From: an uncultured Alphaproteobacteria bacterium
GTDB lineage: Bacteria > Pseudomonadota > Alphaproteobacteria > HIMB59
Assembly: GCA_902527045.1 (NCBI GenBank)
Contig: CABZNL010000004.1
Coordinates: 30,739 to 94,738 of the forward strand
Reading direction: 5' to 3'
DNA length: 64,000 nt
Part shown: positions 1 through 64,000 of the stretch, in pieces
How positions within the stretch are numbered: position 1 is the stretch's first letter
Layout of the letters: the number at the start of each line of letters is the position of its first letter
Program-made: the position numbers and the translations under genes
Notes under the pieces: model-generated
Told to the model about the DNA's origin: nothing
The model's database searches: none
The model's input: only the letters and a program-made list of their open reading frames with translations

Positions 1-65
1 TCTACTTCCAGATGCAATCATTCCCTTTAGGTCAATTGAAACTATTGTTTTTTGTGGACTAAACA

Positions 66-773
66 TTATTTAAACCAATTTTCTATATCTTTAGAATAAT
101 TTGACAAATCATCGTGGATTATAATTGCATTTAATGTTTTCTCTATAAAATAATTACTTTTAGTGATTTTTAAGAGAACATTTTTAGGTTTTGAGTCTTT
201 AAAAGATAATAAAGGTGTTATTGTCACTTCTAAATTAAAATTTTTGAACATATCTAACATAAATTTAGTATTTTCATATCTATTTATTATAAATGCGGAT
301 CCATCTGTTTTTAAGTATAAGATTATATTATTTAACCATTTTTCTAAATCTGACTCAGATATGTACTTTGATGTGTTTACTGATGGGTCTTGTGACTGAA
401 TAACTTTATCTGCAAAATAAAATGGTGGATTAGATAAAATTAAGTCAAAGTAGTTTTTATAATCAGGATCAAAGATACAATTGTCTTGTATCTTGAATTT
501 TAAATTTTCTAAATTATTTTCTTTATGATTTAAAATTGCAACTTGATTGTGAATTTTATTTTTCTCAAAACCAATAACTTCTGACTCAGGATTTCTATAG
601 GCAACTATTAGCGATATTGATCCACATCCCGATCCCATATCTAATATTTTATTATAAGTTTTTTTGCATTGAGCGGCTAAAATAATTGGCTCAATACCAC
701 TTCTGTAACCTTTTTTTAATTGATAGTATACAATTTTACCATCTAGTAGATAATCCCTAGAGTATAAATTCAT
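66..773 (-). CDS. tRNA1(Val) A37 N6-methyltransferase-like class I methyltransferase
   Basis: ORF with SAM-binding motif (ILDMGSGCGSISL) and N6-adenine MTase NPPF motif (LILSNPPFYF). Confidence 0.8.
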   Translation of the reverse strand: MNLYSRDYLLDGKIVYYQLKKGYRSGIEPIILAAQCKKTYNKILDMGSGCGSISLIVAYRNPESEVIGFEKNKIHNQVAILNHKENNLENLKFKIQDNCIFDPDYKNYFDLILSNPPFYFADKVIQSQDPSVNTSKYISESDLEKWLNNIILYLKTDGSAFIINRYENTKFMLDMFKNFNLEVTITPLLSFKDSKPKNVLLKITKSNYFIEKTLNAIIIHDDLSNYSKDIENWFK

Positions 774-778
774 AGCAG

Positions 779-1777
779 ATGAAAAAAAATAATTTTGAAC
801 AAACTATCAAATTAATTCATAAAGAAATTAATGTAAAGTTAGTAAAAACCAACAATGAACTTGATAAATTTTTATCAAGCAAAGTCACAATTATCCCAAA
901 GCTAGGAAATTATTTCTTTAAAAAAAGAGGCAAACAATTAAGGCCAGTATTATGTTTATTATCAAGCAAAATGATTAATAAAAGTTATACAAAAATATCA
1001 AGTGATATTTATATGTCTACTGCAATTGAATTTATACATGGGGCAACCCTACTACATGACGATGTTATAGATAAGGGTAAAATAAGACGTGGGCAAAAGA
1101 GTATTAATTCCATATGGAATAATAAGTTCAGTGTATTATTTGGGGATTTTTTATTTTCAAAGTCATTTCAATTAATGACAAAAGCTAAATCTTTGGAAGC
1201 GATGGCTTCACTTGCGCAAGTAAGTAGTAAAATTTCTGAGGGTGAATTTATGCAACTCACACACGAAAATAATACTCAAATATCTGAAAAGGAATATATT
1301 GAAATCATATCTTTAAAAACTGCTGAATTATTTGCTGCAGCAATGAAGATACCTGCTATTTTGTCTGGTAAAAATTCAAAAATAATTTCAAATTTAAATT
1401 ATTTAGGTTTGTATTTTGGTATTATCTTTCAAATCATGGATGATTATCTTGATTATTTTGGCGAAAAGGTGACTGGGAAGGAGAATGGTAAAGATTTTTA
1501 TGAGGGAAAAATCACTTTGCCGATCATTTTACTTTTAAAAAAGGCTTCAATAAATGAAATTCGCTTTACAAAAAAAATTTTTAATAAAAGTAAAAGGTCT
1601 AAGAGTGAATATATTGAACTAATGAAATTAATGGAAAAATATAAAATTAAAAATGATGTCAAAAAATTCTCTCAAAAATATAATAGTAGATCATTGAAAA
1701 TATTAACTTCTTTTGAAGGCTATCAAAAAGAGCTTTTTGTAGATTTGTTAAATAGTTCTATCAATAGAACCCATTAA
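779..1777 (+). CDS. ispB: polyprenyl (octaprenyl) diphosphate synthase
   Basis: Asp-rich motifs LLHDDVID and QIMDDYLDY of trans-isoprenyl diphosphate synthases. Confidence 0.9.
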   Translation: MKKNNFEQTIKLIHKEINVKLVKTNNELDKFLSSKVTIIPKLGNYFFKKRGKQLRPVLCLLSSKMINKSYTKISSDIYMSTAIEFIHGATLLHDDVIDKGKIRRGQKSINSIWNNKFSVLFGDFLFSKSFQLMTKAKSLEAMASLAQVSSKISEGEFMQLTHENNTQISEKEYIEIISLKTAELFAAAMKIPAILSGKNSKIISNLNYLGLYFGIIFQIMDDYLDYFGEKVTGKENGKDFYEGKITLPIILLLKKASINEIRFTKKIFNKSKRSKSEYIELMKLMEKYKIKNDVKKFSQKYNSRSLKILTSFEGYQKELFVDLLNSSINRTH

Positions 1778-2562
1778 TCATACCTAAACTTTTTATTTGG
1801 GAATTTGTTATTGTTCACTTCATTAGAATATTTATTTACAGCAACCCTGATATTTTTGGATAAATCAGCATATTTTTTTACAAATTTAGGATGATTATCT
1901 CTAAAAATTCCTAACATATCTTCAGATACCAGTATTTGACCATCACAATACTCAGAGGCACCAATTCCTATTGTGGGTATAGATAATGTCTTAGTAACCT
2001 CTTTTGCAATATTCGTTAGCATTCCCTCCAACAATATAGATACAGCGCCCGACTTTTCTAAACACAATGAGTCAGAAATTATATTATCTAAGTCCCTCTT
2101 ATCTTTTCCATAAATTTTAAATTTTTTAGAAGAGCTATATTTCTGTGGCTGTAAACCTAAATGTGCCATTACTGGAACTTTTTTTTTACTTAAATACTTT
2201 ATAACATCTTTTAATTCAGTATTTCCCTCGATTTTTACACCATCACAAGATGTCTTTTTCATAATGCTTAAAACCCGTTTGACTGTTGTGGACTCAGTAA
2301 AATCTCTATTATATGGGAGATCAAAAAATACTAAGGATTTATCTGCACCTTTTTTTACAGCGGTTGCATGATTAACCATTATTTGATCATCTACAGATCT
2401 AGTAGTATTCATTCCATAAAGAACATTACCCATAGAGTCACCGACAAGCACCACATCAACTAAATCATCAATAATTTTTGTAAAGTTGTAGCTATATGAT
2501 GTTAAACAAATAATTTTTTTTTTGTTTTTTTTATTAAATACTGATTTAATTGTTCTTTTCAT
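1774..2562 (-). CDS. panB: 3-methyl-2-oxobutanoate hydroxymethyltransferase
   Basis: PanB signatures: VVLVGDSMGNVLYG, VKIEGN, VMAHLGLQPQ, IGIGAS. Confidence 0.93.
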   Translation of the reverse strand: MKRTIKSVFNKKNKKKIICLTSYSYNFTKIIDDLVDVVLVGDSMGNVLYGMNTTRSVDDQIMVNHATAVKKGADKSLVFFDLPYNRDFTESTTVKRVLSIMKKTSCDGVKIEGNTELKDVIKYLSKKKVPVMAHLGLQPQKYSSSKKFKIYGKDKRDLDNIISDSLCLEKSGAVSILLEGMLTNIAKEVTKTLSIPTIGIGASEYCDGQILVSEDMLGIFRDNHPKFVKKYADLSKNIRVAVNKYSNEVNNNKFPNKKFRYD

Positions 2563-3079
2563 GACAGGTAGTTTAAAAAGTATTCGAATTATAAAAGACT
2601 TTCCAAAAAAAGGTATCGCTTTTTATGATATCTCAACAATCTTATCAAACCCTAAAGTATTTAATAATGTAGTAGACTTAATGTCCAAGGAGGTAGTTAA
2701 ATTAAATGCAAGTACTGTAGTTGGAATAGACTCAAGAGGGTTTATATTTGCCTCAGCTGTAGCTTATAAATTAAAAAAAAAATTAGTCATGATAAGAAAG
2801 AAAGGGAAACTTCCAGGAAAAACATATGCTACAAGCTACAAACTTGAATATGGTTCTAATCAGTTAGAAATACAAAGCGATATGATAAAAAGCTCTGACA
2901 AAGTTGTAATTATTGATGATATTTTTGCTACAAGCGGAACTATCCGAGCTTCAATGAAATTAATCAATAAAACAAAAGCTAAAATCAAAGGTATCGTTGT
3001 TCTCCTAGAATTAAGCTTTCTGAACGGAAGGTCTAAAATAAATCCAAAATTAATAAGTTTAAATAAAGTTAATACTTAG
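2561..3079 (+). CDS. apt: adenine phosphoribosyltransferase
   Basis: IKDFPKKGIAFYDIS N-terminus and PRPP motif VVIIDDIFATSGT; start placed at ATG 2561 rather than the track start 2522. Confidence 0.9.
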   Translation: MTGSLKSIRIIKDFPKKGIAFYDISTILSNPKVFNNVVDLMSKEVVKLNASTVVGIDSRGFIFASAVAYKLKKKLVMIRKKGKLPGKTYATSYKLEYGSNQLEIQSDMIKSSDKVVIIDDIFATSGTIRASMKLINKTKAKIKGIVVLLELSFLNGRSKINPKLISLNKVNT

Positions 3080-3458
3080 AATACTCTTTTTCTTCAGTTA
3101 TCTTTGAGTCAGATAAAAGGTTAATCTCTTTTTTTATAGAAGCTCTAATATCATTTTTAAAATGAACATCTCTTGAAATTTTAATAAAACTCTCACCAAA
3201 GTCTTTATTGGCTTCACACTCTCTTTTAATATTTTCTATGTCCCATAGCTTTTCATTTATTTCCTGTAGTTTTTGAACATTTTTATTTAGAGCCTCTTTG
3301 TTGTCTAGGATAATTTTATTACTTTGCTCTATTAAAACCTCTAATTCTGTTTTAATATTTTTCAATTTTTCAGGATCGTTAATTTTTTTTAGTTTAATAT
3401 TCAATATAGTAATTTTATCAAATAGTTCTCCAACAGAAATTTCAGCTAATATTTTCAA
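3069..3458 (-). CDS. DUF6165-like conserved protein
   Basis: ORF; N-terminus MKILAEISVGELFDKITILNIKLKKI resembles the DUF6165 family. Confidence 0.6.
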   Translation of the reverse strand: MKILAEISVGELFDKITILNIKLKKINDPEKLKNIKTELEVLIEQSNKIILDNKEALNKNVQKLQEINEKLWDIENIKRECEANKDFGESFIKISRDVHFKNDIRASIKKEINLLSDSKITEEKEYSKY

Positions 3459-3805
3459 TTCTTTCTGCCATAAACATCTGAATATCTTTTAATATCTGTT
3501 TCTAAAAATTTACTTCCTGTTTGAACCTCAATTAAAACTAATTTTTTTTTAGAACTCTCATTTAAAACCCTATGTTTTGATTTTTTTGGTATGAATATAT
3601 TTTCATTTTCTGACTTATAAAATGTACGGTTATTGATAATAACAGTTGCTTTACCCTCAATAATGATCCAATGCTCCGATCTAAAATTATGAGATTGGTA
3701 GGACAAAACGCCCTCAGGTTTAACTATAATTTTCTTTATTAAAAAATCTTTTGATTTACTTAGGATAATATACGATCCCCAAGGTTTTTTGATAGATTTA
3801 GTCAT
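3455..3805 (-). CDS. cupin-domain phosphomannose isomerase type II-like protein
   Basis: KKPWGSYIIL...VKPEGVLSYQSHNFRSEHWIIIEGKATVIIN cupin motif; start at ATG 3805 overlaps the rodA stop. Confidence 0.75.
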   Translation of the reverse strand: MTKSIKKPWGSYIILSKSKDFLIKKIIVKPEGVLSYQSHNFRSEHWIIIEGKATVIINNRTFYKSENENIFIPKKSKHRVLNESSKKKLVLIEVQTGSKFLETDIKRYSDVYGRKN

Positions 3806-4905
3806 GAGAACATTCTCTTTTTTTCGTTGATAGACATAAAGTTTAACAATAGTGCACAAATAATTAGATTACTCAACAAAGAACTTCCTCCATAAGACAT
3901 AAATGGTAAAGCCACTCCAACCACAGGCAAGATCCCTATTGTCATAGATATATTTATTAGAAATTCAAAAAAAATTTTAAAGGATAAGACAAACAAGATT
4001 ATTTTATTAAATACTTGTGTCAGCTTGAATGTCTTTAAAACAGGTATTAAAAACATAATAAAAAATAATGAAATCAACAAAATTGATCCTGTGAAGCCAA
4101 ACTGTTCAGAAAAAATTGCGAAAACAAAATCTGTTTCTTTTTCTGGAAGAAAATCTAAGCTACTTTGTGAACCCTCAAGAAAACCATTTCCTTTTAACCC
4201 ACCTGAGCCTATTGCAATTTTAGACTGAATAATATGATATCCCCTTCCAAGTGGATCCAAATCAGGGTTTAGAAAAATTTGTATTCTATTTTGTTGGTAG
4301 GGCTTTAAAAAAGTCCATAAAATTGGGCTTATCGATAAAATAATACCTATTGATATTAAGGGATAAATTAATTTAATACCTGCATAAAAAATAACTACAA
4401 GACCCAATGCTAAAATAATTACAGCAGTACCTAAATCAGGTTGAATAGCAACCAAAATAAAAAAAATTACTGATACAATAAGAGGTAATATTGATTTAAA
4501 AAGACCTATAGTTTTTTCTGCATTTAATTTATGAAAATATTTAGCCATAAATACAACTAGAGCTATTTTAGAAAATTCTGATACTTGTAAATTAAAACCA
4601 GCAATTCGTATCCATCTAGTAGCTCCCATTCCTGTATACCCAAAAATTAATGTCGTTATTAGCCCAATCAAAACTAAAATTAAAAAAATCTCTGCAAAAT
4701 TAAAAATAAACTTTGGCTCCAACATGATAACTAGAAAAAACATAGGGAGAAAAAATAAAAATCTTATTAACTGGTTTGATGCCCATGGATCAAGTGAGCC
4801 ACCAGCAGCTGAATAAAGATTGATCTCTCCAATCCAAAAAATTATTAAAAGAATAAAAACGTAAATCCAATTTAAGTTAAAAATACTTTTAAATTCTCTA
4901 AACAT
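3802..4905 (-). CDS. rodA: rod shape-determining protein RodA (SEDS family)
   Basis: Multi-TM SEDS protein (PDLGTAVI, LPVVGVALPFMSYGGSS); adjacent to mrdA; start likely at 4905. Confidence 0.93.
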   Translation of the reverse strand: MFREFKSIFNLNWIYVFILLIIFWIGEINLYSAAGGSLDPWASNQLIRFLFFLPMFFLVIMLEPKFIFNFAEIFLILVLIGLITTLIFGYTGMGATRWIRIAGFNLQVSEFSKIALVVFMAKYFHKLNAEKTIGLFKSILPLIVSVIFFILVAIQPDLGTAVIILALGLVVIFYAGIKLIYPLISIGIILSISPILWTFLKPYQQNRIQIFLNPDLDPLGRGYHIIQSKIAIGSGGLKGNGFLEGSQSSLDFLPEKETDFVFAIFSEQFGFTGSILLISLFFIMFLIPVLKTFKLTQVFNKIILFVLSFKIFFEFLINISMTIGILPVVGVALPFMSYGGSSLLSNLIICALLLNFMSINEKKRMFS

Positions 4906-6670
4906 TGTTTTTGAACGCAAAATCAAGGATCTTATGGGCAATGGGAGCAGCTACCGCTGATCCAGATCCACTATTTTCTATAATAACTGAAGCTATATAT
5001 TTTGGTTTATCATAAGGGGCATATCCTACAAATACTGAATGGTCTTTAAATCTTTCTTCTATCTCCTTTGATTTATACTGATCGTCTTCTCTTTCACTTT
5101 CTTTAATTCTTATTACTTGAGAGGTTCCCGTTTTACCTCCTATTTTTACAAATTCTGGATTAGAAATACTCAATTTATGTGCTGTTCCTCTTGGCTCTTG
5201 CACAACAGCATTGAGGGAATTAATTATAATTTTTTGATGCTCATTATTTAGTGATTTACCTGTAAATCTTGTAGGAGTATTTTTATCAAGTTTAGGTATT
5301 GGATATTTTCCTCCATTTAATATGGCAGAATAAAGTGTTGCAAGCTGTAATGGAGATGTTTGGTTGTATCCTTGTCCAATACACGTAATTAATGTCTCAC
5401 CTTGATACCAACTCTCTTCTAAGAAAGCTTTTTTCCATTTCTTACTCGGGACAAGTCCTTTTCCTATGTTTGATAAGCCAATATCGTACTCTTTATTTAA
5501 ACCTAAATTACTAGATAGGCTTGCAATATCATCAATATTTATTTTTTTAGCTAATTCATAAAAATATACATCACAAGACTCTTTTATAGCTTTTTTAAGA
5601 TTAACTTTTCCATGCCCTTTTTTTTTCCAACAGTAATAATTTCTATCACCAAGTGAGGAATGCCCTTTGCAAAAGACCTCTTTTTGGGGATCTATTAGAT
5701 TACGTTGAAGGCCAACTAAAGCTGAAATTGGTTTAAACACCGAACCTGGAGGATAAAAACCAGAGAAAGCTCGATTAAAAAGTGGTTTTTGATCATCGTT
5801 TAGCAAATCTCTAATTTTGTTATTTTCTCTATCCTCAAAGATTTGTGCATCAAAAGTAGGGTTGGAATTCATCGACAAGATTGATCCATCTGAAACACTT
5901 ATAACAACAATAGATCCTTTTTTGTTTGTTGGAAGTTGAGATTGAGCATAATTTTGTAGACTTAAATCTAATGTTAGATCTAAATCGTTGCCTTTAATAG
6001 ATTTTTCAATAGATATTTCTCTTATAGTTTTTCCTTTAGCGTTTACTTCACTAAAAATTTTACCTGGCTTACCTTTTAAATGTTTTTCGTAACTTTTTTC
6101 TAAATGAAATACACCTTTAGAGTAAAGTTCTGAAGATTGAGTTGGTTGACCCATATAGCCAATTATCTGTGAAAAATTTTGATATGGATAATATCTTTTT
6201 TTGGACTCAATAATTTTAATAGAATTAAATAGAAATTTATTTTTTTCAAATTTTACTATTTGTTCCCATGAAGCTCTACTTAAACTAAAGCCAGAATATT
6301 CGTTATAATTTTTTAAACGTTTTGAAATTTCAACAAAATTTAAATTTAGTTTTATTAGGCTATCAAGTTTTTTAATTTCCTGAAAATGATCTTTACTTAA
6401 ATTTTTAAACACTACGAATTCATATAATGAAGAACTTCCAGCTAATAGGTTCTTTTTAGAGTCATAAATGTCTCCCCTTAAAGGAGGTGTTAATTTTATA
6501 GAGAGTTTATTTTCAACAGATTTTTTTTTGTAAAAGTTAAAGTTGATAACCTGTAATGAGAATAATCTTAAAGAAACTATAAACGATAAAATAGCACCAA
6601 CTATAATTATGATAAATGATCTTCTATTTAATATTTTTATACTATCTTCACTAGTCTTATTCTTTTCCAT
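4898..6670 (-). CDS. mrdA: penicillin-binding protein 2
   Basis: PPGSVFKP, ESCDVYFYE and GKTGTSQV transpeptidase motifs. Confidence 0.93.
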   Translation of the reverse strand: MEKNKTSEDSIKILNRRSFIIIIVGAILSFIVSLRLFSLQVINFNFYKKKSVENKLSIKLTPPLRGDIYDSKKNLLAGSSSLYEFVVFKNLSKDHFQEIKKLDSLIKLNLNFVEISKRLKNYNEYSGFSLSRASWEQIVKFEKNKFLFNSIKIIESKKRYYPYQNFSQIIGYMGQPTQSSELYSKGVFHLEKSYEKHLKGKPGKIFSEVNAKGKTIREISIEKSIKGNDLDLTLDLSLQNYAQSQLPTNKKGSIVVISVSDGSILSMNSNPTFDAQIFEDRENNKIRDLLNDDQKPLFNRAFSGFYPPGSVFKPISALVGLQRNLIDPQKEVFCKGHSSLGDRNYYCWKKKGHGKVNLKKAIKESCDVYFYELAKKINIDDIASLSSNLGLNKEYDIGLSNIGKGLVPSKKWKKAFLEESWYQGETLITCIGQGYNQTSPLQLATLYSAILNGGKYPIPKLDKNTPTRFTGKSLNNEHQKIIINSLNAVVQEPRGTAHKLSISNPEFVKIGGKTGTSQVIRIKESEREDDQYKSKEIEERFKDHSVFVGYAPYDKPKYIASVIIENSGSGSAVAAPIAHKILDFAFKNNV

Positions 6671-7077
6671 AATTTGAAAGTCCTAAAAAAATAAAGGTTA
6701 AAATTAATATACTTATAAAATATTGTAAATTTAGCAGTCTAAATACGATTGTTTGATCAAAAAGAAAAAAGGTAATAAAACTATAAATAAAAATCATTAA
6801 TGATTTTATATACAAAGAGAGATTATAATTATTAATAAGATAATTTAGTAAAAGGAGAGGTATAAACAACACCACAATTCCAATTAATATCGGCAAACCT
6901 ACAAAAACCTCTACGACAAAAGTTGATGAAATAAATATAAAGATATCAATAATTTTAATATTTTTTTCCTTAAGCACTGAAAAAAAAGCTATATTTATCA
7001 ATGAAAATACAACAATATCATTTGTAACAAAATTAAAGTTTCCATAAATTAAAAATAAAATTATTACAAAAAAAAAT

Positions 7078-7085
<8 letters not shown>
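6657..7085 (-). CDS. mreD: rod shape-determining protein MreD (probable)
   Basis: Small multi-TM protein between mrdA and mreC; assigned by position. Confidence 0.65.
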
Positions 7086-8872
<1,787 letters not shown>

Positions 8873-10441
8873 TTATATACCTTTAATATTTGAGATGCTA
8901 ATCTCAGAAACTCCCTCTTGCATATTGGAGTTATTCTCAAAGTTTAATATTTTATTACATGCATTGATATAAGATTTTGCTGAAGCAACTATAATATCTA
9001 TATCAGAAGCCTTACCAATAAATTCTTTATTCAAATATTCAAGTTTTACAGTAACTTCTCCCTGTGCATCAGAGTCCGGTGTAATGGCGTTAATGTGATA
9101 AAGCACCAATTTTGGAGAAAAACCTACTACTTTAGAAATACAACTAAATACGGCATCAACAGGACCATTTCCAGACCCACTGACCTCTTTTAGCTTTTCT
9201 TTAAAATCTAGTTCTAAAGAAGCTACATGTTTAGAGTTAGTGCCAGACATGATGCTTAAATTTTTAAGTTTTAAAGTATTAGATTTGTTAAAATGCGTGT
9301 CATCTACAAGAGCAATTAAATCCTCATCATAAACATCTTTTTTCTTGTCTGCTAAAAGCTTAAATTTTTCAAAAATTTCATTGATGTAATTATCACCTAC
9401 TTCATATCCTAGAATTTTAAGTTTTTCTTTAAATGCGTGTTTTCCTGAGTGTTTACCAAGCACCAAGCTAGATTTTTTTAAACCAATTGTCTCTGGGGAC
9501 ATAATTTCATAAGTTTGAACATTTTTTAGAACACCATCTTGATGTATCCCTGACTCATGAGCAAAAGCGTTAGCACCTACAATTGCTTTATTTGGTTGAA
9601 CAGGAAAACCTGTAATTGAAGATACAAGTTTTGATGTTTTTGAAATAGCACTTGTATTAATATTGGACTGAACTTTTAAAAGATCTGATCTAACTTTCAT
9701 AGCCATTACAACTTCTTCTAAGGCTGCATTGCCAGCTCTTTCACCCAATCCATTTATAGTACACTCAATTTGTCTTGCACCGTTTTCTACTGCATTTAGA
9801 GAATTTGCAACTGCTAGACCTAAATCATTGTGACAATGAACAGAAATTATTGCTTTATCAATATTTGGTACGTTGTTTTTAACTTTTTTTATAATCTCCC
9901 CGAATTCAAATGGTAAAGTATATCCGACTGTATCAGGGATATTTATTGTTGATGCACCACTTTCTATTGCTAATTCTATGCACCTATAAAGAAAATCAAT
10001 CGAGGATCTCCCACCATCCTCACAGCTCCATTCAATATTTGGGCATAGGTTTCTTGCAAAAGAAACACTATCTTTAATTTTGTCAAGCACTTGGTCTTCA
10101 GTTAGTTTTAATTTGAATTCCATGTGTATAGGGCTAGTGGCTATAAAAGTATGTATTCTTGGATTTTTTGCTTTTTTTACAGCATTCCAAGCTGCTTCAA
10201 TATCTTCATGTTTTGCTCTCGCCAATCCTGCTATCTGACAATCCTTGATTTCATGGGCAATAGCTTGAACAGAGTTAAAATCACCCTTTGAGGCTATTGG
10301 AAAACCAGCTTCAATAATATCAACTTTTAGCTCTTCTAATAATCTGGCAATAGAGAGTTTCTCTTCTTGATTCATAGAAGCACCAGGAGATTGCTCTCCA
10401 TCTCTTAGAGTCGTATCAAAAATTAATACTTTATCTGGCAA
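8873..10441 (-). CDS. leuA: 2-isopropylmalate synthase
   Basis: FDTTLRDGEQSPGASM, SVHCHNDLGLAVAN, NAFAHESGIHQDGVLK. Confidence 0.97.
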   Translation of the reverse strand: MPDKVLIFDTTLRDGEQSPGASMNQEEKLSIARLLEELKVDIIEAGFPIASKGDFNSVQAIAHEIKDCQIAGLARAKHEDIEAAWNAVKKAKNPRIHTFIATSPIHMEFKLKLTEDQVLDKIKDSVSFARNLCPNIEWSCEDGGRSSIDFLYRCIELAIESGASTINIPDTVGYTLPFEFGEIIKKVKNNVPNIDKAIISVHCHNDLGLAVANSLNAVENGARQIECTINGLGERAGNAALEEVVMAMKVRSDLLKVQSNINTSAISKTSKLVSSITGFPVQPNKAIVGANAFAHESGIHQDGVLKNVQTYEIMSPETIGLKKSSLVLGKHSGKHAFKEKLKILGYEVGDNYINEIFEKFKLLADKKKDVYDEDLIALVDDTHFNKSNTLKLKNLSIMSGTNSKHVASLELDFKEKLKEVSGSGNGPVDAVFSCISKVVGFSPKLVLYHINAITPDSDAQGEVTVKLEYLNKEFIGKASDIDIIVASAKSYINACNKILNFENNSNMQEGVSEISISNIKGI

Positions 10442-10443
10442 TA

Positions 10444-12014
<1,571 letters not shown>

Positions 12015-12029
12015 GGTTAAAAAAATTAA

Positions 12030-13802
12030 TTAAACTAGTACTTTTCCTTTTTCTTGATTTTCAGGTTTTTCTTTATCATATTTTGATAAAAGCATTTCAT
12101 GATGTGCAGCCCCAGATGGTATCATGGGAAAGCAATTTTCTTTTTTATCAACCCAGATATCAGCAATAACAGGTCTATCTATGGAAACCATTTCATTAAT
12201 AGCATCGTCTAACTCAGAAATATTTTTTGCTCTTACTCCAACTGCATTAAAACTTTCAGCAAGTTTTTTAAAATCAGGAAGAGCGTCCACATAACTTTCA
12301 GAATATCTACTTCCATGTAGTAGTTCCTGCCATTGTCTAACCATTCCCATATATTCATTATTTAAAATGAAAATTTTTATTGGTAATTTATATTGAACTG
12401 CTGTAGCTATTTCTTGAACGTTCATCAGAAAAGATGCTTCTCCAGCTATGTCTATAACTAGCGAGTCAGGGTTTGCCATTTGCGCTCCTACCGCAGCGGG
12501 CATACCAAAACCCATTGTGCCAAGACCTCCGGAAGTAATCCACCTATTGGGTTTTGAAAATTTATAATACTGAGCTGCCCACATTTGATGTTGTCCAACT
12601 TCAGTGGTTATAAAAGTGTCGTTTTTACTGGTTAAATCATACAATCTAGAGATGGCATGTTGGGGTTTAATAATCTCTTCACCTTGCTCATAGTGAAGAC
12701 ATTCTTTTTTTCTCCAGTCATTAATTTGACCCCACCAATTAGTGTAATCTTTTTTTTCAAGTTCAATATTATTTGACTCTATATAAGAGTTTATTTCTTT
12801 TAATGTCAAAGTAATGTCAGTATTTGTATGAAAATCGACCTTTACATTTTTATTAATTGAGCTTTGGTCAATATCAATATGAAATTTTACAGAGTCTGGA
12901 GAAAATGCATCTAATCTTCCTGTTACTCTATCATCAAACCTTGCACCAACATTGATCATTAAATCACATTTATTCATTGCCAGATTTGCTTCATAGTTTC
13001 CATGCATTCCCAACATCCCAAGTGAACTTTTATCTTCGCCTGGAAAACACCCTAAACCATGAAGTGTTGTTGTAATTGGAATATTAGTTTTATTTACGAG
13101 CTTAATTAATTCTTGGCTAGCTTGAGGCCCAGAGTTTAAACAACCACCACCAACATAAAAAATAGGTCTTACAGAATTTTTAATGTGATTTACTAGTTCT
13201 TGAACAAAATTTATATCAACATTTTTAGAGCCAGCTTTAATTCTGTGCCCTCTAAAACTAATGTCTTTTTTTGGTATATATTTTGACTTTGCAAATTGTA
13301 CGTCTTTTGGAATATCAATTAACACAGGACCTGGTCTTCCTGAGCTAGCTATCTTAAATGCTTCATGAATTGTTTCGGAGAGCTTGCTAACATCTTTGAC
13401 TAAATAGTTATGTTTAGTGCAAGGTCTTGTAATTCCAGTAGTATCACATTCTTGAAACGCATCTGTACCTATTAAATGTGAAGGTACTTGTCCACTAATA
13501 CAAACTATAGGAATGCTATCCATCAGTGCGTCAGTTAAGCCTGTTACCACATTGGTAACCCCAGGGCCTGAAGTCACTAACAAGACTCCTACTTTCCCAC
13601 TTGATCTTGCATATCCCTCTGCTGCATGAACTGCACCAGCTTCTTGTCTTACCAAAACATGTTTTAAAAAATTTTGGCCAAAAATTGCATCATAAATAGG
13701 AAGAACAGCTCCACCTGGATAACCAAAAATTGTATCTACCTCTTGGTCTTTGAGGGCCTTAAGTAGAATATCTGCTCCCGTATATTCGTTTTCATTGTCC
13801 AT
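12030..13802 (-). CDS. ilvI: acetolactate synthase large subunit
   Basis: TPP enzyme: IFGYPGGAVLPIYDAI, RQEAGAVHAAEGYARSSGKVGV, GLGTMGFGMPAAVGAQ. Confidence 0.96.
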   Translation of the reverse strand: MDNENEYTGADILLKALKDQEVDTIFGYPGGAVLPIYDAIFGQNFLKHVLVRQEAGAVHAAEGYARSSGKVGVLLVTSGPGVTNVVTGLTDALMDSIPIVCISGQVPSHLIGTDAFQECDTTGITRPCTKHNYLVKDVSKLSETIHEAFKIASSGRPGPVLIDIPKDVQFAKSKYIPKKDISFRGHRIKAGSKNVDINFVQELVNHIKNSVRPIFYVGGGCLNSGPQASQELIKLVNKTNIPITTTLHGLGCFPGEDKSSLGMLGMHGNYEANLAMNKCDLMINVGARFDDRVTGRLDAFSPDSVKFHIDIDQSSINKNVKVDFHTNTDITLTLKEINSYIESNNIELEKKDYTNWWGQINDWRKKECLHYEQGEEIIKPQHAISRLYDLTSKNDTFITTEVGQHQMWAAQYYKFSKPNRWITSGGLGTMGFGMPAAVGAQMANPDSLVIDIAGEASFLMNVQEIATAVQYKLPIKIFILNNEYMGMVRQWQELLHGSRYSESYVDALPDFKKLAESFNAVGVRAKNISELDDAINEMVSIDRPVIADIWVDKKENCFPMIPSGAAHHEMLLSKYDKEKPENQEKGKVLV

Positions 13803-14703
13803 TTAGGTATATACTTATATTTTCAATTGAATCTTTAGGGAAGCTTTTTTTATAGTTTATTCTCAGATTAAGTTGGCTAAATTTTTGGTTATTCCACCAT
13901 GTAAACTGTCTTTTGATATACCTTTTGGTATTTTTTATACCTAGGTAGATAGCCTCGTCTAAACTCATTTTGTTTCTAATACATGATAATAATTCAGGCA
14001 GACCATGGGCTTTATATAGAGTTTTAGATATTTTTTTATTTTCATAGAGGGATTTCACCTCCTCTAAAGCACCATTATTGATCATTTGTTGAAATCTTAA
14101 CTCTGCTTTTTCATATAGATCTTTTTTAGGTTTTGTGACTTGTATTACGAGGGGATTAGGAGTGATTGCAACTTTATTGCCATAATTATTTTCCATCGTA
14201 TCGTTGTGTTCCAAACAAAAAGCTAAACGACTCAATAACCTTTGTTTGTCTTTAGGGAAGATTTTTTCTTTATAATATTTTTCTAAAATGTTTAAACAAT
14301 AGTCTGGACCTTTACTTAAAAATAAATCCTCTGCATCTTTTTTAAATTTTTGACTGATTGATGGCATCTCTGATAATCCCTCTATTAGAGATTGAATATA
14401 AAATCCTGTACCTCCAACAAAAACAGGTGTCTTATTTCTACTTTGAATATTTTTAATTACTTGTTTAACATCATCAATCCAGTGATTGACTGAGTATTCT
14501 TTGTTATTGATGTGTCCGTAGAGATGATGAGGGACTATCTTTAATTCTTTCTCAGTGGGTCTATTTGATAAGATTTTTAATTGTTTATATACCTGAATAC
14601 TGTCAGCGTTGATAATTTCTATATCTATTAACTTTGATAATTCATAAGTGTAATCATTTTTACCTGAGCAAGTAGGACCTACAACAAAAAGGAACTTATT
14701 CAA
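13792..14703 (-). CDS. miaA: tRNA dimethylallyltransferase
   Basis: VVGPTCSGKNDYTYELSK, NADSIQVYK, RYIKRQFTWW. Confidence 0.94.
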   Translation of the reverse strand: MNKFLFVVGPTCSGKNDYTYELSKLIDIEIINADSIQVYKQLKILSNRPTEKELKIVPHHLYGHINNKEYSVNHWIDDVKQVIKNIQSRNKTPVFVGGTGFYIQSLIEGLSEMPSISQKFKKDAEDLFLSKGPDYCLNILEKYYKEKIFPKDKQRLLSRLAFCLEHNDTMENNYGNKVAITPNPLVIQVTKPKKDLYEKAELRFQQMINNGALEEVKSLYENKKISKTLYKAHGLPELLSCIRNKMSLDEAIYLGIKNTKRYIKRQFTWWNNQKFSQLNLRINYKKSFPKDSIENISIYLNGQ

Positions 14704-16084
14704 TAACGAATGGGTTAATTAACCAAAATTCATTACCGTCTCTAATGACTCTTAACAGTAATTTATCTCGATTTAATTTGATACTGTTTTCAATAATTGA
14801 TTGAAAAGAGCTAATATCCTTAATTTTTTCACTTGAAACTTGAATAATTACGTCATTGATTAATAAATTTTCGTTTTTATCACCAACTTCTCTGACCAAA
14901 ATACCTGAGGTTTTTGAGTCTAATCCTAAATTGTTTATAGCTTCACTTGTCAATTCTTCGACAGTAATATCTAGTTCATCAAGATATACTCCCTCATTTT
15001 TAGCAAGTTTACCAGCTTCTTCTAATTCACCAACCTTAACATCAATATCTATAATCTCTCCATTTCTCCAAACTTTTACCACAACTTGACTTCCAATGGG
15101 CGTTTCAGCAACAACTTTTGGTAAATCCTTAAATGATGAAATTTTTTGATTGTTAAACTCAATTATAATATCCCCTGCCTGTATGTTTGAAAGGGCTGCT
15201 GGGCTATTAGGTTCAACAGAAGCTACAAAAGCTCCATCTGTTGAGTCATAACCCAAGCTATCAGAAAATTCTTGAGTTAAATCTTGAATTTGTACACCAA
15301 GTCTTCCTCTTTTTGCTTGGCCAAATGTAATTATTTGTTCAACAATCAATTTTGCTGTTTTAGATGGAATTGAAAAACCCAAGCCAACACTTCCTCCTGT
15401 TTGGGAGATAATCATTGAATTAATTCCGATCACTTCTCCATCTAAATTAAATAATGGTCCACCAGAGTTGCCTCTATTGATAGCTGCATCAGTTTGTATG
15501 AAGTCAACATATGGTCCACCGCCGATATCTCTGTTAATGGAAGAAATAATTCCTGAGGTGACAGTACCACCTAAACCAAGGGGGTTGCCAATCGCTAAAA
15601 CTATATCACCAACTCTTGAAACATCTGAGTCGCCCCAATTTAGGCTTTGAATATTAACAGATGAAGGATCGATTTTTAACACCGCAATGTCAGTCTTAGG
15701 ATCAGTTCCAACAAGTTCTGCTGAGATTTCATCAATTCCATTATTAAAAATTACAGTAATTTGATCTGCACCACTTATTACATGATTATTTGTCACTACA
15801 TAACCTTCGTCATTGATAATAAATCCAGATCCAAGACCAGTTAAATTTTCACGTTTAGGCATTTGATTACCAAAAAAATCATCAAACATATCATTGAATG
15901 GATGTCCTTCTGGTAGTTCAGGTAATTGACTAGTTTTTCTCTCTACTGTTTGGCTGGTCGCTATACTAACAACTGAGGGTAACAGCTCATCTACTAAGTC
16001 AGCATATCCTCTTTCAAATTGTGCAAAAGTAGTATTTGTTAGAAAAAGTAAATTGAAAAGAGATAAAAAGATGAGTCTTTTCAT
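14696..16084 (-). CDS. degP: Do/DegP-family periplasmic serine protease
   Basis: Signal peptide, GSGFIINDEGYVVTNNHVI, TDIAVLKI, GNSGGPLFN, two PDZ-like regions. Confidence 0.92.
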   Translation of the reverse strand: MKRLIFLSLFNLLFLTNTTFAQFERGYADLVDELLPSVVSIATSQTVERKTSQLPELPEGHPFNDMFDDFFGNQMPKRENLTGLGSGFIINDEGYVVTNNHVISGADQITVIFNNGIDEISAELVGTDPKTDIAVLKIDPSSVNIQSLNWGDSDVSRVGDIVLAIGNPLGLGGTVTSGIISSINRDIGGGPYVDFIQTDAAINRGNSGGPLFNLDGEVIGINSMIISQTGGSVGLGFSIPSKTAKLIVEQIITFGQAKRGRLGVQIQDLTQEFSDSLGYDSTDGAFVASVEPNSPAALSNIQAGDIIIEFNNQKISSFKDLPKVVAETPIGSQVVVKVWRNGEIIDIDVKVGELEEAGKLAKNEGVYLDELDITVEELTSEAINNLGLDSKTSGILVREVGDKNENLLINDVIIQVSSEKIKDISSFQSIIENSIKLNRDKLLLRVIRDGNEFWLINPFVIE

Positions 16085-16099
16085 TAATATTTGATAGTT

Positions 16100-16969
16100 T
16101 TAGTTTGAACCCTCAGAATTTTCAAAGTATTCAAAGAAATCACTATCAGGTGATATAACCATAGTAGTTGTTCCATCTTTAAAAGTATCTGAATAAGCTT
16201 CCATAGACCTAATAAACTCAAAAAACTCTGGATCTTTTGCAAAAGCATCATTTAGGATTTGGTTTCTTGCTGCTTCTCCTTCACCTTTTAAAATATTAGA
16301 TTGCTTTTCAGCTTCTGCAATTATTTCAATTTTCTGTCTATCTGCAGTCGCTTTAATTTTTTGCGATATCTCTTGACCTTCAGCTCTTAAAAGGTTGGCT
16401 TCTCTTTCCCTCTCTGTTCTCATTCTATCAAAAACATTAGATTGAACTTCAGGGGTCAATTCGGTTCTTTTTAGTCTTAAATCAACAATTTCAATTCCAA
16501 AATTATCTTGGTCTTCACGAACGTTTTCAAAAATCTCAGCCATAATTTTTTCACGATCATCAGATAATAAGTCGTTTAATTGATACTGGGCAATCACACC
16601 TCTAACTGATGAGTTCACTATTCTTCCCAAACGATCATTTAACGCTAATTCAGTTCTTGTGGTTTGAAAAAACTTCAAAGGATCTTTGATCATATATCTT
16701 ACAATAGAGTCAACTACGATACGCTTTTGATCTCGTAAAATTACTTCTTCTTGAGCTGGATCTAGGTTTAAAACTCGACTATCGTAATAAACAACATTTT
16801 GTATGAAGGGTAGTTTAAACTTTAAACCAGGTGTTTGATGTACAGCACGAGGCTCACCAAATTGTAAAACTATTACTTGTTTTGTTTGATCTACAACAAA
16901 GAAAAAACCTGATGCAAATAAAATAAAAAAGAAAGACAATCCGACGATTACGTAATTTCTCATTTTCAT
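16100..16969 (-). CDS. hflC: HflC protease modulator
   Basis: SPFH protein adjacent to hflK. Confidence 0.93.
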   Translation of the reverse strand: MKMRNYVIVGLSFFFILFASGFFFVVDQTKQVIVLQFGEPRAVHQTPGLKFKLPFIQNVVYYDSRVLNLDPAQEEVILRDQKRIVVDSIVRYMIKDPLKFFQTTRTELALNDRLGRIVNSSVRGVIAQYQLNDLLSDDREKIMAEIFENVREDQDNFGIEIVDLRLKRTELTPEVQSNVFDRMRTEREREANLLRAEGQEISQKIKATADRQKIEIIAEAEKQSNILKGEGEAARNQILNDAFAKDPEFFEFIRSMEAYSDTFKDGTTTMVISPDSDFFEYFENSEGSN

Positions 16970-18066
16970 TGGCTATCCCCTTGTTTATTTTTATTTAATT
17001 CGTTTAATGGCAGATAAGGAACAACACCATTTCCAGAGTTTTGATCGATCATTATCTTACTAGATCCTGAAAGAACATCCCTAAGAGTTTCTAGGTAAAT
17101 TCTCTTCTTAGTTGTTTCTTTAGACTGCTCGTAGGTATCTAGCACTTGAAGAAATCTACTTGATTCACCCTCAGCTTGTTTAATTAATTTGTTTCTATAA
17201 CCCTCTGCTTCTTGAAGAATTTTTTCAGCTTCACCTCTAGCTTCTGGAACAATTCTGTTACTATAGGCTTCTGCCTGATTGACAGTTCTCTCTTTATCCT
17301 GTCTTGCTTTTTGAACATCATCAAAAGCATCAATAACTTCTCTTGGGGGATTAACATCTTGTAATTGAATAGACTGGATTAATATTCCGACTTCATACTC
17401 GTCTAAGAGTTCTTGGAGCAAAGAACGTGAGTCTCTTTCAACAGACTGTCTAGATACAGTAAGAAGGCCTTCAAGGTTTGTTTGTCCTACAACTTCCCTA
17501 AGAACACTCTCAGAAATTACTTTTACGGTTTCCTCAGGATCCCTTAAATTAAATAAAAACTGACCAGCATCTTTAATTCTATAAAGAACGGTATAGTCTA
17601 AATCCGAAATATTTTGATCAGATGTGAGCATCATGCTTTCTTCAAGAACATCTCTAGTAGAATTACCACTTGATCTAAAACCAACATTAATTTTTCTAAT
17701 TGCCTCTACTTTTGGTGTTAGAACTTTTCCGATAGGTGTAGGAAAGAAGTAATGAAGTCCAGGGTCAGTTGTACTTTCGTTCCACTTACCAAATAATAAT
17801 TCAACTCCTTGCTCATCAGGTTCAACTCTGTAAAAACCAGTTGCCAACCAAATCACAAAAGCGATTAAAATTAAAAATGAGACACCCTTAAACCCACCTT
17901 TAAAAGGCATTTTAAATTTATATTTATTTTTTAGGTCTTTAAGAAGATCATCTATTGAATCGTTGTTTCCACCAGAAAAACCTCCACCAGACCCTCTATT
18001 ATTATTTCCTGAAGAGGAACCCCATGGACCATCAAGTGCGAAAATTTTGAATTTGTTTTTGTTCAC
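16966..18066 (-). CDS. hflK: HflK protease modulator
   Basis: Gly/Asn-rich N-terminus plus SPFH domain; adjacent to hflC. Confidence 0.93.
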   Translation of the reverse strand: MNKNKFKIFALDGPWGSSSGNNNRGSGGGFSGGNNDSIDDLLKDLKNKYKFKMPFKGGFKGVSFLILIAFVIWLATGFYRVEPDEQGVELLFGKWNESTTDPGLHYFFPTPIGKVLTPKVEAIRKINVGFRSSGNSTRDVLEESMMLTSDQNISDLDYTVLYRIKDAGQFLFNLRDPEETVKVISESVLREVVGQTNLEGLLTVSRQSVERDSRSLLQELLDEYEVGILIQSIQLQDVNPPREVIDAFDDVQKARQDKERTVNQAEAYSNRIVPEARGEAEKILQEAEGYRNKLIKQAEGESSRFLQVLDTYEQSKETTKKRIYLETLRDVLSGSSKIMIDQNSGNGVVPYLPLNELNKNKQGDSQ

Positions 18067-18092
18067 GATACAATATATGTAGTGTTTAATAG

Positions 18093-18839
18093 ATGAATAT
18101 CAAGACTTGTTTTGGAATTTCAAGTTGTAAAGGTGGCGTTGGTAAATCCACTGTGGCTTGCAATATCGCTATAACTTTAGCGAACCAAGGATACAAAGTT
18201 GGCCTTTTAGACGCAGACATATATGGACCTAGTGTCCCAACATTACTTGGCATCGGAGATAAGGAACCCAAAGTTGAAGATGGGAAGTTTTTGCCCTTTA
18301 AAGTATTTGGGATAAAGGCGATGTCGATAGGCTTTCTAGTCAATGAAGAACAAGCAATTGTTTGGCGAGGACCAATGTTAGCGAAAGGGCTTGATGGTCT
18401 TATTAATAAGACAATATGGGGTGATTTAGACTATTTAATTGTTGATTTTCCACCTGGTACTGGAGATGTGCAAATATCCATGTCTCAAAAACTAAAACTG
18501 GATGGAACTCTTATTATTACAACTCCCCAACTGTTATCACTAAAAGATGTCATTAGAGGTATCAATATGTTTATCAAGGTGGGTGTTCCAATACTTGGTG
18601 TAGTAGAAAACATGTCTTATTTAGAAGAACAAAATAAAAAAAAATATATTTTTGGTGAATCAAAGACCAAGTCTTTGTTACTAAAAGAAAATATAAATTT
18701 AATTGAAGAGCTTCCTTTTAATTTAAATGTCCCTAAAAGTTGTGATGACGGAAAGCCCTATTGTTTTGATTATAAAGACGACTATTCTTTAAAATTTGAA
18801 AATATTACAAACGCAATTACAAAAAAATTTCAAAGTTAA
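18093..18839 (+). CDS. mrp: Mrp/ApbC-type P-loop Fe-S carrier ATPase without N-terminal DUF59 domain
   Basis: CKGGVGKSTVACNIA, LLDADIYGPSVP, FPPGTGDVQIS. Confidence 0.9.
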   Translation: MNIKTCFGISSCKGGVGKSTVACNIAITLANQGYKVGLLDADIYGPSVPTLLGIGDKEPKVEDGKFLPFKVFGIKAMSIGFLVNEEQAIVWRGPMLAKGLDGLINKTIWGDLDYLIVDFPPGTGDVQISMSQKLKLDGTLIITTPQLLSLKDVIRGINMFIKVGVPILGVVENMSYLEEQNKKKYIFGESKTKSLLLKENINLIEELPFNLNVPKSCDDGKPYCFDYKDDYSLKFENITNAITKKFQS

Positions 18840-19762
18840 GATAGTTTAATATTAAACTTTACCTCTAACTCTCTTAGCTCTCTTGGGGATAGCTTGTAAT
18901 TAGACTTCTTAATTTTTTTATTTGCTAATTTATCTTTAACAATTTTTAAAGCCTCCTTAGAGAGTTGGAATGAGTCTGAACGGTAATCTTCGAAAGCTTC
19001 GTATGTTAAAGGTACCCACTTTTTCAATATTTCAACCATTTTTTCAGCATAAATTTGAATTTCATACTGAGCATGACTATCTGCTCTTAATCTTAAAAAG
19101 TGCATGAGATTATGTAGGTCTACCTTCCAATACCATTGAGTGTAATAATTTAATGGGAGAGTTGTTCGAGCTAATTCTCTCGCTAGTCCCTCCCCTTCAA
19201 CATATTCGTCGTTATTCAAAAGTTTACCATTAAGCAAATTTTGATAATCGTCATAAAGTTGCTCCGAATTCTTTTGAATTAAATCTTGAGCCTGCTTTGC
19301 AAATTTTTTATCTAAAGTATTTGATCTTCCTTGTTTGTTTGTAGTCGATTGAGATCCTAGTTGATCCATTTCTGGAACATAAAATTCTTTATCTAGTACT
19401 GAGTATCTTGCAGAGTATTCATTTACATTTGCAGTTCTGTGTCTAATCCATTGTCTTGCAACAAAAATAGGAAGTTTGATATGAAATTTAATTTCACACA
19501 TCTCAAAGGGAGTTGTATGCCAATGACTAAGTAAATACCTAATGAGACCCCTGTCTTCACGTAATTTTTTTGTTCCTTCTCCATAAGATACTCTTGCCGC
19601 TTGGACAATAGACTGATCAGTTCCCATATAGTCAATAACTCTAATAAAGCCATGGTCTAATATAGGTATTTGCTTATATAATATTTTTTCTAGAGCAGAC
19701 GATGTAGCTCTGGTGGTTTTAAAATCTTTGAATATTGGCACTTTAGTGATTTTTTTCTTCAT
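18836..19762 (-). CDS. thyX: FAD-dependent thymidylate synthase
   Basis: RQWIRHRTANVNEYSARYS (ThyX RHRxxSxxExSxR-type motif). Confidence 0.95.
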   Translation of the reverse strand: MKKKITKVPIFKDFKTTRATSSALEKILYKQIPILDHGFIRVIDYMGTDQSIVQAARVSYGEGTKKLREDRGLIRYLLSHWHTTPFEMCEIKFHIKLPIFVARQWIRHRTANVNEYSARYSVLDKEFYVPEMDQLGSQSTTNKQGRSNTLDKKFAKQAQDLIQKNSEQLYDDYQNLLNGKLLNNDEYVEGEGLARELARTTLPLNYYTQWYWKVDLHNLMHFLRLRADSHAQYEIQIYAEKMVEILKKWVPLTYEAFEDYRSDSFQLSKEALKIVKDKLANKKIKKSNYKLSPRELRELEVKFNIKLS

Positions 19763-19804
19763 AGATGTTTAAAGGATTCATTTATTAGACTATATTATCT
19801 TAGT

Positions 19805-20070
19805 TGTTTATCAACTATAGCAATAAACGCTGTATGTAATAGGTGTATCGGACTCGGGGGCGGTACCCGACACCTCCACCATAAAATTTTTATGGGGGTG
19901 ATATAGGTTTGACGTGCTCTGAAGGATATAGTTTTTGCTCGTTGTAAGCGTTTCTTCGATATAGAAACTTAAAATAATTGCTAACGATAATGAATTAGCA
20001 CTCGCTGCTTAATATAATTAGGTAAGCGCGGCTTTGGGGCGGCCGGGCAACAGAACGCCCCTCTTATTAA
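19805..20070 (+). ncRNA. ssrA: tmRNA, circularly permuted (two-piece alphaproteobacterial type); tag ANDNELALAA*
   Basis: T-arm and 3' CCA (TCGGG-GGCGGTA-CCCGA-CACCTCCACCA, CCA at 19879-19881) lie upstream of the 5' acceptor strand GGGGGTGATATAGGTTTGACG (from 19894). GGGGGTG pairs with CACCTCC. Tag reading frame 19980-20012 gct aac gat aat gaa tta gca ctc gct gct taa. Outer boundaries approximate. Confidence 0.95.
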
Positions 20071-20082
20071 ATTTGTAATCTT

Positions 20083-20274
20083 TTATAGAGTAATTTTGTA
20101 TGTCCTGGAGTCTTTCTGATCACTGATATCAATTATGTTAAATTTACTTGTTTTTTCTATCTTTACGCCTTTAGAAGTAACAAATGATTTCATTTTTTTT
20201 ACTTCACCCTCTGACATTTTTCTTTGATATTTAAGTGTATGACTTTTGGAACCAATTTTAAAAATAGTTTTCAT
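20083..20274 (-). CDS. small hypothetical protein (63 aa, basic)
   Basis: ORF only. Confidence 0.5.
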   Translation of the reverse strand: MKTIFKIGSKSHTLKYQRKMSEGEVKKMKSFVTSKGVKIEKTSKFNIIDISDQKDSRTYKITL

Positions 20275-20423
20275 ATATTTATTACGATTTAAATTAGATT
20301 ATTAGATGATAAACGATAATTTATATCAAAAATATTTTATTAAAATTAAATATGATTTTTTAACATAATATTGAAATTAAAATATTTTAAATCATAATAG
20401 AGAGAAATAAGGAGGAATTTTTT

Positions 20424-20723
20424 ATGGAAAAAATGATGTTAGCTATTGGTAAATTTAAAGAGGGTGAAGGTAAATTTGAAAAATTTATGGCTTTTTTTCA
20501 ATCTGAAGAGGGGATGGCAATGAGGAAAGCTGCAGCACATGTCGAAAAAACAGTTCCTGGAATTTTGCCTGATAAGAGCGGAATTATGTTTAAAGTTCAT
20601 GTTCATAATGAAGAGGAAATGATGGGAATCGTTAAAGGAACCAATCCTGTAATGAAACCTATTTACGATGAATGTATTCAAAGTATAGAATTATTTGAAT
20701 TAACTTCAGTCGATATTACGTAA
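20424..20723 (+). CDS. hypothetical protein, possible small alpha/beta-barrel fold
   Basis: ORF with strong SD-like AAGGAGGA upstream. Confidence 0.7.
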   Translation: MEKMMLAIGKFKEGEGKFEKFMAFFQSEEGMAMRKAAAHVEKTVPGILPDKSGIMFKVHVHNEEEMMGIVKGTNPVMKPIYDECIQSIELFELTSVDIT

Positions 20724-20733
20724 AAAGGATGAT

Positions 20734-21084
20734 TTGATGGGAATAGAAATAAAAGATTTCAATAATCCAGATGATCAAAATAACAACTTTAATAATGCAA
20801 CTGTAGATGTTGTTAAGGTTGGTGATCAAAGAATGATGAGGATCACTGCTAAGCCTGGTTGGAAGTGGTCAAATGATGTAAAGCCACATGTTGGCACAGA
20901 AAGTTGTCAAACAAAACATTTAGGTTATATTGCATCTGGTTCTGTTTGTGTACGTATGGATGATGGAACAGAAGCAACTTACTCTTCAGGTCAAGCTTAC
21001 TCAATTGATCCAGGTCATGACGGATGGGTAGTCGGTAATGAAACTGCTGTTATGATAGAGTTTCATGGAGCTTGGGGAGAATAA
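20734..21084 (+). CDS. cupin-domain protein
   Basis: TKHLGYIASGSVCVRMDDGTEATYSSGQAYSIDPGHDGWVVGNE cupin-like repeat. Confidence 0.75.
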   Translation: MMGIEIKDFNNPDDQNNNFNNATVDVVKVGDQRMMRITAKPGWKWSNDVKPHVGTESCQTKHLGYIASGSVCVRMDDGTEATYSSGQAYSIDPGHDGWVVGNETAVMIEFHGAWGE

Positions 21085-21112
21085 CTGAGATTAATAATTT
21101 AAGGAGAAATAA

Positions 21113-21436
21113 ATGTCTTTATTAGAAAAATACAACGAAGTTTTTATGAACAAAGATGAAGCTGGAATGAATGAGGTGCTTCATGATGATTACAAGTTCA
21201 CAATGCATGCTTCAGGAAATGTTTTAAGTAAGCAAGATGTCATAAAGTGGGCAATGAGCGATGATATCAATAGAGAAAAAGTTCGAATTATTTATGAAAA
21301 TGATGAAATTGGAATTGAACATTCTTTTGTGACTTTTTCAGATGGAAATAAACAAGCTGTGATGGCCGTGTTCACTTTTAAAGATGGTAAAATTTTCTCT
21401 TTAGAAACAGGTGCCACCAATATGCCAAAAGCTTAA
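21113..21436 (+). CDS. SnoaL/NTF2-like protein
   Basis: YNEVFMNKDEAGMNEVLHDDYKFTMHASG; AAGGAGA upstream. Confidence 0.7.
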   Translation: MSLLEKYNEVFMNKDEAGMNEVLHDDYKFTMHASGNVLSKQDVIKWAMSDDINREKVRIIYENDEIGIEHSFVTFSDGNKQAVMAVFTFKDGKIFSLETGATNMPKA

Positions 21437-21804
21437 TCAATAAATTTTAAAAGGTCCGGTTTAAAATAATTCGGGCCTTTCATTACTTTTCCAGAGTCAT
21501 TATAAATAGGTTTTCCGTCTTCACCTAATTTGCTCATGTTGGAGTTTTGGACTTCATCAAAGCATTTATCTAAATCAATACCAAAAGCATGGCCAGCTCC
21601 ATAAGTAACATAAAGTATGTCCGTTAATGCATCAGCTACCTCAAGTAAGTTTTTATCATTCATTGCTTGGGTTAATTCCTCTAATTCTTCTTTAATAAGG
21701 TCAATTCTTAATTTGTTTGTCTTTGCATCACTTAATTCAGCTTTGTCCTTTACTTCTTGACCATAAGTATTCATGAATAACTTCACTTTTTCAAAATTTG
21801 TCAT
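21433..21804 (-). CDS. MazG-like / PRA-PH-fold nucleotide pyrophosphohydrolase
   Basis: KEELEELTQAMNDKNLLEVADALTDILYVTYGAGHAFG (EExxE...D metal-binding helix motif). Confidence 0.8.
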   Translation of the reverse strand: MTNFEKVKLFMNTYGQEVKDKAELSDAKTNKLRIDLIKEELEELTQAMNDKNLLEVADALTDILYVTYGAGHAFGIDLDKCFDEVQNSNMSKLGEDGKPIYNDSGKVMKGPNYFKPDLLKFID

Positions 21805-21880
21805 ATAGAACTCCTCTATCCTATAATAACTAATTTTTACTAGTAAAAAGAAATTATTTATAATAAGAATTATCCGCTAC

Positions 21881-21956
<76 letters not shown>

Positions 21957-21966
21957 CTTCTTAATA

Positions 21967-23094
21967 TTATTGAAGATTTAACTCATCAATTGAACGATCG
22001 TTTCTGGACCTACTCAATTCTAAAAGTCCACCCCTAGTGTAGCCATAAACATTAGTTATGCTCAAATCATCTCTAAATTCGTTTTTTAACATACCAACAA
22101 GTTTTCTAAGTGTATTTTGATCGCTTGCTACTGGGTCAATTACAACTTTTCCAGATATATTTTTTAATTTGATGAGCTTAGAAATTAATTGAATAGCCTC
22201 TCTGTTAGTATCAAATCTTTTTGCAGAACCAGTATTTACATCAATTGCAGTAAGTGCATCTGTTTTACCAATCATGATATTGCCTCCACTTGGTAGATCG
22301 TAGTTATGGCCAATCAAATAATCAATTTTCTCTCCTAAATTAAACACTTCTTCAATTTGTTCATTTGACATTTCTTCACATAAATTTGCAAAAGTTGAAT
22401 CTAGCTTTTCATCCCAGTTTTTAACTCTTTCAAATCGATCATTATCACTAAAAATAATTTGATCGGTGTTTTTGTCTGAGTAATCACAAACAAAATTTTG
22501 ATCAAAGTAGGTATTTTGAAAAACAAGGCCCTCTTCGCTTAATTCTTTTGCATTTAACTCAATCTCTTTCCATTGATTATTTAAATCATTCAACTCTGAT
22601 TGAGCTATTTCAATATTTTCTGGAATAAGATTGTGTCTGGCTATTAGTCCCACTTCAGACTCGCTTAAAGCATCCATAATTTTATCTTGTTGATTTGTAT
22701 CTAAGTTTTTTCTAGTTCTTCTACTTAAAATAATTTCATCACCATAAGGCAACAAATTTATAAATTTTCCTGTTAGAATCACGTTGTTTGTGAAAAGATG
22801 GACTTTATCTTTGGATCCTATGCTTCTAACTTGAAGTAATAATGATTGTCCTTCATGTGCTTTATCCCCATTGGGAAAGTTAATTCTTTTAAAAAAACCT
22901 CTCTGGTCTCCGCTGCCATAAGAGACAAAAGCTCCACTATCGTTGGGTAAAATTTCTGAAATTTTTACTTTATAGATATCACCGATTTGAACATCTTCGT
23001 TGGGTTGAAAGCGAATATTAACCAATTCCCCTTCATTTAGTTTAACTCCACACTTGAAATTTTTGTAGTTTGTAACAATAAGTTTTGTAGACAT
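21967..23094 (-). CDS. ribonuclease E/G family protein
   Basis: S1-like N-terminus; TDALTAIDVNTGS catalytic signature. Confidence 0.85.
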   Translation of the reverse strand: MSTKLIVTNYKNFKCGVKLNEGELVNIRFQPNEDVQIGDIYKVKISEILPNDSGAFVSYGSGDQRGFFKRINFPNGDKAHEGQSLLLQVRSIGSKDKVHLFTNNVILTGKFINLLPYGDEIILSRRTRKNLDTNQQDKIMDALSESEVGLIARHNLIPENIEIAQSELNDLNNQWKEIELNAKELSEEGLVFQNTYFDQNFVCDYSDKNTDQIIFSDNDRFERVKNWDEKLDSTFANLCEEMSNEQIEEVFNLGEKIDYLIGHNYDLPSGGNIMIGKTDALTAIDVNTGSAKRFDTNREAIQLISKLIKLKNISGKVVIDPVASDQNTLRKLVGMLKNEFRDDLSITNVYGYTRGGLLELSRSRNDRSIDELNLQ

Positions 23095-23122
23095 GGCATT
23101 ACTCCTTTTAAAAAATTATTCA

Positions 23123-23344
23123 TTAGTTCTTTGACCTAAATGTAATTCTGCCCTTAGTTAAATCATATGGTGTCATTTCAACTGTTACTCGGTCTCCTGC
23201 AAGCACTCTAATCCTATTTTTTCTCATTTTTCCAGACGTATGGGCTATGACTTCGTGGTCATTATCTAGCTTAACTTTAAACATAGCATTTGGAAGTAGC
23301 TCTGAAACTACACCTTGAAATTCTATTGCATCTTCTTTGGACAT
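23123..23344 (-). CDS. infA: translation initiation factor IF-1
   Basis: [53 protein letters not shown]. Confidence 0.97.
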
Positions 23345-23355
23345 GTTGATGTATC

Positions 23356-24627
23356 TTATGTTTTGATCTTTCTAATTTCAACTGATAAAGCGTGTGCCTC
23401 TAAACCTTCTTGTCTTGCAAGATTGATTGTCGGCTTTGCAATTTTCTTAAGAGTTTTATTGCCAGACTTAATAAAAACTGTTTTTTTTGTATAATCTTCG
23501 ACGCCTAAACCAGATGCAAATTTAGCAGTTTGATCTGTAGGTAGTACATGGTTAGTTCCTATAGTATAATCTCCAAGCGCTACAGGAGATTTTTCTCCTA
23601 AAAAAACAGATCCGGCATTTATTATATTTTTTAATATATTTTTGTTAAATTTTTCGTGGATGTGGAGATGTTCTGGAGCAATAAAATTTGAAATTTCAAA
23701 TATTTCTTTTTGACTCTTAGCTAAAATTAAGTAGCAATTATTTTTAATAGATCGATCAACATTTTTTAATTTTGTCTCTTTCATTATGCTTTGAAGTTCA
23801 TTTTTTATTTTCAATAAAATACTTTTAGTTTTAGCTATAACATAGGTTTTTGCATTAGGATCATGTTCACCTTGTGCGAGAACATCATAAGCTATCCATG
23901 AGGGATTTGATTTATTATTTGCTATCACTAAAACTTCTGATGGTCCTGCTGGTAAATCTATCCCAATAAATCCAAATAATTGTTTTTTTGCTTCAGCTAC
24001 ATATTGGTTTCCAGGACCAAATACTTTATCAGCTTTTTTTATTAACTTAGTGCCAAAAGCAAACGCTGCAATCGCCTGAGCTCCACCTACATTGTAGACT
24101 TTATTTACTCCACATAAATAAGCAGCAGCTAAAGTTAGTTTTGATGTTTCACCATTTTGGGAGGGAACGCAGATCATTATATTAGGAACCTTGGCTATTT
24201 TTGCAGGTATAGCTGTCATTAAAACTGTTGAGGGATAAGACGCTAGCCCACCAGGAATGTATAAGCCAACATTTTCAATTGGATTCCATTGAATATAAAA
24301 TTTTGAGTCGATTTGATCTCTAAAGGAATATGAAAATTTTTTTTGTTTTGAGTGATAATAGTGAATTCTTTTATAGGCTAATTTAAGTGCTTTTTTACTA
24401 TCTTTTGATATAGAATTATATGCTTCCTTTAGTGTTTTTTGGCTTATTTCTATGTTATTTAAAGTTGCCTTTTTATTTTCAAACTTTCTGACATACTTTA
24501 TTAAAGCTTGATCTTTATTTTTTTTTATATCCTTTATGATATTTTTGACAGTACCACTGACTGTTGTATTTACATTTGAAGATGAGCTGAGATTTTGAAA
24601 AATCCATTTTTTACTAACAATTCTCAT
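23356..24627 (-). CDS. hisD: histidinol dehydrogenase
   Basis: [40 protein letters not shown]. Confidence 0.96.
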
Positions 24628-25262
24628 TATAAACCTTTTGTAATTAGTTTTTTTATAAATTTTTTCTTTAAATCATAGGCAAAATAACTGCTTATGATGA
24701 TAGTTGAGATATCATTATTAATGATTACATTTTCATAAAGTTGATTGTCTTTAAGAGTCTTTCCAGATTGTACAAGATCTAAAATAAAATCAGCAATTCC
24801 ATATTTTACTGCAAGCTCTATAGAACCATTTAATTTTATTGTTTCAGTTTGTATGTTTAAATCTCTAAAGTAGTTTTCAGAAATATTTTGAAATTTTGTT
24901 GCAACTTTAAATATTTTCTTCTCTGAAAAATTAACTTCTTTTTTATCTGACGCTATTGATATTCTGCACTTTCCTATATTAGTTTTCTTTAGTAGAACAA
25001 TATTTTGTGAACTATTTTCTAGAATATCATCGTATCCAACAAATCCAATATCTGCTGCCCCTAACATAATATAAGATCTAATATCTGAGGGTTTTAACTT
25101 TATGACTTTTATCTCTTTGAAATTTGTATCAAAAGTTAATTTCCTTACATTCTCGTTAAAAAAAGGTTGTTCTATTATTACACCTCTTTTAGATAGATAT
25201 TTTACAACCTTTCCTTCCAGTCTTCCTTTGGGACAAGCAATAGTTAAATTTTGATTATTCAT
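24627..25262 (-). CDS. hisG: ATP phosphoribosyltransferase (short form)
   Basis: IACPKGRLEGKVVKYL; LGAADIGFVGYDD; IADFILDLVQSGKTLKDN. Confidence 0.93.
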   Translation of the reverse strand: MNNQNLTIACPKGRLEGKVVKYLSKRGVIIEQPFFNENVRKLTFDTNFKEIKVIKLKPSDIRSYIMLGAADIGFVGYDDILENSSQNIVLLKKTNIGKCRISIASDKKEVNFSEKKIFKVATKFQNISENYFRDLNIQTETIKLNGSIELAVKYGIADFILDLVQSGKTLKDNQLYENVIINNDISTIIISSYFAYDLKKKFIKKLITKGL

Positions 25263-26515
25263 TTTTTTCTAAATATGTTTACGCCACATTTTTTTAATTT
25301 TAAATCAAAATCTTCATACCCTCTGTCTAAGTGGTAAATTCTATTTATTACAGTTGTGCCTTTAGACATCATTGCAGCTATTATAAGAGAAAAGCTAGCC
25401 CTAATATCAGTTGCCATCACTTCAGCGCCAAATAAATTCAAGGTTTTATGTATTGTCACTGTTTTTCCAATAATTGATAAATTGGCTCCAAATCTTCTAA
25501 GTTCTGGAATGTGAATAAATCTATTTTCAAATATATTTTCAATTACTCTAGATTTTATAGCAGATTTAAGTTGCGTTGCTATGAGTTGGGCTTGTAAGTC
25601 TGTAGGGTATCCAGGAAATTCTTTAGTAGAAATTTTTTTAATTGGTTTAAGTTTTTTACAATAAAATTCATAAGATGATTTAGATATCTTTTTTATTTTT
25701 AGCCCCATGTCTTGATAAATTTTTAAAGGAAAAGTTAAGTCATCTGGATTAAAGTTATTTAATCTAAGCCTCCCTTTGGTTGCCATGGTAGCTAAAATAT
25801 AGGAACCTGCCTCAATCCTGTCAGAAATGACTTTATAATCTTCAAGGTTCAATTCTTCAGCACCCTTAATAGTAATTGTTCTGTTTTTTACTTTTATATT
25901 AGCTCCACATGTGTTCAGAAAATTTATAAGATCAATTACTTCAGGCTCGATAGCACAATTTTTTAATTTACTAATACCATCTGCTAAAGTAGCTGCCATT
26001 AAGATATTTTGAGTAGCTCCAACACTTATTTTTGGAAATTTGTGATTAATTGAGTTTAGTTTATCTTTTTTTCTCTCTGCTATCACATAGCCATTTTTAA
26101 TTAAAATTTTAATGCCCATTTTCGTTAAAGCATCTAAGTGTAAATCAATTCCTCTAGTGCCAATTGAGCAACCACCTGGAAGTGCTATTTTAAATTTTTT
26201 ATATCTTGAAATAGCAGGTCCTAAAATAACAATAGAGGCTCTCATTTGACGAACATATTCATAATCAGCAGATTTTTTTTTAATGGCAGAACTCTTTACT
26301 ACAAATGTATTTTTTTGAAAATCAACACGACATCCTAAATCTTTTAAAATTGAAGCTAAGAATCTTGTATCTCTGAGATTAGGTATGTTGTTAATAAAGC
26401 AATTACCCTTGGACAACAAAGTAGATATCATAATGGGTAACGAGGCATTCTTGGAGCCTGAGATATTAATCTGTCCTTTTAAGGTTGAAGGACCTTGTAT
26501 GACTACAGTTTGCAT
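25259..26515 (-). CDS. murA: UDP-N-acetylglucosamine 1-carboxyvinyltransferase
   Basis: GSKNASLPIMISTLL; MRASIVILGP; PGGCSIGTRGIDLHL. Confidence 0.96.
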   Translation of the reverse strand: MQTVVIQGPSTLKGQINISGSKNASLPIMISTLLSKGNCFINNIPNLRDTRFLASILKDLGCRVDFQKNTFVVKSSAIKKKSADYEYVRQMRASIVILGPAISRYKKFKIALPGGCSIGTRGIDLHLDALTKMGIKILIKNGYVIAERKKDKLNSINHKFPKISVGATQNILMAATLADGISKLKNCAIEPEVIDLINFLNTCGANIKVKNRTITIKGAEELNLEDYKVISDRIEAGSYILATMATKGRLRLNNFNPDDLTFPLKIYQDMGLKIKKISKSSYEFYCKKLKPIKKISTKEFPGYPTDLQAQLIATQLKSAIKSRVIENIFENRFIHIPELRRFGANLSIIGKTVTIHKTLNLFGAEVMATDIRASFSLIIAAMMSKGTTVINRIYHLDRGYEDFDLKLKKCGVNIFRKK

Positions 26516-26519
26516 AAAT

Positions 26520-26627
26520 TTATTTTTTTAATTTTTTTCTTTTTTTTAAATTTTCCCTTAATTTCTGGGCTAATTTATCTTTTTTCAGTTGTTCAATATT
26601 TTTTCTATTAAGGTCTTGTTTCTTCAT
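26520..26627 (-). CDS. 35-aa basic conserved-looking micro-ORF upstream of murA
   Basis: Manual translation MKKQDLNRKNIEQLKKDKLAQKLRENLKKRKKLKK*; stop lies 4 bp before the murA start; absent from supplied ORF track. Confidence 0.55.
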   Translation of the reverse strand: MKKQDLNRKNIEQLKKDKLAQKLRENLKKRKKLKK

Positions 26628-26649
26628 AAATTATAACCAAATAAATTAT

Positions 26650-29229
26650 ATGATGAATTTTGAAAAATACACTAATAGTTCAAAAAAAATTATTAATTCT
26701 GCACAAAATTTGGCATTAGGTAAAAAACATCAAAAGATTGCACCTATTCATATTATAAGTGAGTTATTAAATTCTAATCATGAAATAATAATTAAAATTT
26801 TTGAGAAAATTAATATTGATAATATTAAAAAAAATATTTCTGAATTGCTTTTAAAAGAGCCAGTAAACGGCACAATCCCTAGCCAAATTTATGCCGATCC
26901 TAAATTATTAATATTATTTGAAAGTGCTGAAAAAATAGCTAAAACAAATCAAGATAGTTTTGTATCAATTGATACTTTATTTTTGAGTTGTATTAAATCA
27001 GACGATCAAATTGAAACTATATTAAAAAAAAATGGTCTGAGTCACTCATCTGTCAAATCTAAAATACAAGAATTTAGAAAAGATGGAAAATCTGACAGTG
27101 AGAACTCTGATGATAATTTTAATGCATTAGAGAAATATACTATTAACGTTACTCAAAAAGCGCAAAATAGAGAATTAGATCCTGTTATTGGAAGAGATGA
27201 AGAAATTCGAAGAACAATTCAGGTTTTATCGAGAAGAACTAAAAATAATCCAATACTAATTGGTGACCCCGGTGTGGGTAAAACTGCATTGATAGAGGGT
27301 TTAGCTCAAAGAATAGTAAACAAAGATGTTCCACGCTCATTAGAAAATAAAGTTATTCGTATACTTGACCTTGGTTTATTACTTGCTGGCGCAAAATATC
27401 GTGGAGAGTTTGAAGAGAGACTTCAAAATGTTTTAAAAGAAATTCATAAACAAAATGGCTCTATTATTTTATTTATTGATGAAATTCATACACTTGTTGG
27501 TGCTGGAAAGACAGACGGTGCGATGGATGCATCTAATATGTTAAAACCAGCATTAGCACGAGGTGAATTACATTGCGTTGGAGCCACAACACTCGATGAA
27601 TATAAAAATTACTTTGAGAAAGATGCAGCTTTGACAAGGCGCTTTCAACCAGTATTTGTTAACGAGCCCTCTTCTACCGACGCGGTAGCTATTTTGAGAG
27701 GTTTGAAAGAAAAGTATGAAATTCATCACGGGATAAGAATTAGTGACGAGGCTATTTTATCGTCAGTTCAATTGTCTGATCGTTACATCACTGACCGCTT
27801 TCTTCCTGATAAAGCAATTGATTTAATGGATGAAGCAGCAAGCAAAGTTAAAATGGAAATTGATAGTAAACCTGAAGAAATTGATCAATTAGACCGGGAT
27901 CTTATCAAGCTTCAAATGGAAAAAAACGTACTCTATAAAGAAAATGATAAAGACGCTAAAAAAAATGAGCAAATTGATAATCAAATATTAAATATACAAG
28001 AAAAACTAAATGTCCTTAATAGTACTTGGGAGTCAGAAAAAAAGATTTTAGATACAAAAAGAAATCTTAATGAAAGAATTGATCAAGCAAAAGAAGATCT
28101 TGAGAGTGCTCAAAGAACCGGGGATTTGACAAAGGCAAGCGAGCTTATGTATGGCTTACTTCCAAGTCTTGAAAAAGAATATGAGGAATTAAATCAAAAA
28201 GAGCAAGCTACTATTATAAATGAAGTAATAAACGCTGAAGATATTGCAAGTGTAGTCTCCAAATGGACAGGTATCCCCTTAGAAAAACTTATTGGTGGAG
28301 AAAAAGATAAATTAATAAATATTGAAAAACTTTTAGAAAAAAGGGTCATTGGACAACAAGATGCCATTGAGAAAGTCTCTAAAGCTATTAAGATTTCAAA
28401 AGCAGGTCTTCAAGATCCAGATAAGCCCCTTGGTTCTTTTCTTTTTCTAGGTCCAACTGGTGTTGGAAAGACGGAATTATCGAAAGCTTTAGCTGAATAC
28501 GTTTTTGATAACGAAAAACAAATGCTGAGGCTTGATATGTCTGAATATATGGAAAAACACTCTGTAAGTAAGTTAATAGGTTCTCCTCCAGGTTATGTTG
28601 GTTACGATGATGGAGGAAAACTTACAGACTCTGTTAGAAGGCGACCTTATCAAGTAATCTTATTTGATGAAATTGAAAAAGCACACCCAGATGTATTTAA
28701 TATATTATTACAAATTCTTGATGATGGTAGGTTAACTGACTCAAAAGGTAAAATAGTTAATTTTAAAAATACACTTATTGTTATGACATCCAATATTGGT
28801 GCACAAATACCTATTGATGATAATTTTGACTATACTACTAAGAAAAATTTAGCTCTCGAAGAGCTTAAAAATCATTTTCGATTAGAATTTTTAAATAGAA
28901 TTGATGAGATAATTTTATTTAATAAATTAACAAAAGAAAACATAAGTTCGATTTTAAATAATCAAATTCAATTAATTGAAAAAAGAATTTCCTCTAAAGG
29001 AATATCTATCGGTTTTACCGATGAAGCCTTTGAATATCTTAAAGATAAGGGTTTTGATCCATTGTTTGGTGCAAGGCCTTTAAAAAGACTATTACAAGAT
29101 GAGGTTTTAAATCCTCTATCTGAGGTAATATTAGATATTGGTGAGAATATTCCAGATAAATTAATTTTTACTAAAGATAAATATGGGTTAGCAGTTGCTA
29201 ATAAAAACCTCAAGGTTTTGAGATCATAA
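26650..29229 (+). CDS. clpB: Clp ATPase chaperone with two AAA+ domains (ClpB/ClpA-like)
   Basis: Two Walker A motifs ([37 protein letters not shown]), coiled middle domain, Clp N domain. Confidence 0.85.
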
Positions 29230-29264
29230 CTTTCAACTTAATATAAAATTAGTATAATTAATAA

Positions 29265-29357
29265 ATGAAGTGGATATTTTTAATTGGAGCTTTCGCTTTA
29301 ATTTTCTTTGTTTTGTATCTTTCCGTAATGACCATAAGAAAAATTAGAAAAAAATAA
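29265..29357 (+). CDS. 30-aa single-TM micro-ORF
   Basis: Manual translation MKWIFLIGAFALIFFVLYLSVMTIRKIRKK*; not in ORF track; lies between clpB and a membrane-protein ORF. Confidence 0.45.
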   Translation: MKWIFLIGAFALIFFVLYLSVMTIRKIRKK

Positions 29358-29360
29358 TTT

Positions 29361-29774
29361 TTGGACATTTTTTTTTCAGACTCTTTATATAACACAAAAA
29401 TTTTTTTAGTTTCTTCTATTTTAACAATTATTTTTTTTTTACTTCTCTTGACGAGAAAAATTTATAAGAAAAAATTAACTATTTCAAATTTATCAATCTA
29501 TTCCTCATTTTTTTTATTATTAATTACTTTATCTAGTCTGTTAGTTGCAAATTTTTTTGGGAAATTTACATATGTCTTATTTATAGCTGCAACAATTACG
29601 GTTATTTACTCTGAAATAAGCTTTCTTTTAGGGAAATATTTCTTTCCAAACTTTGTTAGTGAAAATATATCTAAAGAAATAATTTATATGTTCAGCTTTA
29701 TTGTTTTTATAAATGCTGGTTATTTTACCTTTATGTTGATCTTGGATATTTTAAAAGCAGAAACAGTGTTCTAA
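29361..29774 (+). CDS. hypothetical multi-TM membrane protein
   Basis: ORF with about four hydrophobic segments; TTG start. Confidence 0.6.
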   Translation: MDIFFSDSLYNTKIFLVSSILTIIFFLLLLTRKIYKKKLTISNLSIYSSFFLLLITLSSLLVANFFGKFTYVLFIAATITVIYSEISFLLGKYFFPNFVSENISKEIIYMFSFIVFINAGYFTFMLILDILKAETVF

Positions 29775-29775
29775 A

Positions 29776-29958
29776 ATGAAGGTAATTACATTAGAAGTTG
29801 GAAACACTTCGTGGTGGAAAAATAGAAAATATAGAAGAGAAGCAGCTAATAAATTGAAGGAATTAAGACTGAAATATAAAAGAATTAAACTTTTAAAAAA
29901 GTATAGAGCTCAAGATGCAAATACTATTATTTATGCTGACTATAAGATTATAAAATAA
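29776..29958 (+). CDS. small basic hypothetical protein (60 aa)
   Basis: ORF only; immediately follows previous gene. Confidence 0.5.
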   Translation: MKVITLEVGNTSWWKNRKYRREAANKLKELRLKYKRIKLLKKYRAQDANTIIYADYKIIK

Positions 29959-29961
29959 ATA

Positions 29962-30699
29962 TTACTTAGATAATTTTATAAAAATATCGCCCATACCAGA
30001 AATTAATTCTTCTTCTTTGGTATTATTTCTGACATTACATTGTTCGCCAACAACAGGATGACTGTTTATGGCTAAAAGATCACCACTACTGCAACTATTG
30101 GGATTATGTAAAAAACCAATAACCATTTTTCCATCAACTGCAAACACTTGATCCTTATTCATTTCTTCGCCATTGCAAAAATAATCTCGATTCACTTCTA
30201 GGGGAAATTCCTCTTTACCGCAGGGATTATCAATTGTCATAACAGTAAATTGCTCTTCAGCACCTTTAAAAATATGTGAGATATTCATGGCCTTTGCATA
30301 CTTCATTGAGTCACAAGTACAGGGCCAACAGCAGCGATACATATACCCACAAATTTTATTATTAGTTGACTCTTCAAACATACTGATAAAATCTGGAGCA
30401 GAACCAGGTCGAATGAGCGAACCAGATACTGGGCAATATCGCTTATTGAATTCCACAAAATCATTAAAATTGAGGTCTTGATCAATAAGATACTTAAAAA
30501 ACTTTGGTCCCGCAGCATTTCTATTACCGTCTGGAAACATATCTCCCCAATTAACTCTCAATGTCTCATAGTAATATTCCTCATTTTTGATCGTATTTTC
30601 ATTAGCCTGTAATGTGCTAAGAAAAATTGTGATAAATAATGAAACGATAATGGTAGCTAGAAAATTATAAAATTTAGTAGAAAACTGAGCAAATTGCAT
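29962..30699 (-). CDS. hypothetical exported cysteine-rich protein
   Basis: N-terminal signal/TM segment; CGYMYRCCWPCTCDSMKYAKA cysteine cluster. Confidence 0.7.
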   Translation of the reverse strand: MQFAQFSTKFYNFLATIIVSLFITIFLSTLQANENTIKNEEYYYETLRVNWGDMFPDGNRNAAGPKFFKYLIDQDLNFNDFVEFNKRYCPVSGSLIRPGSAPDFISMFEESTNNKICGYMYRCCWPCTCDSMKYAKAMNISHIFKGAEEQFTVMTIDNPCGKEEFPLEVNRDYFCNGEEMNKDQVFAVDGKMVIGFLHNPNSCSSGDLLAINSHPVVGEQCNVRNNTKEEELISGMGDIFIKLSK

Positions 30700-30742
30700 A
30701 TGTCCTAATTACACAAGTGTTTGAAATCTAGATCATAGGATA

Positions 30743-32194
30743 TTGAGTAATAAATGTATGAAGCTTGTTAAACTTACATATTTTTTATTATTTGTTTTTT
30801 ATTCTATGTCGTCATTTGCTGAAAAAAGTTTTTTTAAAGATATAAGTAAACTTCTTCCTGACCAAAAACCAAGATTGAGCTATGGTGTTGCAGTTACTGA
30901 TTTTGATAATGATGGGGCAGATGAGTTTATAGTCACAGGTTTTGGATATGAAAATCTCGCTCTAGGTTACAATGGAAAAAGTCTTCAAAATAAAATTAAA
31001 GAAAATGTTTTTAGCGACTTCAACAGGTCTACTATAGGAGTTGCTGCATGCGATATCGATAAAGACGGTCACGAAGAAATATATTTTTTGAACACTGATA
31101 CATACAGTGGCCAAAAAATGTACTCTGATAGATTGTTAAAACTTGTAGATAAAAATATTGAGGACTTGTTTGAAAAAGACATTAATCAAGACGAATTAAA
31201 CTTAACTGCTGGTCGATCAGTTGTTTGTGTTGATAGAGAGGGCAAAGGTAACTACGGAATTTATGTTGCAAACTACGGTGGCCCTACTCGATTTTACGAA
31301 TATATAGATAACAGAGTGGTAGACTTAGCTGAAAGTCTCAAGTTAGATGAAATAACAGGCGGAAGGGCTGTAGTTGCTGGGCACATAATATCTGATCAAA
31401 TGGATATTTTTGCAGCCAATGAAAGAGGTCCAAATTTTTTATATTTTAATAAAAAAGGAAAATTTTTGGATGTTGCAGGTCAAATGAATGTGAGAGATAT
31501 TTATCAAAATGGTCGAGGCACAGCATTGTCTGATATCTTGTACAGAGGTAGGCTTGATATTCTAAATGGTAATTGGGGCGGTTATCACAGAGCGTATGTT
31601 TATGATGACTACAAATTTAAAGATATAGCTGTTCCCTCTTTTGATGAACCTTCAAGAATAAGAACAGTGATTTCTGCAGATTTCGATAATGATGGTTACG
31701 ATGAAGTATTTTTAAATAATATCGGTGAACCCAATAAATTATTCAAAATAGTTGAAAATGGTGTGTTTCAGGAAATTAAACTTAACAATGCTTTAGAGCC
31801 AAAAGGGCTTGGAACTGGCGCTGCGGTTGCTGATATAGATAATGATGGTGTACTTGAGCTTCTTATTTCACATGGTGAGTCTGGATTACAACCACTCTCA
31901 TTATTTAAATTTAATTCAGCAGAAAAAACATCTTATTTGAGGATAAGACCTTTAAATATGCATGGGGCACCTGCAAGAGGGGCAACAGTTACGCTAATAA
32001 CAAATAAAAGAGAGCACTCTAAAACAATTGATGCTGGATCTGGTTATCTTTGTCAAATGGAGCCAGTAGCTCACTATGGGATAAGAGAAAATGAATCTGA
32101 ATTTAAATTTAAAGTTAAATGGACTAACGGCGATGAGAATTTGTTTGATGTGAAAAATCTAAATGAAACAATCATCGTAAGACAATCATTATGA
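30743..32194 (+). CDS. secreted FG-GAP/VCBS repeat protein with C-terminal ASPIC/UnbV (CRTAC1-like) domain
   Basis: Repeated DFDNDG/DIDKDG/DIDNDG Ca-binding motifs; LRIRPLNMHGAPARGATVTL...IDAGSGYLCQ ASPIC/UnbV-like region. Confidence 0.85.
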   Translation: MSNKCMKLVKLTYFLLFVFYSMSSFAEKSFFKDISKLLPDQKPRLSYGVAVTDFDNDGADEFIVTGFGYENLALGYNGKSLQNKIKENVFSDFNRSTIGVAACDIDKDGHEEIYFLNTDTYSGQKMYSDRLLKLVDKNIEDLFEKDINQDELNLTAGRSVVCVDREGKGNYGIYVANYGGPTRFYEYIDNRVVDLAESLKLDEITGGRAVVAGHIISDQMDIFAANERGPNFLYFNKKGKFLDVAGQMNVRDIYQNGRGTALSDILYRGRLDILNGNWGGYHRAYVYDDYKFKDIAVPSFDEPSRIRTVISADFDNDGYDEVFLNNIGEPNKLFKIVENGVFQEIKLNNALEPKGLGTGAAVADIDNDGVLELLISHGESGLQPLSLFKFNSAEKTSYLRIRPLNMHGAPARGATVTLITNKREHSKTIDAGSGYLCQMEPVAHYGIRENESEFKFKVKWTNGDENLFDVKNLNETIIVRQSL

Positions 32195-32658
32195 CCAAAA
32201 TTTTTTCAATAACTTTATTATTTATATTCTCTTTTTTAAATGCCAGCGAAAGAAATATTGTTGACTCAATATCTGAGAATGAGAGATTGCAAAAATTAAA
32301 TGAACTTGTTATTGCTTCTCAACTTTCAAATAATTTATTAGATTATGAAAATTTGACATTATTTGCACCTTTAGATGATGCCTTTGCTGCTTTAAGTGCA
32401 AAAACCTACTATGGATATCTAAAAGAAAAAAATAAAGATCAACTTCAAAGTTTAATTAAATTTCATTTTGTTGAAGGCGAATTCACTACTGAAAATGTTG
32501 AAGATACAATCAACACAAAGTCAATTAATGGTTTAGATTTAGAAATTAAAAAAACTAATGGGATTTTATATGTGAATGGTGCTGAAGTTGTAGAGTCAGA
32601 TATTAAGTTTTCTAATGGTATTATTCATTTAACTAATAGAGTATTAATACCTAAGTAA
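32191..32658 (+). CDS. fasciclin (FAS1) domain exported protein
   Basis: NLTLFAPLDDAFAALS ... GLDLEIKKTNGILYVNGAEVVESDIKFSNGIIHLTNRVLIP. Confidence 0.88.
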   Translation: MTKIFSITLLFIFSFLNASERNIVDSISENERLQKLNELVIASQLSNNLLDYENLTLFAPLDDAFAALSAKTYYGYLKEKNKDQLQSLIKFHFVEGEFTTENVEDTINTKSINGLDLEIKKTNGILYVNGAEVVESDIKFSNGIIHLTNRVLIPK

Positions 32659-32670
32659 AACTTCGAACCA

Positions 32671-34116
32671 CTAATCATCAACAACCATTGTATCTTTTGA
32701 GCCACCGCCCTGTGAGCTATTTACAATAGTGCTACCTTTTTTCAAAGCGACCCGAGTTAAACCGCCCATAGTCACGTAAGTTTCCTTGCCAGATAAAATA
32801 AACGGCCTTAAGTCTTGATGCCTTGGCTCCATACTACTTCCTTGAAGTGTAGGAGTGGTTGATAAAATTTCCAAAGGTTGAGCTATATAGTTTCTTGGGC
32901 TATGCATAATCTTTCTGGTATATGTATCCCTTTCTGATTTTGTAGCTTTAGGCCCAACTAATATTCCGTAGCCACCAGAGCCGTCAGCAGGTTTTACAAT
33001 CATTTTTGACAAATTAGCTATGACATGATCTCTTTGTTTTTTATTATTACATAAAAAAGTTTCTACTTGATTAAGTTTAGGCTCTTCATCTAAATAATAT
33101 TTAATCATTTTTGGAACATAAGAATAAATGACTTTATCATCAGCAACGCCACTACCTGGGGCATTGATCAGACCTACATTTCCTTTTCTATAGGATTTGT
33201 ACAAGCCAGCAACCCCCAAGAGTGACTCTTTGAAGAAAGTTTTAGGGTCTAAAAAAGTATCATCAATTCTTCTGTATATGCAATCTACTCTTAGTCCCCC
33301 TTTAACTGTCTTCACATAAACTTTATCATCTTCTACATACAAATCCTTACCTTCAACCAATGCAACTCCCATTTGCTGAGCTAAAAAAGAGTGTTCAAAA
33401 TACGCAGAATTGTAAACTCCGGGAGTTAATACAACCATTGTTGGAGTATTTTTTTTATAAGGAATGGCATCTACCATGCAATGATATAACCTATTGCAAT
33501 ATTGATTGATGGAGGAAACTCTATAGCGAGTAAACAACTCAGGGAAAACTTCTCCCATTACCATTCTGTTCTCTAACATATATGATACGCCTGAGGGTAC
33601 CCTCAAATTATCCTCTAAAACTAAAAACTCCCCCTTTATATTTCTTATTAAATCTATTCCAGAGATATGAGACCAAATTTTTCTTTTAGGTTTGAAACCT
33701 TCGCATTGTTTTAAATAATTTTTTGAGTCAAAAACTAATTCGTAGGGTAATACCTTGTCTTTAAAAATTTTTTTATCATTATAAACATCGTTGATAAAAA
33801 TATTCAATGCCTTACATCTTTGAATTAGCCCTTTTCTTACTTTCAACCATTGTGTCCTTAATATTATTCTTGGTATAATATCTAATGGCCATTTTTTTTC
33901 TTCTGCAGCATTTTTATCAGCAGAGTAAACTTTGAAATTAATGCCTCTGGAACTGATAGTACTCTGGCAATTTTTTTCAATTTTAATTAAATCTTTACTT
34001 GAATAACTATTTAATATTTTTGAAATTACTTTTGCTTCTTTTCTGAGTTTTCTATCGGGTGTAAGATACTCATCATAACTATTTTTAGAGTTGTAATTAT
34101 CCCAACTTATAGACAC
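32671..34116 (-). CDS. circularly permuted ATP-grasp type 2 family protein (DUF404/DUF407)
   Basis: VLEDNLRVPSGVSYMLENR, KPADGSGGYGILVGP, C-terminal SSQGGGSKDTMVVDD. Confidence 0.9.
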   Translation of the reverse strand: MSISWDNYNSKNSYDEYLTPDRKLRKEAKVISKILNSYSSKDLIKIEKNCQSTISSRGINFKVYSADKNAAEEKKWPLDIIPRIILRTQWLKVRKGLIQRCKALNIFINDVYNDKKIFKDKVLPYELVFDSKNYLKQCEGFKPKRKIWSHISGIDLIRNIKGEFLVLEDNLRVPSGVSYMLENRMVMGEVFPELFTRYRVSSINQYCNRLYHCMVDAIPYKKNTPTMVVLTPGVYNSAYFEHSFLAQQMGVALVEGKDLYVEDDKVYVKTVKGGLRVDCIYRRIDDTFLDPKTFFKESLLGVAGLYKSYRKGNVGLINAPGSGVADDKVIYSYVPKMIKYYLDEEPKLNQVETFLCNNKKQRDHVIANLSKMIVKPADGSGGYGILVGPKATKSERDTYTRKIMHSPRNYIAQPLEILSTTPTLQGSSMEPRHQDLRPFILSGKETYVTMGGLTRVALKKGSTIVNSSQGGGSKDTMVVDD

Positions 34117-34221
34117 ATTGATAAAATACAGTAATTGAGAGTTACTGGTTATGCATTGTTTAGATTGCTAATATGTAAATATTCGTTTGTATTTATTTGA
34201 AATAAGCTATTTAATTGATTA

Positions 34222-34947
34222 ATGACTTATTGTGTGGGCATTAAGGTTAATGAAGGAATGGTTTTCGCATCTGACAGAAGAACTAATGCAGGACTTGATA
34301 ATTACAATTCATACTCAAAAATGTATGTGCACAATGGTATTGATAGAAATATTATTATTTTAACATCAGGAAATTTAGCCACATCTCAAGCTGTTTTTAA
34401 TTCAATAAACAAAGATTTAGAAGACCCCATCAACGGAAATAGCCTAAATAATCTTTATAACCTCAATGAAATTGCTAAATATATTGGAAGATTAACTGTC
34501 CAACACTCTTCTCCAGATGGTATAAATCAAGTAACTTTAGAGCTTGGATCAACGTTTATCGTAGGAGGACATATTAAAGATCAAGACTCTGATCTTTATT
34601 TAGTTTATCCACAAGGAAATTTTATTAAATCAAGTGATTTTAAACCTTATCTTGTAATTGGTGAAATAAAATATGGTAAGCCAATCTTAGATAGAGTTGT
34701 TAAGTCTGATACTTTTCTAGGAGATGCCGCAAGATGTGCACTGATAAGTATGGACAGCACTATGAAGGCAGACTTGTCTGTTGGACCTCCTATTGATTTA
34801 GTGGTCTACAAAAACAATATGTCAAAGATTGTTTATCAACAATCTTTAGAAGTCAGTGATGATGATTATCAATACATATCTAAGCAATGGGAAAAAGGAA
34901 TATTTGAAATTTTTAAATCTTTTGATCGTTTTAAATGGGAAGATTAA
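34222..34947 (+). CDS. Anbu-type proteasome-like peptidase
   Basis: MTYCVGIKVNEGMVFASDRRTNAGLDNYNSYSKM, Ntn-hydrolase proteasome-type fold; divergent from ATP-grasp gene. Confidence 0.88.
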   Translation: MTYCVGIKVNEGMVFASDRRTNAGLDNYNSYSKMYVHNGIDRNIIILTSGNLATSQAVFNSINKDLEDPINGNSLNNLYNLNEIAKYIGRLTVQHSSPDGINQVTLELGSTFIVGGHIKDQDSDLYLVYPQGNFIKSSDFKPYLVIGEIKYGKPILDRVVKSDTFLGDAARCALISMDSTMKADLSVGPPIDLVVYKNNMSKIVYQQSLEVSDDDYQYISKQWEKGIFEIFKSFDRFKWED

Positions 34948-34950
34948 CTT

Positions 34951-35613
34951 TTGACTATATACAATAATGATAAAACTTTTTTTTATAAATTAAAAAATAG
35001 TTGTAAAAAGCAGTGGTCCCAATACACGGAACACAGTTTTTTGGAGGAATTAGTTAATAACAAACTTCCAACAAGAAAATTTAAGAATTACTTAATCCAA
35101 GACTATATTTTTTTACAACAATTTCTTAAAATCCTATCATTGTGTGCTTTTAAATCTAAAAACTACCAAGAGATGCAAAGATATATAAATTTTATATTTG
35201 GTATCAAAAATGAAATCAATCTTCACATTAGGTATTGTAAAAAATGGAAAATATCACAAAAATTATTGAATAGTATAACAGTAGAAAAATCTAATTCAGA
35301 TTATACTAATTATGTATTAAAAATTGGAAAAAAAGGAGATAATTTTGATATACTAACTTGTCTTTCTCCATGCATCATAGGTTATGGAGAAATTGGATAC
35401 AAGTTGTCTAAAATAAAAAATTGGAAAAAAAGTAAGTTTAGATCTTGGGTGGAAATGTATGCTTCAAAAGAGTATCAAGAGGTAGCCAAAGATAATATTA
35501 ATTATCTTGATAAACTTAAAAGTGATAATCCTTCAAAAAAATTTAGTGATTTAAAAAAATTATTTAAAAAATCAACTATCTTGGAGAGAGATTTTTGGGA
35601 AACATTTGTATAA
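34951..35613 (+). CDS. TenA/thiaminase-2 (PqqC-fold) family protein
   Basis: FLEELVNNKLPTRKFKNYLIQDYIFLQQFLKIL; CLSPCIIGYGEIG; YASKEYQE. Confidence 0.85.
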   Translation: MTIYNNDKTFFYKLKNSCKKQWSQYTEHSFLEELVNNKLPTRKFKNYLIQDYIFLQQFLKILSLCAFKSKNYQEMQRYINFIFGIKNEINLHIRYCKKWKISQKLLNSITVEKSNSDYTNYVLKIGKKGDNFDILTCLSPCIIGYGEIGYKLSKIKNWKKSKFRSWVEMYASKEYQEVAKDNINYLDKLKSDNPSKKFSDLKKLFKKSTILERDFWETFV

Positions 35614-35615
35614 GA

Positions 35616-35774
35616 ATGGAACCGTCTCCCCTCATAGCTAACTTATCAAGTTTAATTGTAATTACGCTTGCATTATTCTCTTTTTATCTAATGGCAACCA
35701 ATAAAGGTAACTATGTCGATATAGTATTTGCTTTTATTTTAGGAATAATACTTTTTTTGAAGATTATTTATTGA
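35616..35774 (+). CDS. 52-aa two-TM micro-ORF
   Basis: Manual translation MEPSPLIANLSSLIVITLALFSFYLMATNKGNYVDIVFAFILGIILFLKIIY*; begins 2 nt after the TenA stop. Confidence 0.5.
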   Translation: MEPSPLIANLSSLIVITLALFSFYLMATNKGNYVDIVFAFILGIILFLKIIY

Positions 35775-35848
35775 CAGCATCCATCACCGCAGGTGCAACA
35801 ACACGGGCAAGAGCATCCACAATCTGGTTTAGGTTTATTATTTTCCAT
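35768..35848 (-). CDS. 26-aa cysteine-rich (9 Cys) metallothionein-like micropeptide
   Basis: Manual translation MENNKPKPDCGCSCPCCCTCGDGCCQ*; absent from ORF track. Confidence 0.55.
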   Translation of the reverse strand: MENNKPKPDCGCSCPCCCTCGDGCCQ

Positions 35849-35936
35849 TAAAATTATTTTTATTATTTTTTTTAAATTTACAGTAAAAGGAATGTATTTG
35901 AAATCAAGTTATTTTTTAGCTAGTTTTTACAATTAG

Positions 35937-36548
35937 ATGAATACTCTTCTTAAAGGCATTGGTAACTCAAAAGATATTGAGATATTTTATGATAAATGGT
36001 CAGATTCTTATGATCAGACTTTGTATAATTGGAATTACAAGGCTCCAAAACAATCAGTAAATATCCTAAAAAAATTTATTAAAAAGAAACCAAGATATCT
36101 TCTAGATCTAGCATGTGGTACTGGACTTTTTGTTGAAGAGTATTTGAAAACTTACCCTAGGTGCATATGTGATGGCTCAGATATTTCAAAAAAGATTTTA
36201 AACTTATCACAGGAAAATGGAAAATACAGAAGACTTTATAAAAAGAGTTTTGAAAAAAAAATTAATATACCTAATCAATACAACATAGTTAGTTTAATTG
36301 GCGCAATGACATATTGTAAAAATCATCAAATACTTTTTAATTTAGTTTCTAATTATCTTTATAGAAATGGTTTCTTTATCTTTACTCAAAGGGTAGATTT
36401 ATGGAAAGATCTCAATTTTGGCAATATATTGAAATCAAGATCTGATTTTAATTTAGTATATAAATCTAGACCTTTAAACTATCTCCCAAAAAATAAGGTT
36501 TTTGGTTCAAATATTAAAATTAGAATAGTGTTATTAGTGAAGAAATGA
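35937..36548 (+). CDS. class I SAM-dependent methyltransferase
   Basis: YLLDLACGTGLFVEEYL motif I; CDGSDISKKILNLSQ. Confidence 0.82.
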   Translation: MNTLLKGIGNSKDIEIFYDKWSDSYDQTLYNWNYKAPKQSVNILKKFIKKKPRYLLDLACGTGLFVEEYLKTYPRCICDGSDISKKILNLSQENGKYRRLYKKSFEKKINIPNQYNIVSLIGAMTYCKNHQILFNLVSNYLYRNGFFIFTQRVDLWKDLNFGNILKSRSDFNLVYKSRPLNYLPKNKVFGSNIKIRIVLLVKK

Positions 36549-36733
36549 TTTGGGAAATTGTATTTTGGTTGTTTTTAATTCCCTTAGCTATTTGGGGACT
36601 TCATAAGTTATTTAGATATAGCGCTATTGGAATACCACTCATAAGAAAGAATAAAAAATTATATTGGGTATTTATGATTGGATTAGTCTTTTTAATCAAC
36701 TTTCTAGTAGATAAATTTTATCTTGTAAATTAA
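36545..36733 (+). CDS. small two-TM hypothetical protein
   Basis: ORF, hydrophobic segments, overlaps methyltransferase stop by 4 nt. Confidence 0.55.
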   Translation: MIWEIVFWLFLIPLAIWGLHKLFRYSAIGIPLIRKNKKLYWVFMIGLVFLINFLVDKFYLVN

Positions 36734-36735
36734 TT

Positions 36736-36921
36736 ATGTCTACTATCATTGAATTAACTAAAAACCCTAACCTTATGTGGTTTGTTTCATTTGGTTGTTT
36801 AGCTATTACATTTGCTACATGGCGTATAAGCCAAAATAACCATAAATGGAAAATTGTTTATGAAAGTTTTAAATACCTTACTGCAGGATGTCTTTTGTTA
36901 ATGTTTTTCAATATGTATTAA
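36736..36921 (+). CDS. small two-TM hypothetical protein
   Basis: ORF, hydrophobic segments, directly upstream of tRNA-Thr. Confidence 0.55.
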   Translation: MSTIIELTKNPNLMWFVSFGCLAITFATWRISQNNHKWKIVYESFKYLTAGCLLLMFFNMY

Positions 36922-36945
36922 TAAGTTATAGTACTTTTTTAATAT

Positions 36946-37020
36946 GCCGCCGTAGCTCAGTGGTAGAGCACACCCTTGGTAAGGGTGGGGTCGGAAGTTC
37001 AATTCTTCTCGGCGGCACCA
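36946..37020 (+). tRNA. tRNA-Thr(GGT), CCA encoded; integration target
   Basis: Cloverleaf; acceptor gccgccg/cggcggc, anticodon stem-loop caccc-ttGGTaa-gggtg; 3' fragments repeated at 38725 and 43442. Confidence 0.97.
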
Positions 37021-37023
37021 TAT

Positions 37024-38448
37024 TTAAAATCCAGCTTGTACTCTAGAAGGTACTGACTCTTTTATTTTTTGAGAGATTAATGTTTCACATGAATAATCTA
37101 GATTACCTATACCCAAATCTTCACAATTTCTGGCAAAATGTATTTCGTCTGCAAAATATTCTTGGTGAGAATAATCTAAAAAAGATCCGTAGATACCAAA
37201 GTGAAATGCTACCTTGTTTTTATCTTTTTCAATACCGGGTAACTGCTCCCATAATGTTTGATTGTTTTTTGATATAACAAGTTCACCGTTCATCCAAATT
37301 TTATGAAAGGCTTGATCTATATTTTTATTATCAAAATTAATATTAAAGACAAAGTCATACCAGCTATTTCTTTTTATCTCATCAGTTTTTAAAATTGTGT
37401 ATTCTTGGAATTGTGCATTACAAAATTGATGTTTATTTTCACCGCCTGCCCCTGGAGAGCAATTATTATTACCCTCTGGATATAATTTAATACCTTTAGC
37501 TGAGTCATGTGTCCATATTAAACCTCTACTTTTAACTATATCAAGCATAAACATTGGTGGTAAATAGTCGTAGTCACTATGAAATTGTAAAAGTGCTTTT
37601 TTCATAGTCGGCATTTCAAATTTATCTGGTAAGTAAAAAGAAAAGCTAACCCAAACATTTCCTACAAATCCAGTATCATGTCTTGGCTCAACTCTTTTTT
37701 GTTTTTCACCATTTGGGCGTTTACAATCCTCATCTCTTTGAAAACATTCGTCACCTGGGGCTTGAATAAAAAAAGATGTTTCTCCAAAACGGGTTGGTGA
37801 ACTTACAACAGAAAATAATTTAATATTTTTTTTATTTTCATATGCTTGCATCTCCTTTCTACCTGTAACCCACCAGTCATTCCAGCCTTGTAAAGTTGTG
37901 TCATTAGGATTTTCTATTCCAAGATTTTTTTTATATAAGTCATTTGAAAATGCTAAGTTATCAGAAGATAATTGTTTAAGAGTAGCTTTAATATATTCGT
38001 TAGAGTCTTGGTCGCCCCAAGGAGCCATTCCTTCATAAATTACTTCATTATCTTGATTTTTCTTTTCCAAAATAATTTTTACTTTTTCTGGACAATCGCA
38101 ATTTATATCTAAATTTCCGATGATAATAATATCGTCATTTTTTTGTATTATTTTAACGCTTTTTCTGTACTTATTTCCAATACGGACTCCGTCATTGAAA
38201 GTTATATTTTTTACCTCTCCATTTACAAAATTGACTTCATCAATTGCATCTCGCTCACTATCAGTAATTGTTTTTTTTTCATCTACGATTAATGTTTCCC
38301 ATTCTAAAAGATATGTCCCATCTATTTGAGACAAATTTGACTTTTCATAAGAATTTGGAGTGTCATCTTCAATCTGCTTACCGTCTTTGAAAGTTAATCC
38401 CCAACTCAGGGTGGGTACGAAAAACAATAAAAAGATAAACTTATTCAT
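37024..38448 (-). CDS. secreted polysaccharide lyase-like (heparin lyase I-type jelly roll) protein
   Basis: Signal peptide MNKFIFLLFFVPTLSW + GLTFKDGKQIED; VSFSFYLPDKFEMPTMKKALLQFHSDY ... NSWYDFVFNINFD ... HKIWMNGELV. Confidence 0.65.
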   Translation of the reverse strand: MNKFIFLLFFVPTLSWGLTFKDGKQIEDDTPNSYEKSNLSQIDGTYLLEWETLIVDEKKTITDSERDAIDEVNFVNGEVKNITFNDGVRIGNKYRKSVKIIQKNDDIIIIGNLDINCDCPEKVKIILEKKNQDNEVIYEGMAPWGDQDSNEYIKATLKQLSSDNLAFSNDLYKKNLGIENPNDTTLQGWNDWWVTGRKEMQAYENKKNIKLFSVVSSPTRFGETSFFIQAPGDECFQRDEDCKRPNGEKQKRVEPRHDTGFVGNVWVSFSFYLPDKFEMPTMKKALLQFHSDYDYLPPMFMLDIVKSRGLIWTHDSAKGIKLYPEGNNNCSPGAGGENKHQFCNAQFQEYTILKTDEIKRNSWYDFVFNINFDNKNIDQAFHKIWMNGELVISKNNQTLWEQLPGIEKDKNKVAFHFGIYGSFLDYSHQEYFADEIHFARNCEDLGIGNLDYSCETLISQKIKESVPSRVQAGF

Positions 38449-38549
38449 GTTAATTTTTGTTATAAAGTAACAATATTATTTTTTTTTTCAAATATTTTAC
38501 CAACAACTTTAAATTTAATAAATAATTAAGCTAATTTTATAAATTTCTC
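38441..38549. repeat. unit-end repeat, copy 1
   Basis: About 92% identical (hand alignment over the 101 non-coding bp) to copy at 43168-43276; homology continues at lower identity into the leader coding region. Confidence 0.9.
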
Positions 38550-38590
38550 TAGGGATTAATAACAATAATGTTAAAAGGGTTTTCATATGA
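38550..38590 (-). pseudogene. truncated signal-peptide leader fragment (MKTLLTLLLLIP...)
   Basis: Shares ATTGTTATTAATCCCTAG and an ATGAAxACxCT start with the leader of the 38831-40240 ORF; the similarity stops at CCCTAG and runs into the unit-end repeat. Confidence 0.7.
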
Positions 38591-38724
38591 AATTAAGTCT
38601 AATAAAAAATAATTTTAGCCAACCAAAATGTAAACAAAATGTACGAAAATTTCTGAAACTTAACTCACACTTTGGTTTGGCATTACCCAAAAGAACAAGT
38701 TTTTGTTACTTATGGTAGCAAAGT

Positions 38725-38775
38725 ACACCCTTGGTAAGGGTGGGGTCGGAAGTTCAATTCTTCTCGGCGGCACCA
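38725..38775 (+). repeat. displaced tRNA-Thr 3' fragment (att-like), 51/51 identical to 36970-37020
   Basis: acacccttggtaagggtggggtcggaagttcaattcttctcggcggcacca. Confidence 0.95.
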
Positions 38776-38830
38776 ATATTAATATTTAGATAATATTTTT
38801 GAATTAAAAAAATAAATTTAAAAATTTCTG

Positions 38831-40240
38831 CTAAAACTCTAAATCATCAAAAGTAACTTCCTGAAAAACAATAGTTTCATAGTCAATTGTTGGGAAGTTA
38901 TCTTGGTAAATAATATATGATATACCTCCAATAGATAGATTTGAGTCTATTTGAGAAACATCTTTCATTGAATATGCATTAGTGGTGGCGTATTTTTCTG
39001 TATTCCACCACCATCCAGCTTCAATATTTTGAAATCTCTCAGCTTTTTGTTTTCCAAAAGTTGCCTCATAGATACTGATCCATCCAGAGTCTGATTGAGT
39101 TCTCATCATTCCATTTGTATCAATTCTTCTTTTTGCTTGTTCGTTATCAATATCATTAATCCAACAACTTTGATAAAGATTTTTTCTTCTCTCGTCAGTT
39201 TTTTGATTTCCATATTTTCTTTCAAATTCTTTTTCATATTTCTTTTGATGGTCAAAAAATAAATTTGTATCCATAGATGCTTCATAAACTGAGTCAATAA
39301 TTTGCCCAATAGTATGATTATCAGTAAGTTTAACTTGAAAAAGATCATAGCCTTGTAATTTTAAATTCCATAGCATACTCATTACAGGCTGAAGTCCATG
39401 ATAATTATAATGAAGAGCACACTCTCCTCTTTGACTATCTAATTTAAATAAACCAGTTTCAGTAGAATTTGCCTTCATGGCTTTTAAAAAATACTTAATT
39501 GAGTCTTGAAACATTTTATTATCATTTAAAATAATACTAGCTGCCATTTTAAAGTTAAAATAATAAAAACCATGATTTGAATTAACACTTAACTCTCCAA
39601 CTCTTGATTCATTTTGGGCATAGTCATATTTACTAATTAATTTATAAATTTGAGACTTGAAATTTTTTTGGAGTTCTTTTGGTAAATCCTCTTCAATCAA
39701 AGTGAAGGTAAATAAAACTGATGTTAAGTATACTCCAATTTCATATGCAATTTGGTCATCATTTGAGGGTTTTGGGAGATTTAATAACCATTCATTTTTA
39801 ACTAAATCATTATAGAAAGATTTAAGTTTTTCCTCTCTGTCTTTTTTCCACTCATCTGCACGATATATTGATTTAGAATTAGATACAGATTTACTAGTTC
39901 TTAATACAGTCTCACACCAATAATGAATAGGGAATGCCCCGATAAGCTCAATATAATTAAAATAATTATTTTTGTTTATTTGATTTAATGAGAGCTTAGT
40001 TACATCTTGAACATCATACTTACTATATCGACACCCCCACTGAGTCTTACCAGACTCTTCTATAAATTTATTTGAGTAATTATCAAAAATAGTTTTTGCA
40101 TTATTATTTATCTTTTCAGTTAATTGATCTTTATCAATAAAAAGTAGATTGGGGTTTTTTATAACCCAATCTTTATAATTAATATTATTGGAAAAACACA
40201 AACTAGGGATTAATAACAATAGTGCTAAGAGAGTCTTCAT
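38831..40240 (-). CDS. secreted alginate-lyase-like (alpha/alpha toroid) protein
   Basis: Signal peptide MKTLLALLLLIPSLCFS; SVNSNHGFYYFNFKMAASIILND and ALHYNYHGLQPVMSMLWNLKLQGYD resemble alginate lyase PF05426-type helices. Confidence 0.55.
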   Translation of the reverse strand: MKTLLALLLLIPSLCFSNNINYKDWVIKNPNLLFIDKDQLTEKINNNAKTIFDNYSNKFIEESGKTQWGCRYSKYDVQDVTKLSLNQINKNNYFNYIELIGAFPIHYWCETVLRTSKSVSNSKSIYRADEWKKDREEKLKSFYNDLVKNEWLLNLPKPSNDDQIAYEIGVYLTSVLFTFTLIEEDLPKELQKNFKSQIYKLISKYDYAQNESRVGELSVNSNHGFYYFNFKMAASIILNDNKMFQDSIKYFLKAMKANSTETGLFKLDSQRGECALHYNYHGLQPVMSMLWNLKLQGYDLFQVKLTDNHTIGQIIDSVYEASMDTNLFFDHQKKYEKEFERKYGNQKTDERRKNLYQSCWINDIDNEQAKRRIDTNGMMRTQSDSGWISIYEATFGKQKAERFQNIEAGWWWNTEKYATTNAYSMKDVSQIDSNLSIGGISYIIYQDNFPTIDYETIVFQEVTFDDLEF

Positions 40241-40270
40241 ATGTCTTGCATTTCTTAGTTTAAATTGAAC

Positions 40271-41512
40271 CTAGTTAATATCAAAGTCTAACTCTTTAAG
40301 AAGCTGTTCTTTTTCCTTCTCTTCTACTAGGCAATGAGGGTTGAAGCCAATAGTTTCATCAATGCCGTATTGTTTTCTTCTGTTAAAATATATTTCATCA
40401 TTTTCAAGTTTAATACCAGTAAGACTCTCCATCAATACATCAATACCGATAGCATCTTGATGGGTATGTATTCTAGCTTTTGAAGGGTCATCTACCCAAT
40501 TCTTGGTCATATTTGGATTAGGATTTTTCCAAGGTCTACTTCTAAATTTATCGTAATCTAAAATAGCTAAATTTGTGACTTTTGAAGCATTAATTAATTT
40601 AGAATTAATACTTTCAGGTATATCAACACCCCAGAGTTTTGCTATATGGATATAACCCAATGTAGAGTTGAAGCCAAGTGAGTGGTACCACTGAGATCTT
40701 ACTCCTCTAAAAGAATTATTGTTAATATATCCATCTTCATAAAAATGTTTTTCAAATTCAGCAAATCTAATACTTATTTCCTCCAAAGCTAATTTAGTAT
40801 CTTCTTTCCAAGCAGCATATGCTAGAATTCCAATACCACCGTTGGCCATTTGATAAATTCCCCTACTTCTTCTTAATTTTTTTTCTGAGTATTTATCTCC
40901 AATAAATTTTTTGAACATCTTGGAGATATAAACATCGATGATCTTATACTCTTCTTCATTATAAAAATCTTTTAACCAAATTGATGCTATCATGTAATTT
41001 ATAAATACATCAGCTGCAAAATGATGTGCATGTGCCCAACATGGAGACTCAGGTCTTTCCCAACATTTATATTTTATTTTTTTTAGATCCTTATAACCAA
41101 TAGTATCAAAGAGTGTTTCTTTTTTTGCCAATTCAATAGCAATTTCTTTAGCAATTTGAATTTTTTTTGAATTACCTTCACCTACAGCGTTATGAGTTGC
41201 TATTGAAAAAGATCTCATGGGTTCGGTGATACCATCATGAACAACTGTTAAAGAAGTACTATTTTCCTCAAAATCTTTTACCCAATCATATCCAATTAAC
41301 TTTCTAATGCTCTCAACTGTAGACTGATCAGCAAATGTTTCATTGCCCATATAAGAGCAATCCTTGATTTCATCGGTATAAAACCCTTTTGCAAAAATTA
41401 TATCAGAAGATAGATTTATATTTGATTTGTCTTCCACTGCTTTTCCATCTTTAAATGTTAAGCCCCAACTCAGGGTGGGTATGAAAAAAAAAATAAAAAC
41501 AAACTTAATCAT
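40271..41512 (-). CDS. secreted polysaccharide-active (alginate-lyase-like, alpha toroid) protein
   Basis: Leader MIKFVFIFFFIPTLSWGLTFKDGKAVED; helix-rich; SRGIYQMANGGIGILAYAAW, RSQWYHSLGFNSTLGYI. Confidence 0.5.
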   Translation of the reverse strand: MIKFVFIFFFIPTLSWGLTFKDGKAVEDKSNINLSSDIIFAKGFYTDEIKDCSYMGNETFADQSTVESIRKLIGYDWVKDFEENSTSLTVVHDGITEPMRSFSIATHNAVGEGNSKKIQIAKEIAIELAKKETLFDTIGYKDLKKIKYKCWERPESPCWAHAHHFAADVFINYMIASIWLKDFYNEEEYKIIDVYISKMFKKFIGDKYSEKKLRRSRGIYQMANGGIGILAYAAWKEDTKLALEEISIRFAEFEKHFYEDGYINNNSFRGVRSQWYHSLGFNSTLGYIHIAKLWGVDIPESINSKLINASKVTNLAILDYDKFRSRPWKNPNPNMTKNWVDDPSKARIHTHQDAIGIDVLMESLTGIKLENDEIYFNRRKQYGIDETIGFNPHCLVEEKEKEQLLKELDFDIN

Positions 41513-41531
41513 CTTCTCTAATTAATATTAG

Positions 41532-43175
41532 TTATTCCAAAAGATCTTCCAGTGCATCGAGTTGGTCTGTATTTACAACCTCACTCTCAGTTAATTTACC
41601 AGTATAGTTTTCTATACCAAGATAAGCTACTTTAGACTCTCCATAAGGCATTGTTATGAAAAGCCTATAATATTGTCCGTTTTTTTCGAAAAAATTTGAC
41701 ATTCTTTCACAGCCGTAAAGACCAAAATTTTCTTTTACGAATTTATTTGTTGCGTGTTCAAAATATTCATTTTTTTGGTTTAAAAATATGGACTTTAATT
41801 GCGGAACGTTGCAAGCATTCCATGGATTATAATAACCCTGTTTGAAGCCGTATAGGTCAATAGTTCCATCTTTGTTAATATCTGCTTTTTCAATTCTGAA
41901 TGAATCATTAATTGAAGTTGGTATGATTTGATGTTTTTCAAAATTTTTATCTCCAATATTTTTAAAGATATATAAAAAAGCCTCATCTTTACAGTCACCC
42001 CCACTTCGACTAAATGGTTTTGTTATGTCATTTCTTTTACAGACAACCTCTTTTTCTAAACCAATGCTATCTACAAAACCATCTTTATTATAATCAACCG
42101 ATGAAGAAATCCATGCCCTATCAGCTTGTTTGAATTCTTTTTTATTAGAACCCTCTACCCAATAACCTGGTTTTTTTTGGACATCTCCAGTCCATATTAA
42201 AAACTTAGCTCGATCATTTGGTTTAGATTTGAGTTCATAACTATCTAATTTATTAAATATTAGCTTATTATTTTTGTAATTTATTTTTGACCAGCAAAAT
42301 GTTGTATCACCTAAATTTGGACATCCACCAAAAATAATCGCTCCATCTTTTGACGGGAGTATATGATTAAATCCAATATCAATAAATTGATTGGCATTTT
42401 TAGACTTTGTACATTTTTTTGTCTTTAAGTCACAAACCTCAATCTGTGGACCTGGATCGTAAAAATAATCAATTATTTCAAAAAATCCGTCGTTATTAAA
42501 ATCGGCATACATAAGATCGTGAGAAAAATGTGAAGAGCCAAATTTTGAAAGACTATTATCATTTAAATCAAATATGTAGTTGAAATCTTTCCAGCTACTA
42601 TCTTTACTTCTTCCATCTTCTCTATTTGACAAATATACTATTTCCTTATCTCCATCATTATCTGTATCAATTGTATCAAGCCTTCTTGCTGTAAGAGGAA
42701 GGTCATAATGGCTAGAAGATATTTGGTTTAAATTATTACTAAAAATGTCATTAATATTCGTAATATCTATGACTACCAAATGTGAAAAAGGTTGTTTATT
42801 TGAGTTATCGCCCCACGCTACAACATTATTCCAAGTATGAGTTACAATTTTTTCACCATCTTTATTGTTTATGTACCTTAAGAGTAAAGATCTGTTCCAA
42901 GTGTTAGTATCAAAGTCATGTGACTTTACTTCATATTCGTTGCTGAGTTCCTGAATAATCAAACAGTCATTTGTTTTATTAATTCTTAGAAATTCTGTTT
43001 TAAGTTTTTTACAATCAAAGGGCTTAAATGATTGTTTTTTACTATTGATTGTTTGTATTTCTGAAGATGTTTGGGAAGAGTTGGATTGAGACCCATCTAC
43101 TTGTTTGCCGTCACTAAAGGTTAGTCCCCAACTCAGGGCAGGTATGAAAAAGAATAAAAAAACAAATTTATTCAT
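41532..43175 (-). CDS. secreted FG-GAP/VCBS-like Ca-binding repeat protein
   Basis: Leader MNKFVFLFFFIPALSWGLTFSDGKQVDG; DTDNDGDKE, DFNNDGFFE, DYNKDGFVD, DINKDGTID motifs; start placed at ATG 43175. Confidence 0.75.
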   Translation of the reverse strand: MNKFVFLFFFIPALSWGLTFSDGKQVDGSQSNSSQTSSEIQTINSKKQSFKPFDCKKLKTEFLRINKTNDCLIIQELSNEYEVKSHDFDTNTWNRSLLLRYINNKDGEKIVTHTWNNVVAWGDNSNKQPFSHLVVIDITNINDIFSNNLNQISSSHYDLPLTARRLDTIDTDNDGDKEIVYLSNREDGRSKDSSWKDFNYIFDLNDNSLSKFGSSHFSHDLMYADFNNDGFFEIIDYFYDPGPQIEVCDLKTKKCTKSKNANQFIDIGFNHILPSKDGAIIFGGCPNLGDTTFCWSKINYKNNKLIFNKLDSYELKSKPNDRAKFLIWTGDVQKKPGYWVEGSNKKEFKQADRAWISSSVDYNKDGFVDSIGLEKEVVCKRNDITKPFSRSGGDCKDEAFLYIFKNIGDKNFEKHQIIPTSINDSFRIEKADINKDGTIDLYGFKQGYYNPWNACNVPQLKSIFLNQKNEYFEHATNKFVKENFGLYGCERMSNFFEKNGQYYRLFITMPYGESKVAYLGIENYTGKLTESEVVNTDQLDALEDLLE

Positions 43176-43276
43176 ATTATTTTTGTTATAAAGTAACAAA
43201 ATTATTTTTTTTTTTCAAATAATTTTCTAACAACTTTAAATTTAATAAATAATTAAGCTAATTTGATAAATTTCTC
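43168..43276. repeat. unit-end repeat, copy 2
   Basis: Homologous to 38441-38549 with constant offset 4727. Confidence 0.9.
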
Positions 43277-43441
43277 GTGTATGAAAGTCTTAATTATGAT
43301 TATCAATTTAATAAAAATGAATACCAACTTCTCGAAAAATATTCGATTTATTCTTGTAATTTATTGATATGATTTGTAATTCGTTGATACAAAATGCCAA
43401 AAAGTGTTTAATATTTCGCATTGTTTACAGGATTGCCATTT

Positions 43442-43486
43442 TTGGTAAGGGTGGGGTCGGAAGTTCAATTCTTCTAGGCGGCACCA
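43442..43486 (+). repeat. displaced tRNA-Thr 3' fragment (att-like), 44/45 identical to 36976-37020
   Basis: ttggtaagggtggggtcggaagttcaattcttctAggcggcacca; begins exactly at the anticodon loop. Confidence 0.93.
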
Positions 43487-43492
43487 ATTTAA

Positions 43493-44608
43493 TTAATTTT
43501 CCTTAGTTTGCTTATATTCCAGTTTTCTTAATTTCTTCTTTAATTTATTAATTTTTCTTGATTTTTCGATATCGTAATTTATGACAACTTCTTTTTTTAG
43601 CTTAGCTATTTCCTCTTCAATGATTTCAATTTCGCTTTTTTTATAGAAATACTCTTGCTGAGCTAACTTACTAAGACTTGAAGTAACTTCATCTTTTGTT
43701 TTACCAATTCGAATTTCATCAAAATAGACGATTGTAGTGCCACCATCTGAACCAGTTGCCCAAATATATTCTAACCAATTTCTATAAATTCCAAATTTGA
43801 TATAAGCTTTATCACCTGCTTCCCAAAGGGTTGGTCCGTAATATTCATATTTTAAAATTCCATTTGCCCATACCTTAAAAAAACCATCCTCTTTATGTGA
43901 CCATTTAAAATTCATTAAAACATCGTTCCATCTTCCAATCATTTCAGCTTTTGTAATTACAACTTTTGATACATTATCATTTGGTCCATCGCATTTACAA
44001 TTCGTGCCTTTTACATTATTAAAGGGCATGTAATTAGCATCTTTTGCTTCAAAATGAAATTTTTGAGGGTACTTTAATATTCCATTCATATCTTTGTTGT
44101 CTGTATGAAATTGGAACATTTTCAAACTTGAAGGAGAGATGGCTTTGAAGTCTTTAGGTGCATAAATTGAAAAAGAGTACCAGTATTCCCCACTGCCCCA
44201 AGACTGTCTTCCTGATAGCTCTGCTCTCTCAGATTTACCATTAGTTCTAGTGCAATCATTTGCTGGTTGATTTTCCCAACCAACCTTATTGGGATTTTCG
44301 TCAGATCCTGCGCACTCACCAGGTCTCACTTCAAACCTAATGCTTAATTTCCCATCTCTAACAGGGTGTCCTTCGTCAGAAGAAACAATTTGAATTTGAT
44401 GTTCTGTTCCTAGTGTACCCTCACTGATACTCCATTTACATCCTAATCCAGAAGAAATATCATTAGGAAGACAAAATGGTTCATTTTGATCAAAGTTTTT
44501 AGTTAACGATCCTAATAGAGTTTTTTCTGAAACTTGCTTACCGTCACTAAAGGTTAGTCCCCCAGCCAAAATAGGAATTAATAATAATATTGTTAAGAGG
44601 GTTTTCAT
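43493..44608 (-). CDS. secreted polysaccharide lyase (heparin lyase I-like, PF14099-type)
   Basis: Leader MKTLLTILLLIPILAGGLTFSDGKQVS; RFEVRPGECAGSDE...SERAELSG...GEYWYSFSIYAP...MFQFHTDNK...KVWANGILKYEYYGPTLWEAGDKAYIKFGIYR. Confidence 0.78.
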   Translation of the reverse strand: MKTLLTILLLIPILAGGLTFSDGKQVSEKTLLGSLTKNFDQNEPFCLPNDISSGLGCKWSISEGTLGTEHQIQIVSSDEGHPVRDGKLSIRFEVRPGECAGSDENPNKVGWENQPANDCTRTNGKSERAELSGRQSWGSGEYWYSFSIYAPKDFKAISPSSLKMFQFHTDNKDMNGILKYPQKFHFEAKDANYMPFNNVKGTNCKCDGPNDNVSKVVITKAEMIGRWNDVLMNFKWSHKEDGFFKVWANGILKYEYYGPTLWEAGDKAYIKFGIYRNWLEYIWATGSDGGTTIVYFDEIRIGKTKDEVTSSLSKLAQQEYFYKKSEIEIIEEEIAKLKKEVVINYDIEKSRKINKLKKKLRKLEYKQTKEN

Positions 44609-45006
44609 AATAACTGATTGGTTATTTTACACTCCATTGAATACATGGTCTTAAGTGAATTGTCTTTAAAGGTTTCACCACTTATTTCTAAAGTAAATCT
44701 ATTTAACTCAAGAATTTCAGAGTGTATTACATTCATTGAAGTATTCTCATATCTATAATGATAAATAGTTTCATCAGATTTCTCGTTATCTAAATAATAT
44801 TTTTTGTCACCATAGTCGTAATATCTTATTAAAGATTTATCATTGCTATTAAATATCAATATATGTGGATTTTTAAAATTGTGATTAATTGATTTTTCCC
44901 CATCTGGTCCAACAATCATTTCTTTTATGAAATCACATCCAAGCTTTATATCCTCACTCCAAGTCAAACTAGGTATAAGAAAAAATAAAACGATGATCTT
45001 ATTCAT
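44605..45006 (-). CDS. exported hypothetical protein
   Basis: Signal peptide MNKIIVLFFLIPSLTWSED; overlaps following gene by 4 nt. Confidence 0.6.
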   Translation of the reverse strand: MNKIIVLFFLIPSLTWSEDIKLGCDFIKEMIVGPDGEKSINHNFKNPHILIFNSNDKSLIRYYDYGDKKYYLDNEKSDETIYHYRYENTSMNVIHSEILELNRFTLEISGETFKDNSLKTMYSMECKITNQLL

Positions 45007-45106
45007 TAATTTTATGAAAAAAATATCAAAAAATTAATTTTTTTTCAAAAGCATATGTCAAATAGTTGTTTATAATTAAAATTCTTGAAGATATTAAATA
45101 TTAAAC

Positions 45107-46936
45107 ATGCAAAAACATAGTCATTTTAAGCAAATTTTAGATAATATTTTATCAGATAGCGAACAATCTAACTTATCATTAGGTAATTCAAGTGACGAAT
45201 TATCAAAGCTTTGTAGGGCATTTATAATTCAATTTTATAAAGAAGATCCAGATAACAACGAGTCCTGTTCAATTTTGGAAGCTGAAAGAAATAACCCAAT
45301 ATTAAAATTATTTGAAAATTTTTTTAATATTGATGAGATAAATATTTCTAGTCTTTCAAAGTCAACTTCAAAAGATCATATGTGGAATTTATTTTGTCCA
45401 GAAGCTGTTGAGGCATCTGAAGATTCAAATGCGTTATCAAAGAAATTATTAGAAAAAAGGAAATTAAATAATATCAAAGAGAGTGAAAATTTATTAACAA
45501 ATCCATCAAAAGAAATTTTATTTTCAAGTAATGTGCTAATAACTACTCCTTTAGATTTTTCTTCCACAAATATTCCTGAAGAAATTAAATATGAAGTACA
45601 AGAATATAAAAATCTTAATCAAAGTTTTTGGTATGATCATCCTATCCCGTTAGATGCATCAAAAGATGAAAATGAAATTATATATGGATTGGAAAATCTT
45701 GATAATGCTTTGGCTTTTGAAGTTCAAAGAGGTAATATTGATAAATTAGATAAAATTACTCTTATTTTATCAGTCTCTGTCACGCATCAAGGATTAGAGA
45801 AAATTGCACTTAAATACATAAAATCCATAATAAAAAAACATTTAAAATTAAAGCATATCGACCTCTTTTTATATGATGAAGATACTTGTAACAAAATTAC
45901 CTTATCAGTATTCCCTGATAAACATCAAACTAATAACATTATGGGCGTAAATGGAAATTATGGGCGACATTTTACTTTTTTAAAATACATACTACTGCTT
46001 TGGAATAAATTTGTGGACTCAAAGATGAGATATAGCTTTAAAATAGATCTAGACCAAATTTTTGATCAAGAGGTTCTTTTTAAAACAACAGGATTTTCAA
46101 TTTTTGAGATTTTTAAAAATCAAAAATATTGGGGTGGTACAGCTACCGATCAAGAAGGAAACAATGTTGATCTTGGATTATTAGCAGGTGCTTTGGTAAA
46201 CAAAAAAGATATCTCACAAGGCTTGTTTACACCAGATGTAAAAAGACCAATAAATAAAGATTTATTTTCTAAGTTTTCTTCAAAGAAAATTTTTTGTCCG
46301 GAGTGGCCTCAATCAGTTTCTACTGAAACAGAGGTAATGTATAAGTCAGATGATATTCAAAGAGTCCATGTAACTGGTGGTACAACTGGGATAACTTTAG
46401 ATAGTTTAAAAAAATGGTCACCCTTTACTCCTAGTTTTATAAATAGGGCAGAGGACCAAGCTTTTGGTATTTCCACTATTCAAGAGAATGAATATTTAAG
46501 TCACTGTCATGGAAAAGATTTAATTATGAGACATGACAAACATGCTTTCGCTACAAGAAGTATTGAAATATCTAAAATTGGAAAAGAGATTGGAAACTTA
46601 GAGAGAATATTATTGTTCAGTAATTACGCTCATATACATGAATTAGGTTATGACAAATTAAAACATAGGTTATGGCCATTTACTTCATCCTTTCTATCGA
46701 AGTATCCTGAACTTTTAACCGGGCTTATATTTTTAATTGATGGATGTTTTAATGGAGGTGACTATGTCATCTCTGGATCGAAAAGATTAATGGATACTCA
46801 TATTTTTTGTAAAACAAAATTAAATACACAACTTCAAAATGAAAAAGTTTTTTGGAAAGAGCTTGTGCAAAGATTAGAGAATTTCAACGATTCTAATAAT
46901 AACCTCAAATCAATTATTAGATCAAATAAGATCTAA
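45107..46936 (+). CDS. large uncharacterised protein, possibly glycosyltransferase-like
   Basis: 609-aa ORF; family not recognised. Confidence 0.6.
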   Translation: MQKHSHFKQILDNILSDSEQSNLSLGNSSDELSKLCRAFIIQFYKEDPDNNESCSILEAERNNPILKLFENFFNIDEINISSLSKSTSKDHMWNLFCPEAVEASEDSNALSKKLLEKRKLNNIKESENLLTNPSKEILFSSNVLITTPLDFSSTNIPEEIKYEVQEYKNLNQSFWYDHPIPLDASKDENEIIYGLENLDNALAFEVQRGNIDKLDKITLILSVSVTHQGLEKIALKYIKSIIKKHLKLKHIDLFLYDEDTCNKITLSVFPDKHQTNNIMGVNGNYGRHFTFLKYILLLWNKFVDSKMRYSFKIDLDQIFDQEVLFKTTGFSIFEIFKNQKYWGGTATDQEGNNVDLGLLAGALVNKKDISQGLFTPDVKRPINKDLFSKFSSKKIFCPEWPQSVSTETEVMYKSDDIQRVHVTGGTTGITLDSLKKWSPFTPSFINRAEDQAFGISTIQENEYLSHCHGKDLIMRHDKHAFATRSIEISKIGKEIGNLERILLFSNYAHIHELGYDKLKHRLWPFTSSFLSKYPELLTGLIFLIDGCFNGGDYVISGSKRLMDTHIFCKTKLNTQLQNEKVFWKELVQRLENFNDSNNNLKSIIRSNKI

Positions 46937-46999
46937 CTTACAATATCTTCAAATATAGTTTTTTGTATAATTGCTAATAAATTAGTATTAAATGTAGTT

Positions 47000-47599
47000 A
47001 TGGGTTTAGAAATTAGAAAATTTGTAAACTACTCTGAATTAGTTCATATAGAAGGTTTTAAAAAAGCTGATAAGCCTCTGCATATATTTGCTGTTGCAGT
47101 AGTCATAACAAATCCTTGGTCTGGTAAATATATTGGCGATTTAAAACCTGAAATACATTCATTTGCCCCCATTCTCGGACAGGAATTATCAGAGAGAATA
47201 CTTAAGATAGCTGGAGGCCCTGATCACATTGAAGCGTACGGGAAAGCTGCAGTAGTTGGAACTGAGGGGGAAATTGAGCATGGTTCTGCCTTTACTCACA
47301 CTCTTAGATTTGGAAACTTTTTTCGAAATGCAGTTGATGCAAAAACTTATCTAATTTTTACAAACACCAGAGGTCCAGCTAATGCCCCTATAATGATACC
47401 CTTGATGGACAAACACGATCCTGGCAAAAGATCTCATTATCACACAATTCAATTTGCAATTTCAGATAGTCCAGCTGCAAACGAAATTGTTATTGCTTTG
47501 GGTGGAGCTGATGGTGGAAGACCCCATCATAGAATTGGAGATCGATATCAAGATTTAAAAGAACTTGGTAATGATATCGATGATCCTGCGAAAAAATAA
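47000..47599 (+). CDS. amino acid synthesis family protein (PF06684-like)
   Basis: GGPDHIEAYGKAAVVGTEGEIEHGSAFTHTLRFGN...GRPHHRIGDRYQDL. Confidence 0.75.
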   Translation: MGLEIRKFVNYSELVHIEGFKKADKPLHIFAVAVVITNPWSGKYIGDLKPEIHSFAPILGQELSERILKIAGGPDHIEAYGKAAVVGTEGEIEHGSAFTHTLRFGNFFRNAVDAKTYLIFTNTRGPANAPIMIPLMDKHDPGKRSHYHTIQFAISDSPAANEIVIALGGADGGRPHHRIGDRYQDLKELGNDIDDPAKK

Positions 47600-48395
47600 A
47601 TCTCAAAACGGTATTGCTTTTCATAAATCTGGCAAAGGAGATCCGATTATTTTAATTCATGGTCTTGGACTCAGCGCAGAGTGTTGGTACAAACAAATTT
47701 CTGTTTTGAAAAAAAATTATACTGTTTATGCCTTAGATTTACCCGGACATGGTAAAAGTGATCTTTTATCACAAGCAAAACCTCAATTAAAAAACTACAG
47801 TAATAAAATAATAAATTTTATTAAAGATAAAAAAATTATTAAGCCGATTTTAATTGGACACTCTTTGGGAGCCTTAATAACTATACAAATAGCAGGTCGA
47901 AATACAAAACTATTAAAATCTGGTATCGCTGTATCACCAATTTTTAATAGATCAAAATTAGCTTTAAAAAAAGTTCAAGCTAGAGCTAAAGAGTTAGCAT
48001 TGAATACTGATAAAAAAAATATTGCTAAGGAGCCTCTTAAAAGATGGTTTGGTTCGTATAAAACTAAAATTGCTCTTGATAATTATAAATTTGTTGAAAG
48101 TTTAATTAAAAATAATAAAAGATCATTTAATTATAAAGGGTACTCGATTGGTTATAAAACTTTTTCAGAAATTAAAGGAAACACCAATGAGGTAATTAAG
48201 AAAATTAAATGTCCAATGATGTTCATCACAGGTGATAAGGATCAAAACTCCTCTCCTATGATGTCAAAAAAATTAGCTAAATTTCATAACAGTAAAATAA
48301 TCATTATAAAAAATGCAAGGCATGCTTTATTTTTAACACATTTCAATCAATTTAATTTTCATTTAAATCAATTTATTAAGGGTTTAGAGTACTAA
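47565..48395 (+). CDS. alpha/beta hydrolase
   Basis: PIILIHGLGLSAECWYKQI; LIGHSLGALITIQ nucleophile elbow; true start probably 47571 or 47580. Confidence 0.88.
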   Translation: MVMISMILRKNKSQNGIAFHKSGKGDPIILIHGLGLSAECWYKQISVLKKNYTVYALDLPGHGKSDLLSQAKPQLKNYSNKIINFIKDKKIIKPILIGHSLGALITIQIAGRNTKLLKSGIAVSPIFNRSKLALKKVQARAKELALNTDKKNIAKEPLKRWFGSYKTKIALDNYKFVESLIKNNKRSFNYKGYSIGYKTFSEIKGNTNEVIKKIKCPMMFITGDKDQNSSPMMSKKLAKFHNSKIIIIKNARHALFLTHFNQFNFHLNQFIKGLEY

Positions 48396-48410
48396 CAGGT
48401 TAATCAAATT

Positions 48411-49448
48411 ATGAAATTTTCCTTATTCGTTCATATGATCAGAGATAATGCTGATCAATCATACACTCAATTATATGAGGATTTCATTAGTCTGTGCCAA
48501 ATGGCAGATCAAAGTGACATGAGAGCAATTTGGACTGGTGAGCATCATGCGATGAACTATGCGATTGCTCCAAATCCATTTATTACTATTGCTGATCTCT
48601 GCCGATATACAAAGAAGATAAAATTGGGAACAGGAACGCTGATCGTTCCTTTTTGGCATCCAATTAAATTAGCTGGGGAGGCGGCCATGACTGACGTCTT
48701 GTCTAACGGCAGATTAGAATTAGGCCTTGCTAGAGGGGCTTACTTATATGAATACGACAGAATTATACCTGGAATGGACGCGATGGAAGCTGGTTTGCGC
48801 ATGAGAGAAATAGTTCCCACACTTCAAAAGTTATGGAAGGGTGATTATGCTCATGATGGAAAATATTTTCAATTTCCAAGCACAACTTCTGTTCCTAAAC
48901 CTTTACAGGATAATGGACCTCCAATATGGATAGCAGCCAGAGACCCTAATAGTCACGAATTTGCAATAGCTAATGATTGGGATGTTCAAGTAACGCCACT
49001 ATGGAAAGGCTTTGATGAAATTGAGAGATTAAAAAATATATTTGATGATATATGCGCCAAATATTCTGATAAAACAAAACCATTATCTATGGTACTCAAT
49101 CATTGTTATATAGGTAGTAATGATGATGACATACATAAAGGGGCTGTTGCCGTATCAAAGTTTTATAATAACTTTGGTGCTTGGTTTAAAAACAATCGAT
49201 CAGTTGTCCAAGGAACAATGGATCCTCTTACTCAAGAGGAGTTAAATAGTAATAAAATGTGTTCACCAAATGAGATGAAAAAAAATCAAAATATTGGAAC
49301 CTTAAACGAAGTTATTGATACTATAAAACAATATGAAGATTTAGGCTTTGATGAATACTCTATTTGGATTGACTCTCACTTAAGTATAGAAGATAAAAAA
49401 GTTTTTTTAGAAAGATTTATCTCTGATGTAATGCCTCAGTTTCAATAA
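48411..49448 (+). CDS. LLM-class (luciferase-like) flavin-dependent monooxygenase
   Basis: MRAIWTGEHHAMNYAIAPNPF, LGTGTLIVPFWHPIKLAGEAAMTDVLSNGRLELGLARG. Confidence 0.92.
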   Translation: MKFSLFVHMIRDNADQSYTQLYEDFISLCQMADQSDMRAIWTGEHHAMNYAIAPNPFITIADLCRYTKKIKLGTGTLIVPFWHPIKLAGEAAMTDVLSNGRLELGLARGAYLYEYDRIIPGMDAMEAGLRMREIVPTLQKLWKGDYAHDGKYFQFPSTTSVPKPLQDNGPPIWIAARDPNSHEFAIANDWDVQVTPLWKGFDEIERLKNIFDDICAKYSDKTKPLSMVLNHCYIGSNDDDIHKGAVAVSKFYNNFGAWFKNNRSVVQGTMDPLTQEELNSNKMCSPNEMKKNQNIGTLNEVIDTIKQYEDLGFDEYSIWIDSHLSIEDKKVFLERFISDVMPQFQ

Positions 49449-50929
49449 TGGAAAAATTAAATAATCACTATCAACTTTATATTAACGGGGAATGGTCATC
49501 CGGGTCCAAAGGGCAAATAATGCAATCTGAAAATCCCCACAATAATAAACCTTGGGCTAGTTTTGATTGTGCTAGCAAAGAAGATATAAATGATGCAATA
49601 GTTTATGCAAGAAAAGCTCTAGCTTCTGAAGCTTGGGGTTCGTTAAATGCCACTGAAAGAGGAAAATTATTATTTAAACTTGCAGATTTAATTGAAAAAA
49701 ATGCAGATAAAATTGGAGAGATAGAAACAAAGGATAGTGGAAAATTATTAGCTGAAACTGTTACACAAACAAAATATGTCTCTGAATATTATAGATATTT
49801 TGCAGGATTAGCTGATAAGATTGAGGGCTCTACTCTACCTATCGATAAGAAAGATATGCATGTTTACACAACACGCCATCCAATTGGTGTAGTGGCTGCT
49901 GTTGTCCCTTGGAATGCTCAAATGTTTCTAACAGCTACGAAATTAGCACCTGCTCTAGCTGCAGGATGCAGTGTTATAATAAAAGCATCAGAAATAGCCC
50001 CATGTGCGATGTTTGAATTATCAAAATTAATCCATGAAGCTGGCTTCCCAAGAGGAGTAGTATCGATAGTAACTGGCGATGCAGAAAATTGTTCAGAACC
50101 TTTAACATCACACCCTGATATTGATAAAATAGCTTTTACTGGAGGTACTGACACAGCTAAAAAAATTATACAAAATTCCTCAAATAATTTTGCTGCAACT
50201 AATTTAGAGCTTGGTGGAAAGTCTCCCATGATTATTTTTGATGATGCTGACATTGAGGGTGCAGCAAATGGAATAATCGCAGGAAACTTTGGTGCCTCCG
50301 GACAGTCTTGTGTAGCTGGTAGTAGAGTAATAGTAGATAAAAAAATATCAAAAAAAATAATTGATTTAATTGTTCAAAAATCAAAGTCAATTATTGTAGG
50401 AGATCCTGAAAATTCAAAAAGCAATCTAGGACCTCTTTGCACAAAAAAACAAATTCAAAAAATTGAACAAATACTAAAAAAATCAATTCAACAAGGAGGA
50501 AAAATTATCATTGGTGGAAATAAAATTAGTGGAGAAGGTAATTACTTTGAACCAACTTTAATACATTGTACAAATAGTGAAATCGAAACACTTAAAATTG
50601 AAATGTTCGGGCCAGTGATCTCAATTATAGAGTTTGAAAATGAGGAAGAAGCAGTCAAAATTGCAAATAGCACAAAATATGGACTTGGGTCAGGAATTTT
50701 TACAAAAAATTTAGCTAAAGCGCATCGTGTATCAAGACAAATTCGAGCAGGAATTTGTTGGATAAATACATATCGAGCAATTTCCCCTATAGCTCCTTTT
50801 GGAGGTTTTAATCAATCTGGCTACGCAAGAGAGGCTGGAAAGCATTCCATTTTTGATTACACGAGAACAAAGACTACCTGGATTAATATATCTGATGACC
50901 CCATGACTAATCCTTTTATTATGAGGTAA
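49448..50929 (+). CDS. aldehyde dehydrogenase
   Basis: NLELGGKSPMIIFDDAD, GNFGASGQSCVAGSR, GPVISIIEFENEEEAVKIAN. Confidence 0.95.
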   Translation: MEKLNNHYQLYINGEWSSGSKGQIMQSENPHNNKPWASFDCASKEDINDAIVYARKALASEAWGSLNATERGKLLFKLADLIEKNADKIGEIETKDSGKLLAETVTQTKYVSEYYRYFAGLADKIEGSTLPIDKKDMHVYTTRHPIGVVAAVVPWNAQMFLTATKLAPALAAGCSVIIKASEIAPCAMFELSKLIHEAGFPRGVVSIVTGDAENCSEPLTSHPDIDKIAFTGGTDTAKKIIQNSSNNFAATNLELGGKSPMIIFDDADIEGAANGIIAGNFGASGQSCVAGSRVIVDKKISKKIIDLIVQKSKSIIVGDPENSKSNLGPLCTKKQIQKIEQILKKSIQQGGKIIIGGNKISGEGNYFEPTLIHCTNSEIETLKIEMFGPVISIIEFENEEEAVKIANSTKYGLGSGIFTKNLAKAHRVSRQIRAGICWINTYRAISPIAPFGGFNQSGYAREAGKHSIFDYTRTKTTWINISDDPMTNPFIMR

Positions 50930-50931
50930 TT

Positions 50932-51378
50932 TTAGAAATCTGAAAACAATTCAGCAAAAATACTCAGATCAACATATTGAATGAATAACTCACTTGCAGC
51001 TGTTACTCCTTTATCTTGCATAAGTTCTCCCATCGCTAATTCACCCAAAAGTTCGAATGCATAAAAAACACTTTCCTCACCCTCATATTTGATAGCTTGA
51101 TTTAATTCATCATTACATTTGTAGGCGAATACATTAGTCATATAATCAGCAACTCTAATATTTGCCATTTCAACGTCTTCTGCAGTAAGGTTTGACAATT
51201 GACTTAACTGAGGATGAAAGGAAATTGTAACATAGATCCATTTTACTAAATCAGTTTTTTCTTGAGCTGTAGTTTTAGTGACTAAACATTTAGCAAAATC
51301 GTCAGTAAATGGTCCAGCAAATGAATTCAGATTAAAAAATATTAAAATTAATGAAATATATGATAAGAGTTTTTTCAA
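50932..51378 (-). CDS. exported hypothetical protein
   Basis: Signal peptide; ORF only. Confidence 0.6.
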   Translation of the reverse strand: MKKLLSYISLILIFFNLNSFAGPFTDDFAKCLVTKTTAQEKTDLVKWIYVTISFHPQLSQLSNLTAEDVEMANIRVADYMTNVFAYKCNDELNQAIKYEGEESVFYAFELLGELAMGELMQDKGVTAASELFIQYVDLSIFAELFSDF

Positions 51379-51432
51379 TAATCCATCATATCAAGTTTTA
51401 AGAGATAAGTTTAGTTAATAAATAATAAGCAG

Positions 51433-51502
51433 AAAAGGACCTCCGATGTCTCGACCACGTTTTGGTTTCCCTCTTCGCGGCCTCTACTTCTTTGGTCCTT
51501 TT
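51433..51502. ncRNA. possible structured RNA in intergenic region (strand unresolved)
   Basis: 9-bp inverted repeat AAAAGGACC (51433-51441)/GGTCCTTTT (51494-51502) enclosing a locally GC-rich 52-nt interval. Confidence 0.4.
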
Positions 51503-51628
51503 CCTTGTTTTGGGAAGTTTCCAACCCTCTACACTATAAACATAAATTAATTAATTTTTTTTGACAATTATAAAAGTTAATTATTTATATTTTTCTGTTT
51601 ATAATTTGTGAATAAGTTTTATTTGTTA

Positions 51629-52072
51629 TTAAATACTTGATAACTCTTCAATTACATTTTTAACGTGATCTTTTACTCTAACATTACTCCAAGTCTTAAT
51701 AATATTGCCTTTTTTATCTATAAGTACTGTTGATCTAATTATTCCATAATATTCCTTACCTAAAAATTTTTTTAGCCCCCAAGCTTTGTATTTTTTAAGA
51801 ACTTTTGTTTTTTCATCAGATAATAAATCAAATCTTAAATTATTTTTTTTAATAAATTTTTGATGACTTTCAATTGAATCTTTAGAAACACCCACGACTA
51901 TTGCGTTGAGCTTATTTATAATTTTGAGAGAATTATTGAAATCATTGGCTTCTATAGAGCATCCAGATGTATTATCCCTAGGGTAAAAATATAAAATTAA
52001 ATTTTTCCCAAGGTGATCGCGTAGGTGAAATGTTCCTGAGGTACTGGGTAATTTAAAATTAGGAGCTTTCAT
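51629..52072 (-). CDS. bcp: peroxiredoxin (bacterioferritin comigratory protein)
   Basis: LYFYPRDNTSGCSIEANDFN. Confidence 0.92.
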   Translation of the reverse strand: MKAPNFKLPSTSGTFHLRDHLGKNLILYFYPRDNTSGCSIEANDFNNSLKIINKLNAIVVGVSKDSIESHQKFIKKNNLRFDLLSDEKTKVLKKYKAWGLKKFLGKEYYGIIRSTVLIDKKGNIIKTWSNVRVKDHVKNVIEELSSI

Positions 52073-52081
52073 AATTAAATT

Positions 52082-53275
52082 CTATTTTAAGTTATATTTC
52101 TCACATATAAAATCTGCCATTGCAAAAGATGATGTCCATGCAGGAGAAATAGCATTTAGAATATGTATAATATTATTTTGCTTAATAACTACAAAATCAT
52201 TAAATAGTTTTTTACTTTTTTTATCAAATATTTGAGATCTGATACCCACTTTACCACTCAATTCAATATTAGAAGGATTGTGTTTGAAATAAACATTAGA
52301 TGATTTCCTAACATTAAATAAAAATAAATTTTTGAACTCACTTATTGCTAAATTTCTTAAGTTATTTTCATTAAAAAATATTTTTAAAATAAATTTATAA
52401 CATAAATTTAAAAACTCTAACAAATTAAATTTATAAAAGGGCTTATAGGCCTCTCTTCCAAATACTGGCGTATTACTGGGACCTAAATAAAAGTTTCCGG
52501 CTTTGTCATATACGGTATGAATTCCCAAAAAAGGATAATCTAAATTTGGCACTGGATATATTAATCTATTAGGAATTTCATTTTTATCACTAAAGTTAAT
52601 TTTCCAATATTTTCCCTTGAATGGGAGAGATGTATAATCAGTTTCTAAATTTGCCTTTTTAGCTAAATGGTCAGCATGCAAGCCTGCAGAATTAATAATA
52701 AAATCAAATTTATTAATATTACCTTTTGTGGTGACAGAAGTATTTTCTGATGATATTTCATCTACCTTAAAGCCATATTTTATAATCACATTTCTTTTTT
52801 TTAAAATCTCAATTAATTTATTAGATACCTCTTTTGGATCTGCTATAGCAGTATCTTTTATGAAAAGGGCATCATTGTATAAAGGATTACAATTTGGTTC
52901 TATTCTTATAATATCTTCTATACTATTTAATTTCTGAGCTTCGACCCCCACTTCCTTTGATCTTTCGTATAATAATTTCAAGGTTTCAATATCATTTTTT
53001 GTTTTGGGGAGTAATAATTTTCCACAATTATTTATGTAAAGGTTATTATCAATAATAAATTTTTTCATTAATTTTGCCCCTTTAATACAAAGATTTGATC
53101 TTAAAGTATTAGGTTGATAGTAAATTCCTGAATGGATGACACCACTATTTCTTCCAGTTCCATGAGATAGTGAGTCTTTTTCTTTTTCAAAAATAGTTAC
53201 TTCTATATTTTTTTCTGTCAAAGTATGCGCAAGTGTTAGGCCTACTATTCCAGAGCCGATAATAGCAATTTTCAT
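52082..53275 (-). CDS. lhgO: FAD-dependent L-2-hydroxyglutarate oxidase-like protein
   Basis: IAIIGSGIVGLTLAHTLTEK; GTGRNSGVIHSGIYYQPNTLRSNLCIKG. Confidence 0.9.
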   Translation of the reverse strand: MKIAIIGSGIVGLTLAHTLTEKNIEVTIFEKEKDSLSHGTGRNSGVIHSGIYYQPNTLRSNLCIKGAKLMKKFIIDNNLYINNCGKLLLPKTKNDIETLKLLYERSKEVGVEAQKLNSIEDIIRIEPNCNPLYNDALFIKDTAIADPKEVSNKLIEILKKRNVIIKYGFKVDEISSENTSVTTKGNINKFDFIINSAGLHADHLAKKANLETDYTSLPFKGKYWKINFSDKNEIPNRLIYPVPNLDYPFLGIHTVYDKAGNFYLGPSNTPVFGREAYKPFYKFNLLEFLNLCYKFILKIFFNENNLRNLAISEFKNLFLFNVRKSSNVYFKHNPSNIELSGKVGIRSQIFDKKSKKLFNDFVVIKQNNIIHILNAISPAWTSSFAMADFICEKYNLK

Positions 53276-53742
53276 TATTTTTTTAATTTATCTAAAAGAT
53301 AAAATTCTATTGGTGAAAATTGATTTTTGTTATTTGATATAAAGTCATCAACTAACTTTAACTTGTGATCTTCCATTTCAATAACTTTGCGAATACTTAA
53401 ATCCACATAAAGTGAGCATACTTCTGAAGTAGCTGCTCTAAATTTTTCACTATTACTAACAATTTCTAATTGATAAACAAATCTTTTCTTGTCACGATCT
53501 AAAAATAATAAATTTATATCAACCTCATCGCCCTCTTTAACTTCTTGGATATATTTAGTATGAGACTCCACAGCAAATGTTGATCTTTGTTCTGTTTTTG
53601 CTGACTCTCCTCCCATTTGAAATTTGTCTAGTAGTACATCCCAGCCTTGATCAAATAAATGAATATAAAAGGCTAAATTCATATGGCCATTGTAATCTGT
53701 CCAATCTGGGATAATTTTTTCTGTTCTAAGATATATTGACAT
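53275..53742 (-). CDS. hotdog-fold acyl-CoA thioesterase
   Basis: IPDWTDYNGHMNLAFYIHLFDQGWD. Confidence 0.8.
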   Translation of the reverse strand: MSIYLRTEKIIPDWTDYNGHMNLAFYIHLFDQGWDVLLDKFQMGGESAKTEQRSTFAVESHTKYIQEVKEGDEVDINLLFLDRDKKRFVYQLEIVSNSEKFRAATSEVCSLYVDLSIRKVIEMEDHKLKLVDDFISNNKNQFSPIEFYLLDKLKK

Positions 53743-53823
53743 TAATTGATATTATAAAAATTATTAAATATTAACATTGAAAAATAAAGTAATAATATTT
53801 TTATAATATTAAAGGGGGTAAGA

Positions 53824-54765
53824 ATGAGAATAGGCTTTATTGGATTGGGTAATGTAGGAGGAAAACTTGCTAACAACCTTCTTAAAAATAATTTTCAAAT
53901 TACAGTTTTAGATAAAAATAATAAATTAATGGATAAGTTTAAATCAAAAGGTGCTGACACAGCTAAATCAATACAAGATCTGGTAATAAGCGCTGATATT
54001 TTGATAACTTGCCTTCCCTCTCCTAAAATATGTGCAGAAGTTTTAGAGTCTAAAGGGGGTATCATAGACACAATACAAAAAGATCAAATTTGGATTGAAA
54101 TGAGCACAACTGAAGATGGTCAGTTAAAAAGACATGCTTCATTAATTCAACAAAAAAATGCAATAGCTTTAGAGGCACCTGTAAGTGGGGGCTGTCATAG
54201 AGCTGCAACTGGAAATATTTCTATTTTCGTTGGAGGAAGTAGAGAAGGATTTGATAAAGCTATGCCAGTTTTAAGGTGTCTGGGAAGAAAAATTTTGTAT
54301 ACAGGTGATTTTGGAAGTGCTTCTGTATTGAAGGTTATTACTAATTATTTGGCTACAGTTCACTTGGTAGCATTAGGAGAGGCTTGGACTATAGCAAGTA
54401 AATCAAATTTGGATTTAGCAAAAACATTTAAAGGCATTGCCGCTTCATCAGGTAACTCATTTGTCCATGAAACTGAAAGTCAAGTTATATTAAACGGATC
54501 TTATAATATAAATTTTACTATGGATTTAGTAGAGAAAGATGTGGGACTGTTTCAAGGTCTGGCAACTAAACTTGGAGTTAAATTAGAAATATCTCCTATA
54601 ATTTTAGACATTATCAAAGATGCAAGAAAAACTTTTGGTGATCGTGCTTGGTCCTCCATGGTAGTTAAAAGGCTAGAAAATAAACACAATATTGAATTTA
54701 GAGCTGAGGGATATCCAGAAGAGCTTGTGGATTATGAGGAAAAAAGCCTTGGTTATGAGATATGA
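53824..54765 (+). CDS. NAD(P)-dependent beta-hydroxyacid dehydrogenase (3-hydroxyisobutyrate dehydrogenase-like)
   Basis: GFIGLGNVGGKLANNLLK; EAPVSGGCHRAATGNISIFVGG; KVITNYL. Confidence 0.9.
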   Translation: MRIGFIGLGNVGGKLANNLLKNNFQITVLDKNNKLMDKFKSKGADTAKSIQDLVISADILITCLPSPKICAEVLESKGGIIDTIQKDQIWIEMSTTEDGQLKRHASLIQQKNAIALEAPVSGGCHRAATGNISIFVGGSREGFDKAMPVLRCLGRKILYTGDFGSASVLKVITNYLATVHLVALGEAWTIASKSNLDLAKTFKGIAASSGNSFVHETESQVILNGSYNINFTMDLVEKDVGLFQGLATKLGVKLEISPIILDIIKDARKTFGDRAWSSMVVKRLENKHNIEFRAEGYPEELVDYEEKSLGYEI

Positions 54766-54794
54766 TAATTTGGGGTATTTGATATCATTTACCC

Positions 54795-55640
54795 ATGAAT
54801 TTCATAACTGATGTAATTCTTCCCTTAGCCTTAGCTTTTATAATGTTCACTTTAGGCTTAGGTTTAACCTTTTCTGATTTTGCAAGAGTGGCTAAGACGC
54901 CTAAGAATTTTATTATAGGACTAATTAGCCAATTAATTTTTCTACCAATAGTCGCTTTAATAATTGTTTTTGTTTGGCCACTTCAACCTGAATTAGCTAT
55001 CGGGTTAATATTAATTGCTGCAGCACCAGGAGGTGTTACTTCAAATATTCTTACATCTTTTGCAAAAGGTGATGTTGCATTATCTATATCTTTGACTGCA
55101 GTTATGAGTCTTTTAAGTGTTATATCTGTTCCTTTAGTTTTGGGTGTTTCAATGGGATTAATATCTGACAATTCTTTAGGTTCAATCTCCTTAACTGGAA
55201 TTGCTATCAGTATGTTTTTGATAGTGACATTGCCTGTTTTAATTGGAATGACTTTTCGAGCAAGCTTATCCTATTTAACAAAAAGAATAGAGAAGTTTGC
55301 TAAAATTCTCTCAACGGCTTTGTTTGTTTTAGTTTTAATTGGGGCTATTTTAGCTGAAAGAGAAAATTTAGTAGAATATTTTGCTCAAACTGGATTAGTA
55401 GTTCTTATTCTAAATTTAATAATGATGATCATTGCTTTTTATTGGGCAAAGATGCTAGGCACTAGCTCTCCCCAACAAAAAGCTATTTCTTTAGAGTGCG
55501 GTCTTCAAAATGGAACTCTGGCTATTTTTGTTGGCACAAGTGTCTTTGGAGGCGGTCTTTACATTATTCCAGCAGCTACTTATAGCGTTATTATGTATTT
55601 AACGTCTTTATTATTTATATACTTTATCAGAAATCGCTAA
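54795..55640 (+). CDS. bile acid:sodium symporter family transporter
   Basis: GLGLTFSDFARV; AAPGGVTSNILTSFAKGDVALSISLTAVMS; ECGLQNGTLAIF. Confidence 0.9.
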   Translation: MNFITDVILPLALAFIMFTLGLGLTFSDFARVAKTPKNFIIGLISQLIFLPIVALIIVFVWPLQPELAIGLILIAAAPGGVTSNILTSFAKGDVALSISLTAVMSLLSVISVPLVLGVSMGLISDNSLGSISLTGIAISMFLIVTLPVLIGMTFRASLSYLTKRIEKFAKILSTALFVLVLIGAILAERENLVEYFAQTGLVVLILNLIMMIIAFYWAKMLGTSSPQQKAISLECGLQNGTLAIFVGTSVFGGGLYIIPAATYSVIMYLTSLLFIYFIRNR

Positions 55641-56044
55641 ATATAAATTTTATCTGCTAGTCCAAAGCAAAGAATAGCCCATCCAATTGCAAGTCCACCA
55701 GTAGATAGATATCCCTCTCTTGAATATTGATCTGTTCTGCCTAATTTATCGACTTCACCTGTATAATAAGCTGCTATTGCTATTATGGTCATGATAATAA
55801 ACATAAAATTAAAAAATGCCCATGTTGCTGCAGTTCCTCTGAACAAAATATATAATTGCATTAGCACAGCTCCTAAAATTACTGCACCAGCAAATCTTGC
55901 AAAAAAGGCAGCTGTCACATCAACACCATATTTGCTTATAAAGTTTTTTGTATTAAACAAACAATTGTAAGCATAAAAAGCGTTCATGGCCAAAATTATT
56001 AAAAATATTACTAAGTAAAATATACCATTAAAATTTTCTAACAT
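55637..56044 (-). CDS. hypothetical four-TM membrane protein
   Basis: ORF with several hydrophobic segments. Confidence 0.65.
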   Translation of the reverse strand: MLENFNGIFYLVIFLIILAMNAFYAYNCLFNTKNFISKYGVDVTAAFFARFAGAVILGAVLMQLYILFRGTAATWAFFNFMFIIMTIIAIAAYYTGEVDKLGRTDQYSREGYLSTGGLAIGWAILCFGLADKIYI

Positions 56045-56169
56045 ATGAATCTCCTATTTTTAACTTTAACAGATTTTTAATTTCATTGTTACTTTGTTTT
56101 CATAATAAAAATGAAATTTAATTGCTGTTATTTTTTAAGTTTTTATGACATGAATATTTAAATAAATCT

Positions 56170-56805
56170 ATGATCGAACTTGATATATTTTCAGACACAG
56201 TTTGTCCTTGGTGTTACATTGGTAAGAAACGATTAGAAAAAGCAATCAATGGTCATAAAAATATCGAGTTCAAACAAACATGGAGACCTTTTCAATTAAA
56301 TCCTGGGATGCCACCTGATGGTATGGATAGACAGGAGTATTTAATTTCTAAATTCGGTAGTGCCGATGCAGCAAAAACAATTTATGACAATATCTATGAT
56401 GAAGGACTTGTAGAGGGAATTAATTTTAACTTTGATTCTATTCAAACAACTCCAAATTCATTTAATTCCCATAGGCTGTTAGCTTTAGCATATAAACAAG
56501 GTATTCAAGAAAATGTCTTAGATAGTTTATTTGAGTCTTATTTTTTAAATGGTGAAGATATAGGTGACCCTAATATATTGTTGGATATTGCGATTAAACA
56601 TCAAATTGATGCTGAGGATTTTAAAACTTATTTATCAGATCAAGAAAATATTGAGCCTTTAGCAAATGAAGAAATAGAAGCAAGAAAAATGGGTATTAAT
56701 AGTGTACCGACCTTTATAGTGAACAAACAAATAGTTATCAATGATGCTCAAACATCAGAAAATTTCGATATTATTTTTAAAAAACTCACAAATAATATTA
56801 ATTAA
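56170..56805 (+). CDS. DsbA-family (FrnE-like) oxidoreductase
   Basis: DIFSDTVCPWCYIGKKRLEKA; MGINSVPTFIVN. Confidence 0.93.
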   Translation: MIELDIFSDTVCPWCYIGKKRLEKAINGHKNIEFKQTWRPFQLNPGMPPDGMDRQEYLISKFGSADAAKTIYDNIYDEGLVEGINFNFDSIQTTPNSFNSHRLLALAYKQGIQENVLDSLFESYFLNGEDIGDPNILLDIAIKHQIDAEDFKTYLSDQENIEPLANEEIEARKMGINSVPTFIVNKQIVINDAQTSENFDIIFKKLTNNIN

Positions 56806-56846
56806 AAATAATTAGTAGTAGTGCTTTTTTTCTATATATTTTTTAA

Positions 56847-57629
56847 ATGCCTTTAAAACTCAAAGATATATCTTCATATCTAAGTTTTGCAAAAAAACTC
56901 TCAAATACTTCAGAGGAGATTTTGAAAAAGACACCTTCTAATCGTATTAAAATAAATTTTAAATCAGATAAATCACCAGTTACCAAAATAGATATGGCAA
57001 TTGAGAGAAAATTACGCTCGATGATTAATAAAAGATTTCCTAATCATGGAATATTTGGAGAGGAATACAAAAATAAAACAAATAACTCTCCATTCTTATG
57101 GGTAATTGACCCAATAGATGGTACTAAAAATTTCATTAATGGAAATAATAATTTTGGGACATTAATTTCTTTATGTATAGATTACACACCTGTTATTGGA
57201 ATAATTAACTGTCCTGAAATTAAAAAAACTTGGATTGGAATAAGAGATAACGGTGCCTATTGTAATGGAAAAAAAATAAATAAATCTTCAAACAATTTAC
57301 CTTTATCGAAACTTTATTTTAGTACCTCTGGTATGACCGCTTTCAAATCAAATAATAAAAATAAAAAATATAATACTTTGATTAAAAAAACTAAATATGC
57401 ATCCTTTGGTGGTGACTGTGTACAATATGGACTCTTAGCTGAAAAAAGAATACCGTTAGTAGTAGAGTCTTTTTTAAAACCTTATGACTATATTCCTTTA
57501 ATTAACATTGTTGAAGAAAGTGGAGGAATAATAAGTGATTGGAAGGGTAATCCTTTAAATTTCAAATCAAATGGTGATGTGGTGGCTTCTATATCAAAAA
57601 AAGCTCATCAACAATTTATAAAGATTTAA
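56847..57629 (+). CDS. inositol monophosphatase family phosphatase (possible histidinol-phosphatase)
   Basis: GEEYKNKTNNSPFLWVIDPIDGTKNFINGNNNFGTLISL. Confidence 0.88.
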   Translation: MPLKLKDISSYLSFAKKLSNTSEEILKKTPSNRIKINFKSDKSPVTKIDMAIERKLRSMINKRFPNHGIFGEEYKNKTNNSPFLWVIDPIDGTKNFINGNNNFGTLISLCIDYTPVIGIINCPEIKKTWIGIRDNGAYCNGKKINKSSNNLPLSKLYFSTSGMTAFKSNNKNKKYNTLIKKTKYASFGGDCVQYGLLAEKRIPLVVESFLKPYDYIPLINIVEESGGIISDWKGNPLNFKSNGDVVASISKKAHQQFIKI

Positions 57630-58771
57630 TATTGTCCTGTAATACAATTTGAAATGAGTTCTTTAAATTTTTCTTCACTCATCTCAAGTGGGTTAGCTCC
57701 TGTGCTTGGATCTTCTTGAGCTAATGGTGCTAATTTCACTTCATCCCCGTTGTTTACACCCATATCTTTAAGGGTTTCAGGTATCTGCATTTCTTTTTTT
57801 AGTTCAATAATCCAATCAACAATACCTTCAAAACCATTTTTAATATCTAAAAAGTTTGCCAATCTTATAAATTTTTCTTCAATTGTGCTGCGGTTATAGT
57901 TCAATACAAAAGGCATAACTGTTCCATTTGTTGTTCCATGATGGGTATTATATAAAGAGTTAACTGGATGAGTAATCGAGTGAATAGCACCTAAACCTTT
58001 TTGAAACGCAGCTGCACCCATCATCGATGCAACTAACATGTGAGCTCTTGCTTCAACGTTGTTTCCGTTATGATAAACTTCTTGAATGTTTTCTTTGACC
58101 AACCTTAGTCCCTCTAAAGCTGTTCCTTCTGCCATAGGGTGATAAAAAGGAGAGGAATATGCTTCTATACAATGAGCTAAAGCATCCATCCCTGTTCCTG
58201 CAGTAATATTTTTTGGTAAATTGACAGTTAGAACTGGGTCTAAAATAGCAATTTCAGGAAGCATTTTTGGATGAAATATAATCTTTTTCTTTGAGCTCTC
58301 CTCGTTAAGAAATACTGAGGCTCTTCCTACTTCTGAACCTGTACCTGCGGTTGTTGGTACTGCTATAATAGGTTTAATTACATCTGAGTCAGCTCTTGTC
58401 CACCAATCACCTATGTCTTCAAAATCCCATAAAGGGCGTGTCTGATGAGCCATAAAAGCAATCCCTTTTCCAGTGTCCATACCAGAGCCCCCACCTATAG
58501 CTATAACTCCATCATGATTTCCCTCATTAAAAATTTTAACACCATTAATGACATTGGAGCCAGTAGGATTACCTTGTACTTCAGAATAGATGTTTGTCTT
58601 TTGTTTTAAATCTGAGTTAATTTTTTCAATTATTGAGGTTTGTAGTAGGCCTGGATCGGTGACTATGAGAGGGTTGTTTATTTTGAGGTGATCACAAGCA
58701 TTTTGAATTTCCTTAGATCGATTTTCTCCAAACCAAACATTTGTAGGGTAGTTCCAGTTCATGCTATTCAT
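57626..58771 (-). CDS. iron-containing alcohol dehydrogenase
   Basis: GGGSGMDTGKGIAF; PTTAGTGSEVGRASVF; GTGMDALAHCIEAY; start at MNSMNWNYPTNVWFG (58771). Confidence 0.92.
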   Translation of the reverse strand: MNSMNWNYPTNVWFGENRSKEIQNACDHLKINNPLIVTDPGLLQTSIIEKINSDLKQKTNIYSEVQGNPTGSNVINGVKIFNEGNHDGVIAIGGGSGMDTGKGIAFMAHQTRPLWDFEDIGDWWTRADSDVIKPIIAVPTTAGTGSEVGRASVFLNEESSKKKIIFHPKMLPEIAILDPVLTVNLPKNITAGTGMDALAHCIEAYSSPFYHPMAEGTALEGLRLVKENIQEVYHNGNNVEARAHMLVASMMGAAAFQKGLGAIHSITHPVNSLYNTHHGTTNGTVMPFVLNYNRSTIEEKFIRLANFLDIKNGFEGIVDWIIELKKEMQIPETLKDMGVNNGDEVKLAPLAQEDPSTGANPLEMSEEKFKELISNCITGQY

Positions 58772-58781
58772 TTTTAAAGTT

Positions 58782-60173
58782 TTAAATAACCTTTCTAATG
58801 TGGAAACTTTGCGGTCTTGTAAATTGATCAAAAGCAAGTTTAGACAATGAGCAGCCAATACCTGTATCTTTTACACCCGTCCATGCGAGGGCAGGATCTA
58901 AATAATCACACCTATTCATAAAAAAAGTTCCTGTTTCAATTGATTTACCAAAATCTTTTGCGAATTCAGTATCTTTTGTCCAGACAGATGCTGTTAAACC
59001 ATATGGGCTATCATTCATCAAATTTTTTGCTTCCTCTTCGTCATTCACAGGCATTATACCAACAGCAGGACCGAAGGTCTCCTCCATCATAAATCTCATA
59101 TGATGATTTACATCAACCATGACTTGGGGGCAGACATAACAATTATCTTCTTTAGATATAGTAAATTTGCTCTCCTCAATAAGACGTTTTGCTCCTTCAC
59201 TCTCTGCTTCTTTCATTTGTGTTCTAATAAAATCTGCAGCTGATTGCCTTACCACTGGGCCTAAGTTTGTGTCTGATTTTGAAGGATCATTCAAATTATA
59301 ATTTTCAGTAATACTTTTGAAGCCATCTATAAATTCTTTATAAATTTTTTTATCAACATAGATTCTTTCAATTCCACAACAAGACTGGCCAGAATTAAAT
59401 AGAGCTCCATCTGCTAGATTTTCAATAGCATGATTTATATCTGCATCTGCCCTGACATAGGCAGGATCTTTTCCTCCTAATTCAAGACCTGCGTTGATAA
59501 ATCGTGTGCCTATGTATTTTTTTACCTCCTGCCCTCCTCTAACAGAACCTGTAAAAACAACATGAGCAATTCTAGAGTCTGAAATTATTTTTTCACATGC
59601 TTTGTGATCTGTATGAATAAATTGAAAAACACCTTCAGGAATTCCAGTATTTTCAAAAGCATTAAAAATTAATTCTGCACATCTAGGTGTTTGGGATGAG
59701 TGTTTCAAAATTAGACTATTGCCTGAAATTATTGCTGGAACAATTGTATTTGTTGCAGTGATAATTGGATAGTTCCAAGGTGCCATAACAAATATTATTC
59801 CAAGAGGTGATTTGTAAATATAATTGTCAAATTCATCATTTTGAGTAGCAGGAAGATTTTGTAAAGACTCTTTCGCAATGTCTACCATATGTCTTGAGCG
59901 CTCCTCAAAACCTCTAAGTTCACCAGCACATTGAGATATTGGTCTACCTATCTGCCAACAAATTTCCTTGGATATTTCATCTTTAAGATCAATTAAGTTA
60001 TCAATAAATTTATTTACAATGCTAATTCGATCGTTAATTGACGTTTTTTTCCAAATTTCAAAACCGGTTGATCCTTTTTCAATAACTGAATTTATTTGAC
60101 TATCAGAGGCTAATTCTCTCTCTAGATAAACAGTATTATTTATGGGTGTAATAGTTTTTTGAATACTCATCAA
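58782..60173 (-). CDS. aldehyde dehydrogenase
   Basis: LELGGKDPAYVRADAD; FNSGQSCCGIERIYV; EETFGPAVGIMPVNDEEEA. Confidence 0.94.
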   Translation of the reverse strand: MMSIQKTITPINNTVYLERELASDSQINSVIEKGSTGFEIWKKTSINDRISIVNKFIDNLIDLKDEISKEICWQIGRPISQCAGELRGFEERSRHMVDIAKESLQNLPATQNDEFDNYIYKSPLGIIFVMAPWNYPIITATNTIVPAIISGNSLILKHSSQTPRCAELIFNAFENTGIPEGVFQFIHTDHKACEKIISDSRIAHVVFTGSVRGGQEVKKYIGTRFINAGLELGGKDPAYVRADADINHAIENLADGALFNSGQSCCGIERIYVDKKIYKEFIDGFKSITENYNLNDPSKSDTNLGPVVRQSAADFIRTQMKEAESEGAKRLIEESKFTISKEDNCYVCPQVMVDVNHHMRFMMEETFGPAVGIMPVNDEEEAKNLMNDSPYGLTASVWTKDTEFAKDFGKSIETGTFFMNRCDYLDPALAWTGVKDTGIGCSLSKLAFDQFTRPQSFHIRKVI

Positions 60174-60231
60174 TCCTCCAATTGATATGCATTATAATGT
60201 ATTTAAATAGTTCCTGAAGAGGTTTTATTTT

Positions 60232-60257
60232 CTCACGGCCAATTAAATGACCGTGAG
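60232..60257. other. intergenic hairpin (possible terminator or mRNA end structure)
   Basis: CTCACGGCCA-attaaa-TGACCGTGAG inverted repeat with one G-U; no clear T-tract on either side. Confidence 0.5.
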
Positions 60258-60273
60258 AGATTATTTTAATTTC

Positions 60274-60705
60274 CTAACGATTCATCTTAGCTATGACTTC
60301 GCCAGGAAAAGCAACTGCTATACCATACTGATATATTAGCGATCTAAACTCTTGTACATCCTCCCAAGTCTCAGAATTTTGTCCATGAAGCTGTAAGCCA
60401 ACCGGAGTTTGATAATGCTCGCTTAAAAAATAAAAGACATTATCAGTAACACCTTTTGAAGGGTCAGTTAAATCTACTGGCTCAAAACCTTTAACAATAG
60501 AATAAGAGTTTAATCTATCATCACCGGATAATGAGTGTTTATCATGCATAAACTGATGATGGCTTTGTAAAATTGCCTCCACTTTCTCTACATCTGCAGA
60601 GGGGACTTTTAAAGTTACTGCGAAAGAGTCTGGCTGCATATGGCCATTTGCAAAAGCAAATGATGAAATAATCGAAAAAATTAATGTAATAAAAATTTTC
60701 TTCAT
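60274..60705 (-). CDS. exported hypothetical protein
   Basis: Signal peptide MKKIFITLIFSIISSFAFA. Confidence 0.65.
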   Translation of the reverse strand: MKKIFITLIFSIISSFAFANGHMQPDSFAVTLKVPSADVEKVEAILQSHHQFMHDKHSLSGDDRLNSYSIVKGFEPVDLTDPSKGVTDNVFYFLSEHYQTPVGLQLHGQNSETWEDVQEFRSLIYQYGIAVAFPGEVIAKMNR

Positions 60706-60799
60706 TGTGTACCTTTCTTTAAATAAAAATAAATATGGAATTTATTAAAAATTTATTATTATACTTTTTAAGAGTTTATTAAATTATTTTCTGAGTAAC

Positions 60800-61426
60800 T
60801 TATGATGTCTTTTTGGCATACCTAGACATAAAATTTTCAGCTAAGCCTTTGAGCAAACTTAATTGTTTGAGTCTTGAAACACCATCAACTATTCCATCAA
60901 CAGATTTACTAATAAAATTTTTAGTTGCTATATCTTTTTCTGATTTGTCATTAAGCCAATAGATTAATGTAGCTAAATAAATTGTCGATAGTAAGCCACG
61001 TTTTGAGTAATAGCTAAAGTCGTTTGATTTATCGCCAGAAAGGTTCCAGATAAAATCACTATTTTCATGAAGCATTTTGATTGACATAAAAATATTACCA
61101 GGTCTAAGTAAAAATTTAAGCATTTCGGGTAATGCCTTTTTTAAATGATTATTATTTTCAAATTTTAACTCCATAATAGTTTTAATTTTGTCTCTAGTTT
61201 TTAAACGTGAGTTATTAAAAGAGTTATAATTTTTCTCAACTTTGGAGTTATTTTGAGCTATTATGAACTTCAAAACATCATACTCAAAAGAGGGGAACAA
61301 TTTAGCGAGAACAGATGTTGAAATTCTCTGCTTTTTAGCGCACTGCAATAAAGTGTCTCTTGACCAACCAAATTTTGGGACATCCTGAACAAATAAATTA
61401 GCTAATTTTTCTTGCTTTGACTTCAT
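60800..61426 (-). CDS. COQ9-family ubiquinone biosynthesis protein
   Basis: [42 protein letters not shown] resemble COQ9. Confidence 0.75.
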
Positions 61427-61463
61427 TATTATATATAAATTACGCTCTTATGAGGTTACTAGA

Positions 61464-61664
61464 TTGGCAATAGAAGTTCAAGTTAGAGATAACAATGTTG
61501 AGGCAGCTATACGTGTGCTCAAGAAAAAGCTTCTAAGAGAAGGTATTTTCAAAGAACTAAAGCTTAGAAAAAATTACGAAAAGCCATCAGAGAGAAAACT
61601 TCGCGAAAAAGCCGAATCAATTAAGAGATTTAAAAAGCTTATGCGTAAGAAGAAGTTCGACTAA
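61464..61664 (+). CDS. rpsU: 30S ribosomal protein S21
   Basis: [49 protein letters not shown]. Confidence 0.96.
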
Positions 61665-63052
61665 TTCTCTAAACCTTTAATTATATCTTCACAGACTTTT
61701 TTAGCGTCACCGAATAACATTAAAGTGTTGTCTCTAAAGAATAACTCGTTTTGAACTCCAGCATAACCACTTGCCATTCCCCTTTTTACAAAGAATACTT
61801 GCCCTGCATTTTCTACATCTAAGATAGGCATACCGTAGATAGCACTTGTCTTATCTGTTTTAGCTGCGGGGTTTGTAACATCGTTAGCACCAATCACAAA
61901 TGCAACATCAGTCTCGGAAAAATCTCTATTAATTTCATCGAGTTCTAAAACTTCATCATAGGGAACATTTGCTTCAGCAAGTAACACGTTCATATGGCCA
62001 GGCATTCTTCCTGCTACTGGATGTATTGCATATCTGACCTCTGCCCCTGCTGCTTTAAGTAAGTCACCCATTTCCCTTAGTGCATGCTGTGCTTGAGCCA
62101 CTGCCATTCCGTATCCAGGGACTATGATTATCGTTTTACTATTTTTCATCATGAAGGCAGCATCAGCAGCATTACCTTGTTTCGCCTGACGATCATCTTT
62201 GACCCCGTCTGCACTAGCTGCTTGCTCCCCACCAAAACCTCCTAGTAAAACATTTAGGAAAGATCTATTCATTCCTTTACACATGATATAACTCAAGATT
62301 GCACCAGAGGAGCCAACAAGAGCACCAGTAATAATTAATAAATTATTTGAAAGTGTGAAACCAATACCTGCTGCAGCCCAACCTGAGTATGAGTTTAACA
62401 TTGAAACTATAACAGGCATATCTGCGCCACCGATAGGTACGATCAAAAGAACTCCTATGACGAAAGAGGCTGCTACTATTAGCCAAAATAACTCTTGATT
62501 TTGATCAATACAAAATTTTACAATTAACGCAATAATTCCCAAACCTAAGAGTAAATTTAGAAAATGTTGACCTTTAAACACTAAAGGGTTACCTGATACA
62601 AAACCCTGGAGCTTTCCAAAAGCAATTATAGATCCTGTAAATGTTACAGCTCCAATAGCTGTTCCAATAGACATTTCTATGAGACTTCCCATAGGAATCG
62701 CACCAACAGTCCCAATATTAAAGGCGCTAGGATTGTAGTATGCTGATGCAGCAACAAAAACAGCAGCTAAACCGACTAAACTATGAAATGCAGCCACTAG
62801 TTGTGGTAATGCAGTCATTTGAATTCTAACTGCAATAGAAGTTCCAATTAAACCTCCAATTAAAAATGCAATTCCAATCTCTTTATAGCTTAGTACTCCT
62901 GGGTTAGCTAAGGTTGTGACAATTGCTATTGTCATTCCTAAAATACCTAAAAAATTTCCTCTTCTAGCCGTTGAGGGGTGAGACAGACCTCTAAGCGAGA
63001 GTATGAACAATACAGAGGAAATTAAATACGCAGCAGTTGTTAAATTTGACAT
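61661..63052 (-). CDS. pntB: NAD(P) transhydrogenase subunit beta
   Basis: [45 protein letters not shown]. Confidence 0.97.
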
Positions 63053-63064
63053 CTATTTCCCCTA

Positions 63065-63451
63065 TTATTTCTTCTTAAACATTGAGAGCATACGATTTGT
63101 TACAACGAACCCCCCAAAAATATTAACAGCAGCAAGACCCACCGCAACTAATCCAAAATATTTTGATATCGCGCTATCAATAGGACCTGCAGCGAGTAAA
63201 GCACCAACTATAATTACCGATGAAATAGCGTTAGTAACACCCATTAAAGGACTATGAAGAGCTGGAGTAACAGACCAGACAACGTAATATCCAACGAAAC
63301 AAGCTAATACCAAAACAGTAATACCAAAAATAATGAAGTCGCTATGACCACCTGATGTATCTACGACAATCGACGCTAACTGACTTGCTTCATTTGCAAT
63401 CTGTTGTGCTTTATAAGATAAATTTTCTAATTGATTTGAAATTTCTGACAT
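63065..63451 (-). CDS. NAD(P) transhydrogenase subunit alpha part 2
   Basis: [34 protein letters not shown]. Confidence 0.95.
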
Positions 63452-63461
63452 ATTGTCTCCT

Positions 63462-64000
63462 TTATTTAATTAGTATCTTTCCAGCTGAGCAAATCATCGT
63501 AGCTTTGATAATTTCATCGCTTTTGTTAATCATAGATTTTTTCTTATCTTCAAAATTCATTAATTTTAAGAAGTTGGAAATATTTTTGGAGAAAAGGCTT
63601 GAGGCATTGTTTGCAACTCTTCCAGGGACATTGGCATGACCAACAATTTTAAGACCGTTCTTTGATACTACTTTTCCGACCTGACTAAATTCACAGTTAC
63701 CACCGGATTCAACAGCTAAATCAACGATAACTGAACCGTTCTGCATATTTTCCAACATTTCTTTTTTTAAAATTAAAGGTGCTTTTCTTCCAGGAATTTG
63801 GGCTGTGCATATCACAATATCCATTGTTTTAAGAGTATCAGCTAATAAAGCTTCTTGTTTTTTTTGATACTCTGCACTCATTTGCTTTGCATACCCACCT
63901 TTGGTTTCAGCATTTTTAGACTCTTCATCTTCAACCATAACAAATTTTCCACCAAGGCTCTCTACTTGTTCTTTTGAGGCTATCCTGACATCAGTTGCGT
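63462..64000 (-). CDS. pntA: NAD(P) transhydrogenase subunit alpha part 1 (truncated by window edge)
   Basis: [39 protein letters not shown]; frame remains open to 64000 ([26 protein letters not shown]). Confidence 0.94.

Follow-up and report, generated by a model that had tools for sequence, protein, structure and literature searches.

The tRNA-Thr(GGT) gene of the window, a 64,000-nucleotide stretch of DNA from an uncultured HIMB59 bacterium, is probably (at roughly 70%, in our estimate) a site at which cargo cassettes without an integrase gene have accreted through site-specific recombination that takes place within the 7-bp anticodon loop, in either polarity and by means of a phage integrase supplied in trans. 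The window is part of a 94.7-kb contig from a 1.15-Mb genome that is ~82% complete. HIMB59, which corresponds to AEGEAN-169 or SAR11 subclade V (PMC10308909), is an abundant group of surface ocean waters. A route anchored at tRNA genes may allow its cells to acquire and shed genes for secreted polysaccharide lyases and for restriction-modification. The phosphate islands of AEGEAN-169/HIMB59 have been published as being without tRNA boundaries (PMC10734472). The tRNA end described below is also carried by single-cell genomes of uncultured Alphaproteobacteria (AG-numbers) and by 'Pelagibacteraceae' records.

Stacked units next to the tRNA-Thr gene

As listed in Table 1, the intact tRNA gene is followed by two copies of its 3' end in the same orientation. 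These copies had been described in the original prediction, and their identities to the tRNA (51/51 and 44/45) as well as the start of the second copy at the first base of the anticodon loop, at 43442, were confirmed. Searching for the 45-nt 3' end of the tRNA with up to three mismatches gave three sites in the window (36976-37020, 38731-38775, and, with one mismatch, 43442-43486), against a chance expectation of 0.00 in 100 shuffles. Across the genome to which the window belongs, searched by pattern matching only, the motif occurred at these three sites, at one unrelated site with three mismatches, and nowhere else. ARAGORN calls the region of fragment 1 (38699-38775) a tRNA as well. The loop sequence, with its flanking stems, is a textbook core for a tyrosine recombinase (PMC8371274).

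Table 1. Features of the tRNA-Thr(GGT) locus in the window
Feature	Position	Strand	Remarks
Intact tRNA-Thr(GGT), target site	36946..37020	+	ARAGORN
Anticodon loop TTGGTAA	36976-36982	+	Flanked by stems CACCC and GGGTG
Unit 1, 1755 bp	37021..38775		One gene, phage-type attP arm and displaced tRNA 3' fragment; without integrase
c1, 474 aa, secreted polysaccharide lyase	37024..38448	-	PF14099
A-class attP arm	38623..38730		91.7% identical to L194/L206 over 84 nt; homologous to marine phages that look temperate
Displaced tRNA-Thr 3' fragment 1	38725..38775	+	tRNA positions 25-75, 51/51
Unit 2, 4711 bp	38776..43486		Three genes, distal end and displaced tRNA fragment; without integrase
c2, 469 aa, alginate-lyase-like	38831..40240	-	PF05426
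c3, 413 aa, secreted protein	40271..41512	-	No Pfam family matched
c4, FG-GAP repeat protein	41532..43199	-	PF13517
Displaced tRNA-Thr 3' fragment 2	43442..43486	+	tRNA positions 31-75, 44/45
Older layer, c5 (371 aa) and c6 (133 aa)	43493..45006	-	c5, PF14099
609-aa gene	45107..46936	+	Starts ~16 nt past the full tRNA in L044 (G003)
Four-gene block	47000..50929	+	Next to the full tRNA in L042, in degraded form

The genes of units 1 and 2 are all directed towards the tRNA and have signal-peptide-like starts, and the regions upstream of c4 and c1 are 94% identical over 71 nt. The arm at the distal end of unit 1 contains the tandem repeat AACCAAAATGT/AAACAAAATGTA. On the tRNA-proximal side of this unit no arm was seen and the stop codon of c1 lies ~4 bp from the tRNA end, which counts against the cassette reading; c1 is tRNA-proximal in a relative (L073) too. 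The window's own genome encodes two tyrosine recombinases, both Xer-like by size and sequence.

Insertions on both sides of the tRNA in related genomes

Units have been inserted and stacked at tRNA-Thr. The locus was compared across 40 genomes from within the genus (HIMB59/AEGEAN-169), the majority of them single-cell assemblies; each tRNA-Thr was accompanied by zero to three displaced fragments. Counting displaced pieces in normal orientation, and leaving out L038 as well as one inverted copy (in L077), we found 22 scars, those of the window included, 14 of which were 3' and eight 5' fragments. Empty sites and alternative units, both anticipated in the original prediction, were present, mostly bounded by 45-52-nt copies of the tRNA-Thr 3' end. 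In L069 and L052 the c5 flank adjoins the full tRNA, and in the window it adjoins fragment 2; the region 37021-43486, and with it units 1 and 2, is therefore a precise insertion relative to both genomes and later than c5. The earlier suggestion that the units nearest the tRNA are the youngest fits the order of units 1 and 2 against the c5 layer, to which we limit it, but the identity gradient offered in its support (100% then 98%) rests on a single nucleotide and dates nothing. A second empty and filled pair is formed by seven genomes in which chromosome from ~50957 directly follows the full tRNA (L040, L046, L049, L065, L067, L070, and L077) and four in which this flank adjoins a fragment (L048, L054, L058, and L072). 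Further pairs are L039 versus L056/L075, L060/L066 versus L064, L050 versus L045, and L044 versus L069.

The stack of two units that had been predicted is real, but the array extends past 43486, since the c5 flank, 45107-46936, and 47000-50929 each adjoin a full tRNA in some relative, and these are read here as deeper layers. The 47000-50929 block is missing from L049-type genomes, where the tRNA is followed by the chromosome, and alternatively this block and the 45107 gene may have been lost by deletion in the other lineages.

Eight of the insertions lie on the upstream side of tRNA-Thr, and each has left a 5' half ending at the loop. Where an insertion lies upstream, the rebuilt tRNA has a promoter region of another type; over the tRNA-Thr loci, this region was of the native type in 21, of the P1 type in nine, and of the P2 type in five. 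Breakpoints across the relatives fall within TTGGTAA, the seven nucleotides of the anticodon loop: 3' fragments mostly start at tRNA positions 29-31, and of nine 5' fragments, seven extend to position 37, with which the loop ends, one extends to position 38, and the ninth belongs to a divergent tRNA. An assembly artefact is unlikely, as single-cell genomes that are independent of one another show matching junctions.

We consider it improbable that these arrangements spread mainly by homologous recombination between conserved flanking genes and shared leader or promoter regions, with site-specific insertions being rare and ancient. Such exchange could account for the different coding domains that are joined to shared leader and upstream regions, for cargo that is about as similar as the flanking genes (92-94% and 91-95%, respectively, between the window and L069), and for the fact that the window and L073 share c1 and the proximal end and differ distally. 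However, homologous recombination alone does not produce new, precise anticodon-loop junctions in many different units and in several tRNA species.

Integrase genes and classes of units

An integrase gene was present in one of the 22 scar-bounded units (L056) and absent from the other 21, and genus-wide, L056 was the sole integrase found within a tRNA-Thr unit. Since the assemblies are mostly incomplete single-cell genomes, an integrase elsewhere in a genome could be missed, which counts against a helper acting in trans. No Pfam resolvase (PF00239) was found in the genus. The smallest units measure 0.23 kb.

Classes of units were defined by the sequence beyond the displaced tRNA half. Class A occurs in both polarities, as 3' type in the window, L073, L069, and L045, and as 5' type in L067 and L048. 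Its end is non-coding; a small ORF in the arm was rejected because the copies do not conserve it. Class C consists of restriction-modification (R-M)-type units (L054, L061, and L064) that have their tRNA-proximal end in common with L056, and PADLOC detected C5-methyltransferases in L064, L048, and L054, the last of which also has a restriction enzyme. The arm shared by the L054/L061 class contains the repeats GGGTACAC-TTTT-GGGTACAC, after which all that is left of the L056 integrase gene in L054 and L061 is its first codons, as if the gene had been lost through deletion. L056 also encodes a Gp2.5-like single-stranded DNA-binding protein, and with its integrase this makes it look like a small satellite. 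No relative of the L056 integrase was found among the viral contigs, and its best matches in phage records had ~32% identity. In G033, an A end is joined to a C-like end via a bare core without tRNA, as would be expected if attP sites recombine with one another.

A phage attachment arm in class A units

Judged by its sequence, unit 1 ends distally in a copy of an attP arm that belongs to uncultured temperate phages. A 25-mer of the class A end was found exactly in 18 IMG/VR contigs, and in each of them the 7-bp core comes next, and then either TGATAGGTC or TGAAAGGTC. In 16/16 contigs that are long enough, the distance between the core and the end of a tyrosine integrase gene is 78-86 nt; the other two contigs are cut short. 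Genes near this integrase encode a repressor-like protein, a terminase small subunit, an Erf-like protein, an exonuclease, and an endolysin, so the contigs look like temperate phages; the sole DNA match to a cultured phage was a 62-bp stretch shared by L193 and pelagiphage HTVC010P. The core reads TTACCAA in nine contigs and TTGGTAA in the other nine, and L197 differs from L203 and L207 in this respect although they are 99.3% identical over 3 kb and have the same 60-nt flanks on both sides. Between chromosomal units and phages, the arms are up to 100% identical over 110 nt (L067 versus L195) and 99.1% identical over 113 nt (L048 versus L205). The unit 1 arm misses ~10 nt of the phage version and may no longer be functional. 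Among 385 Alphaproteobacteria from 276 genera, the A arm was confined to the HIMB59/AEGEAN-169 genus. The array links an uncultured group of apparently temperate phages to a host and to a 7-bp attachment site.

The viral contigs gave no match to probes for the C arm, the D arm, and the end of unit 2, and the phage-type integrase was not found in 52 genomes of the genus in a search run without a positive control. Neither c1 or c5 cargo proteins nor an exact match to a 39-mer from the 3' half of the tRNA were found in the viral contigs, so transfer in virions is unsupported.

The main rival explanation is that the units are fossil scars, left by autonomous prophages or satellites that integrated at tRNA-Thr and lost most of their genes, so that attL or attR and later host genes remained and nothing was moved in trans. 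CIMEs originate by such decay (PMC5704250), the integrase remnants in L054 and L061 would fit it, and some tRNA fragments are indeed decayed (positions 53-75 in L059 and 31-70 in L069). However, in 7/7 copies of the A arm the homology to phages begins 118-120 nt from the core (in phage coordinates), with none beyond, whereas random decay would give varied endpoints, and this common boundary speaks against scars. In addition, the near or full identity of some arms to present-day phages is hard to reconcile with fossils, and the A' arm expected from a prophage on the other side was present at none of the tRNA-Thr junctions. We therefore regard fossil scars as unlikely, and favour insertion of cassettes by an integrase acting in trans.

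A model for cassette insertion

A cassette would consist of one phage-type attP arm, a core (TTGGTAA or its inverse TTACCAA), half a tRNA (the 3' half, or the 5' half together with a promoter), and one or a few payload genes, such as those for polysaccharide lyases and other secreted proteins. A tyrosine integrase supplied in trans would recombine the cassette core with the chromosomal loop. This would restore the tRNA on one side and push its former half to the far end, so that cassettes would stack. The orientation of the core would set whether the cassette lands downstream or upstream of the tRNA. A phage integrase that joins arm and core with the tRNA-Thr loop would in this way give precise breakpoints, both polarities, and cassettes without an integrase. 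For unit 1 of the window and five other units, the helper would most likely be the integrase of a temperate HIMB59 phage with the same arm and core. Unit 2, stacked likewise, has a distal end outside the recognised classes and without a phage match, and the proposal of a helper does not extend to it.

We infer that the integrase acts in trans, that cassettes pass through circular forms and are transferred between cells, and that flipping of the core switches polarity. Neither an excised circle nor a circular junction was encountered, which counts against the model. The simplest idea for the flip would be mismatch tolerance in the near-palindromic overlap TT-GGT-AA, and the sequence pairs with opposite cores offer natural material on whether a tyrosine integrase can act on an inverted overlap. 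The junction of a circular cassette would be expected to read A-arm/TTGGTAA/GGGTGGGGTCGG, and that of a cassette in a phage cointegrate A-arm/core/tRNA half ... A-arm/core/TGATAGGTC. More tentatively, and with odds that we place somewhat below even, the whole may form a phage-driven, integron-like cassette system on tRNA anticodon loops, in which the near-palindromic TTGGTAA would let one integrase insert both ways, with flipped attP cores as a by-product, and integrase-less host cassettes, made up of the phage arm and either tRNA half, would ride on it and so carry secreted enzymes that degrade polysaccharides from one HIMB59 strain to another, at several tRNA genes. With regard to integrons or CALINs, the junctions in the array are tRNA halves.

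Relation to known systems

The array is a variation on tRNA islands, CIME accretion, and phage satellites, all of which are known already. As in the tRNA islands listed by Islander, where tandem arrays are known, there is a full tDNA with a displaced fragment and a crossover in the anticodon loop (site class A), which in that catalogue applies to 2083/3919 islands (PMC4383910). Islander requires an integrase gene and a size of at least 2 kb, whereas the window units contain no integrase, only one of the 22 units in the genus does, and sizes go down to 0.23 kb. Furthermore, 5' fragments make up 159/3919 of the Islander cases (PMC4383910), compared to 8/22 of the scars here, at the same tRNA that takes 3' units. 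CIMEs are likewise att-flanked, integrase-less elements stacked in tandem at a tRNA (PMC5704250), and here too att sites lie at both ends, and integration and transfer genes appear to be absent. Unlike CIMEs, the units showed no ICE/IME relatives, their arms match phages, they are inserted on both sides, and the payload is often one gene. As to ICE/IME kinship, one putative integrase satellite (L056) shares an end with the R-M units. With phage satellites or hitchers the comparison lies in the attP arm and core, which are common to the cassettes and the phage family.

Additive flexible islands and tycheposons also occur in streamlined aquatic hosts, with repeated tRNA pieces in a flexible island and metabolic cargo, but in the accessible part of that report (PMC10872708) tycheposons are 4-200 kb in size and carry their own tyrosine recombinase, a combination that the window units do not show, and the repeats of the additive island consist of 20 bp of tRNA-Lys, with no phage attP arm reported there.

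The A-arm phages resemble those that undergo tRNA-dependent lysogeny (PMC10865867) in that they share just the 7-bp core with the tRNA and, in 18/18 contigs, do not rebuild it, whereas the cassettes do. A phage-borne tRNA of the same isotype is a hallmark of this type of lysogeny (PMC10865867), and L195 encodes a tRNA-Thr(GGT) of its own (55/75 identical), the only one among the 18 partial contigs. Since tRNA-dependent lysogeny is known from actinobacteriophages, the A-arm phages are a candidate for its occurrence outside Actinobacteria, which the authors of the concept called an open question (PMC10865867).

Other tRNA genes in the genus

Based on selected loci, the array at tRNA-Thr seems to be an instance of a genus-wide pattern, given the leader loci, displaced halves, and loop breaks found elsewhere. 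The secreted-protein leader FFFIPTLSWGLTFKDGKQV occurs in 40/52 genomes of the genus, and 8/12 other leader loci, picked non-randomly by match strength and clustering, contain a tRNA gene. Displaced tRNA halves were present in three of these eight (L182, L192, and L191, the latter with two 5' halves in tandem). Among the junctions read, fragments of five other tRNA species break at the anticodon loop or within 3 nt of it. Integrase-bearing elements elsewhere in the genus have left either 5' halves (L164 and L166) or 3' halves (L162 and L167-L172).

A leader shared by secreted proteins at the tRNA-Thr hotspot

The window genes c1 (unit 1), c3 and c4 (both unit 2), and c5 (older layer) encode otherwise unrelated secreted proteins that start with the same leader, and the conserved stretch GLTFxDGKQ after this leader is likewise common to all four. 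The DNA upstream of c1 and c4 is near-identical. Within the genus, the leader is present in 40 of 52 genomes, in 1-6 copies.

Other loci of the genus

In locus L191, a tRNA-Arg(ACG) is accompanied by two 5' halves in tandem (positions 1-39, 100% identical) and also by a leader-type gene, and it is a second stacked array, with 5' polarity. The tRNA-Thr of L038 (genome G012) has a mismatched anticodon stem (GTCAT/GGGTG), as if integration had fused two tRNA-Thr alleles into a chimera. The tRNA-Thr fragment is inverted in L077, and the flank order close to the tRNA is inverted or rearranged in L077, L051, and L042, which suggests inversions between att sites. In L161 (genome G033), a bare core, TTACCAA, joins an A-class (phage-type) end to a C-class-like end, and a tRNA was not found in the 14.7 kb of this locus.

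The R-M-type units L048, L054, L061, and L064 are adjoined at their distal end by c21, a small conserved gene (65-71 aa) that is a possible excision factor; the L064 copy had no family match.

Coordinates of the features
Sequence	Position	Feature
Window	32671-34947	481-aa protein, then proteasome-like subunit (241 aa, PF00227); adjoins hotspot
Window	37024-44608	starts of c1, c3, c4, c5
L161	near 11545	A/C end junction
L191	8023-10872	tRNA-Arg(ACG) array, leader-type gene
L195 (viral contig, 15.5 kb)	9992-10066	phage-borne tRNA-Thr(GGT)
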